A stretch of DNA of 64,000 nt, from NCBI RefSeq assembly GCF_000019665.1, contig NC_010794.1, forward strand, positions 620,001-684,000, written 5' to 3'. The position numbers were made by a program, and so were the translations under genes. The notes below the pieces were generated by a model. That model was not told the DNA's origin. It saw nothing but the letters and a program-made list of their open reading frames with translations, and did no database searches. The DNA is from Methylacidiphilum infernorum V4. GTDB taxonomy: Bacteria; Verrucomicrobiota; Verrucomicrobiia; Methylacidiphilales; Methylacidiphilaceae. Shown in pieces: positions 1 to 64,000 of this stretch; the first letter of the stretch is position 1, and every line of letters starts with the position of its first letter.

Positions 1-1250
1 GCGAAGGCCTTCCCTTCGGGATCGGCTATGCTTTTGCCCATGAAATTTAAACAGGCCTCGTTCATACCTATGATTCCAATCGTTGAGAAGTGGTTTGCCC
101 AGTAGGCCCCAAATCTCTGGTAGACGCCCTTGAGATAAAACTTGCTGTAAGGATAGAGGCCTTTTGCAATCCACCCTTCCAGGGCTTTTCTTTTCGCTTC
201 GAGCGCTTTTTTAGCCAGCTCCATCAGCTCTTGAAGCCTCTCAAGAAATTCAGCTTCGCTCTTGGACAGAAAGCCTATTCGGGGCAGGTTGATCGTGACT
301 ACACCGATTGAACCGGTCAAGGGGTTTGAGCCGAAAAGCCCCCCTCCTCTGCGTAATAGTTGTGTCAAATCGAGCCTGAGCCGACAACACATGCTGCGGA
401 CATCGTCGACTTTCAAGTCTGAATTGATGAAGTTGGCAAAATAAGGGATCCCGTACTTTGCAGTCATTTTCCAGAGGGCATCGGCAGCGGGTCCTTTCCA
501 GGGAAACTGGGAGGTAATGTTGTAGGTGGGAATAGGAAAAGTAAAAACCCTGCCCCGAGCGTCGCCTTCCAAAAAAACCTCGCAAAATAGCCGGTTTAAA
601 ATATCTATTTCTGGTTGAAACTCTCCATAAGTTTCTTTCTTAATTTTACCCCCGATCAAGACAGCTTCGTTTTGTAAAAAATGGGGAGGGTTCAAGTCTA
701 GGGTCAGGTTGGTGAACGGAGCTTGAAATCCCACCCGTGTGGGAACGTTTAAATTAAACAAAAATTGTTGGAGCAGTTGGCGGATCTCTTTTTCCTTTAG
801 GTTGTCATAACGGATGAAAGGAGCCAGCAAAGTATCAAAATTGGAAAAAGCTTGGGCGCCCGCTGCCTCTCCCTGGAGCGTGTAAAAAAAGTTGACTACT
901 TGGTTGAGAGCGGTGCTGAAATGCAAGGGAGGACCGCTTTCCATCCTCCCTTCCACGCCCATGAATCCCTTTGCAAGGAAATCGGCTAGGTCCCATCCCA
1001 TACAATAGACTCCCAATACCTGGAGATTATGGATATGGAAATCTCCTCTTTCGAAAGCTTCCTTGACTTCTGGAGGATAGATTTTCTGTAGCCAGTAACT
1101 TTTTGAAATTTTCGAGGAAAGGTAGAAATTCAGTCCCTGCAGGGAATAGGACATGTTGCTGTTTTCTTTGATTTCCCAGCAAGACCGGGAAAGATAGTCA
1201 TCTACAAGCTTTGATGGTTCAAGGCTTTCATCCAATGGGGAATCTTGCAT
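1..1250 (-). CDS. nrdD: Anaerobic ribonucleoside-triphosphate reductase (class III), 5' part
   Basis: The minus-strand frame opens at an ATG ending at 1250, behind an AAGGAG site, and runs off the left edge without a stop. The translation carries the NrdD signature SMCCRLRLD (around 370-400 in window coordinates) and the FHIHNL stretch typical of glycyl-radical nucleotide reductases. The family makes dNTPs from NTPs with formate, using a glycyl radical installed by NrdG. The glycyl-radical motif would lie beyond the window. Only about 35 residues precede the catalytic domain, so no N-terminal ATP-cone is present. A DUF302 gene ends 15 nt upstream and is probably co-transcribed. Confidence 0.92.
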   Translation of the reverse strand, partial: MQDSPLDESLEPSKLVDDYLSRSCWEIKENSNMSYSLQGLNFYLSSKISKSYWLQKIYPPEVKEAFERGDFHIHNLQVLGVYCMGWDLADFLAKGFMGVEGRMESGPPLHFSTALNQVVNFFYTLQGEAAGAQAFSNFDTLLAPFIRYDNLKEKEIRQLLQQFLFNLNVPTRVGFQAPFTNLTLDLNPPHFLQNEAVLIGGKIKKETYGEFQPEIDILNRLFCEVFLEGDARGRVFTFPIPTYNITSQFPWKGPAADALWKMTAKYGIPYFANFINSDLKVDDVRSMCCRLRLDLTQLLRRGGGLFGSNPLTGSIGVVTINLPRIGFLSKSEAEFLERLQELMELAKKALEAKRKALEGWIAKGLYPYSKFYLKGVYQRFGAYWANHFSTIGIIGMNEACLNFMGKSIADPEGKAF

Positions 1251-1265
1251 AAAAGGATAAACTCC

Positions 1266-1646
1266 TTAAACCGATTTTTGCATGATCTCCTTGAGGATGT
1301 TTTCCACCTCTTCAGCGACTTTATGGAGTCCCGGGGCCTTGAATAACTCGATCGTTTTTCGTGGAGAGAGGGTTGCGACTATCCTATGGGACTTGTATTC
1401 GTAGAGAGCAATTCGGCAAGGAAGAGCGGTTGAAACTTCAGGATTCTGCTCAAGGACCTGTTGGGCAAACCTTGGAGAACAAATTTCGAGGATCAGGCAA
1501 GGGTAATGGAGGGCAAAGCCTTTATTTTCCAAAGTCTTGGAAATGTCGTGGACCGCCATTACTCCGAAGTTTTTCTCTATCGCGTTGGCTTCCAAGGCTT
1601 TTCTTAATTCTTCGATACTTTTTTTGCTTTCGTAAGCGATGAGCAT
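1266..1646 (-). CDS. DUF302 family protein
   Basis: A 126-residue protein. The ATG at 1646 is chosen because AAAGGAGT lies 5 nt upstream; the frame is open further upstream but that part has no family similarity. The pattern HDI..TLENKGF, a central LEICSP, and LPCRIALYEY matches the DUF302 fold, a small soluble alpha/beta domain whose biochemical role is unknown. Some family members sit near sulfur or redox genes. It precedes nrdD by 15 nt, which suggests one transcript and perhaps a redox-linked role; that is inference. Confidence 0.8.
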   Translation of the reverse strand: MLIAYESKKSIEELRKALEANAIEKNFGVMAVHDISKTLENKGFALHYPCLILEICSPRFAQQVLEQNPEVSTALPCRIALYEYKSHRIVATLSPRKTIELFKAPGLHKVAEEVENILKEIMQKSV

Positions 1647-1772
1647 GATCGACTCCTTTTTTTCTTTAATTATAATCCAACAGCATCGCTTTTTCCAGTC
1701 AGGAAAGGGAAAGAAGGATATTGCCAAAAGGCCGAAATCCGCCTTTGCAAGGGACAAATAGGATTGCAAAAA

Positions 1773-1792
1773 TTTTTATAAATTTATAAAAA
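1773..1792. repeat. 20-bp perfect AT-only palindrome in a divergent promoter region
   Basis: The ten bases 1773-1782 (TTTTTATAAA) are followed directly by their exact reverse complement. The palindrome sits between the divergently read DUF302-nrdD pair and the glycosyltransferase gene, so an operator is possible. Pure A/T content also makes a chance palindrome more likely than usual. Confidence 0.5.
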
Positions 1793-1897
1793 ACTTTTTT
1801 TCATCTCATTAAAAGCGATAAATTTAATTGCAAGTTGTTGGGCTTTTTGAGCTAATAGCTCGTGGCTAATCAGCAGAGATAGAAAGGAGTCTTTTCT

Positions 1898-2932
1898 TTG
1901 AGAATAGCTCAGGTGGCTTCTCTTTACGAACCGGTTCCTCCTCCCCGTTACGGAGGGACAGAACGGATTATTTCTTACTTGACAGAAGAGCTTGTAAGAG
2001 CGGGACACCAAGTCTCCCTCTTTGCCAGCGGCGATTCCATCACCACCTCTAGGCTCCATCCCATTATACCGAGAGCCCTTTGGGAGGATTCCCAACCCTG
2101 CGCCAACCCGTTGGTTTACCATATTCTTTTGCTGGAGGAAGTGCTTAAACACAAGGATCAATTTGATATCATTCATTTTCATACCGATTTTTTCCATTTT
2201 CCCATTCTCCGGAGGCTGGATGTCCCTCACTTGACAACTCCCCATGGGCGCATGGATTTTCCCGAATACATTCCTTTTTTCAGGGAGTTTCGGGATATTC
2301 CCCTTTCATCCATATCCTATGCACAAAAACAGGGATTAGCCCTGGGTCATTGGGTAGGGACGGTTCACCATGGACTTCCCTTGTCTCTTTACCAACTGAA
2401 TGAAAATCCTTCGGATTATGTCGTTTTCTTGGGTAGAATTTCTCCTGAAAAAGGGGTGGATGACGCCTTGGCGATCGCCAGAATGGCGGGTTTAAAGCTC
2501 AAGATCGCCGCCCGCGTTGGGCTCGGAGACGATGCGTATTTTGAAAAGCTTTTGCCTGAATTTAAAAAGAAAAACATCGAGTACTTGGGAGAAGTCACCG
2601 ACAGGGAAAAAAACGAGCTTTTGGGAGGGGCGTTGGCTTTAGTATTCCCGGTCTGCTGGCCTGAGCCCTTTGGGCTTTCCATGATTGAAGCCATGGCTTG
2701 TGGGACTCCCGTAATCGCTTACCCCCATGGATCAATCCCTGAGGTCGTTGATCACGGGATTACCGGCTTTATCGTTAAAGGCGTAGAAGAAGCCGTTTAT
2801 GTTTTAAGCCAGATCCATACTTTTGATAGGAAACGATGCCGTCAACGATTTGAACAAAGATTTTCGGCACAAAAAATGGCGGAAGCTTACATCTCCCTGT
2901 ATCAAAAGGTGATCGCGCAGAAAAGAAAGTAA
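1898..2932 (+). CDS. Glycosyltransferase family 4 protein
   Basis: A 344-residue GT-B fold glycosyltransferase. The N-terminal YGGTERI motif (residues 18-24) contributes to the acceptor half. The C-terminal half has LGRISPEKG (around 175) and EPFGLSMIEAMACGTPVIA (around 250-270), the nucleotide-sugar binding signature of GT4 enzymes. The start is a TTG preceded by AAAGGAG, and no ATG fits better. It has no operon partner: the upstream gene is divergent and the downstream gene convergent. Probable role is sugar transfer to a lipid or polysaccharide; donor and acceptor cannot be read from sequence. Confidence 0.88.
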   Translation: MRIAQVASLYEPVPPPRYGGTERIISYLTEELVRAGHQVSLFASGDSITTSRLHPIIPRALWEDSQPCANPLVYHILLLEEVLKHKDQFDIIHFHTDFFHFPILRRLDVPHLTTPHGRMDFPEYIPFFREFRDIPLSSISYAQKQGLALGHWVGTVHHGLPLSLYQLNENPSDYVVFLGRISPEKGVDDALAIARMAGLKLKIAARVGLGDDAYFEKLLPEFKKKNIEYLGEVTDREKNELLGGALALVFPVCWPEPFGLSMIEAMACGTPVIAYPHGSIPEVVDHGITGFIVKGVEEAVYVLSQIHTFDRKRCRQRFEQRFSAQKMAEAYISLYQKVIAQKRK

Positions 2933-2976
2933 TCTTTATCCCGCCCGTATTCTTGGATCTTCCAAAAGGGATTTCT

Positions 2977-3690
2977 TCAGGGATTCAACTGGGAGATGTT
3001 GGATTTCTTTTTTATGAGTTCGGCTTCTATTAACGTTACAAATTCCTGGAAATTGGAGGGATTGGTTATTTTTTCTCCGTTTATAAAAAAGCAGGGATTT
3101 CCATCTACACCCACCCTAATGGCCGAAAGACAATCGGCAAGGATTCTCTTCCTCAAGGGTATTCCTTCCACGCCCTGGAGATCCTTTTTGAATTGCTCTT
3201 CGTTTAATCCTAACTTTTGAGCATAGTGAATAAACCATTCCGAGCAGGTCGGTCTAAAAGACCATTCTTTTTGGTTAGTTAAAAGCAACCCGACCATCTC
3301 CCAGAATTTTCCTTGTCGGCCGGCAGCTTCTGCAGCCATGGAAGCGGGGAAGGCTTCAGGATGAGTCATGGAGGGATTGTGACGAATGATCCAGGCTATT
3401 TTATCCCCATATTTTTTTTTCAGTTCTTGAAGCAGGGGGTAATAGGCGGCACAGACTGGACATTCCAAGTCAAGATATTCGATGATGATCACGGGGGCGC
3501 TGGGTTCTCCTTGTATCCAGTCAATAGATAAGGGTTTCAAGATTTTTGCCCGGGCCTCGGCGGATAGCGGAGGGAGGGGAGAAGGAGGGATAGGTTCGGC
3601 ATTTTGCCTGGCTTTCGCAGCAAAGGGGCTAAAAAAGAAGCTTGCAAGAAGGAGGAGCAGAACAACAGGACTAGTAGCGAGTTTTGTCAT
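2977..3690 (-). CDS. DsbA-family thioredoxin-like protein, exported
   Basis: A 237-residue protein. Residues 1 to about 27 form a signal peptide with a hydrophobic core ending near AKA. A proline-rich linker follows, then a thioredoxin fold with a CPVC active site at 77-80 and the late motif VDGNPCFFING, typical of the thioredoxin_4/DsbA group. Two further cysteines (TCSEW, ADCLS) could form a second disulfide. It probably acts in the periplasm in disulfide formation or isomerisation. The substrate is unknown and no DsbB-like partner is in the window. Confidence 0.85.
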   Translation of the reverse strand: MTKLATSPVVLLLLLASFFFSPFAAKARQNAEPIPPSPLPPLSAEARAKILKPLSIDWIQGEPSAPVIIIEYLDLECPVCAAYYPLLQELKKKYGDKIAWIIRHNPSMTHPEAFPASMAAEAAGRQGKFWEMVGLLLTNQKEWSFRPTCSEWFIHYAQKLGLNEEQFKKDLQGVEGIPLRKRILADCLSAIRVGVDGNPCFFINGEKITNPSNFQEFVTLIEAELIKKKSNISQLNP

Positions 3691-3781
3691 AGATTCAACA
3701 GAAAAGAATAGTCAAAAGCTCTATTTTCGTATTAAAAAGGAAATACAAACTTCTAGAAACTCATTGGGGTTTACTTTTTCT

Positions 3782-4072
3782 ATGACCTTGAATGAATTTA
3801 TGGATATCATAGAAAAAAACGACAGTCCACCAGAATTTCTTTCCCCTCCTCTTCAAGCCTTGTTTTTTGAAAAAAAAGGCAATTGGGAGCGTGCTCATCG
3901 CATCGTTCAGCGTTACGAGGACAAGGATTGCTGTTGGGTCCATGCTTTTCTGCATCGTAAGGAAGGGGATATTTCCAACAGCCGATATTGGTATGCAAGG
4001 GCGGGAAAAGAAGCCGGGGAAGATTTCGAGGCCGAGTGGCGGAGTATTGCTTTGTCCCTGCTCGGCCGGTGA
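3782..4072 (+). CDS. Conserved hypothetical protein, about 96 aa
   Basis: The frame is open well upstream, but the conserved part starts at ATG 3782 (MTLNEFM); upstream codons overlap the start of the convergent dsbA-like gene. The pattern WERAHRIVQ..WVHAFLHRKEGD..NSRYWYARAGK is one I recognise from a widespread small soluble family of unknown function. The protein looks helical, resembling two TPR-like hairpins, with no signal peptide or membrane segment. It converges with the downstream MBL hydrolase, with 29 nt between stops. Confidence 0.68.
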   Translation: MTLNEFMDIIEKNDSPPEFLSPPLQALFFEKKGNWERAHRIVQRYEDKDCCWVHAFLHRKEGDISNSRYWYARAGKEAGEDFEAEWRSIALSLLGR

Positions 4073-4101
4073 AGAAGAACAGCCGAAGCAAAAAGAAAGC
4101 C

Positions 4102-4890
4102 TTATAAAACGATTTGCAAGGAAGGCTTCAGCGGATCTATTGCCTGGACATGGGGAAGGGGAAGGGAAGAGGAAAGGATCCTGTTTTTTACGGTCGTTTC
4201 GGCCAGCTCCACGCGGTTGCAGTCCTCGCTCAAGTGAGCCAGGAACAGTTTTTTTAAGCCTTTTTTAGCCAGATCGCAGGCAATTGAAGCGGTGGCTTCG
4301 TTGGAAAGGTGTCCATGCCGGGATAAAATTCTTTGTTTTACCGACCAGGGTCTTTTTCTGTCCGCTTGGAGCAAGTCCATATCGTAATTGGATTCTAAAA
4401 GGAGGGTATGGCAGGGGGTGATCTTCTCTTTCACTAGCTTTGTTACGTATCCTAAATCGGTAAGAAGACCGATAGTGCCGCGGTGGTGATGGAAAAGAAA
4501 CCCCACGGGGTCCGCTGCATCATGGGGGATGGGAAAACTTTCGATTTCTATCTCGTCTAGAAGATAACGGCTGCCGGATTCAAAGGGCCTCCAATCCACG
4601 GCTTTATCTTCTAAGCCCATGGATTTTTTCAAGGCTTTCCAGGTCAGCGTGTTACAGTACAAGGGAAAAGGCATCTTTTTTAACAGGATGGGCAGCCCGG
4701 CCACATGATCGGTATGCTCATGGGTGATGAAAACGGCTTTTATCGATTCAACAGGGACGTTCATTGCGGAAAGATGACGGATAATCTTTTTGTAGCGGAT
4801 ACCCGGATCTATGAGGATGCGAGAGTTTGGAGTTTCCAACAAATAACCGTTGCCTTTGCTGCTGCTTGCTAGGATGCTCAGGCTAACCAT
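4102..4890 (-). CDS. MBL-fold metallohydrolase, YycJ/WalJ type
   Basis: A 262-residue protein that opens with SILASSSKGNGYLLE, the typical start of YycJ-like metallo-beta-lactamase-fold enzymes. The metal motif HEHTDH is at residues 57-62 and a later HGHLSNEA supplies a further ligand. Family members are cytosolic, dinuclear-metal enzymes thought to act as 5'-3' exonucleases or phosphodiesterases in DNA repair and, in Firmicutes, cell-wall control. The gene is divergent from rpoN with about 95 nt between starts. Confidence 0.85.
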   Translation of the reverse strand: MVSLSILASSSKGNGYLLETPNSRILIDPGIRYKKIIRHLSAMNVPVESIKAVFITHEHTDHVAGLPILLKKMPFPLYCNTLTWKALKKSMGLEDKAVDWRPFESGSRYLLDEIEIESFPIPHDAADPVGFLFHHHRGTIGLLTDLGYVTKLVKEKITPCHTLLLESNYDMDLLQADRKRPWSVKQRILSRHGHLSNEATASIACDLAKKGLKKLFLAHLSEDCNRVELAETTVKNRILSSSLPLPHVQAIDPLKPSLQIVL

Positions 4891-4947
4891 TTTTTTGACT
4901 ATTTCATTTCAAAATTTTTTTTGCGAGAAAAAAAGAAAAAAATAAAT

Positions 4948-4963
4948 TGGCCTAGAAATTGCT
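4948..4963 (+). promoter_or_regulatory. Putative sigma-54 -24/-12 promoter of rpoN
   Basis: TGGCCTAGAAATTGCT matches the consensus TGGYAYRNNNNTTGCW at every defined position except one (C for A at position 5). The GG and GC doublets are 12 nt apart, as required. Transcription would start near 4974, about 12 nt before the GTG of rpoN. This suggests rpoN is read by its own sigma factor. No enhancer-binding protein gene is nearby. Confidence 0.5.
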
Positions 4964-4985
4964 TCATATTGAAATAGAGTAAGCT

Positions 4986-6362
4986 GTGTCAACATCGTTA
5001 GGTCTTTATCAATCGATTAAGTTGCATCAGGCATTGTCGCCCCAAATGCAACATTCTTTAGCTATTTTGCAAGCTCCTGCCGTAGAGCTTTCTACAATCA
5101 TCCAGCAGGAGTTGCTTTCCAATCCCCTGCTGGAAATTTCTGAAGACAAACCCTTGGAAGGCCAATCCCTAGAAGGGCTGTTTCATGAAAAAGAAAAATG
5201 GTACGACTACTTGGGACCCAATTTCGAGGGGGCTCAAAGATCGATCGAGGATGAAAGAAAACGGCAGTTCTTTTTCGATTCCCAGGTCGTTCCTCCATCC
5301 ATGGCTTCGGAGCTTTCGAGGCAACTTTCCTTGGTTTGCAGTGATAACACTCTTTTGCAGGCGGCCCAATACATCATTGGTAACTTGGATGAAAGGGGAT
5401 ACTTAAACACGGAATTGGAAAACATCGCCCATGAACTGGGTTTAGCTTACGATTTGGTGGAGAAAGCCCTGGAACTTGTCCAGTCCCTTGATCCGCCGGG
5501 TATAGCCGCAAGAAATCTTTCCGAGTGCCTGTTGTTGCAACTCAAAGCGTTGGGAAAAGAAAACTCTTTGGAGTTCAGGATTATTAGCGAGTATTTGACC
5601 CTGCTCGAAAGGAAGAAATTGACTGAAATAGCAAAACAGTTGAAAGTGAGCCTCAAGCAAGTTCAAGAAGCGGTTGAATCCATTCGCTCCCTTAATCCTT
5701 TTCCCGGTTCGAAGTATCGCAGTGAAGAAAAGGAGAAGATTATCCAGGTTGATCTCATGGTCGTTAAAGAAGCGCAAGACTGGAAAGTTTACTTCAATGA
5801 TGAGTTTATGCCCCGGTTACGCATTAATCATCATTATGAAAGCCTGCTGAGTAAAAACGACAAGGATCCGAGCTTGAAGAATTATTTGAAGGAGAAGAAA
5901 CGTTCGGGACTCTTCTTGATTAAGTGCTTAAGGATGAGGGAAAACACCCTTTTGAAGGTTGCCGAAGCCATTGTCCATTGCCAGAAGGATTTTTTTGATT
6001 CTGGTCCCCATGCTTTAAAACCCTTGACCATGAGCGAAATAGCTCAAAAAATTGATGTCCATGAAACGACGGTGAGTCGGGCCATCGCCAATAAGTATGT
6101 AAAAACCCCTCACGGTATCTTTGAACTTAAATATTTTTTTAATTCGGGTTTTCAAAAGCAAACCGGAGAGTTTGTCGCCAATCAGACCATTAAAGAAGCC
6201 ATAGAGAGGCTGATCCGTAACGAGGATCCCAGGTCTCCCTTATCGGATCAACAAATCGTTGAACTTCTGGCCAAAGAAGGGATAAAAATGGCCCGAAGAA
6301 CCGTCGCCAAGTATAGGGCTCACTTGAAGATCTTGCCGAGCCATTTACGCCGGATAAGCTAA
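4986..6362 (+). CDS. rpoN: RNA polymerase sigma-54 factor
   Basis: A 458-residue protein with the full sigma-54 architecture. Region I (1-45) is glutamine-rich (QSIKLHQALSPQMQHSLAIL). It is followed by an acidic linker, the core-binding domain, a helix-turn-helix at about 355-375 (MSEIAQKIDVHETTVSRAI), and the RpoN box ARRTVAKYR at about 436-444 that reads the -24 element. The start is GTG. The factor directs polymerase to -24/-12 promoters and needs an AAA+ activator for melting. A sigma-54-type site directly upstream suggests autoregulation. The gene converges with DUF2905. Confidence 0.96.
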   Translation: MSTSLGLYQSIKLHQALSPQMQHSLAILQAPAVELSTIIQQELLSNPLLEISEDKPLEGQSLEGLFHEKEKWYDYLGPNFEGAQRSIEDERKRQFFFDSQVVPPSMASELSRQLSLVCSDNTLLQAAQYIIGNLDERGYLNTELENIAHELGLAYDLVEKALELVQSLDPPGIAARNLSECLLLQLKALGKENSLEFRIISEYLTLLERKKLTEIAKQLKVSLKQVQEAVESIRSLNPFPGSKYRSEEKEKIIQVDLMVVKEAQDWKVYFNDEFMPRLRINHHYESLLSKNDKDPSLKNYLKEKKRSGLFLIKCLRMRENTLLKVAEAIVHCQKDFFDSGPHALKPLTMSEIAQKIDVHETTVSRAIANKYVKTPHGIFELKYFFNSGFQKQTGEFVANQTIKEAIERLIRNEDPRSPLSDQQIVELLAKEGIKMARRTVAKYRAHLKILPSHLRRIS

Positions 6363-6371
6363 CGGCAAAAA

Positions 6372-6584
6372 TCACTTTCGGATTAACCAGAAAACAAGAC
6401 TTAAGACGATGCTGATCAAAATGGATGTCGTAAGGGGAAAATAAAAGGTGAAATTGCCTTTTTCAATTTTGATATCACCCGGTAGCTTCCCCAGCCAGCC
6501 TTTCCCAAATCCAAACCCGATAAGCAACCCGGCAATGACAAGAAAAACTCCTAAAAAGACTAAAATTTTCCCTAGTTCCTGCAT
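6372..6584 (-). CDS. DUF2905 small membrane protein
   Basis: A 70-residue protein starting MQELGKIL. Two hydrophobic helices (about 7-26 and 50-67) flank the diagnostic LGKLPGDIKIEKGNFTFYFPL. DUF2905 is a widespread two-helix inner-membrane family of unknown function. An alternative ATG at 6614 would add ten residues; neither start has a strong ribosome-binding site, and I prefer the inner one because it matches the family's usual N-terminus. It follows alaS on the same strand with about 56 nt between. Confidence 0.8.
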   Translation of the reverse strand: MQELGKILVFLGVFLVIAGLLIGFGFGKGWLGKLPGDIKIEKGNFTFYFPLTTSILISIVLSLVFWLIRK

Positions 6585-6640
6585 AGCTATCAAAAAATAG
6601 AATAAGCCCCTCATGGAATCAACATTTCATCAAAGCTTTC

Positions 6641-9421
6641 TCATCCCGTTGCCTTCGGTTCAGTTTGTCCTTTTTGTCCACCGTATTGCTCGAGGATCCC
6701 GCGGCCTTTTTCAAAAAGGGAGCTTATCTCAATGCTGTCTTTGAGCCCTCCCTGGGCGATGGTTTTGGATCCTCCTCCTTTCCCTTCAAAGGAGGCGACC
6801 AGTTGGGATAGAAGGTTCCTGGCTTCAATCTTTGTTGTCAAGGATGGCCCAACCCCTATGAAAAGGTTGATTTTCCCTTCCGACCGGCTAGCCAGAATCG
6901 CTACAGAGTCGATTCTTTTGGATATCTCGTTCCATAACAGGGGAAGATAGGATTGCGGTTTAGCGTCACAATCCAAGAATAGAACGGGGATAGCGCCTAT
7001 TTTCTCAACCTGGGCAATAGCGGCCATGGCCTGTTGGCTGGCTTCCCTGCGAAAATTTTCTTCCTGTTTTTTGGCCCTTAATTTTTCCCTTTCTTTGATC
7101 TCTTTTTCAAAAGAGCTCAATTCTTCATTTCTCCTTTGGAAAATCTCGATTAGAGAATCAAGATCCAAAGTGTCTACCCACTTTGAGAGTCTAGGCAGGG
7201 ATGGATCTTTGCTGTGCAGGATTTGCCACTTTTTATCCTGTTCAGCAGCTTGGGCATGAAGGAATTGCTCTAATGCCTTGCCACAGGCTGCCTCAATTCT
7301 TCTGATTCCGGCTGAAACCCCGTATTCGCCCAGGATCTTAAAATAGCCTATTTCTCCTGTGGATCTCACGTGTGTTCCTCCACACAACTCTTTGGAATAA
7401 CGACCCACCGAGACGATCCTTACTCTCTGCCCGTATTTTTCTCCGAAGAGTTGGAGGATATCGGGGTTGTTTTTTACTTTCTCGTAGCTTTCTTCTTCGG
7501 CTGTAACCGGGTCGTTAAGCTCGATTTTTTCATTGACCAGCCGTTCAATTTCTGCGAGTTCTTCGGCCGAGAGAGGGCCGGTGTGAGAAAAATCAAATCT
7601 TAACCTGTCCGGCCCTACGTAGCTTCCTCTTTGCAGGGTTTCTGGTCCTAAAACCTTGCGCAATGCCCAATGGAGAAGATGGGTGGCCGTATGATGAGCA
7701 GCAATACATCGCCTTCTTTTTTCGTCTACTTGGAGATAGACCCGGCTTCCCGGTTTGAGATCATCGGTAAAAGCAAGCCTGTGAACATGAGCGCCGCTTG
7801 CCGATTTCATCGTGTCGAGGACTTCTATCTTTTTCTGATCGAAAACAACATAGCCCTTGTCTCCCACCTGGCCTCCCATTTCGGCATAAAAAGGGGTGCG
7901 ATCGAATATTGCCCGGTTAGCGGACAGTAAAACAACCACTTCGGCTTCCGCTTCAAGCTCTTCGTATCCCACGAACTGCGAGGTTTTCGTCAAGCTCACG
8001 ATATCTTCTTCATGGGAGAGGAGAGATCTTCTCCTTTGTTCTGCCATGAGCCTTTCAAAACCTTGGGTATCGACGCTAAAGCCCTGCTCTTTAGCAAGGA
8101 GTTGGGTCAGATCGAGGGGGAATCCATAGGTGTCGTACAGGACGAAAGCTTCTTTGCCCGAAATTTCTTTTCTTTTTTCGGCGATCATCTTCTGTTTTAT
8201 CTCTTCAAAAAGGGCCAAGCCATGAGAGAGGGTCCTTGCGAAAAGCTCCTCTTCGGAACTGATCACTTCTTCAATGTGCCCTTGCTTATCGATCAATTCG
8301 GGATAGTGAGAACCCATGATCTTGACCAGGGGGTCAACCATTTCAAAAAGAAAGGGAGGATTGACCCCCAGGATTTGACCGAAACGGATCGCTCTTCTTA
8401 GAAGCCTTCGTAAGACATGTCCTCTCCCCAGGTTGCTTGGCAGGATACCGTCGGCAATGGCAAAAGCAAGGGCTCGGACATGATCGACGATGACCCTAAA
8501 GGCGATATCCTTTTTAAGCTGGGGATCAAGGGCAAAATCAGGGGTGGGGGGAATGGAACCGGTGTAAGAGACTTTGGATATATCTTGGAGTTTTTCAATG
8601 AGAGGAATGAAAAGGTCGGTATCGTAATCGGAAATGGTCCTGTTAAATTGCCGAAAAGAGGACGTCCCCTGGATAATGGCACATACTCTTTCAAGTCCCA
8701 TGCCCGTGTCGACATGTCTTGAAGGCAACAAAGAAAAGGAACCGTCTTCATTGGCATTTAACTGGATAAAGACCAGGTTCCAAATCTCGATGCAGAGCGG
8801 GCTGTTTTTGTTGATCAATTTTCCTTCGGATTGGCCATCAGGGGTAAGGTCGATATGGATTTCTGAACAGGGACCGCAAGGTCCCGTTTCCCCCATCATC
8901 CAAAAATTATCTTTTTTCGTTCCGAAATGGATGTGGAGAAGGGGATTTAACTTGGCCTTTTGAAAAAGTTTAAACCAGATTCTAAAAGCTTCTTCGTCAA
9001 ATTCCCCGGGCTCATCTGGAGCCGGCTTGTAAACCGTGGCGTAGATCCTTTCTTTGGGGAACCCCCACTTCTGGGTCAAAAGTTCCCACGCCCAGTGGAT
9101 CGCTTCTTCTTTGAAATAATCATTAAAAGACCAGTTCCCCAGCATTTCGAAAAAGGTGTGGTGGTAGGTATCATAGCCGACTTCTTCCAGATCATTATGT
9201 TTGCCTCCCGCCCTGAGGCATTTCTGGCTATCGGCTATGCGCGGAGGAACATAAGGACATTTTTGTTTGCCCAAAAAAAAGGGGACAAAGGGATTCATCC
9301 CCGCATTGGTAAAAAGCAGGTTAGGAGATTCGGGAACGAGACTGGCCGAAGGGAGGATCGTATGTCCTCTCTCTTTGAAAAAATCAAGGAAGCTTTGTCG
9401 AATTTCATTCGAATTCATCAA
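6641..9421 (-). CDS. alaS: Alanyl-tRNA synthetase
   Basis: A full-length 926-residue enzyme that charges tRNA-Ala. The N-terminal class II catalytic domain has LFTNAGMNPFVPFFLG. The editing domain has HHTATHLLH near 575-583 and CGGTH near 683, supplying the zinc and hydrolytic residues. A C-terminal coiled coil and C-Ala domain ending in GGGGSKTIAQGG-like sequence complete it. It begins MMNSNEIRQSF; the second ATG at 9418 is an equally possible start. yebC lies 19 nt upstream on the same strand, so the two are probably co-transcribed. Confidence 0.96.
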   Translation of the reverse strand: MMNSNEIRQSFLDFFKERGHTILPSASLVPESPNLLFTNAGMNPFVPFFLGKQKCPYVPPRIADSQKCLRAGGKHNDLEEVGYDTYHHTFFEMLGNWSFNDYFKEEAIHWAWELLTQKWGFPKERIYATVYKPAPDEPGEFDEEAFRIWFKLFQKAKLNPLLHIHFGTKKDNFWMMGETGPCGPCSEIHIDLTPDGQSEGKLINKNSPLCIEIWNLVFIQLNANEDGSFSLLPSRHVDTGMGLERVCAIIQGTSSFRQFNRTISDYDTDLFIPLIEKLQDISKVSYTGSIPPTPDFALDPQLKKDIAFRVIVDHVRALAFAIADGILPSNLGRGHVLRRLLRRAIRFGQILGVNPPFLFEMVDPLVKIMGSHYPELIDKQGHIEEVISSEEELFARTLSHGLALFEEIKQKMIAEKRKEISGKEAFVLYDTYGFPLDLTQLLAKEQGFSVDTQGFERLMAEQRRRSLLSHEEDIVSLTKTSQFVGYEELEAEAEVVVLLSANRAIFDRTPFYAEMGGQVGDKGYVVFDQKKIEVLDTMKSASGAHVHRLAFTDDLKPGSRVYLQVDEKRRRCIAAHHTATHLLHWALRKVLGPETLQRGSYVGPDRLRFDFSHTGPLSAEELAEIERLVNEKIELNDPVTAEEESYEKVKNNPDILQLFGEKYGQRVRIVSVGRYSKELCGGTHVRSTGEIGYFKILGEYGVSAGIRRIEAACGKALEQFLHAQAAEQDKKWQILHSKDPSLPRLSKWVDTLDLDSLIEIFQRRNEELSSFEKEIKEREKLRAKKQEENFRREASQQAMAAIAQVEKIGAIPVLFLDCDAKPQSYLPLLWNEISKRIDSVAILASRSEGKINLFIGVGPSLTTKIEARNLLSQLVASFEGKGGGSKTIAQGGLKDSIEISSLFEKGRGILEQYGGQKGQTEPKATG

Positions 9422-9439
9422 ATTTCTTAAAAAAAAAGG

Positions 9440-10189
9440 TTACTCACACTGTTCTAAAAGTTCTTGGGGAGCATCGAAATTGGCATACACGTTTTGAACG
9501 TCGTCATGGTCCTCAAGAATATCAAGAAGGCGATAAAGGGACTTAAAGGTTTCTTTGTCTGTAACGGAGATCGAATTTTTGGGAAGGTAGGTAATTTGAC
9601 TGGATTTGATCGTCAATCCAGCCGTATCGAGATGTTTTTGGAGTTCATCGAGTTTTTCAGGCAAGCAAATGACTTCTATTTCTGAACCCTTTTGCTCGAC
9701 ATCTTCAGCCCCCGCTTCCAGGGCTACTTCAAAAACCCTGTCAAAATCGTTTTGATCCCCGTCCAGGACAATCCTGCCCTTTTTTTGAAATATCCAACTG
9801 ACGCTGCCCGCAGCTCCAAGGTTACCGCCGTATTTCGAAAAAAGATTGCGGATCTCTGCTGTCGTCCTATTTCTATTGTCAGTGGCTGCTTCGATAAGGA
9901 CGGCTACTCCACCCGGTCCATAGCCTTCGTAGAGTACATCTTCATAATGGCTACCCGCGATTTCACCCGTTCCTTTTTGAATGGCCCGGGTGATATTTTC
10001 CAGGGGCACCCCTTCGTCTTTGGCATTGGCAATGGCCCTCCTGAGCCTTGAATTGAAAGTCGGATCCCCTCCTCCAAGTCGAGCAGCAATGGAAATTTCC
10101 CTTGAAAGCTTGCTAAAAAGTTTTCCTTTTCGGATATCGGTCAATCCCTTCTGGTGTTTGACCTTTGCCCAGTGACTATGTCCAGCCAT
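9440..10189 (-). CDS. YebC/PmpR family regulator or translation factor
   Basis: A 249-residue protein beginning MAGHSHWAKVKHQKG, the hallmark of the family, and containing LYEGYGPGGVAVLIEAATDNRNRT near residue 90. Family members bind DNA as transcription regulators; recent work on bacterial and mitochondrial homologues (TACO1 type) also supports a role in translating proline-rich stretches. The protein is cytosolic with no membrane segments. It is the first gene of a probable yebC-alaS-DUF2905 transcript. EF-P, which acts on the same problem, is encoded elsewhere in this window. Confidence 0.9.
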   Translation of the reverse strand: MAGHSHWAKVKHQKGLTDIRKGKLFSKLSREISIAARLGGGDPTFNSRLRRAIANAKDEGVPLENITRAIQKGTGEIAGSHYEDVLYEGYGPGGVAVLIEAATDNRNRTTAEIRNLFSKYGGNLGAAGSVSWIFQKKGRIVLDGDQNDFDRVFEVALEAGAEDVEQKGSEIEVICLPEKLDELQKHLDTAGLTIKSSQITYLPKNSISVTDKETFKSLYRLLDILEDHDDVQNVYANFDAPQELLEQCE

Positions 10190-10336
10190 AATTCTGATTT
10201 GTAATGCTATAAAACCATTTTAAAAGTATTTATTCTCCATTTATTCCGCAAAAAAAAAACATACTACCATAATATCCCGCTATTAAAAATGAAATCTTGT
10301 TAAAAGTTCTCTTTCCGTTTATTTATTTCATCTCCA

Positions 10337-10690
10337 TTACTCACTGGAGACTCCAACCTTCAGGCGGGAGAGGAAAGGGAGTCCTCGTTTGGTTACGTCT
10401 CCCCCGGTTGCCCGGAGGAGCCGTTTTTTTGCCCTTACGGGTCAATTGCGGCGCTCCTTTCGGGGCCTCTCCCCTCGGGAATGTTGCATGTCGGCCTTCT
10501 GCCGGAGCCCACCAGCACTCTTGCCCTCGGGGTTGTCTGCAACCCTGGGCATCGAGAGGCCGGGACTAAAGAAGCATCCCGATGTCGGTCTTTTGCTCTC
10601 CATGCAACGTAGCGGGTTGGTTAGCGCTTTCCCTGGTCAACCTGGGCTGGACTTGCGGCAAGCCTCCGACTTCAGTCGGGGGTGGTGGAC
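10337..10690 (+). mobile_element. Non-autonomous IS200/IS605-like relic or orphan structured RNA
   Basis: This stretch is visibly more GC-rich than its AT-rich flanks and has no credible gene. At the left an imperfect hairpin at 10351-10370 (CTCC..CC-TTCA-GG..GGAG) lies 10 nt after a TTAC at 10337-10340, the target tetranucleotide used by several IS200/IS605 elements. At the right an 8-bp stem at 10663-10682 has the same TTCA loop and resembles IS605 right ends. Inside are strong stems: 10481-10490 with 10601-10610, 10530-10535 with 10540-10545, and 10465-10471 with 10554-10560. The first and last would form a pseudoknot. No transposase or tnpB frame was found. Alternatives are a PATE-like element, a decayed tnpB/omega-RNA region, or an independent structured ncRNA. 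Confidence 0.42.
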
Positions 10691-11820
10691 AATCCCAGTA
10701 ATTGCGCTTGCCAGGGGCAAATCTTATCCTCATCGATCAGCTTTTGGCAACCCGACCCGGGGTGGAGCGCCATTTCTGACAAAAGGTTTCTCGAGGCGAT
10801 CAAGGCAGGATCTATACCGAGAAAAGAAGCGATTTTGTCTCGTTTATTTTTTAGTACTTCAAATCTTTTGGCCGCTTCTTTATCAAAAAGAAATAATTTT
10901 TTGGGTCCGGGCGATTCTTTCCAAGATCCATTTTGTTTTCCCTTTTCTATAGCTTTGAGCAAATCCCCAACGACTTCTCTTTCCAATCTTTGAACAGCGG
11001 GAATCGCTGCAATCGATCCACCGTGAGCAGAAATAAAACTGATTTGAACGAGATCTTCGCTCTTGATGATTTTGAATGGAGGGGTGTCTCTTAAAAGGGC
11101 AAGTTCTTTGCGCCACTTTTGCAGTTCGAACAAGATGGACTGGCCCAAGAAATCGAGTTTATGAACTCCTTCAATCCTTTCCCATTCTTTCGGAGAACCA
11201 AGAAAAGAATTTTCGATTTTTCTCTGGATCCTTTTACAGCTTTGTTCCATCCACTCCCATCTCCCTAGGCTCTTGAGGAGCCTCGTTAAAATTTCTTTGA
11301 GTTTTTCAAGATAAAGCACATCCTTGGCCGTATAATTGATGAGAGAGGGAGGAAGGGGCCTACGGGACCAATCGGCTTTTTGATGTTCTTTGGTCAGCTT
11401 GACCTGGAAAAATAAGGAAACAAGCCGAGCATACCCGACAGCTTCAAAACCACAAAGTTTAGCAGCGATGTGGGTATCAAAGATAGTTCGGGGTTGAGGG
11501 CACCCGGCCTTTCTGAGCATTTTCAAATCGTAATCCATTCCATGGCAGATCCATTCGGATCTGGAAAGAATGTCCCAGAGGGCGGATAGGTCATCTTTAA
11601 GGCAGTCAACAACGGCCAAATGTTGTCCTTGGCATAGGGAGACCACGCAGAGCTTTTCAGGATAATGATGAAGACTGTCTCCTTCAATGTCGATGGCAAT
11701 GGGCTTGAATGGATCGATCAACAACAGGAAATCTTGAAGGGCATTTTTGTTGTCGATCCACTTGATCGGTCGGTCTGTTGAAAAAATCGAGGCTCGTTGA
11801 ATTTCTTTTTTTTGTTCCAT
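10672..11820 (-). CDS. rnd: Ribonuclease D (3'-5' exoribonuclease)
   Basis: A 382-residue protein. The DEDDy nuclease residues are visible: D44 and E46 in AIDIEGD, D98 in HGMDYDLK, and Y163 with D167 in YTAKDVLYL. An HRDC-like domain follows in the C-terminal third, with FEVLKNKRDKIASFLGIDP. RNase D trims tRNA and other stable RNA 3' ends using divalent metal. The last codons (after CPWQAQLLG) and the stop lie in the right hairpin of the structured element, so insertion may have replaced the original 3' end. The domain core appears intact. Confidence 0.9.
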   Translation of the reverse strand: MEQKKEIQRASIFSTDRPIKWIDNKNALQDFLLLIDPFKPIAIDIEGDSLHHYPEKLCVVSLCQGQHLAVVDCLKDDLSALWDILSRSEWICHGMDYDLKMLRKAGCPQPRTIFDTHIAAKLCGFEAVGYARLVSLFFQVKLTKEHQKADWSRRPLPPSLINYTAKDVLYLEKLKEILTRLLKSLGRWEWMEQSCKRIQRKIENSFLGSPKEWERIEGVHKLDFLGQSILFELQKWRKELALLRDTPPFKIIKSEDLVQISFISAHGGSIAAIPAVQRLEREVVGDLLKAIEKGKQNGSWKESPGPKKLFLFDKEAAKRFEVLKNKRDKIASFLGIDPALIASRNLLSEMALHPGSGCQKLIDEDKICPWQAQLLGLSTTPD

Positions 11821-11840
11821 TGTCGGCGACCCATTTCCCT

Positions 11841-11862
11841 ATCCTATCTTGGGGGATAGGAT
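11841..11862. repeat. Short inverted repeat upstream of rnd
   Basis: ATCCTAT at 11841-11847 pairs with ATAGGAT at 11856-11862 around an 8-nt loop, about 20 nt before the rnd start in the divergent rnd/moeB region. It could be a leader hairpin or an operator; there is no further support. Confidence 0.35.
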
Positions 11863-11994
11863 TCAGTATAAAAGAAATTTCTTTTCTTTGCGAAAAAAAA
11901 CTGTAAGATACATTCACCGGTCATGGCAAAGGTGGCTGTGGTATCGAGGTAAAAATCACAAAAATTTCATTCTGGGACATGTAACCAAGAAAAA

Positions 11995-13182
11995 ATGAAA
12001 AGTTTTCTACCAAGGATAGAAAGAACATTTTCAGAAGCGGAACTCTCTCTTGAAGAAATCAAGCGTTATGGTCGTCATCTCATAATGCCCGAAGTGACTC
12101 TAGAAGGGCAAAAAAAGTTGAAAGCGGCCAAGGTATTGGCTGTTGGGACGGGAGGTTTAGGCTCTCCCCTCCTTCTTTATCTCGCTGCCGCGGGTATTGG
12201 AACGATAGGCATAGTCGATTTTGACGTGGTGGATCATTCCAACCTTCATAGGCAGATTGTCCACAAGACCAAGAACGTGGGAAAGCCCAAAATTGAATCG
12301 GCTATCGAAACGATTGCAGAAATCAATCCTAATGTCCAAGTCATCCCTTATGAGATGGCGTTGAGGTCTGAAAATGCCCTTGAAATTATAAAGGATTATG
12401 ACTGCGTTGTCGATGGTACGGATAATTTCCCTACTCGATACCTGGTCAATGATGCTTGTGTCCTGTTGGGCAAACCTAATGTCTATGGGTCTATTTTCCG
12501 GTTTGAAGGGCAGTCGACGGTATTTTGGGCTGAAAAAGGTCCCTGTTACCGTTGTCTCTATCCTGAGCCTCCCGAGCCGGGAATGGTTCCCAGTTGTGCC
12601 GAGGGAGGGGTGTTGGGGGTTCTCCCCGGGGTTATAGGCGTTTTGCAAGCCATTGAAACGGTCAAGTTAATTTTGGGTATTGGCAAGCCTTTGATTGGCC
12701 GATTACTCCACTTTGATGCCTTGGCGATGCGTTTCAGGGAATATGTGCTGAGAAAGGACCCTGATTGTCCTTTGTGTGGAGAAAACCCGACTATCAACAA
12801 GCTGATCGATTATGAAGCCTTTTGCGGATTGCATCGGCAGCAACCCGTCGATTTTACCAACGGCATTCCTTCTATCACGGTGGAAGAGCTTAAAAGGGCT
12901 CTAGACGGGGAGGAGAATTTTCTCCTCATCGACGTTCGAGAGGAACATGAATATCAAATCGCCAGGATTCCTCAATCGAAGCTCATTCCATTGGGGCAAT
13001 TACATGCCAAGCTCCATGAATTGGATAGTTCTAAAAAGATCGTTGTGTATTGCAAGATGGGGGGAAGAAGCTTGAAAGCCTGTCGACTGTTGTATAATGC
13101 TGGATTTAAAAATATTTGGAATGTCCAGGGGGGCATCGATGCTTGGAGCCAGCTCATCGATCCGACCGTCCCTCGATATTGA
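11995..13182 (+). CDS. MoeB/ThiF-type adenylyltransferase fused to rhodanese (MoeZ-like)
   Basis: A 395-residue, two-domain protein. Residues 20-265 form an E1-like adenylyltransferase with VGTGGLGSPLL at 50-60, CYRC at 185-188 pairing with CPLC at 259-262 for zinc, and a conserved cysteine in PSCAEGG at 202. Residues 295-395 form a rhodanese domain with its persulfide cysteine C354 in YCKMGGRS. Such proteins adenylate and sulfurate the C-terminal glycine of MoaD, ThiS or CysO-like carriers, for molybdopterin, thiamine or cysteine synthesis. No carrier gene is adjacent. The SorA molybdoenzyme in this window is one plausible consumer of the cofactor. Confidence 0.9.
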   Translation: MKSFLPRIERTFSEAELSLEEIKRYGRHLIMPEVTLEGQKKLKAAKVLAVGTGGLGSPLLLYLAAAGIGTIGIVDFDVVDHSNLHRQIVHKTKNVGKPKIESAIETIAEINPNVQVIPYEMALRSENALEIIKDYDCVVDGTDNFPTRYLVNDACVLLGKPNVYGSIFRFEGQSTVFWAEKGPCYRCLYPEPPEPGMVPSCAEGGVLGVLPGVIGVLQAIETVKLILGIGKPLIGRLLHFDALAMRFREYVLRKDPDCPLCGENPTINKLIDYEAFCGLHRQQPVDFTNGIPSITVEELKRALDGEENFLLIDVREEHEYQIARIPQSKLIPLGQLHAKLHELDSSKKIVVYCKMGGRSLKACRLLYNAGFKNIWNVQGGIDAWSQLIDPTVPRY

Positions 13183-13309
13183 AAGAAGACTTTAAAACTC
13201 CCATTTCTTGGTTTTTAGCCTGTTCTCATTCTCTTGGTCGTTGAGAGGAGAGCTCTTGATTGTTCTTAACAAGGGCAATAACCCTTTTGCATTTTGTTTG
13301 CAGAGGTTA

Positions 13310-13338
13310 TTGATCGATTTTTTTCACCTGGATATAAT
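13310..13338 (+). promoter_or_regulatory. Sigma-70-type promoter upstream of clpS
   Basis: TTGATC at 13310-13315 and a perfect TATAAT at 13333-13338 are separated by 17 nt. Transcription would start near 13345 and leave a leader of about 130 nt before the clpS ATG. Confidence 0.55.
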
Positions 13339-13473
13339 GGAAAAGGAATATTTCTTTAAGAAAAATGGGAGCTCTCAAGTATAATAATTTTTAGATAATG
13401 GGTTTTGATTTGTTTTTCAAAAATATTATTTTTTTTATGACCAATCCGATCGATGACTGAAGGGAGGTGGTTG

Positions 13474-13779
13474 ATGGCGGTAGCACAGCTGACAAGTCCA
13501 GAAGTGGTAAAAGAAGAGTCGGTCGAAGATAAGGTTAAAGAAGCTTTCGATCAACTCTGGGGGGTAATTGTCTGGAATGACCCGATCAATTTAATGAGTT
13601 ACGTGGTGTATGTTTTCCAGAGGGTCTTAAAAATGAGCAAGCAGGATGCCACCCGTCATATGTTGGAGGTGCATAACAAGGGAAAGAGCATGGTGGCAAA
13701 GGAAACAAAAGAAAAAGCGGAGCTTCTCGTACACCAGCTTCAAGGTTTTGGTTTGCAAGCGACAATGGAGAAAACGTGA
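13474..13779 (+). CDS. clpS: ATP-dependent Clp protease adaptor ClpS
   Basis: A 101-residue protein. The ATG at 13474 is preferred because AGGGAGG lies directly upstream; an earlier ATG at 13453 would place that site inside the gene. The ClpS core is clear: VIVWNDPINLMSYVVYVFQRVLKMSKQDA, then MLEVHNKGKS and a terminal GLQATME. ClpS delivers N-degron substrates to the ClpA/ClpC unfoldase. The NDP motif and the MSYV segment form the binding pocket for N-terminal residues. The stop overlaps the next gene's GTG, which implies translational coupling. Confidence 0.93.
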   Translation: MAVAQLTSPEVVKEESVEDKVKEAFDQLWGVIVWNDPINLMSYVVYVFQRVLKMSKQDATRHMLEVHNKGKSMVAKETKEKAELLVHQLQGFGLQATMEKT

Positions 13780-14282
13780 AAATTCGGGAGGATAAGGATG
13801 AATTGATCATTCAGTTTGAACCGACCGAAAGAGAATTGCTTCTGACTTCTCTTTTTGAGCTTAAAAAACATTACCAGCAAGAGATTTCAGAATTTCCCGA
13901 TCCATTGAGAAAATTTTGGACGGGAGAATTAAGCCGGCAGACCAGTCCTGCTGAGGTGGAAGAGCTTATCGAGGATTTAACCGCAGAAAGACTCGAGCTG
14001 CGTTCAGAAAGACTCAAGTTGCTTGAAGATTGGCTTTCCAAGGAAAACTCTTTACGCAATCCAAGCAAGGGATACTTGCGGATAGCCAAAAAAGATATCG
14101 ATCAGTTCTTATGCTTGTTGAATGACCGCCGCATTACCCTTGCCCTTATGCATGGCATTACCGAAGAACAAATGGAGTGGGATCCCTTTCTCATTAAATC
14201 TAAAGCCCTCCAGCAGGCAATTTGGGAAATCCATTTTTTGGCCTATCTCCAGGAAAATTGCATTTCCTATCTCATGGACTAA
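13776..14282 (+). CDS. DUF2017-like ClpS-associated protein
   Basis: A 168-residue, probably cytosolic and largely helical protein. It starts at GTG 13776, overlapping the clpS stop by 4 nt (GTGA). The N-terminus (FEPTERELLLTSLFELKKHY) and the later NDRRITLALMHGITEE resemble the DUF2017 family, which in actinobacteria also sits next to clpS. Its function is unknown; the conserved linkage suggests a role with the ClpS/Clp protease. The family call rests on pattern memory and gene order, so it is moderate. Confidence 0.6.
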   Translation: MKIREDKDELIIQFEPTERELLLTSLFELKKHYQQEISEFPDPLRKFWTGELSRQTSPAEVEELIEDLTAERLELRSERLKLLEDWLSKENSLRNPSKGYLRIAKKDIDQFLCLLNDRRITLALMHGITEEQMEWDPFLIKSKALQQAIWEIHFLAYLQENCISYLMD

Positions 14283-14317
14283 ACAAGCGGCGATGCCTGG
14301 ACTGTTTTCCCTTTTTT

Positions 14318-16777
14318 TTACTTGGGCAAACAAGGGGCAAGGTGCCAAATCATGGAAGCGTACTGCTGGATGGACCGATCGCTTGAAAACCATCCGAGGG
14401 AGGCGGTGTTGAGGATGGCCTTTGAGATCCACATTTTTCGGTCTTTGTATTGTTGATCGACTTTTGACTGGATTTCCTTGTAAGCGTGGAAGTCAGCTAA
14501 TACAAAAAAGGGATCTCCTCCGCCGATGAGGCTGTGGACTAAAGGTTGGAGTACGGCGGGAGATTCTCCCGGGGTAAATTCACCACTCCCCAACCAATCT
14601 AAAAGGTATTTGATTTCGGGATCGGTTTCGTAAATTTTTCTTGAGGAATAGCCTGATACGGACAATTGCCTAATTTCTTCGGCTTTGAGACCGAAAATAA
14701 AAATGTTTTGTTCCCCTACGGCCTCCAAAATTTCTATGTTGGCTCCATCCATTGTCCCTACCGTCAGGGCTCCGTTTAGGGCCAGTTTCATGTTCCCCGT
14801 GCCGGACGCTTCTTTGCCCGCCGTCGATATCTGCTCTGAAACGTCGGCCGCGGGAATAATTTTGCTTGCCAACCAGATGCCGTAGTTAGGGACAAAATAA
14901 AGCCTGATTTTCTTGTTGACCCGAGGATCATTATTGATCTTGTTACCAACCGCATTGATAGCTTTTATGATGCATTTGGCAAGATCGTAACCGGGAGCGG
15001 CTTTCCCTGCGACGAGAAAGACCCGGGGATGGATGTCGAGATTGGGATTATCCAGTAGCCTTCGGTAAAGGGAAAGGATATGCAAGAGATTGAGATGTTG
15101 CCTTTTGTACTCGTGAATTCTTTTAATCTGGACATCGAAAAGGGCATCGGGATCTATGACAAAGTTATACCGTTGCTTGAGTAAGCTCGACAGTTCGGCC
15201 TTGTTGGATTGTTTGACCAGTTCATACTTTTCTTGAAAGGCGGGATCGGCCATGAAACTCTTTAAGCCTTCCAGTTTTTCAAGGTCAGATGGCCAATCTT
15301 CTCCTATAGCTTCCGTAATGAGGTTGGATAACCTAGGATTGGAAGCCAAGAGCCACAGTCGGGGGGTAATGCCGTTGGTTACGTTGTGGAATTTTTTAGG
15401 ATGCAAGGTGTAAAAAGGATGGAAAAGTTCTTTTTTGAGCAGTTCGCTATGAAGGGCCGAAACCCCGTTTATGGAATAACTGCCGCAAATGGCTAGGTTG
15501 GCCATCCGCACGAGTTTGGGTTGGGTTTCTTCGATAAGAGATATCTGCCTGATGAGCTTGTCTCTTTCAGGGATCGTTGTGGGAACACTGTCTAGGAGCT
15601 GCTTGTTGATTTCATAAATGATCTGGAGATGCCTGGGTAAAACTCTTTCGAACAGGGGAACCGACCATTTTTCCAAGGCTTCGGGCATCAGGGTATGGTT
15701 GGTATAAGCAAAACATTGAGAAACCAGTTCCCACGATTTTGACCAGGGAAGATTGTGTTCGTCGAGGAAAATACGCATGAGCTCGGCAATGGCAATTGCC
15801 GGATGGGTGTCATTGAGATGAATAACCACCTTGGAGGGAAAATCGTCAAAATGGGAATGTTCCTTGAGGAACCTGCGGACGATGTCATGGAGGGAGCAGG
15901 AGACAAAGAAGTATTGTTGAATGAGGCGCAGCTCCCTGCCTATTTCTGTTTTATCGTTGGGATACAGGACCTTGGAGATCGATTCACAAAAGCTTTTTTC
16001 GGCTACCGCTTCAAAATAGCCCCCCCGATTGAAGGCTTCAAGATCAAACTCCACGGTGGACTTGGATCTCCATAACCGGAGTACGTTAACGACAGGACTA
16101 CGATAACCTGGAATTAAGTAATCGTAGGGAACCCCGAGAATTTCTTTGCCTCCCACCCAAACCGGCTTCTGTTTATTCCAATCGATGCTGCCATAGAGCC
16201 TGATGACTTGGGAGAAGCGAGGGCGGATAATTTCCCAGGGGACACCAAACCTGGTCCAATCATCGGGTCTTTCTACCTGGTAGCCGTTAATAATATCCTG
16301 GTGAAACAGACCGAATTCATAGTGAAGTCCATAACCAAAGGCGGGATACCGCAGCGTGGATAGGCTATCGAGGAAACAGGCGGCCAACCTTCCCAACCCT
16401 CCATTGCCGAGGCCTATTTGTGGCTCTTCTTCAAAAATTTGGTCTATATCCAGGCCAAGTCCCGTTAAAGCCTTTTTTGTTTGTTCGAGAATGCCTAAGT
16501 TGATCAGGTTTTGGTGTAATAGCCTACCCAGAAAATATTCTAACGAGAAAAAGTAGAGTCTTTTAACCTTATCCGCTTTTTGGGCTCTGTAGGTGGCCAG
16601 GAACTGGTCGACTATGTGATCTTGACACATCATTGCGGTGGACACCCACCAATCGAAAGGAGTGGCCGTGTCGGGAGAACGGGCTAAACTCAACCTTAGG
16701 TGAGTGAGTATGGCTTCTCGAATACCTTCAGGTGTCGTATCTGTTGTAAAGCGCCAATATCCGGAACGAGACGTCAT
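14318..16777 (-). CDS. glgP: Glycogen/maltodextrin phosphorylase
   Basis: A full-length 819-residue enzyme that releases glucose-1-phosphate from alpha-1,4-glucans in the cytosol. Recognisable blocks include GLGNGGLGRLAACFLDSL near residue 125, HLNDTHPAIAIAELMR near 325, RIHEYKRQHLN near 560, and EASGTGNMKLALNGALTVGTMDGAN near 660, whose lysine carries pyridoxal phosphate. The gene converges with the clpS pair. No glycogen synthase or branching enzyme is adjacent. Confidence 0.96.
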   Translation of the reverse strand: MTSRSGYWRFTTDTTPEGIREAILTHLRLSLARSPDTATPFDWWVSTAMMCQDHIVDQFLATYRAQKADKVKRLYFFSLEYFLGRLLHQNLINLGILEQTKKALTGLGLDIDQIFEEEPQIGLGNGGLGRLAACFLDSLSTLRYPAFGYGLHYEFGLFHQDIINGYQVERPDDWTRFGVPWEIIRPRFSQVIRLYGSIDWNKQKPVWVGGKEILGVPYDYLIPGYRSPVVNVLRLWRSKSTVEFDLEAFNRGGYFEAVAEKSFCESISKVLYPNDKTEIGRELRLIQQYFFVSCSLHDIVRRFLKEHSHFDDFPSKVVIHLNDTHPAIAIAELMRIFLDEHNLPWSKSWELVSQCFAYTNHTLMPEALEKWSVPLFERVLPRHLQIIYEINKQLLDSVPTTIPERDKLIRQISLIEETQPKLVRMANLAICGSYSINGVSALHSELLKKELFHPFYTLHPKKFHNVTNGITPRLWLLASNPRLSNLITEAIGEDWPSDLEKLEGLKSFMADPAFQEKYELVKQSNKAELSSLLKQRYNFVIDPDALFDVQIKRIHEYKRQHLNLLHILSLYRRLLDNPNLDIHPRVFLVAGKAAPGYDLAKCIIKAINAVGNKINNDPRVNKKIRLYFVPNYGIWLASKIIPAADVSEQISTAGKEASGTGNMKLALNGALTVGTMDGANIEILEAVGEQNIFIFGLKAEEIRQLSVSGYSSRKIYETDPEIKYLLDWLGSGEFTPGESPAVLQPLVHSLIGGGDPFFVLADFHAYKEIQSKVDQQYKDRKMWISKAILNTASLGWFSSDRSIQQYASMIWHLAPCLPK

Positions 16778-17079
16778 ATATTACCGCTAAAGCAGTTGCT
16801 ATTCCGATCACTTATTACTAAATAATAAAATTAATTAATGAAGTTGAAAAGTTTTTTCTCGATCATTCTCCATTACACCTTGTCTTCCAGGTTTTAAAAA
16901 ACCTTGTCCATGGAGTCAAATCCCTTTCATCCCTATATTTGGTAATGAAGAAGAGCCAAGAAGGATAGAATAAAATTTAATTAATAAAAATAATGGTATG
17001 TTTTTTTCTTTATTTTTTTATTTTGTTCTTTCCCTATACATTATTTTAGCCAAAAATGACGAACTTATAAAATAACGGT
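16778..17079. other. AT-rich intergenic region between divergent genes
   Basis: About 300 nt of AT-rich sequence between glgP (minus) and the coiled-coil membrane gene (plus). It must hold both promoters. I see no open frame of note. A short inverted repeat (AGGTTTT with AAAACCT, near 16890-16905) is the only structure noticed. Confidence 0.4.
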
Positions 17080-18420
17080 ATGGGAAAAATAAACCAACTT
17101 TTTTTTGGAAGGAGATCTGAACCTCCTCCTATCCCTTTAGGGGAAAAAAACGGGAATGGTCGAGGACCTTCCCTGTTTGATACCGAAAAGCCTGCGGCGA
17201 GAATTCCTATTAGCAAAAGGCCCAAGAGGCAAACCCTTTTATTTGCCATTGGCATTTTTCTTGTGGTCGCCACCTTTTCTTTTTTGATTTATTTTTTGAC
17301 CAAGCCTTATCCGGGTTCCACGGCCAACGATGAAATCCATTCTTCAGAGATTACTTATTCAAAGTACCTGTTTTGGAACGAACAAATAAGTCGCTACATG
17401 CAAAGTGGCGTCGTTCCTTTTCAAGCTGAAGGGGAAGGCAACCGTCCGAATTTCTGGCAGCTTTACCACGACCTGCCCAACATGAAAGCTGTCCGGGCAG
17501 CCTTGTTAAGACATCTTCCCCAAGGTTTTACTCTACTTAAAATTGAACCTGTCCGATTTGAAAAAACGAAGGATTTTATCCAGGTCACTTATAATGTAAA
17601 AGTCCTCCCTTCCTATACGGAATGGGTTGTGCCGAGGGGCAAAGCCCTGTTGCCGGCCTCAAATGAAGATAAGATTCAAAGGAAGCTTGTCCAGCTCGTT
17701 CTTTTTACGCGGGATTTGCCGCCGGGGTTCATTTACTTCTTTGGAGAAAAGAAAATCCTCTGTAAAGCTCAAGAAGCCTTCGATTTTTCCTGGACGGTAA
17801 AAAAAGCGGTTGTTCAAGGAGGTTTCTGGAGAATATTGGAAGTTGGTCCTACGCCTTTTGAAGACGCCGAGAGCTTTGCTAGGGAAGGACTGGTTTTGCC
17901 TGCAAGCGAGGAAGTCTATACGGTGAAATCCGACCCGGTTCTCAACGAGCTTATGCGTGAGCAGGACCAGAGCTGGCAGAATTTTTTTTCACGGATAAAT
18001 CAGATACGCGATCAGGTTGTCGAATATCGCAATCAGCTTGTTAAAGATATACCCGGTGTTCCCAAGATGGGCAAGCCTTTTGCCTCGGGTTCTGGCACCC
18101 CGACCACGACCCTTGAAGGAGCGGGTATCGGGCTTTTGGGTGGAGCCTTGATCGGGGGACTTGCCGGAGGGGGATTGGGCGCAGGAATAGGTGCAGGGCT
18201 AGGGTTGCTGGGTGGGGGATTGGGGGGATATTTATACAGCCATGAACGAAGAAAAAGTCTATATAGAAGAAGGCTTGCCGAACGAAGAGAAAAGATCAGG
18301 GAAATTAACGAAAAGGTTGAAGCTTACAGGGACAAGTTGGTCAAGGAGTACGAAGAGGAGCTTAAAGAAAGAATTCAAGCAAGGCAGGAGCGATACCAAG
18401 GAGTGCGAGCTTCTCCTTGA
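17080..18420 (+). CDS. Single-pass membrane protein with glycine zipper and coiled coil, function unknown
   Basis: A 446-residue protein I do not recognise. A basic, proline-rich cytosolic N-terminus (1-50) precedes one transmembrane helix (about 52-73). A soluble region of about 270 residues follows. Residues about 345-386 form a glycine-rich segment of repeated GxxxG spacing (GIGLLGGALIGGLAGG), like glycine-zipper proteins that insert in or associate with membranes. The C-terminus (388-440) is a highly charged coiled coil. The start is ATG with no strong ribosome-binding site. It is a lone gene; tRNA-Leu follows. Confidence 0.75.
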   Translation: MGKINQLFFGRRSEPPPIPLGEKNGNGRGPSLFDTEKPAARIPISKRPKRQTLLFAIGIFLVVATFSFLIYFLTKPYPGSTANDEIHSSEITYSKYLFWNEQISRYMQSGVVPFQAEGEGNRPNFWQLYHDLPNMKAVRAALLRHLPQGFTLLKIEPVRFEKTKDFIQVTYNVKVLPSYTEWVVPRGKALLPASNEDKIQRKLVQLVLFTRDLPPGFIYFFGEKKILCKAQEAFDFSWTVKKAVVQGGFWRILEVGPTPFEDAESFAREGLVLPASEEVYTVKSDPVLNELMREQDQSWQNFFSRINQIRDQVVEYRNQLVKDIPGVPKMGKPFASGSGTPTTTLEGAGIGLLGGALIGGLAGGGLGAGIGAGLGLLGGGLGGYLYSHERRKSLYRRRLAERREKIREINEKVEAYRDKLVKEYEEELKERIQARQERYQGVRASP

Positions 18421-18510
18421 TTTTTGAATGATATTGGGCTTAAGGATAAATAATCGGTCTGTCCTTGGCTACAATTGTTTTTTCCCCGGTTTGGGTAGAC
18501 TTATTTAAAA

Positions 18511-18592
18511 GCGCTCGTGGCGGAATTGGCAGACGCGCTAGATTCAGGTTCTAGTGGGGCAACCCGTGGAGGTTCAAATCCTCTCGAGCGCA
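18511..18592 (+). tRNA. tRNA-Leu (CAG anticodon)
   Basis: A class II tRNA of 82 nt. Acceptor stem GCGCTCG/CGAGCGC, D-arm GGCGGAATTGGCAGACGC, anticodon stem CTAGA/TCTAG around TTCAGGT, a long variable arm, and T-loop GTTCAAA. The anticodon CAG reads CUG. No CCA is encoded after the discriminator A. Confidence 0.95.
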
Positions 18593-18663
18593 CCCCAAAG
18601 AAATTCCCCTCCAGCAAAACAGCCCTAAGAGGAATAGGAGTTCTAATCTTGGAGGATAGAGCC

Positions 18664-18686
18664 AAGCCCATAGCCGGGCTTTTTTT
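18664..18686 (+). terminator. Rho-independent terminator after tRNA-Leu
   Basis: AAGCCC (18664-18669) pairs with GGGCTT (18676-18681) around a 6-nt loop and runs into a T tract. It lies about 75 nt past the tRNA and probably ends its transcript. Confidence 0.6.
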
Positions 18687-18692
18687 AACAAG

Positions 18693-19209
18693 AGTGTTTT
18701 GCAATGTGGTGGCCTGGGAGACCGCTTTGTAGAGTTCTTCTCGACTGTTTGGTTGCTTGTTAACCCGGTTTTCTTTTCTTGCGATGGCAACAGCATCGCT
18801 CCATTTGTTCCCGGCTGTCAGCCCAATTGAACAGTCAATAGAATCCGCTTTTAGTGGCTGCGGTTTTAGGTTTTTTTTATATTGGCCTGGGAAGAAGGGG
18901 TCCATCGTTCTCTACGGCAATTCTGTTTTTTGGGTCATGGCCCTTTTATTCTCTATGCTTTTTGACCGGGGAAGTTCTCATTCCGGTTATCGTTACAAGG
19001 AAAGCAAGCTGTAAAGTGTCTAAGGATCTCATTGCCGGAACAGTTTAAAAATATCTTTTTTTTACGATCCCTTTTACAGGGCTTAAGGATGATCAGCTCA
19101 AAACCTTTATTGTCATTGGAGATAAGGGAGAAGGGAACGCCTCAAAAAAAAAGGATAATATACGCTGAGAGTTGAATTTTTAGGTTAACGGTTCAAATTA
19201 ATCCAACCG
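18693..19209. other. Unassigned region without a convincing gene
   Basis: About 500 nt between the tRNA-Leu terminator and the cupin gene. Two overlapping plus frames are open here. One runs 18757-19014; the other runs 18854-19048 and contains VAAVLGFFYIGLGRRG, which reads like a membrane-protein fragment. Neither has a clear ribosome-binding site or a family I know. A decayed gene is possible. Confidence 0.3.
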
Positions 19210-19590
19210 ATGAAAGACCGCCTGTTGGTTAAGGATCTCGATGAGAAGGGCTTTTTTATCGCCGGGGATGGATCTCTTTTGAACGAGCTTTTTCATCCTG
19301 AAAAAGACAACCTTCCCCTTTCTTTTTCCATCGCTTATGGGACGGTTGAACCGAAAAAAGCAACCAAGCCTCATCGATTGAGCCAGCCCGAAATATACCT
19401 TTTTCTTAGCGGGGAAGGTTCCTTTAAAACGGCTTCTGGGGGCAGTTATCCCGTTAAGGCTTACAGCCTGGTCTACGTTCCTCCAGGATGTATCCAATGG
19501 GTGGAAAATGGAGCAGCAGAACCCTTGCGATTTATCTGTATAGTGAGTCCACCTTGGAAAGCGGAGTGGGAAAAGGAAGAGCATTTGTAA
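19210..19590 (+). CDS. Cupin-domain protein
   Basis: A 126-residue single-domain cupin. The two conserved motifs appear as PHRLSQPEIYLFLSGEG (with the metal-site histidine and glutamate partly kept) and YVPPGCIQWVENG, where the usual histidine of motif 2 is replaced by Q or absent. Small cupins bind metals or sugars, or act as sensors; the ligand here is unknown. The gene stands alone upstream of mgtA with about 150 nt between. Confidence 0.75.
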   Translation: MKDRLLVKDLDEKGFFIAGDGSLLNELFHPEKDNLPLSFSIAYGTVEPKKATKPHRLSQPEIYLFLSGEGSFKTASGGSYPVKAYSLVYVPPGCIQWVENGAAEPLRFICIVSPPWKAEWEKEEHL

Positions 19591-19737
19591 GCTTTTTTTA
19601 ACTTGAAAAAGTAAAAGAAACAGACTATGGCTTTGCTGCCTGTTCGTCGTTTTATTGTTTTTCATTTTATTGGATTTCAGCCTGTTGCCGACTTTAAGTT
19701 TTGGGTAGTTCATGGAAAAACCAAAGGTTTATAGCCG

Positions 19738-22506
19738 ATGATGAGAAATACAATAAAAGAAAAGAAGCCCTTTGAAGGCAAAAAATGGGGAAGTCTTTTC
19801 TTTAGCTTATTCCTTGGGAAAGTTCGACTTGGAGAAAGCAAAAAAGAAGCTTTCTTAAAAGAAAAAGAAGAAAGCATTTTTAAAAAGCTCAAGGAAGCCA
19901 GTGTCATACCCCTAGCCGATCTTTACGAGCAGTTGAAGACCCGTCCCGAGGGTTTAACGGAAGAAGAAGTCGAAGAGAGGTTGGAGAAATACGGCTATAA
20001 CGAGATCAAGCAAGAAGAGGTTCCCCATTGGTTCGTCATGCTGCTTCAAAGTTATTTTAATCCTTTTGCCCTACTCTTGACCTTTCTTGCGCTGGTCGCC
20101 TGGTCGGTTGGAGAAAAAGAAAGTGTTCTCGTCATGATGATCATGGTCTTGGTCAGTGTTCTCTTACGGTTCACCCAAGAATTTCAATCGACTAAAGCTG
20201 CCGAAAGGCTCAAAGCCATGGTCCGAACAACCGCCACGGTAAAGAGAATCTGGAAGAAAAGAGAGGATGAGGTTGAACAGCCGTTTCCGACCGAAGCAAA
20301 CCAGGCCAAGGAGGTGCCCATAAGCCAGATCGTCCCTGGAGATATCCTCCAACTTTCCGCAGGCGATATGATCCCTGCTGACGTCCGGTTGATTTTTACA
20401 AGAGATCTTTTCGTAAGCCAAGGCGTTCTTACGGGGGAATCCATGCCCGTAGAAAAATATGATACGGTGAATCCTTTGGTAGCTGAACAAAAAAGGACAG
20501 ATCCCTTTTCCCTACCTAACATTGCCTACTTAGGGACGAATGTGATCAGTGGAACGGCCACGGCTGTTGTCCTTTCAACGGGAGAAAACACCTATTTTGG
20601 AGCGTTTTCTAAGAGTCTCAAGGGTTATAGGGCAATGACCAGCTTTGATATCGGGGTCAACCGGATCAGTTGGCTTCTGCTGCAGGTTATCGGCACAATG
20701 ATTCCCGTCATTTTTCTTATAAACGGCTTTACCAAGGGAAACTGGATGGATGCTTTTCTTTTCTCCTTGGCTGTCGGTGTTGGATTGACCCCTACTATGC
20801 TTCCGGTGATTGTCAGTGGTTGCCTGGCTCGAGGAGCACTCCTGCTTTCAAAGAATAAAGTGGTGACCAAGCGTCTCAATGCTATTCAGAATATAGGAGC
20901 GATGGAGATCCTGTGTACGGATAAGACAGGTACGTTGACCCATAACAAAATTATTCTTGAAAAGTATCTTGATCCTGAAGGGGAAGAAAACGAAGAAGTT
21001 TTGAAATACGCTTACATTAATAGCTACTACCAGAGTGGGCTGCGCAATCTCTTGGATCAAGCCGTGCTCGACAAGAAAGAAGAGGCCAAGAAATTCATTT
21101 TTCATTATACCAAGGTAGATGAAATTCCTTTCGATTTTTCGAGGCGGAGAATGTCGGTTGTAGCACGAGAAATTTCTACCGGCAAAGATCTTTTGATAAC
21201 AAAGGGGGCGGTGGAGGAGATGATGGCTATTTGTACGAGCCTCCTTAAGAAAGGCAAAGTGGCCGAGCTCAGCCCGGAGATGAAAAAAAAGGCTTTGGCT
21301 CTTAGGGATGATCTGAATAGCGATGGATTGCGGGTTTTGGCGGTCGCCTACAGAGAGTTGCCCCTGGATATGAACAGGCCTGTTTCGGTAAACGATGAAA
21401 AAGAAATGACTCTTTGTGGTTTTATAGCTTTTTTGGATCCCCCTAAACACGATGCCGAGGAGGCTCTCCGTGCACTGAGAAACTACGGGGTAGAAGTCAA
21501 AATTATTACCGGGGATAACGAGATCGTAACGCGCAGGATTTGTGACTGGATCGGTTTGGAAGTTAGAGGGGTAATGCGAGGTTATGAAGTAGAAAGCTTG
21601 ACGGATGACGAACTCGTAACCGCTGCGGAAAAAGCCAATATTTTTGTCAAAATGTCGCCCCTTCAAAAGGCTAGGGTGATTCGCGCCTTAAGGACTGGAG
21701 GGCATATAGTCGGTTTCTTGGGGGATGGAATCAATGATGCGCAAGCTTTGAGGGAAGCGGACGTGGGCATATCGGTGGATACGGCGGTCGACATAGCCAA
21801 GGAGTCAGCCGATATCATTCTGTTGGAAAAAAGCCTCATTGTTCTTGAACAAGCGGTTATCGAAGGCCGGATCATGTTCGGCAACATGGTGAAGTATATC
21901 AAGATGGCTGTAAGTTCGAATTTCGGCAACGTGTTGAGTATCTTGGGCTCGGGGATTTTGCTCCCTTTCTTGCCTATGAGTCCCCTGCAAATACTCATCC
22001 TTAACTTGATTTATGACCTTTCGCAGACGCTCATTCCCTGGGATAGAATGGATGAAGAATTCATAGCCAAACCTAGAAAGTGGGAAGCCGAAGGGATACT
22101 GCGCTTTATGCTCATTATTGGGCCCCTGAGTTCCATTTTCGACTACGTTACCTATGGAGTCATGTGGTTTGTTTTCGGGGCTAATTCTATTGACAAACAA
22201 GCTTTGTTTCATACCGGTTGGTTTGTGGAGTCCTTGCTTTCTCAAAGCTTGATCGTTCACATGATTCGAACAAGAAAGATTCCTTTTATACAGAGCATGG
22301 CTACCAAACCCCTGGTATTGGCAACAGGTGTCGTCATTGTCATCGGCCATCTTATTTCAAAGAGTTATTTTGGAGAAGCCGCAGGGCTTGTTCCCTTGCC
22401 TATCAATTATTATTTCTGGCTGTGGGGCATCCTTCTTGCTTATTGCATCGTTGTTCAAACGGTAAAAAGTTGGTACATAAAGAAGTTCAAAGGGGAATGG
22501 CTTTGA
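19738..22506 (+). CDS. mgtA: Magnesium-translocating P-type ATPase
   Basis: A 922-residue P3B-type ATPase. TGES of the actuator domain is near 231, the phosphorylated aspartate lies in DKTGTLT near 394, and GDGINDA is near 661. About ten membrane helices are predicted, four of them before the phosphorylation domain. The C-terminal SNFGNVLSILG and LNLIYDLSQTLIPWD segments are characteristic of MgtA rather than calcium pumps. It imports Mg2+ across the inner membrane. The start is one of two adjacent ATGs (19738 or 19741). I saw no M-box in the 150-nt leader. Confidence 0.93.
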   Translation: MMRNTIKEKKPFEGKKWGSLFFSLFLGKVRLGESKKEAFLKEKEESIFKKLKEASVIPLADLYEQLKTRPEGLTEEEVEERLEKYGYNEIKQEEVPHWFVMLLQSYFNPFALLLTFLALVAWSVGEKESVLVMMIMVLVSVLLRFTQEFQSTKAAERLKAMVRTTATVKRIWKKREDEVEQPFPTEANQAKEVPISQIVPGDILQLSAGDMIPADVRLIFTRDLFVSQGVLTGESMPVEKYDTVNPLVAEQKRTDPFSLPNIAYLGTNVISGTATAVVLSTGENTYFGAFSKSLKGYRAMTSFDIGVNRISWLLLQVIGTMIPVIFLINGFTKGNWMDAFLFSLAVGVGLTPTMLPVIVSGCLARGALLLSKNKVVTKRLNAIQNIGAMEILCTDKTGTLTHNKIILEKYLDPEGEENEEVLKYAYINSYYQSGLRNLLDQAVLDKKEEAKKFIFHYTKVDEIPFDFSRRRMSVVAREISTGKDLLITKGAVEEMMAICTSLLKKGKVAELSPEMKKKALALRDDLNSDGLRVLAVAYRELPLDMNRPVSVNDEKEMTLCGFIAFLDPPKHDAEEALRALRNYGVEVKIITGDNEIVTRRICDWIGLEVRGVMRGYEVESLTDDELVTAAEKANIFVKMSPLQKARVIRALRTGGHIVGFLGDGINDAQALREADVGISVDTAVDIAKESADIILLEKSLIVLEQAVIEGRIMFGNMVKYIKMAVSSNFGNVLSILGSGILLPFLPMSPLQILILNLIYDLSQTLIPWDRMDEEFIAKPRKWEAEGILRFMLIIGPLSSIFDYVTYGVMWFVFGANSIDKQALFHTGWFVESLLSQSLIVHMIRTRKIPFIQSMATKPLVLATGVVIVIGHLISKSYFGEAAGLVPLPINYYFWLWGILLAYCIVVQTVKSWYIKKFKGEWL

Positions 22507-22711
22507 TTAGGTAACTTTGAGGGCAGGGGCGACTTTCTCGTCGAGGCGAAGCATTATTCACAAAAGATAAAAAAGTCCTCTCTTAGCCATGCAACAAGGG
22601 GGAGGGATTGTCCAGCGGTGTTTGAGCATCGGGGATTTTGTTAAAAGAACTTGAATTGCACTTCATCTCTTTGTTATGCTTGCTAGTCCTTGATATTAGT
22701 CTTAAAAAACC

Positions 22712-23689
22712 ATGCAAGAAGATTTAGTCGGTTTAGCCAAAAGAGTGTTTGATCTGGAAATGGATGCCTTGCGCATCGTTCGGAAGCAATTAAACGCTGC
22801 CTTTGAGCAGGCAATCCTTGTTTTAGAAAAGACGATCCTGGCTAATGGGAAAATTGTGGTAACCGGAGTAGGAAAATCGGGTCATATTGGAAGAAAAATA
22901 GCGGCCACCTTAACGAGTACAGGGGCTCCTAGTGTTGTCCTTGACGCCGTCAATGCTTTCCATGGAGACCTGGGAATGGTCAATAGGGGTGATGCCGTTG
23001 TCGCCTTAAGTTATAGCGGGGAAACGGAAGAAATCCTGAGACTTGTTCCTCATTTGAAAAGGATGACAACCTCGTTGATTGCGATAACGGGCAACGAAAA
23101 TTCCACCTTGGCTAAGAACTCGGATCTTGTCTTGAGTGTGCGAATAGACAGAGAAGCTTGTCCTCTGAACTTGGCCCCCACCTCGAGCACCACGGCCATG
23201 CTTGTTTTGGGGGATGCCTTGGCTATGGTGCTTTTAGAAAAAAGGGGGTTTAAAAAGGAGGATTTCGCCCGCTTTCATCCCGGGGGAACTCTTGGGCGTA
23301 ATTTATTGCTGAAAGTCGGGGATATCATGCGTCCGTTGTCTCAAATAGTCATTCTTGAGGAAGAAGCAAAGGTCAAGGAAGCTTTAAGACTCTGGAATGT
23401 AAAAAGGGTGGGAGCTGTCGTGGTTGTAAATCCGGGGGGAAAGGTTATAGGAATATTTACTCATGGAGATTTCGTAAGAAATTACGAAGTCAATCACCGG
23501 ATAGGGGAAGAACCCCTAGGGAAAGTGATGACGAAAAACCCTGTTACGGTGAGGGTTGATAAACTTGCAGTTGAAGTTCTCAATGTTTTTGAACACAATA
23601 AAATAGAAGACCTGATTGTCGTGGATGAGCAATACAGGGTAGTGGGATTGATTGATTCACAAGATTTAGCCATTCATAGATTGTTATAA
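22712..23689 (+). CDS. kdsD: Arabinose-5-phosphate isomerase (KpsF/GutQ family)
   Basis: A 325-residue protein. An SIS domain (about 30-180) contains [22 protein letters not shown] and [14 protein letters not shown] pair (about 205-325) follows, starting at GDIMRPL. The enzyme converts D-ribulose-5-phosphate to D-arabinose-5-phosphate, the first step towards Kdo of lipopolysaccharide, so the host should have a Gram-negative outer membrane. The CBS pair is probably regulatory. EF-P follows 11 nt downstream and is likely co-transcribed. Confidence 0.93.
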
Positions 23690-23700
23690 GGGAGAGAGTT

Positions 23701-24261
23701 ATGTTCGTGAACGCCAGTGATGTCGGAAAAGGTCAAGCCATAAGGCATAACGGAGCCATTTGTCTTGTTCTTGAAACAATGCATAGGACGCCTGGAAATT
23801 TAAGGGCGTTTGTCCAGATGGTCTTGAGAAACCTGAAGACGGGAAAATCCTTTGTGGAAAGATTTGGATCCCAGGACAAGGTCGAATTGCTTTCCTTGGT
23901 TCGGAAGCGGTGTGAATACAGCTACAGGGAGGGCAATAACTTTGTTTTCATGGATCCTGAAACTTATGACACTTTTTCTGTTCCGGAGGAAATGGTCGGC
24001 AAAGCCAAGGATTTTTTGAAAGAAAACCAACCCGTTGATCTTCTGTTTGCTGACGATACCCTTGCCGCCATAGAACTGCCCCAAAGCGTCATATTGAAAG
24101 TGGTGGAAGCCCCGGAAGGTGTAAAAGGGGATTCGGCGACCAATGTCATGAAACCGGCGATCCTCGAAACCGGGCTTTGTATTCAAGTTCCCCTTTTTAT
24201 CAAGGAAGGGGAATTGGTCAAAGTGAGTACGACCGAAGGCAAATATTTAAGTCGGGCATAA
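23701..24261 (+). CDS. efp: Elongation factor P
   Basis: A 186-residue, three-domain factor that enters the ribosomal E site and relieves stalling at polyproline. An AGGGAGAG site precedes the ATG. The C-terminal [16 protein letters not shown] is the EF-P signature. The domain I loop reads TPGNLRAF (30-37), where E. coli EF-P has KPGKGQAF. The residue usually modified (Lys34 or Arg32 in other groups) is an asparagine here, so neither beta-lysylation nor rhamnosylation can apply at that site. I recall the same loop in other planctomycete and verrucomicrobial EF-P proteins. Confidence 0.94.
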
Positions 24262-24346
24262 ACCGGGGAAAGTTCTCGGACAGTCTTGAATCTTGGAGAG
24301 TCGAGTGGACCCTATGGGGAAAGAGAGTACAGAGGATACGAGCGGG

Positions 24347-25180
24347 ATGGACCGGTGGAATGAGATTTTGCTTAAGGCACAAATCGGTCAACGCCTCAGC
24401 GATGCGGAGCTTTCCCAGAGATCCGAAGTCGACGTGGGGACCCTTCTCAAACTTAAAGAAGGGATATTACATGAAAAAGCCCTAGTTGCTGTTGCTCGTG
24501 CCTTGTCTTTGAGCGGGGAAATCCTTTTATCGATGGCAAGGGGCAACTTTATTCCCCAAGCTTTTTCTTTACCCCCCTTTTTGAAACGAGTTCCTTCCCG
24601 CAGGTTTCCTGGAAAAAACAGCTATGTATTGCTCGATCAGCAAAGCCGAAAAAGCTTGCTTGTAGATCCCCTGGACATGGATCTTCTCTTGGCTTATATC
24701 CAGGACCAAGGCTATGGGGTTCAAGAAGTTTTTTTCTGTTCTCCCAAGGAGATGAAAGAAATGGCTGGGGTTTTGAGCGATTTTTCAGTCCCTTATTCCG
24801 GCCCATCCCTAAAAGAAGATCTTCCTTCTTTTTCGGAGCCAAAAGTAGAGAAAAAAGTCCTCGATAGGGGTTCTTTTAAAATTGAAGCGATCCAAGTTGA
24901 GAATCCATCGCCAAAAATCCTTTATTTTACCTGGAGCCAACAACCTCCCCCGCTTGTTTTTGTGGGGAATTTTTTTATTTCAGCTTCCATCCTTTTGGAA
25001 GAAGAGGACTATTTTCAGACGCTTGAATTGCTCCGTCGCACCGTGCTGAGTCTTCCCGAGGAAACGATAATCTGTCCTGCAAGAGGCCCGCTGACCACGG
25101 TGGGTTTTGAAAAAGGTCATAATCCCTTTTTCCCCGAATACCAAATTTTTTCATCGTTCGAATCTCTTACCGAAATGTAA
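24347..25180 (+). CDS. HTH protein fused to a degenerate metallo-beta-lactamase domain
   Basis: About 277 residues. An N-terminal XRE-like helix-turn-helix (RLSDAELSQRSEVDVGTLLKLKEG) is followed by a domain with the layout of glyoxalase II-type MBL folds: YVLLDQQSRKSLLVDPLD, then a strand where HxHxDH should be (FFCSPKEMKEM), and near the end ICPARGPLTTVGFEKGHNPFF, matching the usual GHGP.TT..E...NPF. The metal ligands are largely missing, so catalysis is unlikely and a sensing role is possible. The ATG at 24347 has AGAGGA upstream; a TTG at 24293 and an ATG at 24314 are alternatives. It follows efp. Confidence 0.65.
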   Translation: MDRWNEILLKAQIGQRLSDAELSQRSEVDVGTLLKLKEGILHEKALVAVARALSLSGEILLSMARGNFIPQAFSLPPFLKRVPSRRFPGKNSYVLLDQQSRKSLLVDPLDMDLLLAYIQDQGYGVQEVFFCSPKEMKEMAGVLSDFSVPYSGPSLKEDLPSFSEPKVEKKVLDRGSFKIEAIQVENPSPKILYFTWSQQPPPLVFVGNFFISASILLEEEDYFQTLELLRRTVLSLPEETIICPARGPLTTVGFEKGHNPFFPEYQIFSSFESLTEM

Positions 25181-25292
25181 AAGGCCGGCAAGCTTTCAAA
25201 CCATGTTCAACCCAACAAACTAGAGATAAATCCATTTTTATTGTTATGAAAAATAAAAAGAAAATGATTAATTTTAGAGGGGGGGTTTTCCA

Positions 25293-26261
25293 ATGAATGA
25301 GGATTATAAGCTACTCAAGATTTTTTCCGGAAGAGCCAATCCATCGTTAGCTACAAAAATTGCCCAGTACGTGGGTATCCCCCTTGGCCAAGCAACCATT
25401 TCTTCGTTTCCAGATGGAGAGACTTTTGTCAAGTTCAACGAGAACATTCGGGGAAGGGATGTTTTCATCGTTCAACCTACTTGTCCGCCTACCAATCATA
25501 ACCTGATGGAACTCCTCATCATGATCGATGCGGCCAAAAGGGCAAGTGCGGCAAGGGTAACGGCCGTTATCCCCTTTTATGGTTATGCCCGGCAAGATCG
25601 TAAAGATCAACCCCGAGTCTCTATAGCGGCTAAGTTGGTTGCCAATCTGCTCGTTGCGGCTGGAGCCAATAGGGTCTTGACCATGGATCTTCATGCTCAA
25701 CAGATCCAAGGTTTTTTTGATATCCCTGTGGATCATCTGACCGCCGTGCCTGTATTCTATAAGTACTTGGAAACAAATAACCTGCTTGATCTTGTGGTGG
25801 TATCTCCTGATGTGGGAGGGATCAAGATGGCCTCTACCTATTCCCAACTGCTGGGCAAGGGCCTTGCCCTGGTGGTTAAAAAAAGAATTGATGCTTACCA
25901 TACCGAGGCCGATTTTGTTGTGGGCGATGTGCAAGGGAAGGATGTCTTGATTGTAGATGATTTAACCGAAACGGCGGGAACGGTTGTCTCGGCAGCCAAT
26001 ATTTTGAAAAAAAGGGGAGCCAGGCGCATATTTGCCGGAATTTCACATGCCGTCCTTAACCAAATAGGGATTAGTAGACTGAGAGATTCCCATCTTGAAG
26101 CATTGATTACCACCAATAGCGTTCCTGTTCCTTCGGTTGAAAGCCTACGGCTCATGGTCCTGGATGTTGCTCCACTTTTGGGAGAAGCCATTAAGAGGAT
26201 CCATACGGGGATGTCGGTGACTTCTCTCTTTGAAGTTGACGGAAAGAAAATTAATCTTTAA
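25293..26261 (+). CDS. prs: Ribose-phosphate pyrophosphokinase
   Basis: A 322-residue, full-length enzyme that makes PRPP from ribose-5-phosphate and ATP. Visible motifs are FSGRANPSLA at the N-terminus, FPDGETFVK, FYGYARQDRK (ATP site), VVSPDVGG, and the PRPP loop DDLTETAGT near 224. The start ATG follows a G-rich run that can pair with 16S rRNA. The Lrp-type gene begins 12 nt after the stop, so prs, the regulator and the aminotransferase may form one transcript. Confidence 0.96.
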   Translation: MNEDYKLLKIFSGRANPSLATKIAQYVGIPLGQATISSFPDGETFVKFNENIRGRDVFIVQPTCPPTNHNLMELLIMIDAAKRASAARVTAVIPFYGYARQDRKDQPRVSIAAKLVANLLVAAGANRVLTMDLHAQQIQGFFDIPVDHLTAVPVFYKYLETNNLLDLVVVSPDVGGIKMASTYSQLLGKGLALVVKKRIDAYHTEADFVVGDVQGKDVLIVDDLTETAGTVVSAANILKKRGARRIFAGISHAVLNQIGISRLRDSHLEALITTNSVPVPSVESLRLMVLDVAPLLGEAIKRIHTGMSVTSLFEVDGKKINL

Positions 26262-26273
26262 AAAGAAACAACA

Positions 26274-26783
26274 TTGGTTAACCCATTGAATATTAAACCA
26301 CAATTACTGAATGACATCGTTAGGCTGTTGGAAAGCAATGCCCGACTTGATATTGTCGATATTGCTTCGGCTTTGGGTATTTCCGTCGATGAAGCGGCCC
26401 GGCTTTTAGCGGATCTCGAAAAGGAAAAATTCATTTTAGCTTATAAAACTATTTTTGACCCTGAAAAAATACAGAGAAAACCGGTCCGTGCAGTGATTGA
26501 AGTAAAAATTACCCCGGAAAGAGGAGGAGGCTTTGACAAGCTTTCCCGTCGGATCGCCGGTTTTGAAGAAGTCACCTCTTGCTTTTTAATGAGTGGAGCT
26601 TATGACCTTCTTGTTTTTCTTGAAGGAGAGAGTTTAAAAGAAGTGGCTCTTTTCGTATCCGAAAAATTAGCGACTTTACCGGGTGTTATTTCTACGGCTA
26701 CTCATTTTATGCTGAAAACTTATAAAGAGCAGGGGATTATTTTCTCCTCCCCTACGCATTCTCGTCTTCCTATCAGCCCTTAA
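26274..26783 (+). CDS. Lrp/AsnC family transcription regulator
   Basis: A 169-residue protein. An N-terminal winged HTH (DIVDIASALGISVDEAARLLADLEKEKFI) is followed by a RAM/ACT-like ligand-binding domain (FEEVTSCFLMSGAYDLLVFLEG). The start appears to be TTG at 26274; no ATG precedes the HTH. Such regulators sense amino acids and often control the neighbouring gene. An aminotransferase follows 9 nt downstream, the same order as alaR-alaT (yugG-yugH) of Bacillus, so a link to alanine or related amino-acid synthesis is plausible. Confidence 0.85.
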   Translation: MVNPLNIKPQLLNDIVRLLESNARLDIVDIASALGISVDEAARLLADLEKEKFILAYKTIFDPEKIQRKPVRAVIEVKITPERGGGFDKLSRRIAGFEEVTSCFLMSGAYDLLVFLEGESLKEVALFVSEKLATLPGVISTATHFMLKTYKEQGIIFSSPTHSRLPISP

Positions 26784-26792
26784 TTTGATTTA

Positions 26793-28025
26793 ATGAAAAA
26801 ACAATCCATTGCGGATCATTCTGAAAAAATATTGCCTTTTAGCTTAAGCCCGAAAAGAGCATTGGCCAAGCATCTTTCTCTCATCGGAAAATCAGGAATA
26901 CGAGATTTCTTTGAAATCGTTCAAAACCAACAAGACGTTATTTCTTTGGGTATTGGAGAACCCGATTTTGATACGCCCTGGATGATAAGAGAGGCCTCTA
27001 TATTCGCCCTTGAGAAAGGGGAGACAGGCTACACCTCCAATTTAGGACTTATCGAGCTCAGGAAACTCATTTCTCAGTATGTAGCCAAGCTCATCGGTGT
27101 CGAATATGATCCCTATGAAGAGATCATAGTGACGGTGGGGGTTTCCGAAGCACTGGATTGCGCTCTTAGGGCAATTCTTGATCCCCAGGATGAAGTCATT
27201 ATCCATCAACCTTCTTATGTTTCTTATGTTCCCTTGGTGATTCTTGCCCATGGCATTCCTGTCCTTGTTGAAACGCAGGAAAAGGATGGATTTAGGTTAG
27301 ATCCCCTTGAACTTGAGAAAAAAATTACAAAAAGAACGAAGGCCCTGATTCTCAATTTTCCAACCAATCCTACGGGAAGCATCCAGGGCGAAAAAGAACT
27401 TGAAGCCCTTGCAGAAATAGTCAAGAAACATAACCTTTTTGTCGTTACCGATGAGATCTACGCGGAGTTGACTTACGAAGGGAAGCATCGTTCCATAGCT
27501 GCTTTCGAAGGGATGAAAGAAAGAACACTCTTTGTTCATGGGTTATCCAAGGCTTTCTCCATGACGGGATACCGTATAGGTTATGGCTGCGGGCCTAAAG
27601 AATGGATTGAAGCGATGTTAAAAATTCACCAATACTCCATTCTTTGTGCGTCCTCGGTAGCCCAATATGCAGCTATAGAAGCCTTGTCTAAAGGGAAAAA
27701 GGCCATGGAGAAGATGGTTGAGGAATACCGGCTGCGGCGCAATTTTCTTTGGAAAAATCTTTCAGCTTTGGGATTAGCCGGATGTTTTCCCCAGGGGGCA
27801 TTTTACTACTTTCCTTCGATCAAGGCTTACGGACTTTCGTCTAGAGATTTTTCTTACCGACTTCTTCAAGAAGGCAAGGTGGCTATTGTTCCCGGTTCCG
27901 CTTTTGGCCAGGGAGGGGAGGGATACGTCCGGTGTAGTTTTGCCGCTCGCTTTGAAGAGCTGGAGGAGGCGGTTCGCCGCATCGAAAAGTGGTTAAAAAA
28001 AATTGAAAAAGAAGCCAAGAAATAA
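26793..28025 (+). CDS. Class I/II pyridoxal-phosphate aminotransferase
   Basis: A 410-residue, fold-type I aminotransferase. The block GIGEPDFDTPWMI lies near the N-terminus, LNFPTNPTG and VTDEIYAELTY bind the cofactor, and the Schiff-base lysine is in HGLSKAFSMTGYRIGY at about 253. C-terminal VRCSFAARFEELEEAVRRI completes the family pattern. Aspartate or alanine aminotransferase activity is most likely, and the linkage to an Lrp-type gene favours alanine. Substrate specificity cannot be decided from sequence alone. Confidence 0.92.
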   Translation: MKKQSIADHSEKILPFSLSPKRALAKHLSLIGKSGIRDFFEIVQNQQDVISLGIGEPDFDTPWMIREASIFALEKGETGYTSNLGLIELRKLISQYVAKLIGVEYDPYEEIIVTVGVSEALDCALRAILDPQDEVIIHQPSYVSYVPLVILAHGIPVLVETQEKDGFRLDPLELEKKITKRTKALILNFPTNPTGSIQGEKELEALAEIVKKHNLFVVTDEIYAELTYEGKHRSIAAFEGMKERTLFVHGLSKAFSMTGYRIGYGCGPKEWIEAMLKIHQYSILCASSVAQYAAIEALSKGKKAMEKMVEEYRLRRNFLWKNLSALGLAGCFPQGAFYYFPSIKAYGLSSRDFSYRLLQEGKVAIVPGSAFGQGGEGYVRCSFAARFEELEEAVRRIEKWLKKIEKEAKK

Positions 28026-28082
28026 TAGATGGAAAATATCAAAAGGATTTTATATTAGCTACGAACTTTTTAGAGGAGTATT

Positions 28083-28544
28083 GTGGGTATTCATACGACT
28101 CAAGACCGACATCCTGAAAAAATAAATCAATTTAGCGTATTCATGGAGAACAAGGCCGGTAGGCTTTTGGAATTGGTACGTCTCTTGGAAAGTCATGAAA
28201 TCCACATTATTGGATTTACGATCCTGGATACTTCTGAAGCTTCGACGATACGGTTGGTGGTTGATGATCCGCAAAAGGCTAGAAGGATACTTTCTGAAAA
28301 CGGGATTTCCTTTACGGAGTGTTCGTTGATCGCCTTGGAATTACCTCAAACGGCTGAAGATTTAAGGAAAGTGCTTACCCTCCTTCTCCAGGCCGAAATT
28401 AACATCAATTTTAGTTATCCTTTTTTAACCCGACCTTATGGGAAAGCGGTTCTAGCTTTGAGAGTTGAAGATGAAGACCTCGCTGAATCCGTGCTTTTGA
28501 GAAACAATTATCGAATCCTTTTTCAAAAAGATATCAGCAGGTAA
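28083..28544 (+). CDS. Tandem ACT-domain protein
   Basis: A 153-residue protein starting at GTG 28083 behind AGAGGAG. Two ACT-like units are visible: residues about 14-75 (FSVFMENKAGRLLELVRLL) and 80-150 (LRKVLTLLLQAEINI). ACT domains bind amino acids and regulate enzymes or transcription; this protein has no catalytic domain. Stand-alone double-ACT proteins are common and poorly characterised. Its place between the aminotransferase and metK suggests it senses an amino acid of that pathway, perhaps methionine; this is inference. Confidence 0.8.
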   Translation: MGIHTTQDRHPEKINQFSVFMENKAGRLLELVRLLESHEIHIIGFTILDTSEASTIRLVVDDPQKARRILSENGISFTECSLIALELPQTAEDLRKVLTLLLQAEININFSYPFLTRPYGKAVLALRVEDEDLAESVLLRNNYRILFQKDISR

Positions 28545-28615
28545 GGGGATAAGACACACAAAAAAAGATTGTTTTTTTAAAAAAAAACCTCAATTTTGAC
28601 AGTAAATTTAAACTT

Positions 28616-29803
28616 ATGTCCAAGTCTTTTGTGTTCGCTTCTGAGTCGGTTACCGAAGGCCATCCGGACAAGGTGTGCGATACGATATCCGATGCCGTTT
28701 TAGATCATTGCCTGGAGCAGGATAAATTGAGCCGGGTTGCCTGTGAAACGCTGGTCAAAGAGAACTTGGTCGTTCTTGCCGGAGAGATTACCACGAAGGC
28801 AAAACTCGATTATACCCAGATTGTCAAGGAAACGGTTCGGCAAATAGGCTACAACGATCCAAAGTGCCTGTTTTACCCTGAAAAATTGCATATCCTCTGT
28901 GCCATTTCCAAGCAGAGCCCGGACATCGCCTTGGGTGTAGATGGAAAGAAAGGAGCCGAAGTCCAAGTCAACTATGATCAAGGGGCAGGGGATCAAGGGC
29001 TGATGTTTGGTTTTGCCTGCTCTGAAACTCCGGAACTCATGCCCGCTCCGATCAGCTTTGCTCATCGGCTGTCAAGAAGGTTGACCGAGCTGAGAAAAAA
29101 AGAAGGCTGTAGTTGGTTGCGTCCCGATGGGAAAACCCAAGTTTCTCTTTATTACGAAGACCATAGACCCCTCCGTATCGAGGCCATTGTTGTCTCCACC
29201 CAACATACCGAGGAGGTGTCAAGAAAGGAAATAGAAGAAACAATCAAAAAGGAGGTTATACAAAAAGCTATTCCCGAAGAGTTTCTTCATAAAAAAACCC
29301 TGTTCTTCATTAATCCCACGGGGAGGTTTGTTGTGGGGGGACCCGACGCGGATTCCGGGGTGACGGGAAGGAAAATTATAGTCGATACCTACGGCGGAAT
29401 GGGAAGGCATGGAGGAGGGGCTTTTAGCGGGAAAGATCCTTCCAAGGTGGATAGAAGTGCAGCTTACATGGCTAGATACATAGCCAAAAATATTGTTGCA
29501 GCCAAGATTGCTACAAAAGTGGAGGTTCAAATCGCCTACGTAATCGGCAAGGCCGATCCTGTATCCGTGTCTGTGGATACCTTTGAGACCGGTCTAGTCG
29601 ATGATCAAAAAATTGAAAAGGCGATCCGAGAAGTATTCAGGTTAAAGCCTGCAGAGATCATTGAAGACCTTAAGTTGCTCAGGCCCATTTACAGCAAGAC
29701 TACCAATTACGGTCATTTTGGAAGGAATGACCAACACGACATCTTCAGCTGGGAAAAAACAGATAAAGTCAACGATCTGCTTGTCGCCGTGGGCTTAATT
29801 TGA
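28616..29803 (+). CDS. metK: S-adenosylmethionine synthetase
   Basis: A 395-residue, full-length enzyme that condenses ATP and methionine into SAM. Motifs include EGHPDKVCD at 14-22, [10 protein letters not shown] near 122 and [19 protein letters not shown] near 266. I see no SAM riboswitch in the 70-nt leader, which is mostly A and T with a TTGACA at about 28596. sahH follows 100 nt downstream, so the activated methyl cycle genes are grouped here. Confidence 0.97.
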
Positions 29804-29904
29804 TGAATTCACATGGGATAGAGTCGAGGAAGGGGAGGACGGCGTAAACGATCTTTTTTGAGTGTCTATAAAATATCAGCTATAAAAAAATTAAGGAGAA
29901 AGTT

Positions 29905-31209
29905 ATGGCCGATTTCAAAGTTAAGGATATGGAACTAGCCGACTTCGGGCGCAAAGAAATCGAAGTTGCCCAAGATGAAATGCCCGGTTTAATGGCTCTT
30001 AGAAAAGAATACAAAGGACTGTATCCCTTGAAGGGGACAAGAATTGCAGGCTGCCTCCACATGACCGTTGAAACGGCTGTTTTGATAGAAACGTTGGTAG
30101 AGCTCGGTGCATCCGTGCGGTGGAGCTCATGTAATATTTTTTCTACCCAAGACCATGCTGCAGCGGCGATCGCGGCCAGGGGAATTCCCGTTTTCGCATG
30201 GAAAGGAGAAACCTTGGAAGAATATGAGTGGTGTATCGAACAAACATTGAGATGGCCGGATGGTCAACCTCTAAACATGATCCTTGACGATGGCGGGGAT
30301 CTTACGGAGCTTGTTCATCAAAAATATCCCGAGCTTTTGGAAGGCATTGTTGGAATTTCCGAAGAAACGACTACGGGGGTGCATCGGCTGTATCATAGGG
30401 AAGCAAAAGGAACCCTGGGACCTCCCTGCATGAACGTGAATGATTCCTGCACGAAGAGTAAATTTGACAACCTGTATGGTTGCAGGGAATCCTTTCTTGA
30501 CGGCGTCAAAAGGGCTACGGATGTCATGGTGGCCGGTAAGATCGTTGTGGTCTGCGGCTATGGAGATGTGGGAAAGGGTTGTGCCCAATCGGCAAAAGGA
30601 ATGGGGGCCAGGGTTGTGGTTACCGAAATCGATCCTATTAATGCCCTTCAAGCATCGATGGATGGGTATGAAGTCACCCTTTTGGAGGATGTCGTTGAAA
30701 AAGCCGACCTGTTTGTCACCGCGACCGGTTGCATAAATGTCATCAAAAGGGAGCACATGGAAAGGATGAAGTCAGGAGCGATTGTCTGTAACATCGGTCA
30801 TTTTGATTCTGAAATAGAAGTCCGATCTCTTTATCAAGACAGCACCCTTAAGCGGGTTCAGATCAAGCCCCAGGTCGATCTCTTTATCTGGCCTACTGGA
30901 AAAAAGCTTTACGTGTTGGCTGAAGGTAGGCTTGTCAATTTGGGCTGTGCCAGTGGCCATCCCAGTTTTGTCATGAGCGCAAGTTTTACGAACCAAGTTT
31001 TGGCTCAAATCGAATTATGGACAAATCGCCAAACGGGACGCTATAAGAGAGGAAAGGTTTATACCCTGCCTAAAATCCTCGATGAAAAAGTAGCCAGGCT
31101 CCATCTCGAAAAGCTGGGAGTCAAGCTTACCCGGTTGACGAAGGAACAAGCTGATTACCTGGGTGTTCCCGTCGATGGTCCCTATAAACCCGATCATTAC
31201 CGGTACTGA
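29905..31209 (+). CDS. ahcY: Adenosylhomocysteinase
   Basis: A 434-residue, NAD-dependent enzyme that splits S-adenosylhomocysteine into adenosine and homocysteine, clearing the product of SAM methylation. A strong AAGGAG lies upstream of the ATG. Visible are [16 protein letters not shown] near 73, [19 protein letters not shown] (catalytic Lys/Asp region) near 180, the NAD loop GYGDVGKG near 218, and the C-terminal [11 protein letters not shown]. The 100-nt leader does not match the SAH riboswitch core. Confidence 0.97.
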
Positions 31210-31237
31210 AAGGATAAGACTATCCTTTTGCGGATAG
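31209..31237 (+). terminator. Terminator-like hairpin after the SAH hydrolase gene
   Basis: AAGGATA (31210-31216) pairs with TATCCTT (31221-31227) and is followed by two T residues. A second, exclusive pairing CTATCC (31220-31225) with GGATAG (31232-31237) shares the middle arm. The T tract is short, so termination may be weak. Confidence 0.4.
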
Positions 31238-31357
31238 AATAAATTAAAGAGGGCAAAGCGCTTCGCCTACGCCGGTCTTGGAGAATTGTTTTACAAGCCT
31301 AGGTATTCTTCTTGCTTTAAAAAAGAGGCTTTTTGCACATCATCATCCAACCTCAAG

Positions 31358-31807
31358 CTATTTCCTTTCGGGGTTGACAGAACAGTTTTTCTCAAGATAG
31401 CCGATAATGTGAACAATCAGATCATCGGGAATTTGAGCACCCAGCCGCTTCATTTTTTCCACTTCATGCCTCCAAGTTTGCCCGGAAAACTTGGGCTGAA
31501 GGCTGATGACCGTGGTGCTGTGGCACATGGAGCAATAACTTTGAACAATTTCCTGCCTTTCCCCTAAAGGGAGGGGTTCGGTGGTTAGGGGATAAGCTCC
31601 CACGGAGTAAACTGCGCTGGAATCTTGAGGATAAGGAATGAAGGGGAAGATTAAGCCTGAAGAATCCAGTGTGTATAACCCCGACTCACCTATTTCAATG
31701 GGTTCATTCGAAGACAATTCACCGGAGGCTCGAGCGAAAGCCGTTGAAAGGAAGAAGATCAGAAGAAAACTGCTAAACATGGAGTTAAATCTAGGAAAAA
31801 AAGACAT
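31358..31807 (-). CDS. sorB: Cytochrome c subunit of sulfite dehydrogenase (SorB-like)
   Basis: A 149-residue exported protein. The N-terminal hydrophobic segment (about 11-25, ending AFARA) is a signal peptide. One heme c site, CSMCH, lies at 92-96, and M119 could be the distal ligand. Small monoheme cytochromes encoded directly after a SorA-type molybdoenzyme are its electron acceptors in the periplasm. Here it starts 12 nt after the sorA stop, with AGGTG upstream of the ATG. The assignment rests on gene order plus the heme motif. Confidence 0.78.
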   Translation of the reverse strand: MSFFPRFNSMFSSFLLIFFLSTAFARASGELSSNEPIEIGESGLYTLDSSGLIFPFIPYPQDSSAVYSVGAYPLTTEPLPLGERQEIVQSYCSMCHSTTVISLQPKFSGQTWRHEVEKMKRLGAQIPDDLIVHIIGYLEKNCSVNPERK

Positions 31808-31819
31808 AAGAACACCTAT

Positions 31820-33124
31820 CTAGGAGTTTTTGCCTACCCATATTTTTTGCGTTTCAATAGTATTCCAACAATAGCCTCCGGGGTTCCAAATGGGGGTTGC
31901 CGGTTGGGTGTTGCCCTTTTCATCCCACGCTCTTGAGGCAAGGGTATATTCCCCGGCCGCCTGCGGCCTCCAATGAATGTGCCAGTGCCTGAAGGAATAT
32001 TTCCCGAGGTCTCTTTCAAGAATAGCTTCTTGCCAGTTTTTCCCGCCGTCTGATGAAAATTCTACTTTGACAATTCGCCCATGGCCACTAAATGCGATCC
32101 CTTTAACCTGGACGGCCATTTTTTCCACCAGTTTTATATCGCCACCTGGCTGAATAATAAAAGATCTCACGGGCATTTGGATCGCTCCAATAGGGACTGT
32201 TTCAACAGGAAGTCCCTTTTGGTAGTCCTCAAAAGAAATCGAATTATTCCTGTTTTTGGGAATACGGTAGGCTGTTTTCATCCAGAAGTTCGTGTCTTCG
32301 GAGTCTAAGGCCCTGATCCAGGTTAAGTGTTTGATCCAATAGGTAGCGAACTTCCCCGGAACCACTAGCCTCAAGGGAAATCCGTTCAATAGGGGCAAGG
32401 GTTCGTCGTTCATTGCGTAGGCAAGAAGGGTTTCTTCAAGAATAGGGTCGTCCCTGTCTAGAGATTTAATGAAGCTGTGAGCGGGTGTACCTTCCGGAGA
32501 TCTCCCGTAATCAAACCCCTGGAACTGGATCTGGACGGTATTGTCTTGCATTTTTGCCTTGTTCAAGACGTCCATGAGCCGCACTCCCGTCCACTTCGCA
32601 TTGCCCATGGCCCCGTTGCCCCACTGGGCGCCGGGGACCCTTGGATAAAATCGGCTCCTGGAGTTTCCAGAACACTGGTTGACGGCTATAATAGAGACGG
32701 GTTCAAAACGGGTCAAAAGATCGGCAAAACTAAAAGAGGTAGGAGACAAAAAATTTCCTTCGAGGAAAAGTCTCCACTTGGATAGATCCACGGAATTGGG
32801 AATGCCGTCCAGGTGATACCGCACGTAAAAGGCGGCGTTGGGAGTAAAGGGAAATTCAAAGAATTCCCTCGGGGTTTCTAAAACAATAGGCCTGTCGTTT
32901 AATCGAATAAGGGGTAACTTTTGGGGCTCATAGGCAAAAGGGTTTTGACTCGTCCAATAGGGACTGGGATGGGTTACGTCCAAGTGGGTTTTTTTTGCCT
33001 CTTCTCCTCCAAAAGATTTTTGCAGGGACAACGTGGAAAGAGTAGAAAGTCCAAAAATTTTTAACCATTCTCTTCTTGAAATGACGGGAAAGTGCAAAAA
33101 ATAATTCAAAAGATCTCTATTCAT
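31820..33124 (-). CDS. sorA: Sulfite oxidase-type molybdoenzyme (SorA-like), Tat-exported
   Basis: A 434-residue protein. The twin-arginine motif SRREWLK (16-22) implies folded export with the molybdenum cofactor bound. The molybdopterin domain has its Mo-ligating cysteine C151 in VNQCSGNSRSRF and the conserved blocks WTGVRL and GFPLRLVVPGKFATYWIKHLTWI. The C-terminal dimerisation domain has VEFSSDGGKNWQEA. It oxidises sulfite to sulfate in the periplasm and passes electrons to cytochrome c, encoded next. No heme or b5 domain is fused. It fits an organism exposed to reduced sulfur compounds. Confidence 0.88.
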   Translation of the reverse strand: MNRDLLNYFLHFPVISRREWLKIFGLSTLSTLSLQKSFGGEEAKKTHLDVTHPSPYWTSQNPFAYEPQKLPLIRLNDRPIVLETPREFFEFPFTPNAAFYVRYHLDGIPNSVDLSKWRLFLEGNFLSPTSFSFADLLTRFEPVSIIAVNQCSGNSRSRFYPRVPGAQWGNGAMGNAKWTGVRLMDVLNKAKMQDNTVQIQFQGFDYGRSPEGTPAHSFIKSLDRDDPILEETLLAYAMNDEPLPLLNGFPLRLVVPGKFATYWIKHLTWIRALDSEDTNFWMKTAYRIPKNRNNSISFEDYQKGLPVETVPIGAIQMPVRSFIIQPGGDIKLVEKMAVQVKGIAFSGHGRIVKVEFSSDGGKNWQEAILERDLGKYSFRHWHIHWRPQAAGEYTLASRAWDEKGNTQPATPIWNPGGYCWNTIETQKIWVGKNS

Positions 33125-33229
33125 TAGGTAATATCCTGTAATATACAGTTAGAAAATAACAGGGCAAGACAAAAAAAGTTTTGCTTCCCATTCAATAAAA
33201 AGGACAAAAAGAAAGAAAAGATCCTCTTG

Positions 33230-33883
33230 CTAAAATTCCCAAGGTTTTTCAAAGGCTTCGTCAGAAATCATGAATTGTGCAGGGGGGTCGGGAACCAATT
33301 CATCTTTAGGCCTTCGGATATGTCGTCCTAGGGTTTGATCTTCAGGAAAAGAATCTTGGATGATGATTTTTGTACCCACATTGACCAGGTTAAAAAATTC
33401 GATGGCGGTTCGTCCATGGAGTCTAACGCAGCCGTGAGTCCGGGGAGAAGACCATACGAAACCTTCATGGAAGCCGTAACCTGGAGAAAACTCAATCCAA
33501 TAGGGCATGGGATATCCCACGTATTGCCAATTGCCGCCGGGAGGGGGTTGCAGGGGATTTTCAGTGGGCCTAATGTCGTTACCCTTTACCCAAAACCCAT
33601 AGCTATGAGAACGCTTTTTTACCGATTTGGAGACGACCTGAAAGACTCCCTTGGGAGTAGGATGTCCCGCTTTGCCTACCGTACAAGCAGCCACAAAAAT
33701 GGTCCTGTTTCCTTCCTGGACATAAACAAGCTGGTTCTGTAAAGAGACTTTTACAATACGGTTTCCCAGCACCGCTGTCCGTTGGGCTTGTGATGCACGG
33801 TTAGCGGGTTGGGCAACAAGGATTGGAACACAAAGAAAAAAGAAGAAAGAGAACTTACAGCAACTCCTTCTTATTTTTTCCAT
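33230..33883 (-). CDS. L,D-transpeptidase (YkuD family), exported
   Basis: A 217-residue protein. A basic N-terminus with the hydrophobic stretch FSFFFFLCVPILVA is a signal peptide. The YkuD domain (about 43-175) contains the catalytic HGCVRL at 150-155 (Cys152), with an upstream histidine in YGFHEG at 139. Such enzymes make 3-3 peptidoglycan crosslinks or attach proteins to peptidoglycan, and resist most beta-lactams. No peptidoglycan-binding domain is fused. It is a single gene on the same strand as sorAB. Confidence 0.9.
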   Translation of the reverse strand: MEKIRRSCCKFSFFFFLCVPILVAQPANRASQAQRTAVLGNRIVKVSLQNQLVYVQEGNRTIFVAACTVGKAGHPTPKGVFQVVSKSVKKRSHSYGFWVKGNDIRPTENPLQPPPGGNWQYVGYPMPYWIEFSPGYGFHEGFVWSSPRTHGCVRLHGRTAIEFFNLVNVGTKIIIQDSFPEDQTLGRHIRRPKDELVPDPPAQFMISDEAFEKPWEF

Positions 33884-33967
33884 AGCGTAAGAAAATACAA
33901 GGAGTAAGCGGTATAGGAAAGAAAAATATCTTGAATGTATTTGTTTTTGCTTTAGCCTTTCTTCGGG

Positions 33968-34129
33968 TTATTCGATATAGCGGCTATAACGTGGAGGAAT
34001 GAAAATAAAAGTTTCGTTAGGGACAATCGGCCTTTCTTTGTCGGAAGGGAACCCGGGATAGCTCCCTCTCTTTTCTTCTTTCTTATATTCCTTTTTCTTT
34101 TCTCCACTTTTTCTTAAGTTCTTGCTCAT
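33968..34129 (-). CDS. Small basic protein, 53 aa, function unknown
   Basis: A minus-strand frame from ATG 34129 to TAA 33968. The product opens MSKNLRKSGEKKKEYKKEEK, highly basic and lysine-rich, and ends with a less charged VPNETFIFIPPRYSRYIE that reads like a folded tail. It starts 38 nt after the rsmD stop on the same strand. No good ribosome-binding site was seen, so the gene is uncertain, but the tail composition is unlike random sequence. Confidence 0.4.
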   Translation of the reverse strand: MSKNLRKSGEKKKEYKKEEKRGSYPGFPSDKERPIVPNETFIFIPPRYSRYIE

Positions 34130-34167
34130 GTAAAATCCATAAAGCAACTGGTATGCCAGAATCCCTT

Positions 34168-34722
34168 TTAACCGGATCGGGATACCGGCTTAAGGATCCA
34201 AACTTTTGTTTCACCGGCAGATTTCTCTCGGATAATCGTCCAGCTATCCGATAATTGAATAATATTTTTTGAAAAGAACTCATAGATAAATATCCCACCT
34301 GGATTGAGACGAGGATAAACCAGGGAAAAAAGAGGATCATCTAGCGGTTTTGATTCTTTAAAATACGGGGGGGAAGCAAAGACGAGGTCGTATTGGGCTT
34401 CATCTAATTTTAAAAATTTATAAACATCCTCGAGGATGACTATTCCTTCTAAATGAGCTTTTTTAAGGTTGATTTTAATGCATTCGATGCATTCCTTGGA
34501 TTTATCGACAAATGTACAGGATAGAGCCCCTCGACTGAGGGCTTCTATGCCCAGGGAACCGGAGCCGGCAAAAAGATCGACGACTTTTTTCCCTTCTATC
34601 CAGTTTCCCAGGGAAGAAAAAATGGCTGCGCGGATTTTTGAAAGGGCCGGTCGAACCGGTGTTCTCTTGGGCACCTTGAGAATTATTCCCTTGGCGATTC
34701 CTCCGGTGATTCTTATGGACAC
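34168..34722 (-). CDS. rsmD: 16S rRNA (guanine966-N2)-methyltransferase
   Basis: About 184 residues. The frame is open further upstream, but the RsmD family starts at VSIRITGGIAKG, so a GTG at 34722 is the best start; it lies 25 nt past the stop of the AsmA-like gene. The family blocks RPALSKIRAAIFSSL, VVDLFAGSGSLGIEALSRGA (SAM site) and the catalytic SPPY (FASPPYFKES, usual DPPY) are visible. It methylates G966 of 16S rRNA during 30S assembly. Confidence 0.88.
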   Translation of the reverse strand: MSIRITGGIAKGIILKVPKRTPVRPALSKIRAAIFSSLGNWIEGKKVVDLFAGSGSLGIEALSRGALSCTFVDKSKECIECIKINLKKAHLEGIVILEDVYKFLKLDEAQYDLVFASPPYFKESKPLDDPLFSLVYPRLNPGGIFIYEFFSKNIIQLSDSWTIIREKSAGETKVWILKPVSRSG

Positions 34723-34747
34723 GGCTTTGGAGCGGTTGATTGAACGG

Positions 34748-36100
34748 CTACTTAGAAATAAGGGAAGGGGTGAGCAAGGAAGAACCGCTCGGGGAAAGCC
34801 TCGGCAGGGAATAGCTTTCCACAAAAGCGACTTGGGGATCGGAAAGCGTTCCGGAAATCTTTACAGGGACTGAAACGACGGAGTTTTGCGGGATCTTGAT
34901 TTTGCTGAGGAATAATTCAGGAAGATCGCCCTTAAAAAAGGTCTTGTGGAGTAATATCTTTAAGTCCATTTCCATGGAACGATCAAAGTGGACCATGCCG
35001 CTGCCGACCAAGGAAAAGGAATTGGAAGAAAGGGACATATCCGTAAATAAAATCTTTCCCTCTTTGATTGTAAAACAGCCTTTCCATTCATCAAATTCAG
35101 GAGTTTTCATCGAGGCATTTTTCAGCAAGTGGGACAGCTTATCGAATAAAGCCATGTTTTGGACTTTCCCTTTTACAATTTCAAATGTTCCCTTGCCTTC
35201 AACTGCGTTAAGATCGAGCTTGTTCACCGACCCTTCGGCATTACAATGAAGAAGACCCGATAGGGAGGAACAACCGTGGGATTCGAGCAGTTCGAATAGC
35301 TCTTCGGCTTTTATCCCCGAAGAGGACAGCCGCCAACCCAGGTTTTTCTTTTTGGCTTCTTTTATTGTTGACTGGTTAAAGAGATATAGGTGTAATTTGC
35401 CACCTGAAAGCCGGGACACCAAGTCAAAATTTTGGAACACCCTGGAAGAAAACTGATAACTAAACTGGAGGTTGTAAATTAAGGGAATGGAATTTAACAA
35501 AACGCGGGTGGCTTTACCTTGGCTCACCGTTGTCTGGTGTTTTAAATCGAGCTCTTCCTGTTCTTCAATTCCCTCGACCATTAAAAATGGGGTTTGATTA
35601 GGAGAAAAAACCTTTATCATTCCCTTTTGGATGAAAATGGTCCGAATAGGCAAGGAGGCAGCGAGCTTGCCTGAAAAGAGGGAAGGAAGTTCTTCTCCAT
35701 TACTTCCTTCTTCAATCAAAGGCAGGAGCAATCGCCGGCTCCTATTGAGCTCAAAAGATGTTCTCGGTTCCAAGAGGGAAACATCGAAAGAAAGGCCATG
35801 TAAAGGAGATATTCGACTTGCAAACTTGATGGAACTGCACTCGAAAAACGAGGGACATTTTTTAGAAAGAGAGTTTTCGACCTTTAATTTTTCAAGGTTG
35901 ACTGTCAGAGGAAAAGAAAAATGGATTTTTTCAACATCAATGGGCACTCCAAAACCATCGGTGAGAGCCGACTGCATGAAGCGGATCATGGATGGTTTTT
36001 TTTCCAACTGCCGCAAAATAAAAAAAAGGCAAAGGTATAACAAAAAGAGAGTTGTTATGAACAACAAAAAGAGCTCAACGATCTTAATAATAAAGCGCAC
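34748..36100 (-). CDS. AsmA-like membrane-anchored protein
   Basis: A 450-residue protein with one N-terminal transmembrane helix (about 8-28) and a large periplasmic region. Features typical of the AsmA group are the opening GVPIDVEKIHFSFPLTVNLEKLKVEN, the central LDLNAVEGKGTFEIVKGKVQNMALFDKLSHLL and the C-terminal GSGMVHFDRSMEMDLKILL. AsmA-like proteins are beta-taco bridge-type proteins linked to phospholipid or LPS traffic to the outer membrane. It precedes rsmD on the same strand and is divergent from the lipid kinase. Confidence 0.75.
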   Translation of the reverse strand: MRFIIKIVELFLLFITTLFLLYLCLFFILRQLEKKPSMIRFMQSALTDGFGVPIDVEKIHFSFPLTVNLEKLKVENSLSKKCPSFFECSSIKFASRISPLHGLSFDVSLLEPRTSFELNRSRRLLLPLIEEGSNGEELPSLFSGKLAASLPIRTIFIQKGMIKVFSPNQTPFLMVEGIEEQEELDLKHQTTVSQGKATRVLLNSIPLIYNLQFSYQFSSRVFQNFDLVSRLSGGKLHLYLFNQSTIKEAKKKNLGWRLSSSGIKAEELFELLESHGCSSLSGLLHCNAEGSVNKLDLNAVEGKGTFEIVKGKVQNMALFDKLSHLLKNASMKTPEFDEWKGCFTIKEGKILFTDMSLSSNSFSLVGSGMVHFDRSMEMDLKILLHKTFFKGDLPELFLSKIKIPQNSVVSVPVKISGTLSDPQVAFVESYSLPRLSPSGSSLLTPSLISK

Positions 36101-36136
36101 AACAGATAAGTTTATTTGGATTTGGAGTAAAGGCTA

Positions 36137-37009
36137 GTGCAGAATAAAATTTGTATTGTTTTCAATCCGGCGGCTCGAGGAGAAAAAGCCAAGCATCTTC
36201 TTTCCAAGCTTCATGCCCTTGTAGGGGATGTTCCGATTAAGGTCAGCCAGTATCCTGGGGATGCGGAAGCGAAAACGGAATGGGCGATTGAACAGGGATA
36301 CGATCTCATCGTTGCTGCCGGAGGAGATGGAACGATTAACGAAGTGGTGAACGGCTTTAATGGGAGAGAAGTCATCCTTGGTGTTATTCCCTTGGGAACG
36401 GTCAATGTTTTTGCCATGGAACTGGGCTTACCCAGGAATATCGACCAGGCTTGGGCGACCATACTCCGGGGGAAAATCAGGGTGATCGATTTTCCTCGGG
36501 CAAACGACCAGCGTTTTGTCCAGTTAGCAGGAGTCGGATTAGATGCAAAAGTTCTACAGTTAACCCACAAGCATGTAAGGAAAACTTTGGGCCCGCTGAG
36601 TTATTTGTTCACCGTCGTCTATCTTTTGAAGGAACCCCAGCCATCCCTGGAAGTAATCTTGGAGGAAGGAATTCGGCTGAAAGGATCATTTCTTTTAGTG
36701 GGCAACGGTAGGTACTATGGGGGTCCTTTCAGCGTGTTTCCCAAGGCAAATCTAGATGATGGCCTTCTTGATTGTTGCTTGTTTACCCAACTCAATTCTT
36801 CTTTACTCGTAAAACAGTGGCTGAGGAGTTGCATGGATAAGGCCTTTAAAGATTACGAAGAGGAGCAGGAAGTTATTCGTTTCCAGTCGCGTCAATTTGT
36901 CGTTCAATCTTCCGAAGAAATCCCCGTGGAACTCGATGGAGATTTTTACGGGCATACCCCTGTCACCTTCTTTTGTGAACCCAATAAACTTAAAGTCATC
37001 GTTCCTTAG
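36137..37009 (+). CDS. Diacylglycerol kinase family lipid kinase
   Basis: A 290-residue protein of the YegS/BmrU type, starting at GTG 36137. The nucleotide-binding loop GGDGTINEV is at 62-70, followed by LGVIPLGTVNVFAMELGLP, as expected for the catalytic domain. The C-terminal beta domain has GNGRYYGGPFSVFP and IPVELDGDFYG. Family members phosphorylate diacylglycerol, other lipids or sphingoid bases at the inner membrane. Specificity is open. The gene is alone on its strand and ends about 560 nt before rpsL. Confidence 0.9.
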   Translation: MQNKICIVFNPAARGEKAKHLLSKLHALVGDVPIKVSQYPGDAEAKTEWAIEQGYDLIVAAGGDGTINEVVNGFNGREVILGVIPLGTVNVFAMELGLPRNIDQAWATILRGKIRVIDFPRANDQRFVQLAGVGLDAKVLQLTHKHVRKTLGPLSYLFTVVYLLKEPQPSLEVILEEGIRLKGSFLLVGNGRYYGGPFSVFPKANLDDGLLDCCLFTQLNSSLLVKQWLRSCMDKAFKDYEEEQEVIRFQSRQFVVQSSEEIPVELDGDFYGHTPVTFFCEPNKLKVIVP

Positions 37010-37574
37010 AGCTTCCCTTTTAAAATCCATATCGGGTTTGTGCATCCTTATATCCGGGACCAGAGGCCGGCTTTTCGAACTGTACTCCACGCGAGACTTG
37101 CTTTCCCTGGAAAAGGATCGTGGACTGCAAATAAAACGGAGGATGAAATAAAAAAACTTGATTTTTTTTTCAATTTTCCCATTTTTATAAGTTCCCAACT
37201 TAAGAGGTTTTAGAATACAGCCGCAAAAGAGTTTGTGTTCGGTTTTCTCCAGGGGCGGGAGAGAACATGAGGTAGGGTTAAAAAATATAAGACCAAAGGA
37301 AAAAATGAAGAGCCTTGAACTGTTAAAGAATGAAATAGGCGGTTTTTTCGCATCCATGCATAAAAATATGCAGAAGGCGGCACTGAAGACGAAAGCGATA
37401 TAAATTGGCTGTAAAAGGAAGTCGTTTTGGTCCCGGATGCCCAGGGCTAGGTCTTGGGAAGAGGCCTGGAGACTTCGGTGAAAGAAAAAGTCAACTTCGT
37501 AGCTGTGGAAGCGAGGAAGGAGTAAGGAGAAAATTTGACGCAGCGGTTTTTATAACAAAGCAGGGTATAAGCTT
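37010..37574 (+). other. Long leader region of the str ribosomal cluster
   Basis: About 560 nt between the lipid kinase and rpsL. It should contain the promoter of the rpsL-led cluster. I saw no promoter with good spacing. Two unproven frames occur: a 32-codon one at 37305-37403 (listed separately) and one beginning TTG at 37405 that overlaps rpsL. No structured RNA was recognised. Confidence 0.4.
37305..37403 (+). CDS. Possible 32-aa leader peptide before rpsL
   Basis: ATG at 37305 follows AAAGGA by 5 nt and opens a 32-codon frame ending TAA at 37401-37403. The product (MKSLELLKNEIGGFFASMHK, then a lysine-rich tail) could form an amphipathic helix. It might be a small protein or a leader read before the ribosomal genes. 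Evidence is only the start context and the frame. Confidence 0.3.
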   Translation: MKSLELLKNEIGGFFASMHKNMQKAALKTKAI

Positions 37575-38000
37575 ATGCCTACGATTAATCAACTTGTCCG
37601 CAGGGGGAGAGAAAAGTTAAAAAGGAAAACCAAAGCTCCGGCTTTGGACAGTTGCCCTCAAAGAAGAGGAGTTTGTGTCCAGGTGATGACCAGAACTCCA
37701 AAGAAACCGAATTCGGCCTTGAGGAAGGTTGCCAAGGTCAGGCTGACGAATGGGAAGGAAGTGATCGCCTATATTCCCGGAGAAGGACATAATCTCCAAG
37801 AACATTCTATTGTCCTTGTCAGGGGGGGGAGAGTAAAAGATTTACCCGGCGTCCGCTATCATATTATACGGGGTACACTTGATGCTTCGGGAGCTGTTGG
37901 TCCGAGTAACACCAATAAGCTTAACCGGAATGTTTCCCGCAGTAAGTATGGGGTTAAAAGGCCGAAGGCGGGAGCAAAGCCTGCGTCTAAAGCCAAGTAG
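37575..38000 (+). CDS. rpsL: 30S ribosomal protein S12
   Basis: A 141-residue protein starting [14 protein letters not shown]. The decoding-site block [17 protein letters not shown] keeps the lysines whose change gives streptomycin resistance, and [15 protein letters not shown] is intact. A basic C-terminal tail ([14 protein letters not shown]) extends past the E. coli length. It is the first gene of the str-S10-spc supercluster, followed by a 233-nt gap before rpsG. Confidence 0.97.
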
Positions 38001-38012
38001 TATAAGTAGTAT
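37995..38012 (+). repeat. 9-nt tandem repeat over the rpsL stop codon
   Basis: AAGTAGTAT occurs twice in direct succession, and the TAG stop of rpsL is inside the first copy. Significance unknown; a similar GTAGTA-containing tandem lies before secY. Confidence 0.6.
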
Positions 38013-38233
38013 ATTTGGCCGATCCAAGGCTTAAGGGATTTGCATCGATAAAAAAAAATGTATATGTATAGTTGAGGTGGGGTGGAAAAAAGGTTGGGGA
38101 AAGACCACAAAAAGCAGAGCCCATCCTATCCAGGATGACACTCTTATAATCTATTAACCGTAGGGAAATAGAGGGTTGATTTGAGGAAGTTTTTATTTTT
38201 AAGTGGGCCTATTCGAAGACATCGAGAAGAGAT

Positions 38234-38704
38234 ATGAGAAGAAGAAGAGCTGAGCGAAGGGAACTGGAGCCTGATCCAAAATATGGTTCCGAACTCATTA
38301 CAAAACTTGTCAATTCGGTAATGAGACGGGGCAAAAAAAGTGTGGCGAGGAGAATTGTTTATGAGGCCATCGAGGAATTAAACCAGGATAATAAAGAGGG
38401 AGATCCTGTGGAAATAGTGAGAAAAGCGGTGGAAAACGTAAAGCCCAAGCTTGAGGTTAAATCGAGAAGGGTGGGAGGGGCGACCTACCAGGTTCCTGTA
38501 GAGGTTAACCCTCATCGGCAGGTTTCACTCGCTTTGAGGTGGATAGTCCGTTATGCCAATTCAAGGAAGGGGGTGCCTATGGCCAAGGCTTTGTGTTCAG
38601 AACTTATGGACGCGGCCAATGGGACGGGCAGCTCTATTAAAAAGCGTGATGAAGTGCATAAAATGGCCCAGGCCAATAGAGCGTTTGCTCATCTTAGGTT
38701 CTGA
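38234..38704 (+). CDS. rpsG: 30S ribosomal protein S7
   Basis: A 156-residue primary 16S rRNA-binding protein of the 30S head. The opening MRRRRAERRELEPDPKYGS and the block VGGATYQVPVEVNP are standard. It follows rpsL after an unusually long 233-nt gap and precedes fusA by about 80 nt, so an internal promoter or S7-mediated control between rpsL and rpsG is possible. Confidence 0.97.
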   Translation: MRRRRAERRELEPDPKYGSELITKLVNSVMRRGKKSVARRIVYEAIEELNQDNKEGDPVEIVRKAVENVKPKLEVKSRRVGGATYQVPVEVNPHRQVSLALRWIVRYANSRKGVPMAKALCSELMDAANGTGSSIKKRDEVHKMAQANRAFAHLRF

Positions 38705-38785
38705 AGGAAGGCAAGATTTATTTATAGAATGAATGTAGGGTTCGAACTAAGCTAAGGAAAGAGGTTGTATTTTAAAGGATTTGTT

Positions 38786-40957
38786 ATGAGTAGTGATCTA
38801 TCACAGACAGTCAAAAGCCAAGTCATGAATTCTCCCCATCGGCCTTTTTCGTTGGAGAGGACAAGAAACATAGGTATTGCGGCTCACATAGACGCGGGTA
38901 AAACCACCCTTACCGAAAGGATCCTTTTTTATACCGGGATGATCCATAGGATGGGTGAAGTCCACGAAGGAACTACGGTCACCGATTGGATGGAACAAGA
39001 AAGGGAAAGAGGGATCACCATTACCGCAGCGGCCATTTCCTGTTTCTGGTTGGAAAAAAAAGAGCCGGGTTTAGTGAAGTTGTTTGAAGGAGAAAAGTTT
39101 AGAGTCAATATCATTGATACTCCGGGGCATGTTGATTTTACAGCGGAAGTAGAACGGTCCTTGCGTGTTTTGGATGGGGTGATCATCGTATTTTGCGGTG
39201 TGGCGGGTGTTCAACCCCAATCGGAGACGGTTTGGAGGCAGGCCAATCGTTACAGGGTTCCTCGGATCGCCTTCGTCAACAAGATGGATCGTATAGGATC
39301 GGGTTTCGACAGGGTTGTCGAGGAAATTCGGACTAAACTGGATGGTTATGCCTGGCCGGTCCTTATACCCTTGGGCAATGAGGATCAATTACGTGGTCAG
39401 ATCGATGTAATTTGTCAAAAAGCGATTATTTACACGGATAACGACAGGCTGGGATCGACTTATGTTATAACGGATATTCCAGAAGAGTACAAAGGGATAG
39501 CCCTTGAGGCAAAAGCGAAGCTTATTGCCGCGCTTGCCGATAAAGACGAAGAAATTGGAGAGCTTTTCTTGGAAGAAAAGGAACCTACTCCCAAACAGAT
39601 AAAGCAGGCCATTCGGAGATTGGTTGTAAAAAATGAATTTGTTCCCGTGGTCGGAGGATCAGCTTTCAGGAACAAGGGGGTGCAATCTTTAATTGACGCC
39701 GTTATCGATTACCTTCCCAATCCTTTAGACATCGAACCTGCAAAGGGACATAATCCCTATACGCAGGAACCGGTTGAAGTGATATCCAATGACAATGGAA
39801 AATTTTGTGCGCTTGTTTTTAAAATCTGGTCCGATCCATACGTAGGGAAATTGGTCTTTTTCAGGGTCTATTCGGGTACCCTTAGAAAAGGGGACAGCGT
39901 ATACAACGTGAGGACGGGAAAGAAAGAGCGGATCAGTCGAATCGTTCAGATACAAGCCAACGAAAGAAAAGATATCGAAGCGGTGTATTCTGGGGATATT
40001 GCTGCTCTTGTGGGTATTAAAGATGTGGCTACTGGAGATACCTTGGTTGAGGAAGGCTTTGAGGTGTCATTGGAACCTCCTGTCTTTCCTGAGCCTGTCA
40101 TATCCATGGCGGTTGAACCCAAAGCACAGTCCGACAGGGAAAAACTTTCACAGTCCTTACAGCGACTCATGGAGGAGGACCCGACATTTAGGGTTCATAC
40201 GGATCCCGAAACGGGCCAGACGATTATCTCGGGAATGGGAGAGTTGCACTTGGACATAATCACCGATCGGCTCAGGAGAGAGTTCGGGGTGAGTGTGAAT
40301 GCGGGGGCGCCGCAGATTTCTTACAGAGAAACGATTAGAAGAGCCGCAATGGGCGAGGGGAAGTTGATCAAGCAGACCGGGGGCCGTGGACAATACGGGC
40401 ATGTGATTTTGGAAATGGCTCCTCTTGAGAGAGGGAAAGGGGCTATCTGGGAAAGTAAAATTGTGGGGGGAACGATTCCTAAAGAGTACATTCCCGCTTG
40501 TTTTAAAGGAGTCCAAGAAGCATTGTCTTCGGGCATACTTTATGGGAGCCCTGTTACAGATCTCAAGATTACTATTATTGATGGAAGTTACCACGAGGTG
40601 GATTCCAGTGAACTGGCCTTCAAAATGGCGGCCATCTTTGCGGTGAAGGATGCCTTAAAGAAGGCCGACTGTTACTTGCTTGAACCCATTATGAAGGTAG
40701 AAGTATCCACTCCCACTGAATTTCAAGGGGATATCCTTGGAGATCTGACACGGAGAAGAGGGAAAATTCTCAATGTTGAAACCAAAGGAAATACTTCCAT
40801 TATTAGCGCTGAAGTTCCTTTAGCTGAAATGTTTGGCTACGTGAATGACATTCGTTCCATGTCTAAAGGAAGGGCAGCTTATTCGATGGAGCCCTCTCAT
40901 TTCGAAGAAGTGCCTACCCCTATTTATCATGCGCTTTTAGACCAAAAGAAAAGATAA
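38786..40957 (+). CDS. fusA: Translation elongation factor G
   Basis: A 723-residue GTPase that drives translocation. The ATG at 38786 is chosen because AAAGGA lies 7 nt upstream; an upstream in-frame TTG is unlikely. The G1 loop AHIDAGKTT, the switch II DTPGHVDFTAEVERS and the NKMD base motif are all present, followed by domains II-V with GMGELHLDII and GRGQYGHV. The N-terminus is about 20 residues longer than in E. coli. rpsJ follows after 18 nt, without the tuf gene that usually sits between. Confidence 0.97.
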   Translation: MSSDLSQTVKSQVMNSPHRPFSLERTRNIGIAAHIDAGKTTLTERILFYTGMIHRMGEVHEGTTVTDWMEQERERGITITAAAISCFWLEKKEPGLVKLFEGEKFRVNIIDTPGHVDFTAEVERSLRVLDGVIIVFCGVAGVQPQSETVWRQANRYRVPRIAFVNKMDRIGSGFDRVVEEIRTKLDGYAWPVLIPLGNEDQLRGQIDVICQKAIIYTDNDRLGSTYVITDIPEEYKGIALEAKAKLIAALADKDEEIGELFLEEKEPTPKQIKQAIRRLVVKNEFVPVVGGSAFRNKGVQSLIDAVIDYLPNPLDIEPAKGHNPYTQEPVEVISNDNGKFCALVFKIWSDPYVGKLVFFRVYSGTLRKGDSVYNVRTGKKERISRIVQIQANERKDIEAVYSGDIAALVGIKDVATGDTLVEEGFEVSLEPPVFPEPVISMAVEPKAQSDREKLSQSLQRLMEEDPTFRVHTDPETGQTIISGMGELHLDIITDRLRREFGVSVNAGAPQISYRETIRRAAMGEGKLIKQTGGRGQYGHVILEMAPLERGKGAIWESKIVGGTIPKEYIPACFKGVQEALSSGILYGSPVTDLKITIIDGSYHEVDSSELAFKMAAIFAVKDALKKADCYLLEPIMKVEVSTPTEFQGDILGDLTRRRGKILNVETKGNTSIISAEVPLAEMFGYVNDIRSMSKGRAAYSMEPSHFEEVPTPIYHALLDQKKR

Positions 40958-40975
40958 GAAATAAGGGAGGGAGCA

Positions 40976-41281
40976 ATGGCAAGCAAAATTCGAATTCGGT
41001 TGAAATCTTTTGATTATCGTCTGCTTGATCGGGCGGCGTCAGAAATTGCTGAAACGGCTCGAAGGACGGGCTCTGCGGTGTCAGGTCCCATTCCTTTGCC
41101 TACAAAGATAGAACGTTATGCGGTCAATCGCTCTCCACACGTGGACAAAAAGAGCATGGATCTGTTTGAGATTAGAACGCATAAAAGGCTGATCGATATT
41201 AAAGAACCGACATCCAAGACCGTTGATGAATTAAAAAAATTAAACTTACCTGCCGGAGTAGATATCAGTATTCGCATTTAA
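40976..41281 (+). CDS. rpsJ: 30S ribosomal protein S10
   Basis: A 101-residue protein with the signature [20 protein letters not shown] and the loop [32 protein letters not shown] site precedes the ATG. It assembles in the 30S head and, in other bacteria, also acts as NusE in antitermination. It opens the S10 part of the cluster directly after fusA. Confidence 0.97.
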
Positions 41282-41331
41282 CCTTTTAGGCAACAATCTG
41301 CCCGGTCTGATTGGAAGACAGAAGGAATAGG

Positions 41332-41976
41332 ATGAGTATGAAGGGATTTGGTATAATGGCAAGGAAAATAGGCATGACGCAACTGTTTGATGCCACAGGA
41401 ACGATGCATCCCTTGACGGTGTTGGTTGCTGAGCCTAATGTCGTCGTCCAATGTAAAAAAGAGGGAGAGGGCAAGGAAGTTCGGCTTCAAGTGGGCTATG
41501 AAGCACTGCCTGAAAGAAAGCTCAGTAAACCCCTGCTCGGCCATTACAAAAAAAGCGGGATTAGTCCAAGGAGGCATCTTAAGGAATTTGTATTTGAATC
41601 TGAAGAAAGCTGGCAGCCCGGCCAGCTATTGGATGTGAGTCGCTTTAACGAAGGAGAAAAAGTAGATGTTATTGGGATAACCAAGGGAAAAGGGTTTCAA
41701 GGAGTAATAAAAAAGCATGGCTTTGGAGGACAGCCTGCTTCTCATGGGTCGAAAACCCATAGAAGGAATGGTGCTATTGGAGAAAGATCTTTCCCGGGCA
41801 GGGTATTCAAAAATCAAGGGATGCCCGGTCACATGGGAAGAAAAAAAGTGACCATACAGAACTTGGATCTGTTTAAGATTATACCCGAGGACAACGTGTT
41901 GCTCGTCAAAGGAAGTGTTCCCGGAGCAAAAGGGGATATGGTTATCGTAAGGAAAGCTATTAAGGCATCTGTTTAG
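41332..41976 (+). CDS. rplC: 50S ribosomal protein L3
   Basis: About 214 residues. ATG 41332 has AAGGA about 5 nt upstream; ATG 41338 (MKGFGIMARKIGMTQ) is also possible. The core KIGMTQLF and the loop GGQPASHGSKTHRRNGAIG near the peptidyl-transferase entrance are present. L3 is an early assembly protein of 23S rRNA. rplD follows. Confidence 0.95.
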   Translation: MSMKGFGIMARKIGMTQLFDATGTMHPLTVLVAEPNVVVQCKKEGEGKEVRLQVGYEALPERKLSKPLLGHYKKSGISPRRHLKEFVFESEESWQPGQLLDVSRFNEGEKVDVIGITKGKGFQGVIKKHGFGGQPASHGSKTHRRNGAIGERSFPGRVFKNQGMPGHMGRKKVTIQNLDLFKIIPEDNVLLVKGSVPGAKGDMVIVRKAIKASV

Positions 41977-42011
41977 GCTTCAAAGAATTCTTGCTAAACT
42001 TAAGGGCAGTT

Positions 42012-42659
42012 ATGGAATTGCTGACTATAGAAAAGGCTCAAGATTATGGATTGACCTTGCCCGAAACGGGGCAAAGGGATCAAGTATTGCATGATGCCCT
42101 CGTGGGATATCTTGCTAACTCAAGAAGTGGAACCCGGGCGACGAAGACAAAGGCGACGGTGAAGGCGTCAGGGAAAAAACCATGGAGACAAAAAGGGACG
42201 GGAAGAGCGAGAGCCGGTTATGTTTCTTCCCCTGTTTGGGTCGGTGGAGGAGTGGTATTTGGTCCTCAACCAAGGGATTTTTCTAAAAATATTCCTAAAA
42301 AGATCAAGGGGCTTGCCTTGCTTAAAGCTTTTGCAGCAAAAGTGAGGAGTGAAGAAGTCTATTGCTTGGAGAAGGTGGAGATGACCGAAATTAAGACAAA
42401 AAAAATGCTTTCGCTGCTCGAAGGCTGGGATGGGAAGGAAAGCGGCTTGCTTATTTTAAAAAATCCTTCGCGTAATGTCCTTTTGTCGGGAAGGAATATT
42501 CCTCACCTGGGAATTGTAAGAGCTCAAGATGTTAATGCCTTGGACCTATTGGGTTTTAAAAAAGTTTTTTTAGAAAGACCAGCGATAGAGGTTCTTGTTG
42601 AAAGGGTTAAAAAATTCAAGAGGGAAAAGAGCCAGAATGAAAATGGGGGTACACGATGA
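42012..42659 (+). CDS. rplD: 50S ribosomal protein L4
   Basis: About 215 residues from ATG 42012, which has TAAGGG upstream; the frame is open earlier but lacks a better start. The rRNA-binding extended loop reads KKPWRQKGTGRARAGYVSSPVWVGGG, as in other bacteria. In E. coli L4 also represses the S10 operon; no leader hairpin was found here. The stop overlaps the rplW start (ATGA). Confidence 0.95.
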   Translation: MELLTIEKAQDYGLTLPETGQRDQVLHDALVGYLANSRSGTRATKTKATVKASGKKPWRQKGTGRARAGYVSSPVWVGGGVVFGPQPRDFSKNIPKKIKGLALLKAFAAKVRSEEVYCLEKVEMTEIKTKKMLSLLEGWDGKESGLLILKNPSRNVLLSGRNIPHLGIVRAQDVNALDLLGFKKVFLERPAIEVLVERVKKFKREKSQNENGGTR

Positions 42660-42940
42660 GAGATCTTTTTGCTATCTTGCGTACGGCGCGTATTACAGAA
42701 AAGGCAACGATGCTGAGGGAAAAAAATCAGTACCTCTTTGATGTTGATCCCAAGGCTACAAAAATAGATGTTAAAAAGGCTGTTGAAAAAGCCTTTGGGA
42801 AAAAAGTCCTTAAGGTAAATTTGTTTAATGTCCGGCCGAAAACGAAGTGGAGCAGGATGGGCCGGCCTGGAAAAACTTCGCGCATTAAAAGGGCCGTCGT
42901 TCAATTAGCCCCCGGAGAAAAGATCGATATCATGGTTTAA
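42656..42940 (+). CDS. rplW: 50S ribosomal protein L23
   Basis: A 94-residue protein at the polypeptide exit, where SRP and trigger factor dock. TARITEKATMLREKNQYLFDV and the FNVRPKTKWSRMGRPGKTSRIKRAVVQL loop fit the family. It overlaps rplD by 4 nt. Confidence 0.95.
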   Translation: MRDLFAILRTARITEKATMLREKNQYLFDVDPKATKIDVKKAVEKAFGKKVLKVNLFNVRPKTKWSRMGRPGKTSRIKRAVVQLAPGEKIDIMV

Positions 42941-42964
42941 ACATTAGCGTTTGAAGGACAGAAT

Positions 42965-43816
42965 ATGGGAATAAAAGATTTTAGACCTTTAACACCTGTT
43001 CAGCGATTTACCTCGCTGGATGATTTTTCGGACATTACTAAAACGGAGCCCGAATGGGACCTGACGGAACCTTATAAAAAAAAGGGAGGGAGAAACAACT
43101 ACGGAAGAATAACGGCAAGGCATAGAGGGGGAGGACATAAACAAAGATATAGGATTATAGATTTTAAAAGAGATAAAACGGGGATTTTCGCCACGGTAGA
43201 AGCCATTGAATATGATCCTTTGAGGACGGCACGGATAGCCTTGCTTCGGTATGACGATCAAGAAAAAAGATATATTATAGCCCCGCAGGAACTTAAAGTG
43301 GGTAGTCGGGTTGTCAGTGGTCCCGATGCTCCTCCGGAGGTGGGCAATTCTTTGCCGTTGAAAAATATTCCTTCTGGTCTCCCCATATATAATATCGAAC
43401 TGGTCCCCGGCAAGGGAGGGCAACTTGTGCGTTCGGCAGGGAGTAGTGCTCGAATGATGGGTCTCGACAAAGAATATGCGATAGTAAAGCTTCCTTCCGG
43501 AGAAATAAGGAAAGTTTGCGCTGAGTGTTACGCTACGGTTGGACAGGTTAGCAATCCTGATCATTTTAACAAGTCCCTAGGAAAAGCGGGAAGAACCCGG
43601 TGGCTTGGCTGGAGGCCAAGAGTAAGGGGTGTGGCTATGAACCCCGTCGATCATCCTAACGGGGGCGGGCAGGGTAAAAGTAAAGGAGGAGGGGGTTGGC
43701 AACAGCTGGAGTCCCCATGGGGTAAACCCGCCAAGGGAAAAAAGACGAGGCATAAACGAAAAAATTCGACCAAGTTTATTATTGAACGAAGACCGAAGAA
43801 AAAGAAGAAAAAGTAG
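42965..43816 (+). CDS. rplB: 50S ribosomal protein L2
   Basis: A 283-residue protein needed for subunit association and peptidyl transfer. [44 protein letters not shown] and the functional-site block [18 protein letters not shown] are all standard. The C-terminus is a lysine-rich tail. It is followed by rpsS after 17 nt. Confidence 0.97.
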
Positions 43817-43833
43817 AAAAAGGGAGGTCCTTT

Positions 43834-44109
43834 ATGGGAAGAAGTCTTAAAAAGGGTCCTTTTGTAGACTCCCACTTGATTGAAAAAATTGAAAAACTGG
43901 GAGCAGCCAAGAAACCTATAAAAACATGGTCTCGGCGGTCCATGATTATCCCTGATTTTGTAGGGCATACTTTTTTAGTGCATAACGGTCGGACATTCCA
44001 GTCCGTTTATGTCACTGAAAATATGGTAGGTCATAGGTTGGGGGAATTTGCCCCAACCCGGACATTTAAAAAGCATGGTGCACATACCGAGAAAGCTTCA
44101 GTTAAGTAG
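43834..44109 (+). CDS. rpsS: 30S ribosomal protein S19
   Basis: A 91-residue protein with the opening [20 protein letters not shown] and the block [20 protein letters not shown]. It sits in the 30S head near bridge B1. GGGAGG lies upstream of the ATG. Confidence 0.97.
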
Positions 44110-44118
44110 GAGAAAAGC

Positions 44119-44463
44119 ATGGAAGTTCGCGCGATCTATAAAATGGCTCGAATATCCCCCTTTAAGTCCAGGGACGTTGCCCGTTCCATTAAAGGAATGG
44201 ATGCTCGAGATGCCTTCAACGTGCTCGCTTTTTATCCTAAGAAAGCAGCAAGGCTTATACGAAAAACTCTTGGCTCTGCCATTGCTAATGCGGAAAACAA
44301 CCATAACTTAAGGGCCCAGGATCTTTATGTAAAGGGTGTGTTTGTAGATGAAGGGCCGAAATTTCGTCGGTACCAGCCTAAAGCACGAGGGAGTGCTGGA
44401 ATAATCAGAAAGCGCACAGCTCACATCTGTGTTGTCTTGGATGAAAAAGAAAACAAGAGCTAA
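44119..44463 (+). CDS. rplV: 50S ribosomal protein L22
   Basis: A 114-residue protein that lines the peptide exit tunnel with a long beta hairpin. ARISPFKSRDVARSIKGM and the tail RAQDLYVKGVFVDEGPKFRRYQPKARGSAG-like region, including the macrolide-relevant hairpin, are intact. Confidence 0.95.
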   Translation: MEVRAIYKMARISPFKSRDVARSIKGMDARDAFNVLAFYPKKAARLIRKTLGSAIANAENNHNLRAQDLYVKGVFVDEGPKFRRYQPKARGSAGIIRKRTAHICVVLDEKENKS

Positions 44464-44476
44464 ATAAGGTATTTTT

Positions 44477-45124
44477 ATGGGCCAAAAAGTTAATCCTATC
44501 CTGTTTCGGTTGCCGGTAAACAGGCAGTGGCGATCGATATGGTATGCTGATAAGAAGACTTTCCCGAGGTTTATTTGGGAGGATTACCAGATCCGAAAGT
44601 TTATCAAGAAAAGGTTGGAATCGGCTGCCGTTGCAAAAATAGTTATCGAGAGGGCGGGCAACCGTGTAAGAATAAACATTCATACAGCAAGGCCGGGCTT
44701 GGTTATCGGAAGAAGGGCTGCTGAACTGGATAAAATAAAAGAAGAAATAATGGAAATTGTCGAAAAAGGAAGAGAAGTTTTAGTCGACGTGAAGGAAGTG
44801 AAGCATCCCGAGCTTGAAGCCCAACTGGTAGCCGAAAACATAGCCCTGCAAATTGAAAGAAGAGTGGCGTATAGAAGGGCTATAAAAAGAGCCATGCAAT
44901 TGACGATGGATGCCGGGGCGGTAGGAATTAAAGTGCGGTGTGCGGGCCGTCTTGGCGGCGCTGAAATTGCCAGGGCCGAGAGGTATCATGAAGGTAAAGT
45001 TCCTCTGCATTCACTAAGAGCTGACGTCGATTATGGGTTTGCAGAAGCTAAAACGGTAGCCGGAAAAATCGGGGTTAAAGTTTGGATTTGTAGAAAAGAA
45101 GATATAGCAACGGTTGTTGGTTAA
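44477..45124 (+). CDS. rpsC: 30S ribosomal protein S3
   Basis: A 215-residue protein with KH domain sequence RAGNRVRINIHTARPGLVIGR and C-terminal RCAGRLGGAEIARAE. It opens MGQKVNPILFRLPV. S3 forms part of the mRNA entry tunnel. Confidence 0.96.
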   Translation: MGQKVNPILFRLPVNRQWRSIWYADKKTFPRFIWEDYQIRKFIKKRLESAAVAKIVIERAGNRVRINIHTARPGLVIGRRAAELDKIKEEIMEIVEKGREVLVDVKEVKHPELEAQLVAENIALQIERRVAYRRAIKRAMQLTMDAGAVGIKVRCAGRLGGAEIARAERYHEGKVPLHSLRADVDYGFAEAKTVAGKIGVKVWICRKEDIATVVG

Positions 45125-45138
45125 CCATTTGAAGGGAG

Positions 45139-45570
45139 ATGAGTATGGCTCTATTACCTCGAAGAGTAAAGTATAGAAAAAGTCAGCGAGGCAGCCGAAA
45201 AGGGAATGCGACAAGAGGGACTGAACTGGCTTTCGGTTCGTTTGGGATGCAAGCTCTTGAGAGAGCGTGGATTACCAACACGCAGATCGAGGCTGCACGT
45301 GTAGCCATCATGCGGAATGTAAAAAGAAAAGGAAGGCTATGGATCAGGATTTTTCCCGATAAATCGGTAACGGCTAGACCTCCCGAAACGCGCATGGGTA
45401 AGGGTAAAGGACAGCCCGCTTTTTGGGTTGCAGTCGTTCTTCCGGGAAGGATTCTTTTCGAGCTGGATGGACTTCCAGAACAGGTTGCCAAAGAGTCGAT
45501 GAGACTTGCTGCAGCAAAGCTGCCAATCCATACCCGTTTTATCACTAGAGAGAGGTTGGTTAAAGTATGA
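45139..45570 (+). CDS. rplP: 50S ribosomal protein L16
   Basis: A 143-residue protein starting at ATG 45139 or 45145, both behind [29 protein letters not shown], then [22 protein letters not shown] and [12 protein letters not shown] are the family hallmarks. It lies at the A-site region of 23S rRNA. The last codons overlap rpmC by 4 nt. Confidence 0.96.
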
Positions 45571-45782
45571 AAAGGAAAGATCAACTCGTCGAACTTCGAG
45601 CCCTTGGAATCAAAGAGCTTTCAGCAAAGGAAAAGGAGTGCCGGGAAGAGTTATTTCGTCTCCGGATGCAGAAATCGACGGCTGCTCTAGAAAAACCTTC
45701 TCGTATTAAGGAATTAAAAAAGATGATTGCAAGAATACAGACCCTATCCCGGGAAAAGACCAAGGGGGAGGATTCCAAGTAA
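45567..45782 (+). CDS. rpmC: 50S ribosomal protein L29
   Basis: A 71-residue, two-helix protein with [21 protein letters not shown] and [18 protein letters not shown]. It is located at the tunnel exit beside L23. The start overlaps the rplP stop (ATGA). Confidence 0.93.
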
Positions 45783-45796
45783 AAAAGGAGTAGAGC

Positions 45797-46144
45797 ATGG
45801 AAGAATCTTCGGATATTAAAGCGGGTTTTGACCAAAAAACGCTTACAAGGAGAAAGCCAAAGGAAAAGATTGGAACGGTGGTTTCGACCAAGATGGCGAA
45901 AACCGCCGTAGTCATGGTGAGCAGGCATAAGGCTCATCCCAAGTACAAGAAAATTATAATAGTGAGAAAAAAATTTTATGCCCACGACGAGGGAGAAATC
46001 GCTAAAGAGGGGGATACTGTAAAGATTCAAGAGTGCAGGCCTCTTAGCCGTTTAAAGAGATGGAAAGTCATAGAAGTTTTAAAGACATCTAATAGGGAGG
46101 GAAAAAATGCTTCAGGTACGCAGTTGGTTGGAAGTAGCGGATAA
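45797..46144 (+). CDS. rpsQ: 30S ribosomal protein S17, extended at both ends
   Basis: A 115-residue protein, longer than the usual 80-90. The core is [25 protein letters not shown]...[33 protein letters not shown]. About 20 residues precede it, and a tail of roughly 15 residues ([15 protein letters not shown]) follows. The tail is encoded in sequence that overlaps the first 38 nt of rplN in another frame. Confidence 0.94.
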
Positions 46145-46472
46145 TAGTGGAGCAAAGAAAGCCACGATGATCGGTGTTATCGGTCGAAAAACCCTGGTTG
46201 CAAAGGTGGGAGATATTATAACGGCTTCGGTAAAAGATGCCTTACCCAATGGGGCGGTGAAAAAAGGGGAAGTGGTCAGGGCTGTTGTCGTTCGGACCAA
46301 AAGTCCCATTCGAAGAAGTGATGGGTCTTATCTTAAATTTGACAAAAATGCTATTGTTATAATCGACAAGGAATCCAATCCCAAGGGGACTCGTATATTC
46401 GGTCCCGTTGCTAGGGAGTTACGGGAAAAGAATTTCATGAAAATTCTTTCACTAGCTCCAGAGGTAGTATGA
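46107..46472 (+). CDS. rplN: 50S ribosomal protein L14
   Basis: A 121-residue protein opening [19 protein letters not shown], behind GGGAGG. The C-terminal [28 protein letters not shown] is standard. L14 forms intersubunit bridges. It overlaps the 3' end of rpsQ by 38 nt and rplX by 4 nt. Confidence 0.96.
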
Positions 46473-46789
46473 ATAAGAGAGCCAAGAGCAAGAATAGAGA
46501 GCCCCTGAGAAAGAGTCCTGTAAAGAGAGGAGACGAAGTCGTTGTCATTACGGGAAGTGAGCGGGGAAAAAGGGGAAAGGTCCTCAAGGTATTAAGAAAT
46601 ACCCACAAGGTCATTGTCGAAGGGATAAAGATGGTCAAAAAAGCGGTGAGACCTTCGCAAGATAATCCCAAAGGGGGTATTGTTGAAAAAGAAGCAACAA
46701 TCGCTATTTCCAATGTCATGCTTGCTTCAAAATGGGAGAAGAGGCAGGAAAAAAAGAAAGTGGCGGTAGAAAAGAAAGAGCAGGGATGA
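46469..46789 (+). CDS. rplX: 50S ribosomal protein L24
   Basis: A 106-residue protein with a KOW motif in [24 protein letters not shown] and the block [27 protein letters not shown]. It initiates 50S assembly. It has a long lysine- and glutamate-rich C-terminal tail. The start overlaps the rplN stop. Confidence 0.95.
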
Positions 46790-46853
46790 AAATTCTTCTT
46801 GAAAAGGGTTTGATTTTATTTTGGTTAATGAAACAAGAGGAACAAGTATTGGA

Positions 46854-47435
46854 ATGAAAAGTAATGTCCCGAAGTTTTTAAAAGCCTATAGAGAAGTTGT
46901 CGTTCCTTATCTGATTGAGAAGAACGGTTATAAGAATATTCATGAAGTTCCAAAAATTGTAAAGATAACCCTAAACTGTTGCATGGGGTCATCTGGGGAT
47001 ATTAAAGTTGCCCTTGAAGAGGCCGCAAAGGAGCTTGCCCTCATTACGGGACAGAAGCCCGTTAAGACCAGGGCTAAAAAAAGCATTTCTAATTTCAAAC
47101 TAAGAAAAGGGCAAGAAATTGGTTGTAAGGTTACCTTGAGAGGGGAAAGGATGTATGAATTTTTGGAAAGATTTGTTTGGGCGGCTTTGCCCAGGGTAAG
47201 GGATTTTAGGGGATTGCCTACCCGCTCATTTGATGCTCAGGGCAATTATACCATTGGGATAAAAGACCACACCATTTTTCCAGAAGTAGATATCGAAAAT
47301 CTCAAAAGGAATATTGGATTTGATGTGACTATCGTTACCACGGCGAAGACCAAGAAAGAAGCTATTGATCTGCTTTCTGCAATGGGTTTCCCTTTTATTG
47401 GAGAAAAGGGCAAGCCACTTGTTTTATCGGCTTAG
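46854..47435 (+). CDS. rplE: 50S ribosomal protein L5
   Basis: About 193 residues from ATG 46854 ([16 protein letters not shown]), the start that matches family length; GAGGA lies 12 nt upstream, which is longer than ideal. A TTG at 46821 would add 11 residues. The blocks [23 protein letters not shown] and [17 protein letters not shown] are intact. L5 binds 5S rRNA and bridges to the 30S head. Confidence 0.94.
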
Positions 47436-47457
47436 AACGGAGAGGGGAGGATCAAAT

Positions 47458-47643
47458 ATGGCCACGAAAGCATGGATTGCAAAACAGAAGAGAAAACCAA
47501 AATTTAGTACAAGAAAATATAACCGGTGTAGAATATCGGGAAGAAGAAGAGCTTATATCAGAAAGTTTGGGTTAAGTAGAATTCAGTTTAGAGAACTGGC
47601 TTCTTGGGGTGAAATTCCCGGAGTCATTAAGGCCAGTTGGTAA
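47458..47643 (+). CDS. rpsN: 30S ribosomal protein S14, short form without zinc site
   Basis: A 61-residue protein of the length and alignment of zinc-type S14 (AKQKRKPKF, then [14 protein letters not shown], ending [11 protein letters not shown]). The four zinc cysteines of that form (CxxC...CxxC) are reduced to one: CRIS and SRIQ stand where CxxC pairs are expected. The gene therefore encodes a short, zinc-independent variant. GGGGAGG precedes the ATG. Confidence 0.94.
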
Positions 47644-47657
47644 ATTAGAAAAAGAAT

Positions 47658-48044
47658 ATGATAACCGATCCGATTGCCGATTTTTGTTCCGCAATACAGA
47701 ATGCGGCCTACGCGAAGAAAAAAGAGATAAAAGTACCCTATTCTTTTTTAAAAGAGCGAATCGCTCAAGTTATGCTTCATGAGGGTTACTTGGAAAAAAT
47801 AGAGAAGATAGAAGTGAGGAAAAACATATTTGAATTAAAAGTCGTTCTTAAAGAACCTGCTCTCATTACGAAGATAAAGAGGATAAGCAAGCCTGGATTG
47901 CGGCAGTACGTAGGTTATAAAGAAATTCCTAATATTTTAAGAGGACTCGGAATATGCATCCTTTCAACTTCAAGAGGAATAATGGCCGGTCATAGGGCCA
48001 AAAGGATGAAATTGGGTGGAGAGTTGCTCCTAGCCATTTATTAA
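47658..48044 (+). CDS. rpsH: 30S ribosomal protein S8
   Basis: A 128-residue protein with DPIADFCSAIQNAAYAKKKEI and the C-terminal STSRGIMAGHRAKRMKLGGELLLAIY. It binds 16S rRNA helix 21 and, in E. coli, represses the spc operon. Confidence 0.95.
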   Translation: MITDPIADFCSAIQNAAYAKKKEIKVPYSFLKERIAQVMLHEGYLEKIEKIEVRKNIFELKVVLKEPALITKIKRISKPGLRQYVGYKEIPNILRGLGICILSTSRGIMAGHRAKRMKLGGELLLAIY

Positions 48045-48058
48045 AGAGGATTTGGAAA

Positions 48059-48598
48059 ATGTCAAGAATTGGAAAATTGCCCATTAAACTCCCTCCAGGA
48101 ATAAAAGTGAGTATTGAAGGAAACAATGTTACCTTGGAAGGGAAGAAAGGCAAACTATTCCATAGGTTGCCCGAATTTTTGAAGGTTCATCAGCAAGACG
48201 GCTCCCTGATACTGGAGAATACTGCGGATAGCCGGCAGTCAAAGGCCATGTATGGTCTCCATCGCTCCTTGCTGAACAATGCGGTAATGGGAGTGCACGA
48301 GGGGTTCCAAAAGAAGCTGGAAATTAATGGAATCGGATTTAGAGCCGCCGTGGAAGGGAAAAAGTTAGTGATGAATCTTGGATTTTCGCACCCCGTTGTG
48401 TACGAGATTCCCGAGGGAATATCCGTCAAAGTTCAAGATAACACGAAGCTGACCATAGAGGGTATTGATAAATGCCTGGTGGGGGCTGTAGCGGCCGATA
48501 TCCGTGGATTTTATGTTCCTGAACCCTATAAAGGAAAAGGCATAAGGTATGCGGGCGAGGTGATACGGAGGAAGGCGGGAAAGACGGCTCAAAAGTAA
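48059..48598 (+). CDS. rplF: 50S ribosomal protein L6
   Basis: A 179-residue protein opening MSRIGKLPIKLPPGIKVSI. The second domain ends with RGFYVPEPYKGKGIRYAGEVIRRKAGKT. L6 sits near the sarcin-ricin loop and the factor-binding site. Confidence 0.96.
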   Translation: MSRIGKLPIKLPPGIKVSIEGNNVTLEGKKGKLFHRLPEFLKVHQQDGSLILENTADSRQSKAMYGLHRSLLNNAVMGVHEGFQKKLEINGIGFRAAVEGKKLVMNLGFSHPVVYEIPEGISVKVQDNTKLTIEGIDKCLVGAVAADIRGFYVPEPYKGKGIRYAGEVIRRKAGKTAQK

Positions 48599-48976
48599 AT
48601 GGAAAATAACCGGATAGAGGATATGAAGAAGACTAGATTGGATGCAAGGAAAGTTCGTCACCTGCGTATTCGGAAAAAAGTTTTTGGTTCCCCGGAAAGA
48701 CCCAGGTTAAGCGTTTATTTTTCTAACAATCACATCTATGCTCAACTCATTAATGACGAAGAGGGCCGTACCCTTGCCTTTGCCTCGACCATGGAAAAGG
48801 CTTTTTCAGGTCTTAAGCCGAATATAGAGGGAGCGACAAAAATTGGAGAAGCTATAGCAAAAAGGGCCTTAGAGAAAAAAATTAAAAAAGTGGTTTTCGA
48901 TCGTGGAGGGTTTCTCTATCATGGAAAAGTTAAAGCTCTTGCAGATTCTGCTAGAGAACAAGGATTGGAGTTTTAA
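48599..48976 (+). CDS. rplR: 50S ribosomal protein L18
   Basis: A 125-residue 5S rRNA-binding protein. ATG 48599 follows the rplF stop directly; ATG 48623 ([10 protein letters not shown]) gives the more usual N-terminus but its GAGG is only about 2 nt away. The blocks [27 protein letters not shown] and [23 protein letters not shown] are standard. Confidence 0.94.
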
Positions 48977-48979
48977 GGA

Positions 48980-49633
48980 ATGAATCCCAAGGATAACCAT
49001 TTATCAGCATCAACGACTCTCTTGGAAGAAAAGCAACCTGTAGATCTGAAAGAAGAAGAGCAGGGTATCGAACCGAAAGGAGGGCGCAAGAAAATACGAC
49101 GTCACTCTGAAAAGAGAGATTTTAAACATGAAGAAACTTACCATGAAGAGCTCATGGACAGGGTTATTCATGTCAATCGGTGTGCCAAGGTGGTTAAAGG
49201 AGGACGTCGCTATAGTTTTGGGGCGTTGGTGGTAGTTGGAGATAGGGCCGGGCAGATCGGCATCGGTTTTGGAAAAGCCAACGAAGTTGCCGATGCGGTA
49301 AAAAAGGCAACGGAAAGCGCACGAAAGAAAATGCAGAGGATTGTTAGAAATGGAGATACGATCCCTCACGAGGTCATAGGGGAATTTAGCGGAGGAAAGG
49401 TTTTAATGAAACCTGCTTCTCCGGGGACAGGAGTCATAGCGGGGGTAATTGTTCGATCCATACTGGAAGCTGCGGGTATTAAAGATGTTTTGACCAAATC
49501 CCTGGGTTCAAAAAACCCTTATAATGTTGCCAAGGCTACGTTTAAAGCCTTGCTTCAGTTAAAGTCCCGAGACGAGGTTCTCCATAAAAGGGGCAAGGAT
49601 ATCCCCCTTGCTTCTCAACCTATTACAGAGTAA
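48980..49633 (+). CDS. rpsE: 30S ribosomal protein S5
   Basis: A 217-residue protein. A charged N-terminal extension of about 55 residues precedes the S5 core ([29 protein letters not shown]). The C-terminal [21 protein letters not shown] is standard. S5 shapes the decoding centre and the mRNA tunnel. rplO follows after 23 nt; the rpmD (L30) gene expected here is missing. Confidence 0.95.
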
Positions 49634-49656
49634 CCCCATCGATAAGGAAAGTCATT

Positions 49657-50109
49657 ATGATGCTTAATGATGTTCGACCGGCTATTGGAGCCAAAAAACG
49701 AAAAAAAAGAGTTGGATGTGGAGAAAGCTCCGGTCATGGAAAGACAAGCGGAAGAGGGCATAAGGGACAGAAAGCCCGTGCAGGGGGCTCCATTCGTATT
49801 GGATTTGAGGGAGGGCAAATGCCCTTGATCCGTAGGATTCCTAAGAGAGGATTTAATAACAAGCTTTTTCATGTTTTTTATGCCCCGGTTAACCTTTCAG
49901 CCCTTCAGGGAATTCAGCAAGAGGTTATTGACGAGAGCTTGCTCAGGCAAATCGGCGTGGTCAAAGGGAAGTGGGATGGAATAAAGATTTTAGGGAAGGG
50001 AGAAATTACCCAAGCTTATACTTTCAAAGTCCATGCTGTAAGCGCTTCGGCAAAAGAAAAAATTGAAAAGGCTGGGGGAAAAATTGAACTGATAAAATCA
50101 ACTCCCTAA
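49657..50109 (+). CDS. rplO: 50S ribosomal protein L15
   Basis: A 150-residue protein with the glycine-rich rRNA-threading N-terminus RVGCGESSGHGKTSGRGHKGQKARAGG and a globular C-terminal domain. Two adjacent ATGs are possible starts. It precedes secY by 95 nt. Confidence 0.95.
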   Translation: MMLNDVRPAIGAKKRKKRVGCGESSGHGKTSGRGHKGQKARAGGSIRIGFEGGQMPLIRRIPKRGFNNKLFHVFYAPVNLSALQGIQQEVIDESLLRQIGVVKGKWDGIKILGKGEITQAYTFKVHAVSASAKEKIEKAGGKIELIKSTP

Positions 50110-50148
50110 AAATATTTCCTCTTGAATCTTCTCCTCGAATCATTGTCT

Positions 50149-50174
50149 ATATATGTAGTAGATATATGTAGTAG
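50149..50174 (+). repeat. 13-nt perfect tandem repeat between rplO and secY
   Basis: ATATATGTAGTAG occurs twice head to tail in the 95-nt gap. It may be a slippage product or a weak A/T promoter element for secY. Confidence 0.7.
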
Positions 50175-50204
50175 AACCCTAAAAAAAAGTTTATTTAGCC
50201 ATCC

Positions 50205-51695
50205 ATGCTTTCAGCCTTTGTCAACGTTTTTAAAATACCGGAACTGAGATCGAGGATACTTTTTACCCTAGGGGTGATCATCATCATCAGGCTAGGTTCC
50301 GCCATTCCCTGCCCAGGAGTCAATCCCAATGTTCTGGGAGAGTTTTTCCGTACCGTGGTTGATCAGCAGGCCCAGGGTTCCGTTGTGGGTATGTTAAACC
50401 TTTTTAGCGGTGGAGCCCTTGAAAATTGCGCCATTTTTTCCTTGAGCGTTATGCCTTACATCAGCGCAAGCATCATGATGCAGCTATTGACGACGGTTGT
50501 TCCTACCCTGGGGAAGTTGGCCAGGGAAGAAGGGGGTAGGCAAAAGTTGACGCAGTATTCGAGGCTATTGACCGTCTTGTTGTGCCTTTTCCAGGGCTAC
50601 CTGCTATCAATCGGTTTTGAAAATCCCGAAAGCATTCCCTTGCTTCATGGCATTCATGGGATTATCGAAAAATTGGGGAGTCCTCTCGTTCCTGAGCCCG
50701 GCTGGAGTTTTAGGCTGATAACGATGATCAGTCTGACTACGGGAACCATGCTTCTCATGTGGCTTGGGGAACAGATTACCGATAAAGGAATTGGCAATGG
50801 AGTGTCTTTAATTATCACGATCGGTATTTTGGCAAGATTACCTGCTGGACTCGTCCAGGGATGGTCAAAACTCATTTCCCCTTCAAGTATTACCGCTTCT
50901 AGCCCTTTTCTCATTGCTTTACTCCTTCTTTTTCTCTTTGGTGTTATTGCTACGACTGTGGCCATGACACAGGCGATGAGAAAAATTCCCATCCACTATG
51001 CCAAGCAAGTAAGGGGCAATAAAATTTATGGAGGACAGACCTCTTTTTTACCTTTAAAGGTGAATTATTCCGGGGTAATGCCGATTATTTTTGCCCAGGC
51101 TATTCTTCTGTTTCCTTCAACGATGATCGGATTTTTGGTTCCCAACTCGGTTGTTGCGGCAAGAATAGCCAACTCCCTGTCTGCCGGTTCTCTTTATTAC
51201 GCTCTTTCGGTAGTCTTGATTTTTTTCTTTTCCTATTTTTGGGTTGCAACCCAGTTTAACCCCGTACAGATTGCCGATGATTTGAAAAAGCATGGAGGAT
51301 TTATTCCTGGAATAAGACCGGGTGCTCCGACTTCCGAGTTTCTCGATTATTCAATGACCAGGTTAACCTTGGCCGGTGCTGTATTCTTGTCTATTCTTGC
51401 TGTATTGCCGATGGTGGTCCAGAATCTCCTTGGAATCCCGGCAATTACGGCTCAATTTTTTGGAGGGACGAGCCTGCTTATTGTTGTCGGCGTGATATTA
51501 GATACGATGCGGCAAACAGAAACTTACTTGCTCCAGAGAAATTATGATGGATTCCTCAAAAAGAGGAAAGTGGGGAAAACCGCCGGGGCTGCTATTGCGA
51601 CGAACGCCGTCAAGGAAAGAACCCTAGTCTGGATATATACTTTTATTGGCATATTGGTTATTGCCGGGATCACCGTTTCACTTTTTAAGAAGTAA
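50205..51695 (+). CDS. secY: Preprotein translocase subunit SecY
   Basis: A 496-residue inner-membrane channel with ten transmembrane helices. The plug region GVNPNVLGEFF, the loop AMRKIPIHYAKQVRG (SecA/ribosome contact) and C-terminal QTETYLLQRNYDGFLKKRK are family hallmarks. It closes the ribosomal cluster. Neither adk nor map follows. Its 3' end overlaps the convergent HlyD-like gene by 11 nt. Confidence 0.96.
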   Translation: MLSAFVNVFKIPELRSRILFTLGVIIIIRLGSAIPCPGVNPNVLGEFFRTVVDQQAQGSVVGMLNLFSGGALENCAIFSLSVMPYISASIMMQLLTTVVPTLGKLAREEGGRQKLTQYSRLLTVLLCLFQGYLLSIGFENPESIPLLHGIHGIIEKLGSPLVPEPGWSFRLITMISLTTGTMLLMWLGEQITDKGIGNGVSLIITIGILARLPAGLVQGWSKLISPSSITASSPFLIALLLLFLFGVIATTVAMTQAMRKIPIHYAKQVRGNKIYGGQTSFLPLKVNYSGVMPIIFAQAILLFPSTMIGFLVPNSVVAARIANSLSAGSLYYALSVVLIFFFSYFWVATQFNPVQIADDLKKHGGFIPGIRPGAPTSEFLDYSMTRLTLAGAVFLSILAVLPMVVQNLLGIPAITAQFFGGTSLLIVVGVILDTMRQTETYLLQRNYDGFLKKRKVGKTAGAAIATNAVKERTLVWIYTFIGILVIAGITVSLFKK

Positions 51696-52644
51696 AAGAA
51701 TCAAGCTTCTGGAATTTCCCTGGAAGGAATTTCTTGGCCATCTTCCACAAAAACCATATTAGCGTTAGCGTAAGCAAGGAATACAAAAGGCTTAAGGGAT
51801 AAATAGGGGTGTCTTTGCCCACTTGCACCCGTAGGGTTACCGTCATCCATGGGCCAAGATTGGCGTAGTCTTTGGGAAGCGGTTCATCAAGAAGGACTTT
51901 TACGGGCACACGTTGCGAGGTTTTAACGTAATTGAGGGTAAGGTCTTCTGGAGAATAAGAGCTAAATGCGTTTTTTGTTCCTTTTTGAATGCTATCGACA
52001 TGCGCAGTAAGCCATTTTTGGGGATAAGCAGCGATTTTGACCAGGGCCGGCTGACCGGGACGGATTTTATTTAATTGCTTTTCTTTGAAATTGCCTACAA
52101 CCCAGGAGTCATCAGAGACTATAGAAAAGAGATATTGACCGGTGCTGACGTAATCTCCTGGTTCAACTCTTTTATTGGTTATTTTCCCTTCGAGGGGACA
52201 GTAAATATCGGTATAACCAAGCGAAAGGCTTTCTAAGCGGAGAATGGATCGTGTAATTAAATTTGAGGCTAGGGTTAGATCGTAATTGAAAGAGCTCAAG
52301 GCATTGATGACGCTCAATTGACGAAGCCTTAACCACTCGGTTTGAGCAAGGATTCTAAAAGCATCCGCAAAAGCTACCCTGGCCAAGTAATCCCTGGGAT
52401 CGATTTTGACCATCAGTTCTCCTTTTTTGACCTTCAGGTTGTCATCAACCAGGACTTTCTCAACATATCCGGATACTTTTGAAGAGATTCTTAAGACATG
52501 AGAGTTCATATAAGCATCTTCTGTTTGTTGATAGCTGGATCTTTCCAACAAGCTTTTCCAAGAGAAAAACAATCCTCCAGAGAAGATTAAGCAAACCAGG
52601 ATGAAGCGGTAGCTTGTTTTGCTGAAAACCATAAGCCGGTGCAT
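51685..52644 (-). CDS. HlyD/EmrA-like membrane fusion protein
   Basis: About 319 residues. One N-terminal transmembrane helix (about 10-30) precedes a biotinyl-lipoyl-like half domain (TEDAYMNSHVLRISSKVSGYVEKVLVDDNLKVKKGELMVKIDP). A very short helical hairpin follows, then the second half domain DIYCPLEGKITNKRVEPGDYVSTGQ and a beta barrel. A second hydrophobic segment lies near the C-terminus, unusual for EmrA. The ATG at 52644 is preferred over a TTG at 52710. It follows the tandem lipoprotein gene on the same strand. No transporter gene is adjacent. Confidence 0.82.
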   Translation of the reverse strand: MHRLMVFSKTSYRFILVCLIFSGGLFFSWKSLLERSSYQQTEDAYMNSHVLRISSKVSGYVEKVLVDDNLKVKKGELMVKIDPRDYLARVAFADAFRILAQTEWLRLRQLSVINALSSFNYDLTLASNLITRSILRLESLSLGYTDIYCPLEGKITNKRVEPGDYVSTGQYLFSIVSDDSWVVGNFKEKQLNKIRPGQPALVKIAAYPQKWLTAHVDSIQKGTKNAFSSYSPEDLTLNYVKTSQRVPVKVLLDEPLPKDYANLGPWMTVTLRVQVGKDTPIYPLSLLYSLLTLTLIWFLWKMAKKFLPGKFQKLDSFTS

Positions 52645-52711
52645 CAATATACAAAGAGGCGGCTGGAACGCCACCGGAAAAATCACGCTCCAGGAACGGG
52701 TCCTTTGCAAT

Positions 52712-54664
52712 TTAGATTACTTTTTCATTTTTAAAAAAGCAAAAAGCCCTTTGCTTTTTGGAACTCCATTCTAGAAAAGAGACCCTATCCATTGGGGAAG
52801 AAGGGAGGTCGTGGTTTTCGGAGTTTTGAGGAGAATGTTTTAAGGCGGGGAAACGCAAAACCAGTTCCCTAGACAATTCTTCTTCGGCTTGCCTTAACTT
52901 GTAGTCGCGCATCATCGTGGTCATGGTTGTGATTCCCGCAATGGCCACATCGACAGGAGTGATGGCAGGAATAAAACGGTTGGATGTTCTCGTCCCGGAA
53001 GTAGTAAGAAGCCTGGTCCCTGAACGGGCAGAAACCAAATTGAGTCGCGCTCCCACTCTCCATGCCGCCCAAACGACAGAATAAAACCCTTCGTACTGGG
53101 TTACTTCTCCATAAAGGAGAAGATCTGCTGAAAGCCATTTCCCAAGAATCTTGGGCGAAATCCTAAGAAGGTCTTGCATCGTCGTAAGGCCATGAGCTTT
53201 CAAAAGAGTATCGATTTCACCAAGGTTCAATACCTCAAAATCCTTTTGAGCCAAGTAACTGGCAATGGTCCGGCGTAACCGATTACTCACCGTCCATCGC
53301 CAATTTTCCTTTTGGCTTTTTGTCTTGGGAAAAAGGGGAATGCGGTTGACAAGAAAATTGCCTCCCGTGGCTTGATCCGAGAAAGGAAGAATGGCAATTT
53401 TACCCCCGGCTTCACGAGGATAGTCGGGATGGACAACAATATCGGGTTTTTGTATATCCATCTCGATTAAACGGTCATATAAAGATTTTTTCCCATGAAT
53501 TTTTTCCCCGATCTCGGGAAGAAAAAACCTTTGGCTTGAAGCGGCACAAAGAAGATTAGAAGGCATTGCCTTTTGCTTCCCCACCGATTTTCCCTTGGGT
53601 TCTTCAATGGGGGCGAGGGCAAAGTCCGCTTTCCTAATTTCTCCCTTTTTTTCTGCTTGGTTGTTTTTGTTTGAAAGCTGAAAAGAAAAGCGTGGATGCT
53701 CGAGATTAGAGGGTAGTTTTTGACCGGGTTGTTGAGCGGAAAGAAAAAATCCTCTGTTTTCCTTGTCATCGTCCCATTGCCGATAAGAAGGAATAGGGCT
53801 ACTGGTCCTGGTATTTTCCTTGGACGGCGGTTTTTTGGAGGATACATGAGGGGACAGGCCGAGGCTTTTTTCTGCTTGGGGAAAGTAGGGGAGGGGTCTT
53901 CTTGTAGGGATTCTCAAGACTATTTCTCTTGCAATGTCCTCTTCAGCCCGCCTCAATACGACATCTCTTAAGTAGGTTGCATTGGTAGCTGAATTGATGA
54001 GCAGATCCGTGGGATTGAGAACAAAATCAAAACCGAGTTGATTCCTCGAACCTGAAGAATAAAACAACTGTTCTCCATTTTTCGTGGACAGCATCTGCAC
54101 GTCTGCAGCTATGCTATACCCGCAAATCACTCCCCCGTAATAACTTTCGTAATTTTTTACCACTCCATAAATCAACGCATCGGCATTAAGCCACGAGCCA
54201 AGGACTTGAGGAGAAATTTTTAGCAGATCTTCGCTGGTCTTGATCCCATGTTGTTTCAATACCTCATCGATTTTATCCAACCTGAGGGGGTAATATTCCC
54301 TTTGGGCGAGATTTCCGTAAATAAGCTTTCGAACCCTTTGGGCTCTTGTCCATCTGTATTTTTCCCTTGATAGAGGATCGCGCTGGCTCAAGGGGATTTT
54401 ATTGAGGTAATAATCTCCCTTGTCCTGATCAACAAAGGGCAGAACAGCGATCGTTCGCGGGGGGAGTTCATAGAAAAGAGAGCTTGCAGTACCCTGGATT
54501 TTTCCCGGATCCAAGTCTACGACATGGTCGTAGAGCGTTTTTTTTCCATGATGCAGAACGGCTTGCTCTTTGAGAAAAAGTTTTTGATCTTCAGGCGATG
54601 TTCGAATTCCAGAACATCCAAAACCTAAAAAAAGGATAAAAAACAGGCAAGCTGGATGGCGCAT
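52712..54664 (-). CDS. Lipoprotein with two tandem GNA1162/DUF799-like domains
   Basis: A 650-residue protein. Signal with lipobox LGFGCSG places lipidation at C17. Two copies of the same domain follow: about 60-260 (IAVLPFVDQD, LAQREYYPLRLDKIDEVLKQHG, SPQVLGSWLNADALIYGVV) and about 395-610 (IAILPFSDQA, LAQKDFEVLNLGEIDTLLKAHG, SPKILGKWLSADLLLYGEV). The layout matches GNA1162-type lipoproteins, usually one domain long and of unclear role. A low-complexity, proline- and serine-rich linker joins the halves. It precedes the HlyD-like gene by a few nt and may work with it at the envelope. Confidence 0.72.
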   Translation of the reverse strand: MRHPACLFFILFLGFGCSGIRTSPEDQKLFLKEQAVLHHGKKTLYDHVVDLDPGKIQGTASSLFYELPPRTIAVLPFVDQDKGDYYLNKIPLSQRDPLSREKYRWTRAQRVRKLIYGNLAQREYYPLRLDKIDEVLKQHGIKTSEDLLKISPQVLGSWLNADALIYGVVKNYESYYGGVICGYSIAADVQMLSTKNGEQLFYSSGSRNQLGFDFVLNPTDLLINSATNATYLRDVVLRRAEEDIAREIVLRIPTRRPLPYFPQAEKSLGLSPHVSSKKPPSKENTRTSSPIPSYRQWDDDKENRGFFLSAQQPGQKLPSNLEHPRFSFQLSNKNNQAEKKGEIRKADFALAPIEEPKGKSVGKQKAMPSNLLCAASSQRFFLPEIGEKIHGKKSLYDRLIEMDIQKPDIVVHPDYPREAGGKIAILPFSDQATGGNFLVNRIPLFPKTKSQKENWRWTVSNRLRRTIASYLAQKDFEVLNLGEIDTLLKAHGLTTMQDLLRISPKILGKWLSADLLLYGEVTQYEGFYSVVWAAWRVGARLNLVSARSGTRLLTTSGTRTSNRFIPAITPVDVAIAGITTMTTMMRDYKLRQAEEELSRELVLRFPALKHSPQNSENHDLPSSPMDRVSFLEWSSKKQRAFCFFKNEKVI

Positions 54665-54786
54665 AAGCCTTTAAAAGCTTATCCATTTTGCCTACAAGCT
54701 TTTGAAAAGCAAGAACAAAGAAAGAGAAGACCGGCAAGAAAAGTAAAAATTATTATGGGTAGGGAAAGCAAACCTTAAGGGGAAAA

Positions 54787-55434
54787 TTAATTTCTTTTAA
54801 TCGTAAAGGGCACTATCTTTTTGAAAAGGCTAGAAAAATTATGCCTTCCCAGTTCCTGCTTGAGCTTTTCCTCGCTCGTCACCCAATTGAGCATCACCAC
54901 CCTGCGGCGGCCTTCAAAGGGCAGGTGGCCATGGAAAGAATTATCGGACCTTTTAAAAGCGATTAATGAACCCCATTCAGGTGGAACTTCAGCCGCATAA
55001 TCGTTTATGTTTTTAGAACGCAGCAGCCGTAATCTGCCTCCTTGGGGCTCCCATTCTTCATTCAAGTAGACTAGTATAGTAACCAGTTTCCACTCCGAGT
55101 CGGTATGAATGTTGCCATCCCTGTCTTTTGAACACCACCCTCTGACTGTCGTCAAGATGGGCTTTCCTTCCAAGTCGATATTGAACTTTTCTTGAAGAAT
55201 TTCGGTTAGGGCATGACTTTCGAGTTCCTCGATAAAGGAAGAAAACGAGGGACCGTATTTCAGCTCAGAGAGAGAAAAAACACCAGGTTTTTGAATCTGG
55301 GGAAAATCCGCAAGCAACGATTCTTTATTTTCTCCTTTGACGAATTCTTTAACTATGAGATATTCGAAGGGTTCATGAGCTACTGGAGCGGAAGCTAGTT
55401 TTTCCAAGTTAATGTATTTCATAGCGGCAATCAT
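54787..55434 (-). CDS. 2-oxoglutarate/Fe(II)-dependent oxygenase family protein
   Basis: About 215 residues from ATG 55434; ATG 55422 is an alternative, and sequence further upstream belongs to the IS relic. A 2-His-1-carboxylate site is visible: HTD at 110-112 (NIHTDSEW) and a distal histidine at 168 or 170 (SFHGHLPF), with R177 placed to bind 2-oxoglutarate. The strand pattern VTILVYLNEEWEPQGGRLRLL fits prolyl 4-hydroxylase-like folds. Substrate unknown. It stands alone. Confidence 0.75.
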   Translation of the reverse strand: MIAAMKYINLEKLASAPVAHEPFEYLIVKEFVKGENKESLLADFPQIQKPGVFSLSELKYGPSFSSFIEELESHALTEILQEKFNIDLEGKPILTTVRGWCSKDRDGNIHTDSEWKLVTILVYLNEEWEPQGGRLRLLRSKNINDYAAEVPPEWGSLIAFKRSDNSFHGHLPFEGRRRVVMLNWVTSEEKLKQELGRHNFSSLFKKIVPFTIKRN

Positions 55435-55519
55435 TTTTTCCAAAAAAAATGAATTTTGCAATAATAATGTTCCTTTTCCCTTACTTTGATAAAACATCTG
55501 CAAGTTTGACGATGAAAGG

Positions 55520-55640
55520 GCTTGGCTGGTGCGGCACCGGGGAGCCGGTTGTTCGACCGATCCAAGGGGTGCGGCAAGGCCCGTGGCGGCAGAAAGGAAT
55601 CCTCCGCCTTCTGGTGCGGGGGAGGAGATTGATTCTGGCA
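55520..55640 (+). mobile_element. IS200/IS605-family 3'-end relic
   Basis: A GC-rich block in AT-rich surroundings. It ends in the imperfect hairpin at 55598-55629 (CCTCCGC paired with GCGG...GGAGG), the typical right end of IS200/IS605 elements. A short plus frame before it (WCGTGEPVVRPIQGVRQGPW) resembles the variable tail of TnpB proteins. No transposase or TnpB nuclease domain remains. It abuts the promoter of tRNA-Ser. Confidence 0.5.
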
Positions 55641-55650
55641 AAGATTAGTT

Positions 55651-55679
55651 TTGTAAGTTGTTTTTAAAAAGAATATAAT
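55651..55679 (+). promoter_or_regulatory. Sigma-70-type promoter of tRNA-Ser
   Basis: TTGTAA at 55651-55656 and TATAAT at 55674-55679 are 17 nt apart. Transcription would start near 55686, about 9 nt before the tRNA. Confidence 0.65.
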
Positions 55680-55694
55680 AAGGATCTGGCTTAT

Positions 55695-55783
55695 GGAGTC
55701 GTGGCCGAGTGGCTGAAGGCAGCGGTTTGCTAAACCGTTAGGGGACAAAAATCCCCTCGAGGGTTCGAATCCCTCCGACTCCG
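55695..55783 (+). tRNA. tRNA-Ser (GCT anticodon)
   Basis: A class II tRNA of 89 nt. Acceptor GGAGTCG/CGACTCC with discriminator G, D-arm GGCCGAGTGGCTGAAGGC, anticodon loop TTGCTAA, a long variable arm (GGGGACAAAAATCCCC) and T-loop GTTCGAAT. It reads AGC/AGU codons. No CCA is encoded. Confidence 0.96.
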
Positions 55784-55860
55784 CCCGTTATAAAGAATCA
55801 AGCTGACCTGAACCATTCATGGTTGCATGGCTTTCGGGACGTTGTTTATCTTCCGCTATT

Positions 55861-56331
55861 TTATTGACCTATGATTTCCAAGGGTTTTTTTCTTAAAAAG
55901 ATTTTACGTAGGGTGTCGTTTTTGTCTGAGAAAAGAAACCAAGCTTCGTAAACGTAGTGCGAGGCATCCTTATAGGTCCATTTTAAAACATGGGCAGGCT
56001 CCAAGTTGCTCTTGGATTGGGTATAAGCCCCGATGAATCCCGACATGATTCGGCCTCGGCGATAATGGATATCGATTACGTCGTATCGCTCGTAATCTTC
56101 GCCCATGATTTGAATCACCCGCTTTTGGGGCATTCCTTCTTCAAAATGGATATCCTTGACTTCCCAAGTTGACCAGGTGGATTGAACGAAAGGTGTTCCG
56201 TAGGGAGGTTGGTTCGTTTGCTCTTTTAAGTTGGATAACTGGGGATAATCGGGAAGAGGATAATAGATCTGGGAAAGGCCATTGAGGGCGCAATCCAAAA
56301 GGATGAATAAGATAAGGATCAAGGGATACAT
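55861..56331 (-). CDS. Exported hypothetical protein, 156 aa
   Basis: I do not recognise this protein. An N-terminal hydrophobic stretch (1-15, MYPLILILFILLDCA) is a signal peptide; LLDC could be a weak lipobox. The segment PQKRVIQIMGEDYERYD recalls the small BamE/SmpA-like fold, where a similar motif opens the second helix, but this is tentative. The rest is tyrosine- and charge-rich. It lies alone between tRNA-Ser and the FkbM gene. Confidence 0.62.
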   Translation of the reverse strand: MYPLILILFILLDCALNGLSQIYYPLPDYPQLSNLKEQTNQPPYGTPFVQSTWSTWEVKDIHFEEGMPQKRVIQIMGEDYERYDVIDIHYRRGRIMSGFIGAYTQSKSNLEPAHVLKWTYKDASHYVYEAWFLFSDKNDTLRKIFLRKKPLEIIGQ

Positions 56332-56696
56332 GGCATGAAAAAGTTGTTAACTAAAAGTAGCGTTTGTGAAATCGGAATGAAAGGACTAAGTGAGGCCCTT
56401 CCTTCCCGGCAATGAAAGGGAAGCTGGGATTTCCTTAATCCTTTTTATTATCCTTTTGCCGAACAGCTAGGGGATAAGCCAGCTTATTCTTTCAGGCTGA
56501 CCAAGAATACTGCCTTTAACAGTCTTTTTTTTAACAACAACTTGGAGCAGGGAAACCAAGAAAGTCTTCTTTGGAAAAATAGTCCACTTGTCTTTCTTTC
56601 CGCAATCAACAATGTGGATTTAACTTGTTCTTAAAAGAAAATTTCAATTGAACTCCTGCAATCAGAGGGGATAGATTGAAAACGAGTGGGTTATAA
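56332..56696. other. Intergenic region with a start-less open frame
   Basis: About 365 nt. A plus frame of 72 codons at 56416-56634 is open from just after a TGA but has no ATG. Its translation (KGSWDFLNPFYYPFAEQLGD, then AYSFRLTKNTAFNSLF) has protein-like composition and may be the remnant of a lost gene. Nothing else was recognised. Confidence 0.3.
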
Positions 56697-57491
56697 ATGG
56701 CCAATTTCTTATTATCCCAAGTCGTTGGATTATTGACAAAAATTACCCCTTCGGACTTCTTTCATCCAAACTCTGTAGGAGCTCGGCTCCTCCGCCCCAT
56801 TATTAATTCTGTTTTACCCTCGAAGTGGGCATGGTTAAAAGTTGTCTCTGGTCCCTGTCGAGGGATGTGGCTTCTCATTAATGTCAAGAACGATAAGAGT
56901 TTTATCCTGGGCAAAAGGGAAGAAAAATTGGTTGAGGCCTTGTGTCATGCTCTTCATCCTGGAGCCTCTTTCTGGGATATAGGGGCTTATAATGGATACT
57001 ATAGCCTGCTGGGGAGTAAGCTTGTAGGGCCTGCTGGGAAGGTTCTCGCCATCGAACCGGTGCCTGAGAATGCCCAAAGGCTTCGAGCGGCTGTAGAAAA
57101 AAACCAACTCAATAATATCCAGGTTGTGGAAATCGCCGTGAGCTCTTCTGAAGGGATAACGGCTATCAAAGCTTATGGTCGAACCTCCATCACAAAATCT
57201 AGGGAACTTATGCAGGGTTTAGCTGAGGATTTGATAGAGGTTCCTACAACGACAATGGCAAAGTTAATTGAACGCTTCGGGCCGCCTAATGTCGTAAAGA
57301 TAGACGTGGAAGGAATGGAAATCGATGTTTTGCGTGGAATGGATCCCGTTATGAGGGAAAGCAAGTCTCAATTCTTTATTGAGTTTCATTCAGAAGAATT
57401 GCTTTCCACTGAAAGGAAAATGCTTCCTCAATACGATTTCAAGCCCGTCGATCCACCCATACATTGGTGGCTTAGCCCTAACAATAAATAG
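56697..57491 (+). CDS. FkbM family methyltransferase
   Basis: A 264-residue, SAM-dependent methyltransferase. The SAM-binding block FWDIGAYNGYYSLLGSKLVGPAGKVLAIEPVPEN (about 98-130) and the FkbM-specific NVVKIDVEGMEIDVLRGM (about 199-216) followed by FFIEFH are present. Family members O-methylate sugars, polyketides or other small molecules. No signal or membrane anchor was seen. The substrate cannot be inferred because neighbours are unrelated. Confidence 0.88.
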   Translation: MANFLLSQVVGLLTKITPSDFFHPNSVGARLLRPIINSVLPSKWAWLKVVSGPCRGMWLLINVKNDKSFILGKREEKLVEALCHALHPGASFWDIGAYNGYYSLLGSKLVGPAGKVLAIEPVPENAQRLRAAVEKNQLNNIQVVEIAVSSSEGITAIKAYGRTSITKSRELMQGLAEDLIEVPTTTMAKLIERFGPPNVVKIDVEGMEIDVLRGMDPVMRESKSQFFIEFHSEELLSTERKMLPQYDFKPVDPPIHWWLSPNNK

Positions 57492-57676
57492 GATAGCCGG
57501 CCGAAAGTTCGTGGATGGCCCCACGCTCTTCGGCAAGTCTTCAACAAGAGAACAATTTTCATAGTTTTACCCATTAAAAAGCCTTGTCCAAGAGAGAATG
57601 GACTTTAAAGCAAGCTCTCCCCTTCCCAATCGACTTGGATCCTGGATCTTTTCTCATTGTTTCCCAGGGGAATTGG

Positions 57677-57714
57677 CTCAGCCCTTTTATTGTCAAGGGG
57701 TGAAAAAGGCTGAG
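57677..57714. repeat. Inverted repeat between FkbM gene and tRNA-Thr
   Basis: CTCAGCC at 57677-57683 pairs exactly with GGCTGAG at 57708-57714, and the adjoining TTTT/AAAA can extend the stem past a bulge. It lies downstream of both converging genes, so a bidirectional terminator is possible, although no long T tract follows. Confidence 0.5.
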
Positions 57715-57722
57715 ATAAAAAG

Positions 57723-57794
57723 AGCCGGCTGAGGGGATCGAACCCTCGACCCACGGTTTACAAAACCGTTGCTCTACCTCTGAGCTAAGCCGGC
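57723..57794 (-). tRNA. tRNA-Thr (TGT anticodon)
   Basis: A 72-nt class I tRNA on the minus strand. Acceptor GCCGGCT/AGCCGGC with discriminator T, D-arm TAGCTCAGAGGTAGAGCA, anticodon loop TTTGTAA, and T-loop GTTCGAT. It reads ACA and, by wobble, other ACN codons. No CCA is encoded. Confidence 0.96.
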
Positions 57795-57975
57795 TTCATG
57801 AGCCAAAAATATAGGATAGTTTTGACAATAAACAAAAAGTTTTCCAACGGGAAACGAGAAAATGGTTTTAAGAAAGTTTTTTCTGTTATTTATCCTTTTG
57901 ATACTTTAAAGAAGAGGACGAGAGAGGAAAAAAAGTTTCCTTAAGAGAAAATCCGTAGAGATAAAAAGAATAATA

Positions 57976-57991
57976 TGGTAAATTTCTTGCA
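57976..57991 (+). promoter_or_regulatory. Putative sigma-54 -24/-12 promoter of the FecR-like/SYLF pair
   Basis: TGGTAAATTTCTTGCA matches TGGYAYRNNNNTTGCW with one mismatch (A for Y at position 6) and the correct 12-nt spacing of GG and GC. Transcription would begin near 58003, 31 nt before the ATG at 58034. Confidence 0.5.
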
Positions 57992-58033
57992 ATTTTTACA
58001 TGATTAACAAACATAAAATTAAAAAAATTTTTT

Positions 58034-58588
58034 ATGAAAAGAATTTCGTTTTTGAAGAAAGTTTTCCTTTTGTTTTGTTTTGTTCCCCTGGCAAGCTATG
58101 CTGCTCAAATTACTTCCATTAGAGGAGGAGATCAAAACAGCGTAGTCACTACATACGGGATCCCTGTTCAAGAAGGAAGCACGATTAAAGTGGGGCAGGT
58201 GATTAAAACGGACTATTTTTCGGTGTGTACTATCGGTTGGAAGGACAGGGGAGAAGAAGCGACGGTGGATAGTTTATCGATCGTGACTTTGAAAAATGAA
58301 AATCCCGTCGTCTTTGAACTGGCTAGAGGAAAAATCGAATTTAGTTCTAAAGATTTTCAAGTGATTACAAAAGGGGGAACTTTTACCTCACAGACTTCAG
58401 GCAAGTTCTTTGCCGCTTATTCCTCCTCTGAACAGCAGTATGGAGCTGAACAAGGAGACGCCACTTTAGTATTAACTCCTAAAAACGAGACTTACCAGTT
58501 GCATTCCGGTGAAATGGTCTATGTTCGGGCAGATGGGACGGCCGAAAAAAGACCTATTACTCAAGACAAAAACCAAGATAAAAAATAG
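58034..58588 (+). CDS. Exported FecR-like protein
   Basis: A 184-residue protein. Residues 1-23 (MKRISFLKKVFLLFCFVPLASYA) are a clear signal peptide. The mature part follows the FecR beta-sandwich pattern: IPVQEGSTIKVGQVIKTDYFSVCTIGW, SIVTLKNENPVVFELARGKIEF, then VITKGGTFTSQTSGKFFAAYS. Unlike true FecR it has no N-terminal cytoplasmic part or membrane anchor, so it is probably a periplasmic or surface protein, not an anti-sigma factor. A sigma-54-type promoter lies upstream and a SYLF gene 77 nt downstream. Confidence 0.7.
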   Translation: MKRISFLKKVFLLFCFVPLASYAAQITSIRGGDQNSVVTTYGIPVQEGSTIKVGQVIKTDYFSVCTIGWKDRGEEATVDSLSIVTLKNENPVVFELARGKIEFSSKDFQVITKGGTFTSQTSGKFFAAYSSSEQQYGAEQGDATLVLTPKNETYQLHSGEMVYVRADGTAEKRPITQDKNQDKK

Positions 58589-58665
58589 AACTCCTCGCAC
58601 TTATAAAAAAAATATAAAGAGGTTGGCTTTAAAGAAAGTCTTTTGATGATCAAAGCATAAATCTT

Positions 58666-59349
58666 ATGAAAATCTTTTTTTCTCCTTTTTTTCGGTATTT
58701 TCCGGCTATCCTTTTTCTGTTCTTTTTGGGGATGACAAAATCCGTTTATGCCGCCTGGAATCTCAAGGAAATCGTTCACAACGGTTCAGCGGTCATTCAT
58801 CAATTTAAAGAAGAAGGGAAGATCCCCAAGTCGGTGTGGGAAAAAGCCAAGGGGGTGGCTTATCTGGAAGTGACCAAGGGGGGATTTGTCATCAGTGGGG
58901 AATACGGCAAGGGCTTTGTCGTTGTCCGGCTTCCTATTGGAGGATGGTCTGGTCCTTCGGCCATTTCTGTAAGTTCTGTAGGTGTAGGACTGCAGGTAGG
59001 AGGAGCAAAAACCGATTATGTCATTATTCTTAATTCCGAAAAAGCCATAAAGCAATTTTCTCGGGGGGGGAAGGTGCATTTGACCGGTGAAATGAGTGGG
59101 GTCGCCGGACCGGAGAGTGAAAGGGAGGCGTTGATCAAGCCCAGGAGTAATATTTATACTTACCGTTCCACCGAAGGGCTCTTTGGAGGAATTGCTCTTC
59201 AAGGAGTGGAGATCAGGGAGGAGCCGGAAGTCAATGAGCGGTATTACCACCAGGCGGTCAGTCCCTCCGAAATCTTTGCCGGACAGGTGCAACCCCCTAA
59301 GAGCGCCCAGAGTCTTATTGATACTCTAAACGAACCCTATCCCAAGTAA
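58666..59349 (+). CDS. SYLF-domain (Ysc84-like) lipid-binding protein, exported
   Basis: A 227-residue protein. The signal peptide covers about 1-29, ending VYAA. The SYLF/DUF500 pattern follows: IPKSVWEKAKGVAYLEVTKGGFVISGEYGKGFVVVRL, then GVGLQVGGAKTDYVIILNSEKAIKQF and STEGLFGGIALQGVEI. Bacterial members are periplasmic or outer-membrane associated, and eukaryotic Ysc84 binds phosphoinositides and actin. Its role here is unknown. It probably shares a transcript with the FecR-like gene. Confidence 0.88.
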   Translation: MKIFFSPFFRYFPAILFLFFLGMTKSVYAAWNLKEIVHNGSAVIHQFKEEGKIPKSVWEKAKGVAYLEVTKGGFVISGEYGKGFVVVRLPIGGWSGPSAISVSSVGVGLQVGGAKTDYVIILNSEKAIKQFSRGGKVHLTGEMSGVAGPESEREALIKPRSNIYTYRSTEGLFGGIALQGVEIREEPEVNERYYHQAVSPSEIFAGQVQPPKSAQSLIDTLNEPYPK

Positions 59350-59476
59350 TTTATTTTTGTTTTTTCCTAGGGGTATTTAAGACGAACCAGAGATTATTTT
59401 GTAGAAAATATCCCTATTTCCTTTTGGATAAAAATTTGTCATTACTCTTTTGTTTGAATTTTTTTCTTTTTAAAAA

Positions 59477-59494
59477 GTCGCTCAAAAAAGCGAC
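59477..59494 (+). terminator. Hairpin after the SYLF gene
   Basis: GTCGCT (59477-59482) pairs with AGCGAC (59489-59494) around a 6-nt loop; a short T run begins four nt later. It may end the SYLF transcript or be part of the leader of the following small gene. Confidence 0.35.
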
Positions 59495-59507
59495 CGCGTT
59501 TTGCTCC

Positions 59508-59663
59508 ATGAAAAAAAAAGAAGACAAAAGAAAAAAGGTCCAGGATAAAGATTCCTTTAATCAATCTACCAAAAAGGACAAAAAGGGATTAGAGTCTCCA
59601 AGAGAAGATAAGTTTGACAAGCTGGTACAACAGAATCTTTTTTACCAGAGACTTCATGAATAA
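59508..59663 (+). CDS. Small lysine-rich hypothetical protein, 51 aa
   Basis: ATG 59508 opens a 51-residue, highly charged product (MKKKEDKRKKVQDKDSF at the start, FDKLVQQNLFYQRLHE at the end). The less charged tail could form a helix. An upstream TTG at 59424 would add a hydrophobic stretch. No ribosome-binding site was seen, so the gene is uncertain. Function unknown. Confidence 0.4.
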   Translation: MKKKEDKRKKVQDKDSFNQSTKKDKKGLESPREDKFDKLVQQNLFYQRLHE

Positions 59664-59782
59664 AAATTTCTTCATCGTTGCGGAAAACTTTGCGTTCTGC
59701 CCATAAAACTTTAGAAAAATTTAAATATTTATCTTGTAGTTTTTTGTTTTACTTTTTCTTATTTTTAAGGTTTTAATATTAA

Positions 59783-60376
59783 ATGGCAGTCGGTTCTTCC
59801 TATTCTTTAAAGCAGGTTCAAAGAAGGCTTTTAAAATCAAAGGTCCTAGGGTTATTGCGTCAAAAAGATCGGTTGGATGCATCCATAGCCATTACCCATA
59901 GGCTTTGCAGTCATCCGGTCTGGCAGGATGCACAAGTAGTTGCCCTCTATTCTGCCCTTCCTTCTGAGCCCGATACCTCGGATATTTTTCGATTGGCTAA
60001 AGCGAGTAAAAAAACGGTGTTATTTCCACGGGTGGATAAAGATCATTTGAGCTTTTTCATCGTGGACAAAAAAGAGGACTTGGAAGAGAATTTTTTAAAT
60101 GTTTTAGAGCCTCGCCTGGGCTGTGTTGAAGCTTCGATACAAGATATCGATCTCATACTGATTCCTGGGGTGGGTTTTGATAGGCAAGGACATAGACTAG
60201 GTAGGGGATTAGGCTTCTACGATCGATGTCTTTCTCTTCTTTCTCCAAGGGCTTGCCGGATAGGCTTGTTTTTTTCTTTTCAAGAATTTCCAAAAATCTA
60301 TACGGAACCCCACGACCAAAGACTGGATCTTGTAATTACAGAAAAAGAACTGATCCGGACCTCTTCGAGCTGTTAA
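59783..60376 (+). CDS. 5-formyltetrahydrofolate cyclo-ligase
   Basis: A 197-residue protein. LYSALPSEPDTSDIF near residue 57 and the C-terminal signature ILIPGVGFDRQGHRLGRGLGFYDRCL (about 131-155) mark the MTHFS family. The enzyme uses ATP to convert 5-formyl-THF to methenyl-THF, returning the stored folate to one-carbon metabolism. 6S RNA often precedes this gene in proteobacteria; nothing resembling it was seen in the AT-rich 120-nt gap upstream. Confidence 0.92.
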   Translation: MAVGSSYSLKQVQRRLLKSKVLGLLRQKDRLDASIAITHRLCSHPVWQDAQVVALYSALPSEPDTSDIFRLAKASKKTVLFPRVDKDHLSFFIVDKKEDLEENFLNVLEPRLGCVEASIQDIDLILIPGVGFDRQGHRLGRGLGFYDRCLSLLSPRACRIGLFFSFQEFPKIYTEPHDQRLDLVITEKELIRTSSSC

Positions 60377-60449
60377 TTTTACCGTTTTCCCGGGGGATTC
60401 TCGTTTCTTGGGTTTGCATTGGCTTGCTTCTCCAAGCATAATGTAGATT

Positions 60450-61163
60450 ATGAACGAGAAGTTTTTAAGCGGTCGGGTTGCCGTGGTGACTGGAGCCAAT
60501 AGCGGTATTGGTAAAGCTATAGCCTTTGCTCTTGCTTCATCGGGAGCTCAACTGATCGTTGCTGCCCGCAGGATGGATCTGAATCGAAAAGTCGCCCTTG
60601 AAATTGAGTGGGAAACTTCCAGCAAGGCTTTCCCCATGGAAACGGATGTTTCTAAGGAAGAACAGTGCATAAAGCTTATAGAGGAGACGGTTCATCGGTA
60701 TGGCCGAATCGATATCCTCGTCAATAGTGCGGGGATAATGGTTTATTCTCCCTTGGAAGAATTGTCCACCGAGGATTTCGATAGTGTGATCAAAACCAAC
60801 CTCTATGGGACCTTTTGGTGTTCAAAAGAAGCTTTCAAGCAAATGATAAGACAGCAAGCCGGAGGCTACATCATCAACATCAGCTCCTTGGCGGGGATTG
60901 ACGCTTGGTCGGGTACAGCCGGTTATAGCGCATCAAAGTTTGGGATCATGGGCCTTACAAAGGCCTTGGCCGATGAAGGGAAAAAGTACGATATAAAAGT
61001 GACGGCGATCTGTCCTGCACTCGTAGCCACGCCGATGACCGGGGTAGAAGGGGAAAATTACCTTCAACCTCAAGACATCGCTCAAACTGTCCTCTACCTT
61101 TTAAGTTTATCTGGAGCTTGTTGGCCAACTGAAATAATCCTCCCTCGGAAGGGAGCAGATTAA
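60450..61163 (+). CDS. Short-chain dehydrogenase/reductase
   Basis: A 237-residue classical SDR. The NAD(P)-binding TGANSGIG is at 14-21, NSAG at 92-95, the catalytic serine in INISSLAG near 145, and YSASK at 159-163. R40-R41 after the second strand (VAARRMD) suggests NADPH preference. Substrate unknown. It follows the cyclo-ligase by about 70 nt and precedes the TPR-protease gene by 36 nt, so the three may share a transcript. Confidence 0.92.
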   Translation: MNEKFLSGRVAVVTGANSGIGKAIAFALASSGAQLIVAARRMDLNRKVALEIEWETSSKAFPMETDVSKEEQCIKLIEETVHRYGRIDILVNSAGIMVYSPLEELSTEDFDSVIKTNLYGTFWCSKEAFKQMIRQQAGGYIINISSLAGIDAWSGTAGYSASKFGIMGLTKALADEGKKYDIKVTAICPALVATPMTGVEGENYLQPQDIAQTVLYLLSLSGACWPTEIILPRKGAD

Positions 61164-61199
61164 AAAAAACAGGATGATTTTACTCTCCCTCCTCTCTCC

Positions 61200-62582
61200 G
61201 TGAATAGTCCTTTAAAAGGGTTGTTAATTTCATGCTTTTTTTTGCTTTTAAAGATCCCTTTCCCCCTTTTCTGGGCATCGGCTCAAGAGAAGGAGGAGTT
61301 AAAGAAGATGCAAGTATTTTTCCGGAGCGGTAGGCTTGAAGAAGCTTCCCGGTATGCCCATGGACTGCTTCAACAATATCCTTCCTGTTATCTCTGTTGG
61401 CGGTTGATCGGAGAGTGTGCACTTTGCTTGGGCAGGTTACAGGAGGCACAAGAGGCTTTCCAAAAAGCCTTAAGCGTTTTTCCAGGAGATAAAAGATCCC
61501 TTGCTCTATTAAAAGAGGTGTATATCAGGGAAGACCGGTATTCTCAAGCAGCTCAAATAGCTTATGCCTTGGGAGAATATGGACAAGGAGATCTTTTGAA
61601 AAGTTTTAAGGGGCAGAAACCCTTTTTAGTGGAATCAAAAGACCCTTATGTAGAAATCCCATTTAAAGAGATTGTTCCTTATCCCATCATTGAAGCAGAA
61701 CTTTGCGGCGCTGCCAAGGCTCGCTTCATGATCGATACCGGGACCACCTACGTTCTTTTGTCTTCCCGCATGGCTAAGAAAGCGGCCATTGAACTTTTCC
61801 GCAAGGAAAAAGAACAGAGTTCCCAAGGGAGCTATTGGATCCAATGGGCAAAAATCCCTTCGCTATCCCTTGGAGGGACATCTATAAAAAATATTCCCGC
61901 CGTTGTCCATTCCCTGTTGGATATTCCCCGAACGGGGTTGGAAATAGATGGTATCCTTGGAGAGAATTTTCTGTCCCATTTTGTTCCTACTTTTGATCTT
62001 TATGGCCGATGGAAAAACACCCCTAAGTATTTTATTTTGGGGCTGTCCAAGCCGTATGTCCCCATTGCTTATAAAAACAAGATCCAGGGTGAAGAAAAAA
62101 AAACAGAGGTACCTTTTCTCATGGGACCGGCTCAAACTCTACTGGTCCTGGCGAACATCAACCGCAGCTTTCCCCTTTTTTTTCTTTTGGATACCGCTAC
62201 TCCTGCCTATTTTGCTTGCTCTCCGTCCATTGCAAAGCTTTCGAGAGTCTGGATACAAAGAAATTTTTTTGAGCAAGAGCCCTATATACACAGGGGTGGA
62301 GCTTCCGGTTTTGACATGCAGTGGGAATTGGGGGCGAGCAGAAACACCTCCCAGCTTGGGCAAGCAAGCCAGATTGAATTGATGGGAGAGAAAGTTCATG
62401 GTTCTCTAGCGGGAATCGTCGGTTCACTCCCCTACGAAGGGAATTTGGATCTTGGATTATGGACGGGAGGGACAATTGGATTTGGCTTTCTTTATGACAA
62501 ACGAACAATGATCGATTACAAAAACCAGAAACTTTATTTCTGGACCCCTAGGGCCTCTTCATCCAAAGAAAAAGCCAGGTAA
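61200..62582 (+). CDS. Exported TPR protein with a two-lobed aspartic protease domain
   Basis: A 460-residue protein starting at GTG. A signal peptide (1-28, ending ASA) is followed by TPR-like repeats (about 35-135). Two retropepsin-like lobes come next: lobe 1 has FMIDTGTTYVLLSS (catalytic D179) and IDGILGENFLSHFVPTFDL; lobe 2 has FFLLDTATPAYFACS (D331) and LAGIVGS, ending MIDYKNQKLYFW. Two DT(G/A) lobes in one chain give a pepsin-like layout, unlike the single-lobe bacterial retropepsins that dimerise. Probably periplasmic. The neighbour gives no hint of substrate. Confidence 0.75.
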   Translation: MNSPLKGLLISCFFLLLKIPFPLFWASAQEKEELKKMQVFFRSGRLEEASRYAHGLLQQYPSCYLCWRLIGECALCLGRLQEAQEAFQKALSVFPGDKRSLALLKEVYIREDRYSQAAQIAYALGEYGQGDLLKSFKGQKPFLVESKDPYVEIPFKEIVPYPIIEAELCGAAKARFMIDTGTTYVLLSSRMAKKAAIELFRKEKEQSSQGSYWIQWAKIPSLSLGGTSIKNIPAVVHSLLDIPRTGLEIDGILGENFLSHFVPTFDLYGRWKNTPKYFILGLSKPYVPIAYKNKIQGEEKKTEVPFLMGPAQTLLVLANINRSFPLFFLLDTATPAYFACSPSIAKLSRVWIQRNFFEQEPYIHRGGASGFDMQWELGASRNTSQLGQASQIELMGEKVHGSLAGIVGSLPYEGNLDLGLWTGGTIGFGFLYDKRTMIDYKNQKLYFWTPRASSSKEKAR

Positions 62583-64000
62583 CTAAGATTGATCTAAGAA
62601 ATAGAGGGAAGGATCTCCCAAGGCTGCCGTATTGATGGAGCAAACTCTTTCACGGGCAAAACGCAACAGGTAATTTGGCCCTCCGGCTTTGGGTCCTGTG
62701 CCTGAGAGTCCTTCTCCTCCAAAGGGTTGGGATTCGACGACGGCGCCTATGATCGGGCGGTTGACGTAGAAGTTGCCTACGGGTGCGCTCAAGGCAATTT
62801 CTCGAGTGAGGTTTTCCCGCCTTGTCTGCAATCCCATAGTTAGGCCATAGCCCTTTTGGTAAATTTCTTCCAGTATGCGGGGAAGTTCTTCTCTTGAAAA
62901 ACGCAGAACGGGCAAGATGGGCCCAAATATTTCTTGGTTGAGGAGGCCAGTTGAAGAAATCTCGAAAAGATGAGGGGCAAAGAAATATCCATCGCTGGAG
63001 GCGGTTTCCCCAATAGGTGCCTTGGCGAGTAGCCGCCCATGAGTTTGAAAAAATTGAGAAAAATTTTGCAGCTCTTCCACAAGAGATTTGCGGATAATAG
63101 GGCCCACATCGGTTTCTGAAAACCGCGGATCTCCGACAATCAACTGCTCTGTGGCATCGGAGAGCAGGTCTAAAAGCTGGTGAGAAATTTCTTTTTGAAC
63201 AAGGAGTAGTCTAAGCGAAGAGCATCTCTGCCCGCCATGATTAAAGGCAGAGATAAGGATGTCTTTGACCGTTCTTTCGATGGCCGCCGTGGCCTCCACC
63301 ACCATGCAGTTGATTCCTCCCGTCTCTGCTATCAAGGGAACAATCGGACCTTCTTTTTGGCTTAGGCATTGGGCGATCCTTTTAGCCGTGGCTGTCGATC
63401 CTGTGAAAGCTATACCGCGAACAGACGGATGCTTGACCATTTGTTGCCCGCTTTGGCCGTTCCCTAAGATTAATCTTAGCACTTCCTTGGGTATACCCGC
63501 CTTGTAGGCCAGTTGAACGACAGCCGCAGCAACAAGAGGAGTCTCTTCAGCGGGCTTGGCAGCAACGGTGTTGCCGGCAAGAAGTGCCGCTACGATTTGT
63601 CCAATGAAGATCGAAAGAGGGAAATTCCAAGGGCTGATACATACCCAAAGGCCACAGCCATGGTAGTGAAGCTTGTTTTCTTCACCATGGGGACCGGGAA
63701 GTAAAAGGGGGTGGGAAAAAAGCTTGACCGCTTCCTTGGCATAATAGTTACAGAAATCTATAGCTTCTCTTATTTCGGAAAGTGCATTGGAAACGGTTTT
63801 CCCCGCTTCGGCACATAAAAGGTATAAAAGTTCTTCTTTATGAGCCCAGATTTCTCGGGCAAGCTTGCTTATTTTTTCAGCTCTTTTCTCGACGGGAACC
63901 CGATCCCATTCTTCTGCATGAGAAGCGGCCTCTGAAAGACTTTTTTGGATATAGTCCTCGGAAGAAAGGAGAACTTCACCGATGCATTCTTTAGAATTAG
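62583..64000 (-). CDS. L-glutamate gamma-semialdehyde dehydrogenase (PutA-type), 3' part
   Basis: The minus frame is open from the right edge to TGA/TAA at 62583, so the 5' part lies outside the window. Visible are the PutA-like segment EAGKTVSNALSEIREAIDFCNYYA, CISPWNFPLSIFIGQ, the catalytic glutamate in AETGGINCMVVEA, the catalytic cysteine in HGGQRCSS, and the C-terminal QPFGGEGLSGTGPKAGGPNYLLRF. It oxidises glutamate semialdehyde/P5C to glutamate with NAD. EAGK.. and REA.DF..YYA favour the bifunctional PutA or the P5CDH derived from it. An internal ATG at 63482 is not the start. Confidence 0.93.
   Translation of the reverse strand, partial: NSKECIGEVLLSSEDYIQKSLSEAASHAEEWDRVPVEKRAEKISKLAREIWAHKEELLYLLCAEAGKTVSNALSEIREAIDFCNYYAKEAVKLFSHPLLLPGPHGEENKLHYHGCGLWVCISPWNFPLSIFIGQIVAALLAGNTVAAKPAEETPLVAAAVVQLAYKAGIPKEVLRLILGNGQSGQQMVKHPSVRGIAFTGSTATAKRIAQCLSQKEGPIVPLIAETGGINCMVVEATAAIERTVKDILISAFNHGGQRCSSLRLLLVQKEISHQLLDLLSDATEQLIVGDPRFSETDVGPIIRKSLVEELQNFSQFFQTHGRLLAKAPIGETASSDGYFFAPHLFEISSTGLLNQEIFGPILPVLRFSREELPRILEEIYQKGYGLTMGLQTRRENLTREIALSAPVGNFYVNRPIIGAVVESQPFGGEGLSGTGPKAGGPNYLLRFARERVCSINTAALGDPSLYFLDQS

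Follow-up and report, generated by a model that had tools for sequence, protein, structure and literature searches.

Several described systems resemble the locus analysed here. PATEs are haloarchaeal elements with palindromic ends of the IS200/IS605 type and a TTAC-like target. TldR-type proteins are exapted TnpB regulators, and involve a guide RNA of transposon origin near host genes. The closest systems are the HEARO RNAs, now named the omega-RNAs of IscB (PMC9755519). OgeuIscB forms a 17-bp heteroduplex (PMC9640706), the TAM of DtIsrB is NTGA, and stand-alone omega-RNAs are known to work with IscB (PMC9581776). We analysed a stretch of 64,000 nucleotides of the genome of Methylacidiphilum infernorum V4 (hereafter the window) and found in it an element of this known kind, since HEARO RNAs and stand-alone omega-RNAs have already been described. 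The exact placement of such elements on start codons is the interesting part of the case.

The minus strand at 10463-10690 matches the HEARO RNA (Rfam RF02033) over model positions 1-211, with a score of 96.9 bits (gathering score 83 bits) and an E-value of 1.3e-18. Besides tRNAs, this is the sole RNA family match returned by cmscan for the whole window. The initial annotation had described a structured element at 10337-10690, had implied the opposite strand, and had offered a stand-alone omega-RNA or an unrelated ncRNA among its readings. The Rfam match places the RNA on the minus strand and overrules the unrelated ncRNA. It retains the stand-alone omega-RNA, the kind being IscB/HEARO and not TnpB. 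The annotation's PATE-like reading holds along with it, in so far as the element is MITE-like, of the IS200/IS605 type and devoid of a transposase. The extent becomes 10332-10690 once the copies and the empty site are aligned. Open reading frames run across the element, but they overlap structured RNA with covariation, and a coding origin was rejected. The parts of the locus, all on the minus strand, are as follows.

10332..10690, minus strand: complete nuclease-less HEARO element of 359 bp, delimited by the five-copy alignment and the empty site in congeners.
10463..10690, minus strand: HEARO RNA/omega-RNA scaffold with its 5' end at 10690 (Rfam RF02033).
10332..10462, minus strand: 3' tail, which carries the terminal (right-end) hairpin of the element but no IscB ORF, and is conserved across the five copies.
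10351..10370, minus strand: right-end terminal hairpin, CTCCAACC-TTCA-GGCGGGAG with two mismatches, decayed relative to its sister copies (CCCCAGC-CTGAAT-GCTGGGG).
10666..10679, minus strand: 5' hairpin of the omega-RNA, CCGAC-TTCA-GTCGG, containing the present rnd stop codon (model mapping; compensatory changes at 10678/10667 and 10676/10669 among the own copies).
10483..10490, minus strand: 3' arm of the nexus stem, pairing with 10601-10608 (HEARO model mapping and covariation).
10601..10608, minus strand: 5' arm of the nexus stem (HEARO model mapping and covariation).
10554..10560, minus strand: 5' strand of the nexus pseudoknot, GCCUCUC (model mapping; 26-28 of 30 copies keep the inner pairs, and the outer ones are weaker).
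10465..10471, minus strand: 3' strand of the nexus pseudoknot, GAGAGGC (model mapping and covariation).
10691..10707, minus strand: predicted guide, the 17 nt 5' of the scaffold (GCGCAATTACTGGGATT), which are the 3' end of the rnd coding sequence (position taken from the OgeuIscB heteroduplex).
10328..10331, minus strand (TCAT on the forward strand): ATGA insertion target, including the former rnd stop TGA (empty-site comparison; ATGA flanks the 3' end in all five copies).
10672..11820, minus strand: rnd, RNase D-like (DNA_pol_A_exo1 and HRDC), whose last residues STTPD and stop codon come from the element.

The element shares with HEARO RNAs the full 211-position match, the nexus stem and pseudoknot, and the 5' position of the guide. 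It differs from them in lacking an HNH/RuvC nuclease gene after the RNA, as the 3' tail runs straight to the element end. Very probably it derives from an IscB element of the IS200/IS605 type and is itself non-autonomous and MITE-like, having retained both ends and the HEARO/omega-RNA gene and lost iscB. The observations behind this reading are the structure, the copy number, the exact insertion before ATGA without duplication, and the absence of a detectable IscB or Y1 TnpA in the genome.

The structural features named in the initial annotation are not due to chance: they map onto the Rfam HEARO model on the minus strand and show strong covariation. The 10-bp long-range stem (10481-10490 with 10601-10610) is the HEARO nexus stem, and the 7-bp pairing that crosses it (10465-10471 with 10554-10560) is the nexus pseudoknot, which we compared with the one in PMC9640706. 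The nested hairpin is present at about 10501-10550. Hairpins with a TTCA loop do exist at both ends, the left one of the annotation being the right-end hairpin of the element and the right one the 5' hairpin of the RNA, but the shared loop is only partly meaningful: it is conserved among the own copies in the right-end hairpin and varies in the 5' hairpin. Across 30 copies, drawn from the own genome and four others, 70.5% of cells form the structure, versus 62.1% in shuffles. Compensatory changes, proposed as the sign of a conserved RNA, are abundant, with 142 double-change cells versus 49.7 in shuffles (20-53 in slid controls). The covariation score is 0.250 versus 0.114 in shuffles (at most 0.120 in slid versions), and 24 pairs changed on both sides. 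Of the 53 tested pairs, every one of the five own copies has kept 45-52, and three pairs are fully compensated among them. The folding energy is unremarkable (z -1.04), so energy by itself would not have revealed the structure. The contrary picture, of a single-copy locus without covariation or a decayed coding gene, did not come true.

The genome (one contig of 2,287,145 bases, 99.97% complete) contains five HEARO copies, all above the Rfam cut-off. They are 359-364 bp long, have pairwise identities of 74-88% and share sharp ends, which in RNA orientation read GTCAACC... at the 5' end and ...GCGGAAA..CG at the 3' end, followed by ATGA. A TTAC had been taken for the IS200/IS605 target. This motif (10337-10340) lies inside the window element, the other four copies read GCGGAA there, and the target is ATGA. 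Hence, the expectation of multiple copies was borne out, but not that of TTAC at their flanks. The comparison with PATEs fares likewise. The element shares with PATEs and other IS200/IS605-derived MITEs the small size, the IS200/IS605-type ends, the lack of a transposase and the presence of several copies. It differs from them by its complete omega-RNA scaffold and its ATGA (TCAT) target in place of TTAC.

We searched the joined flanks of the five own sites in relatives and aligned them across the junction (marked here by a slash). At rnd, three sister genomes read ...GGATT/ATAAAA, while the own genome reads ...GGGATT, the element, and then ATGAAATAA. Without the element, rnd would read TTA TGA (...LLGL and stop), hence the insertion split the codon preceding the stop. 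The window copy thus sits on the rnd stop codon (TT/ATGA) and changed the C-terminus from LLGL to LLGLSTTPD. The present stop (10672-10674) lies in the loop of the first omega-RNA hairpin, in agreement with the earlier observation that the rnd stop falls inside the right hairpin. The empty site at ygfZ reads ...AAAAAA/ATGAACGAA. Divergence of the relatives' flanking sequences prevents a reading to the exact base at the remaining three own sites. Three relatives (G001, G003 and G009) have nuclease-less elements too, and most of the corresponding empty sites in congeners can be read to the base, e.g. GGAGATAAAGAAA/ATGAAACA and GAAATTTTTC/ATGAATCTT. At three loci (L015, L023 and L034), the difference from the empty site extends beyond the element, to between a few and some tens of bases immediately 5' of it. 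We saw no target duplication at the aligned empty sites. Insertion took place directly 5' of ATGA, which is the 3' flank in all five own copies. These are hallmarks of the IS200/IS605 type: subterminal hairpins, insertion beside a fixed tetranucleotide and no target duplication.

The proteins expected to accompany such an element were searched in the own genome. RRXRR (PF14239) gave no match, and the only match to the IscB model NF040563 is an ordinary HNH protein common to nearly all relatives. This protein (about 206 aa, C1:1144989-1145231) scores weakly against the model. Y1_Tnp (PF01797) also had no match, in line with the lack of a transposase remarked on before, while three relatives (G001-G003) have 12, 15 and 48 matches. 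The element can therefore be named an IS200/IS605-type element only as a derivative. OMEGA systems are recognised by a RuvC(/HNH) nuclease downstream of the RNA or in the same genome, and none was found in either place. The five copies are therefore orphans. They resemble the stand-alone omega-RNAs that act in trans with IscB (PMC9581776) in having no adjacent nuclease, but no IscB was found in their genome, which leaves them with no known partner. Similarly, the element shares with TldR-type regulators a transposon-derived guide RNA near host genes, but no effector protein was found.

HEARO copies occur together with IscB in four relatives (G001, G003, G009 and G011), where the longest IscB frames measure 433-526 aa. 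The short elements of IscB-bearing relatives (417-467 bp) have the same tail as the IscB elements, and hence are internal deletions of these. The own subfamily, sought with a 32-nt pattern in 84,980 species, had no match outside the own genome, and no autonomous parent of it was found; the phage records searched had no match either. With the stricter filters applied to a phylum sample of 388 genomes, HEARO matches were confined to the own genus, apart from a weak one in a single further genome; this sample shows no match from the genus of G009 and G011, where the other search found HEARO copies. The nearest outside relatives are HEARO RNAs on plasmids of Cupriavidus, Polaromonas, Methylobacter and Pseudomonas, where they lie upstream of iscB in records with a complete gene table.

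In four of the five own copies, the 3' ATGA is the start of a real gene (6-phosphogluconolactonase-family, sigma-70-region-4-like, GCV_T/YgfZ-like and zinc alcohol dehydrogenase). Among the 17 distinct nuclease-less sites of four genomes, counting once the orthologous site of L019 and L020, 13 begin a frame of at least 74 aa. The genes at these sites include LptF/LptG, squalene/phytoene synthase, Tubulin_2, NUDIX and two further alcohol dehydrogenases, and one site (L027) has ATGG in place of ATGA. Of the four others, the window copy and L034 (G001) sit on a TGA stop, L012 ends about 19 bp upstream of a frame, and the last is L032. A rough gene call makes 25 of the 576 ATGA in the window likely starts and puts 68 outside genes. 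A result of 13 out of 17 has a binomial probability of 4e-15 if all ATGA serve as the reference and of 3e-5 if only non-coding ATGA do. This baseline is rough, as genes were called from the first ATG of long frames, sites in these lineages are partly dependent on one another, and the same data had first suggested the pattern. A literature search, which did not reach the original descriptions (Weinberg 2009, Altae-Tran 2021), found no paper joining HEARO and ATGA.

Some start-codon sites have further peculiarities. Three of the five own copies (L006, L007 and L010) are followed by ATGATGAA, with two in-frame ATGs, where adh and pgl of relatives have a single one. The adh start codon bears a HEARO element both in the own genome (L010, 361 bp) and in G003 (L035, 462 bp). 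The two belong to different subfamilies, and represent either independent insertions at one start codon or a replacement.

Could the placement reflect use by the host? Orphan omega-RNAs might be kept as structured 5' leaders, or as a 3' trailer at rnd, that control the adjoining gene by themselves or together with some other host protein. The position exactly before start codons in most own copies and nuclease-less sites would fit, as would an RNA structure kept without a nuclease. At adh, a promoter-like, TTATAAT-containing region common to the empty orthologue is retained upstream of the element. Promoter scans did not rise clearly above shuffles. However, the orthologues of sister species manage without the element, and IscB-bearing elements are placed likewise: plasmid iscB elements end on start codons in Pseudomonas, Polaromonas JS666, Cupriavidus basilensis and a Deinococcus copy. 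The placement thus belongs to the element family as such and does not set the orphans apart, and exaptation as a regulator is unlikely. Among the IscB-carrying elements of G003, one intact and one decayed end on start codons and three or four others do not. The Deinococcus element (sp. KNUC1210, plasmid unnamed6, L173) separates parA from parB, and its 3' end falls on the start codon of parB.

Alternatively, the copies could be decayed remains of full IscB insertions, the short form having no mobility of its own, much as the short forms of relatives arose by internal deletion. We consider this very improbable: five near-equal lengths at unrelated sites, each with exact ends, indicate that the short form itself moved, and iscB remnants of differing length are absent from the copies. 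A TnpB-type omega-RNA or an unrelated riboswitch-like ncRNA can be dismissed despite 19 genome matches to the TnpB zinc-ribbon domain family. It is refuted by the Rfam match, which is the only one, and by iscB-linked homologues. The element has the same ends and the same ATGA target as the relatives' IscB elements, and the repeat linked to tnpB has a different sequence.

That repeat is about 150 bp long, and one copy adjoins a HEARO element (L006:1740-1900, minus strand, i.e. C1:1397035-1397195 of the own genome). It has 28 matches in the own genome, mostly at 73-86% identity, and many more in relatives. Copies lie directly beside TnpB-domain matches at 1401035, 1773972, 2198638 and 169677, and about 20 are away from any tnpB match. 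Because several copies adjoin TnpB-domain matches, it is probably the TnpB omega-RNA/right end.

If the element is an IscB derivative, its spread may be pictured as follows. A Y1 transposase would insert it in trans, acting on its ends and an ATGA site. Most ATGA inside genes would be costly targets, while ATG-A starts and A-TGA stops would leave the protein nearly intact. The guide corresponds to host DNA 5' of the element, so a guide-bearing omega-RNA would need a promoter outside the element. Sites between a promoter and a start codon would be suitable, and so would those where a transcribed gene ends, as at rnd; start-codon sites would thus put the omega-RNA under a host promoter. Transcription with the 5' flank (as read-through of rnd here, and from the promoter of the following gene at other sites) would yield an omega-RNA with a flank guide of about 17 nt. 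With this guide, an IscB acting in trans could cut the empty allele (flank and ATGA), which would restore the element and favour its retention. Judged from sequence alone, the arrangement of flank and ATGA fits the NTGA of DtIsrB. We thus propose, tentatively and with more doubt than confidence, that HEARO elements are filtered onto start codons, where ATG followed by A is both target and TAM, since only insertions downstream of a host promoter give a useful guide. The host 5' UTR would become the guide that protects the insertion, and orphan copies would be ready-made RNA leaders, possibly regulatory, that persist after loss of the nuclease. In its own genome, the element is at present an orphan, and is inert or no more than a structured leader or trailer.

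In this complete genome, five structured omega-RNA elements inserted at ATGA occur where neither a nuclease nor a transposase is detectable, and congeners provide base-exact empty sites for the element family. It offers a clean natural case in which to ask how the guide RNAs of IscB can spread and be maintained in the absence of the protein. The placement on start codons provides a testable link between the TAM (ATGA), the transcription of the guide and the retention of the element.
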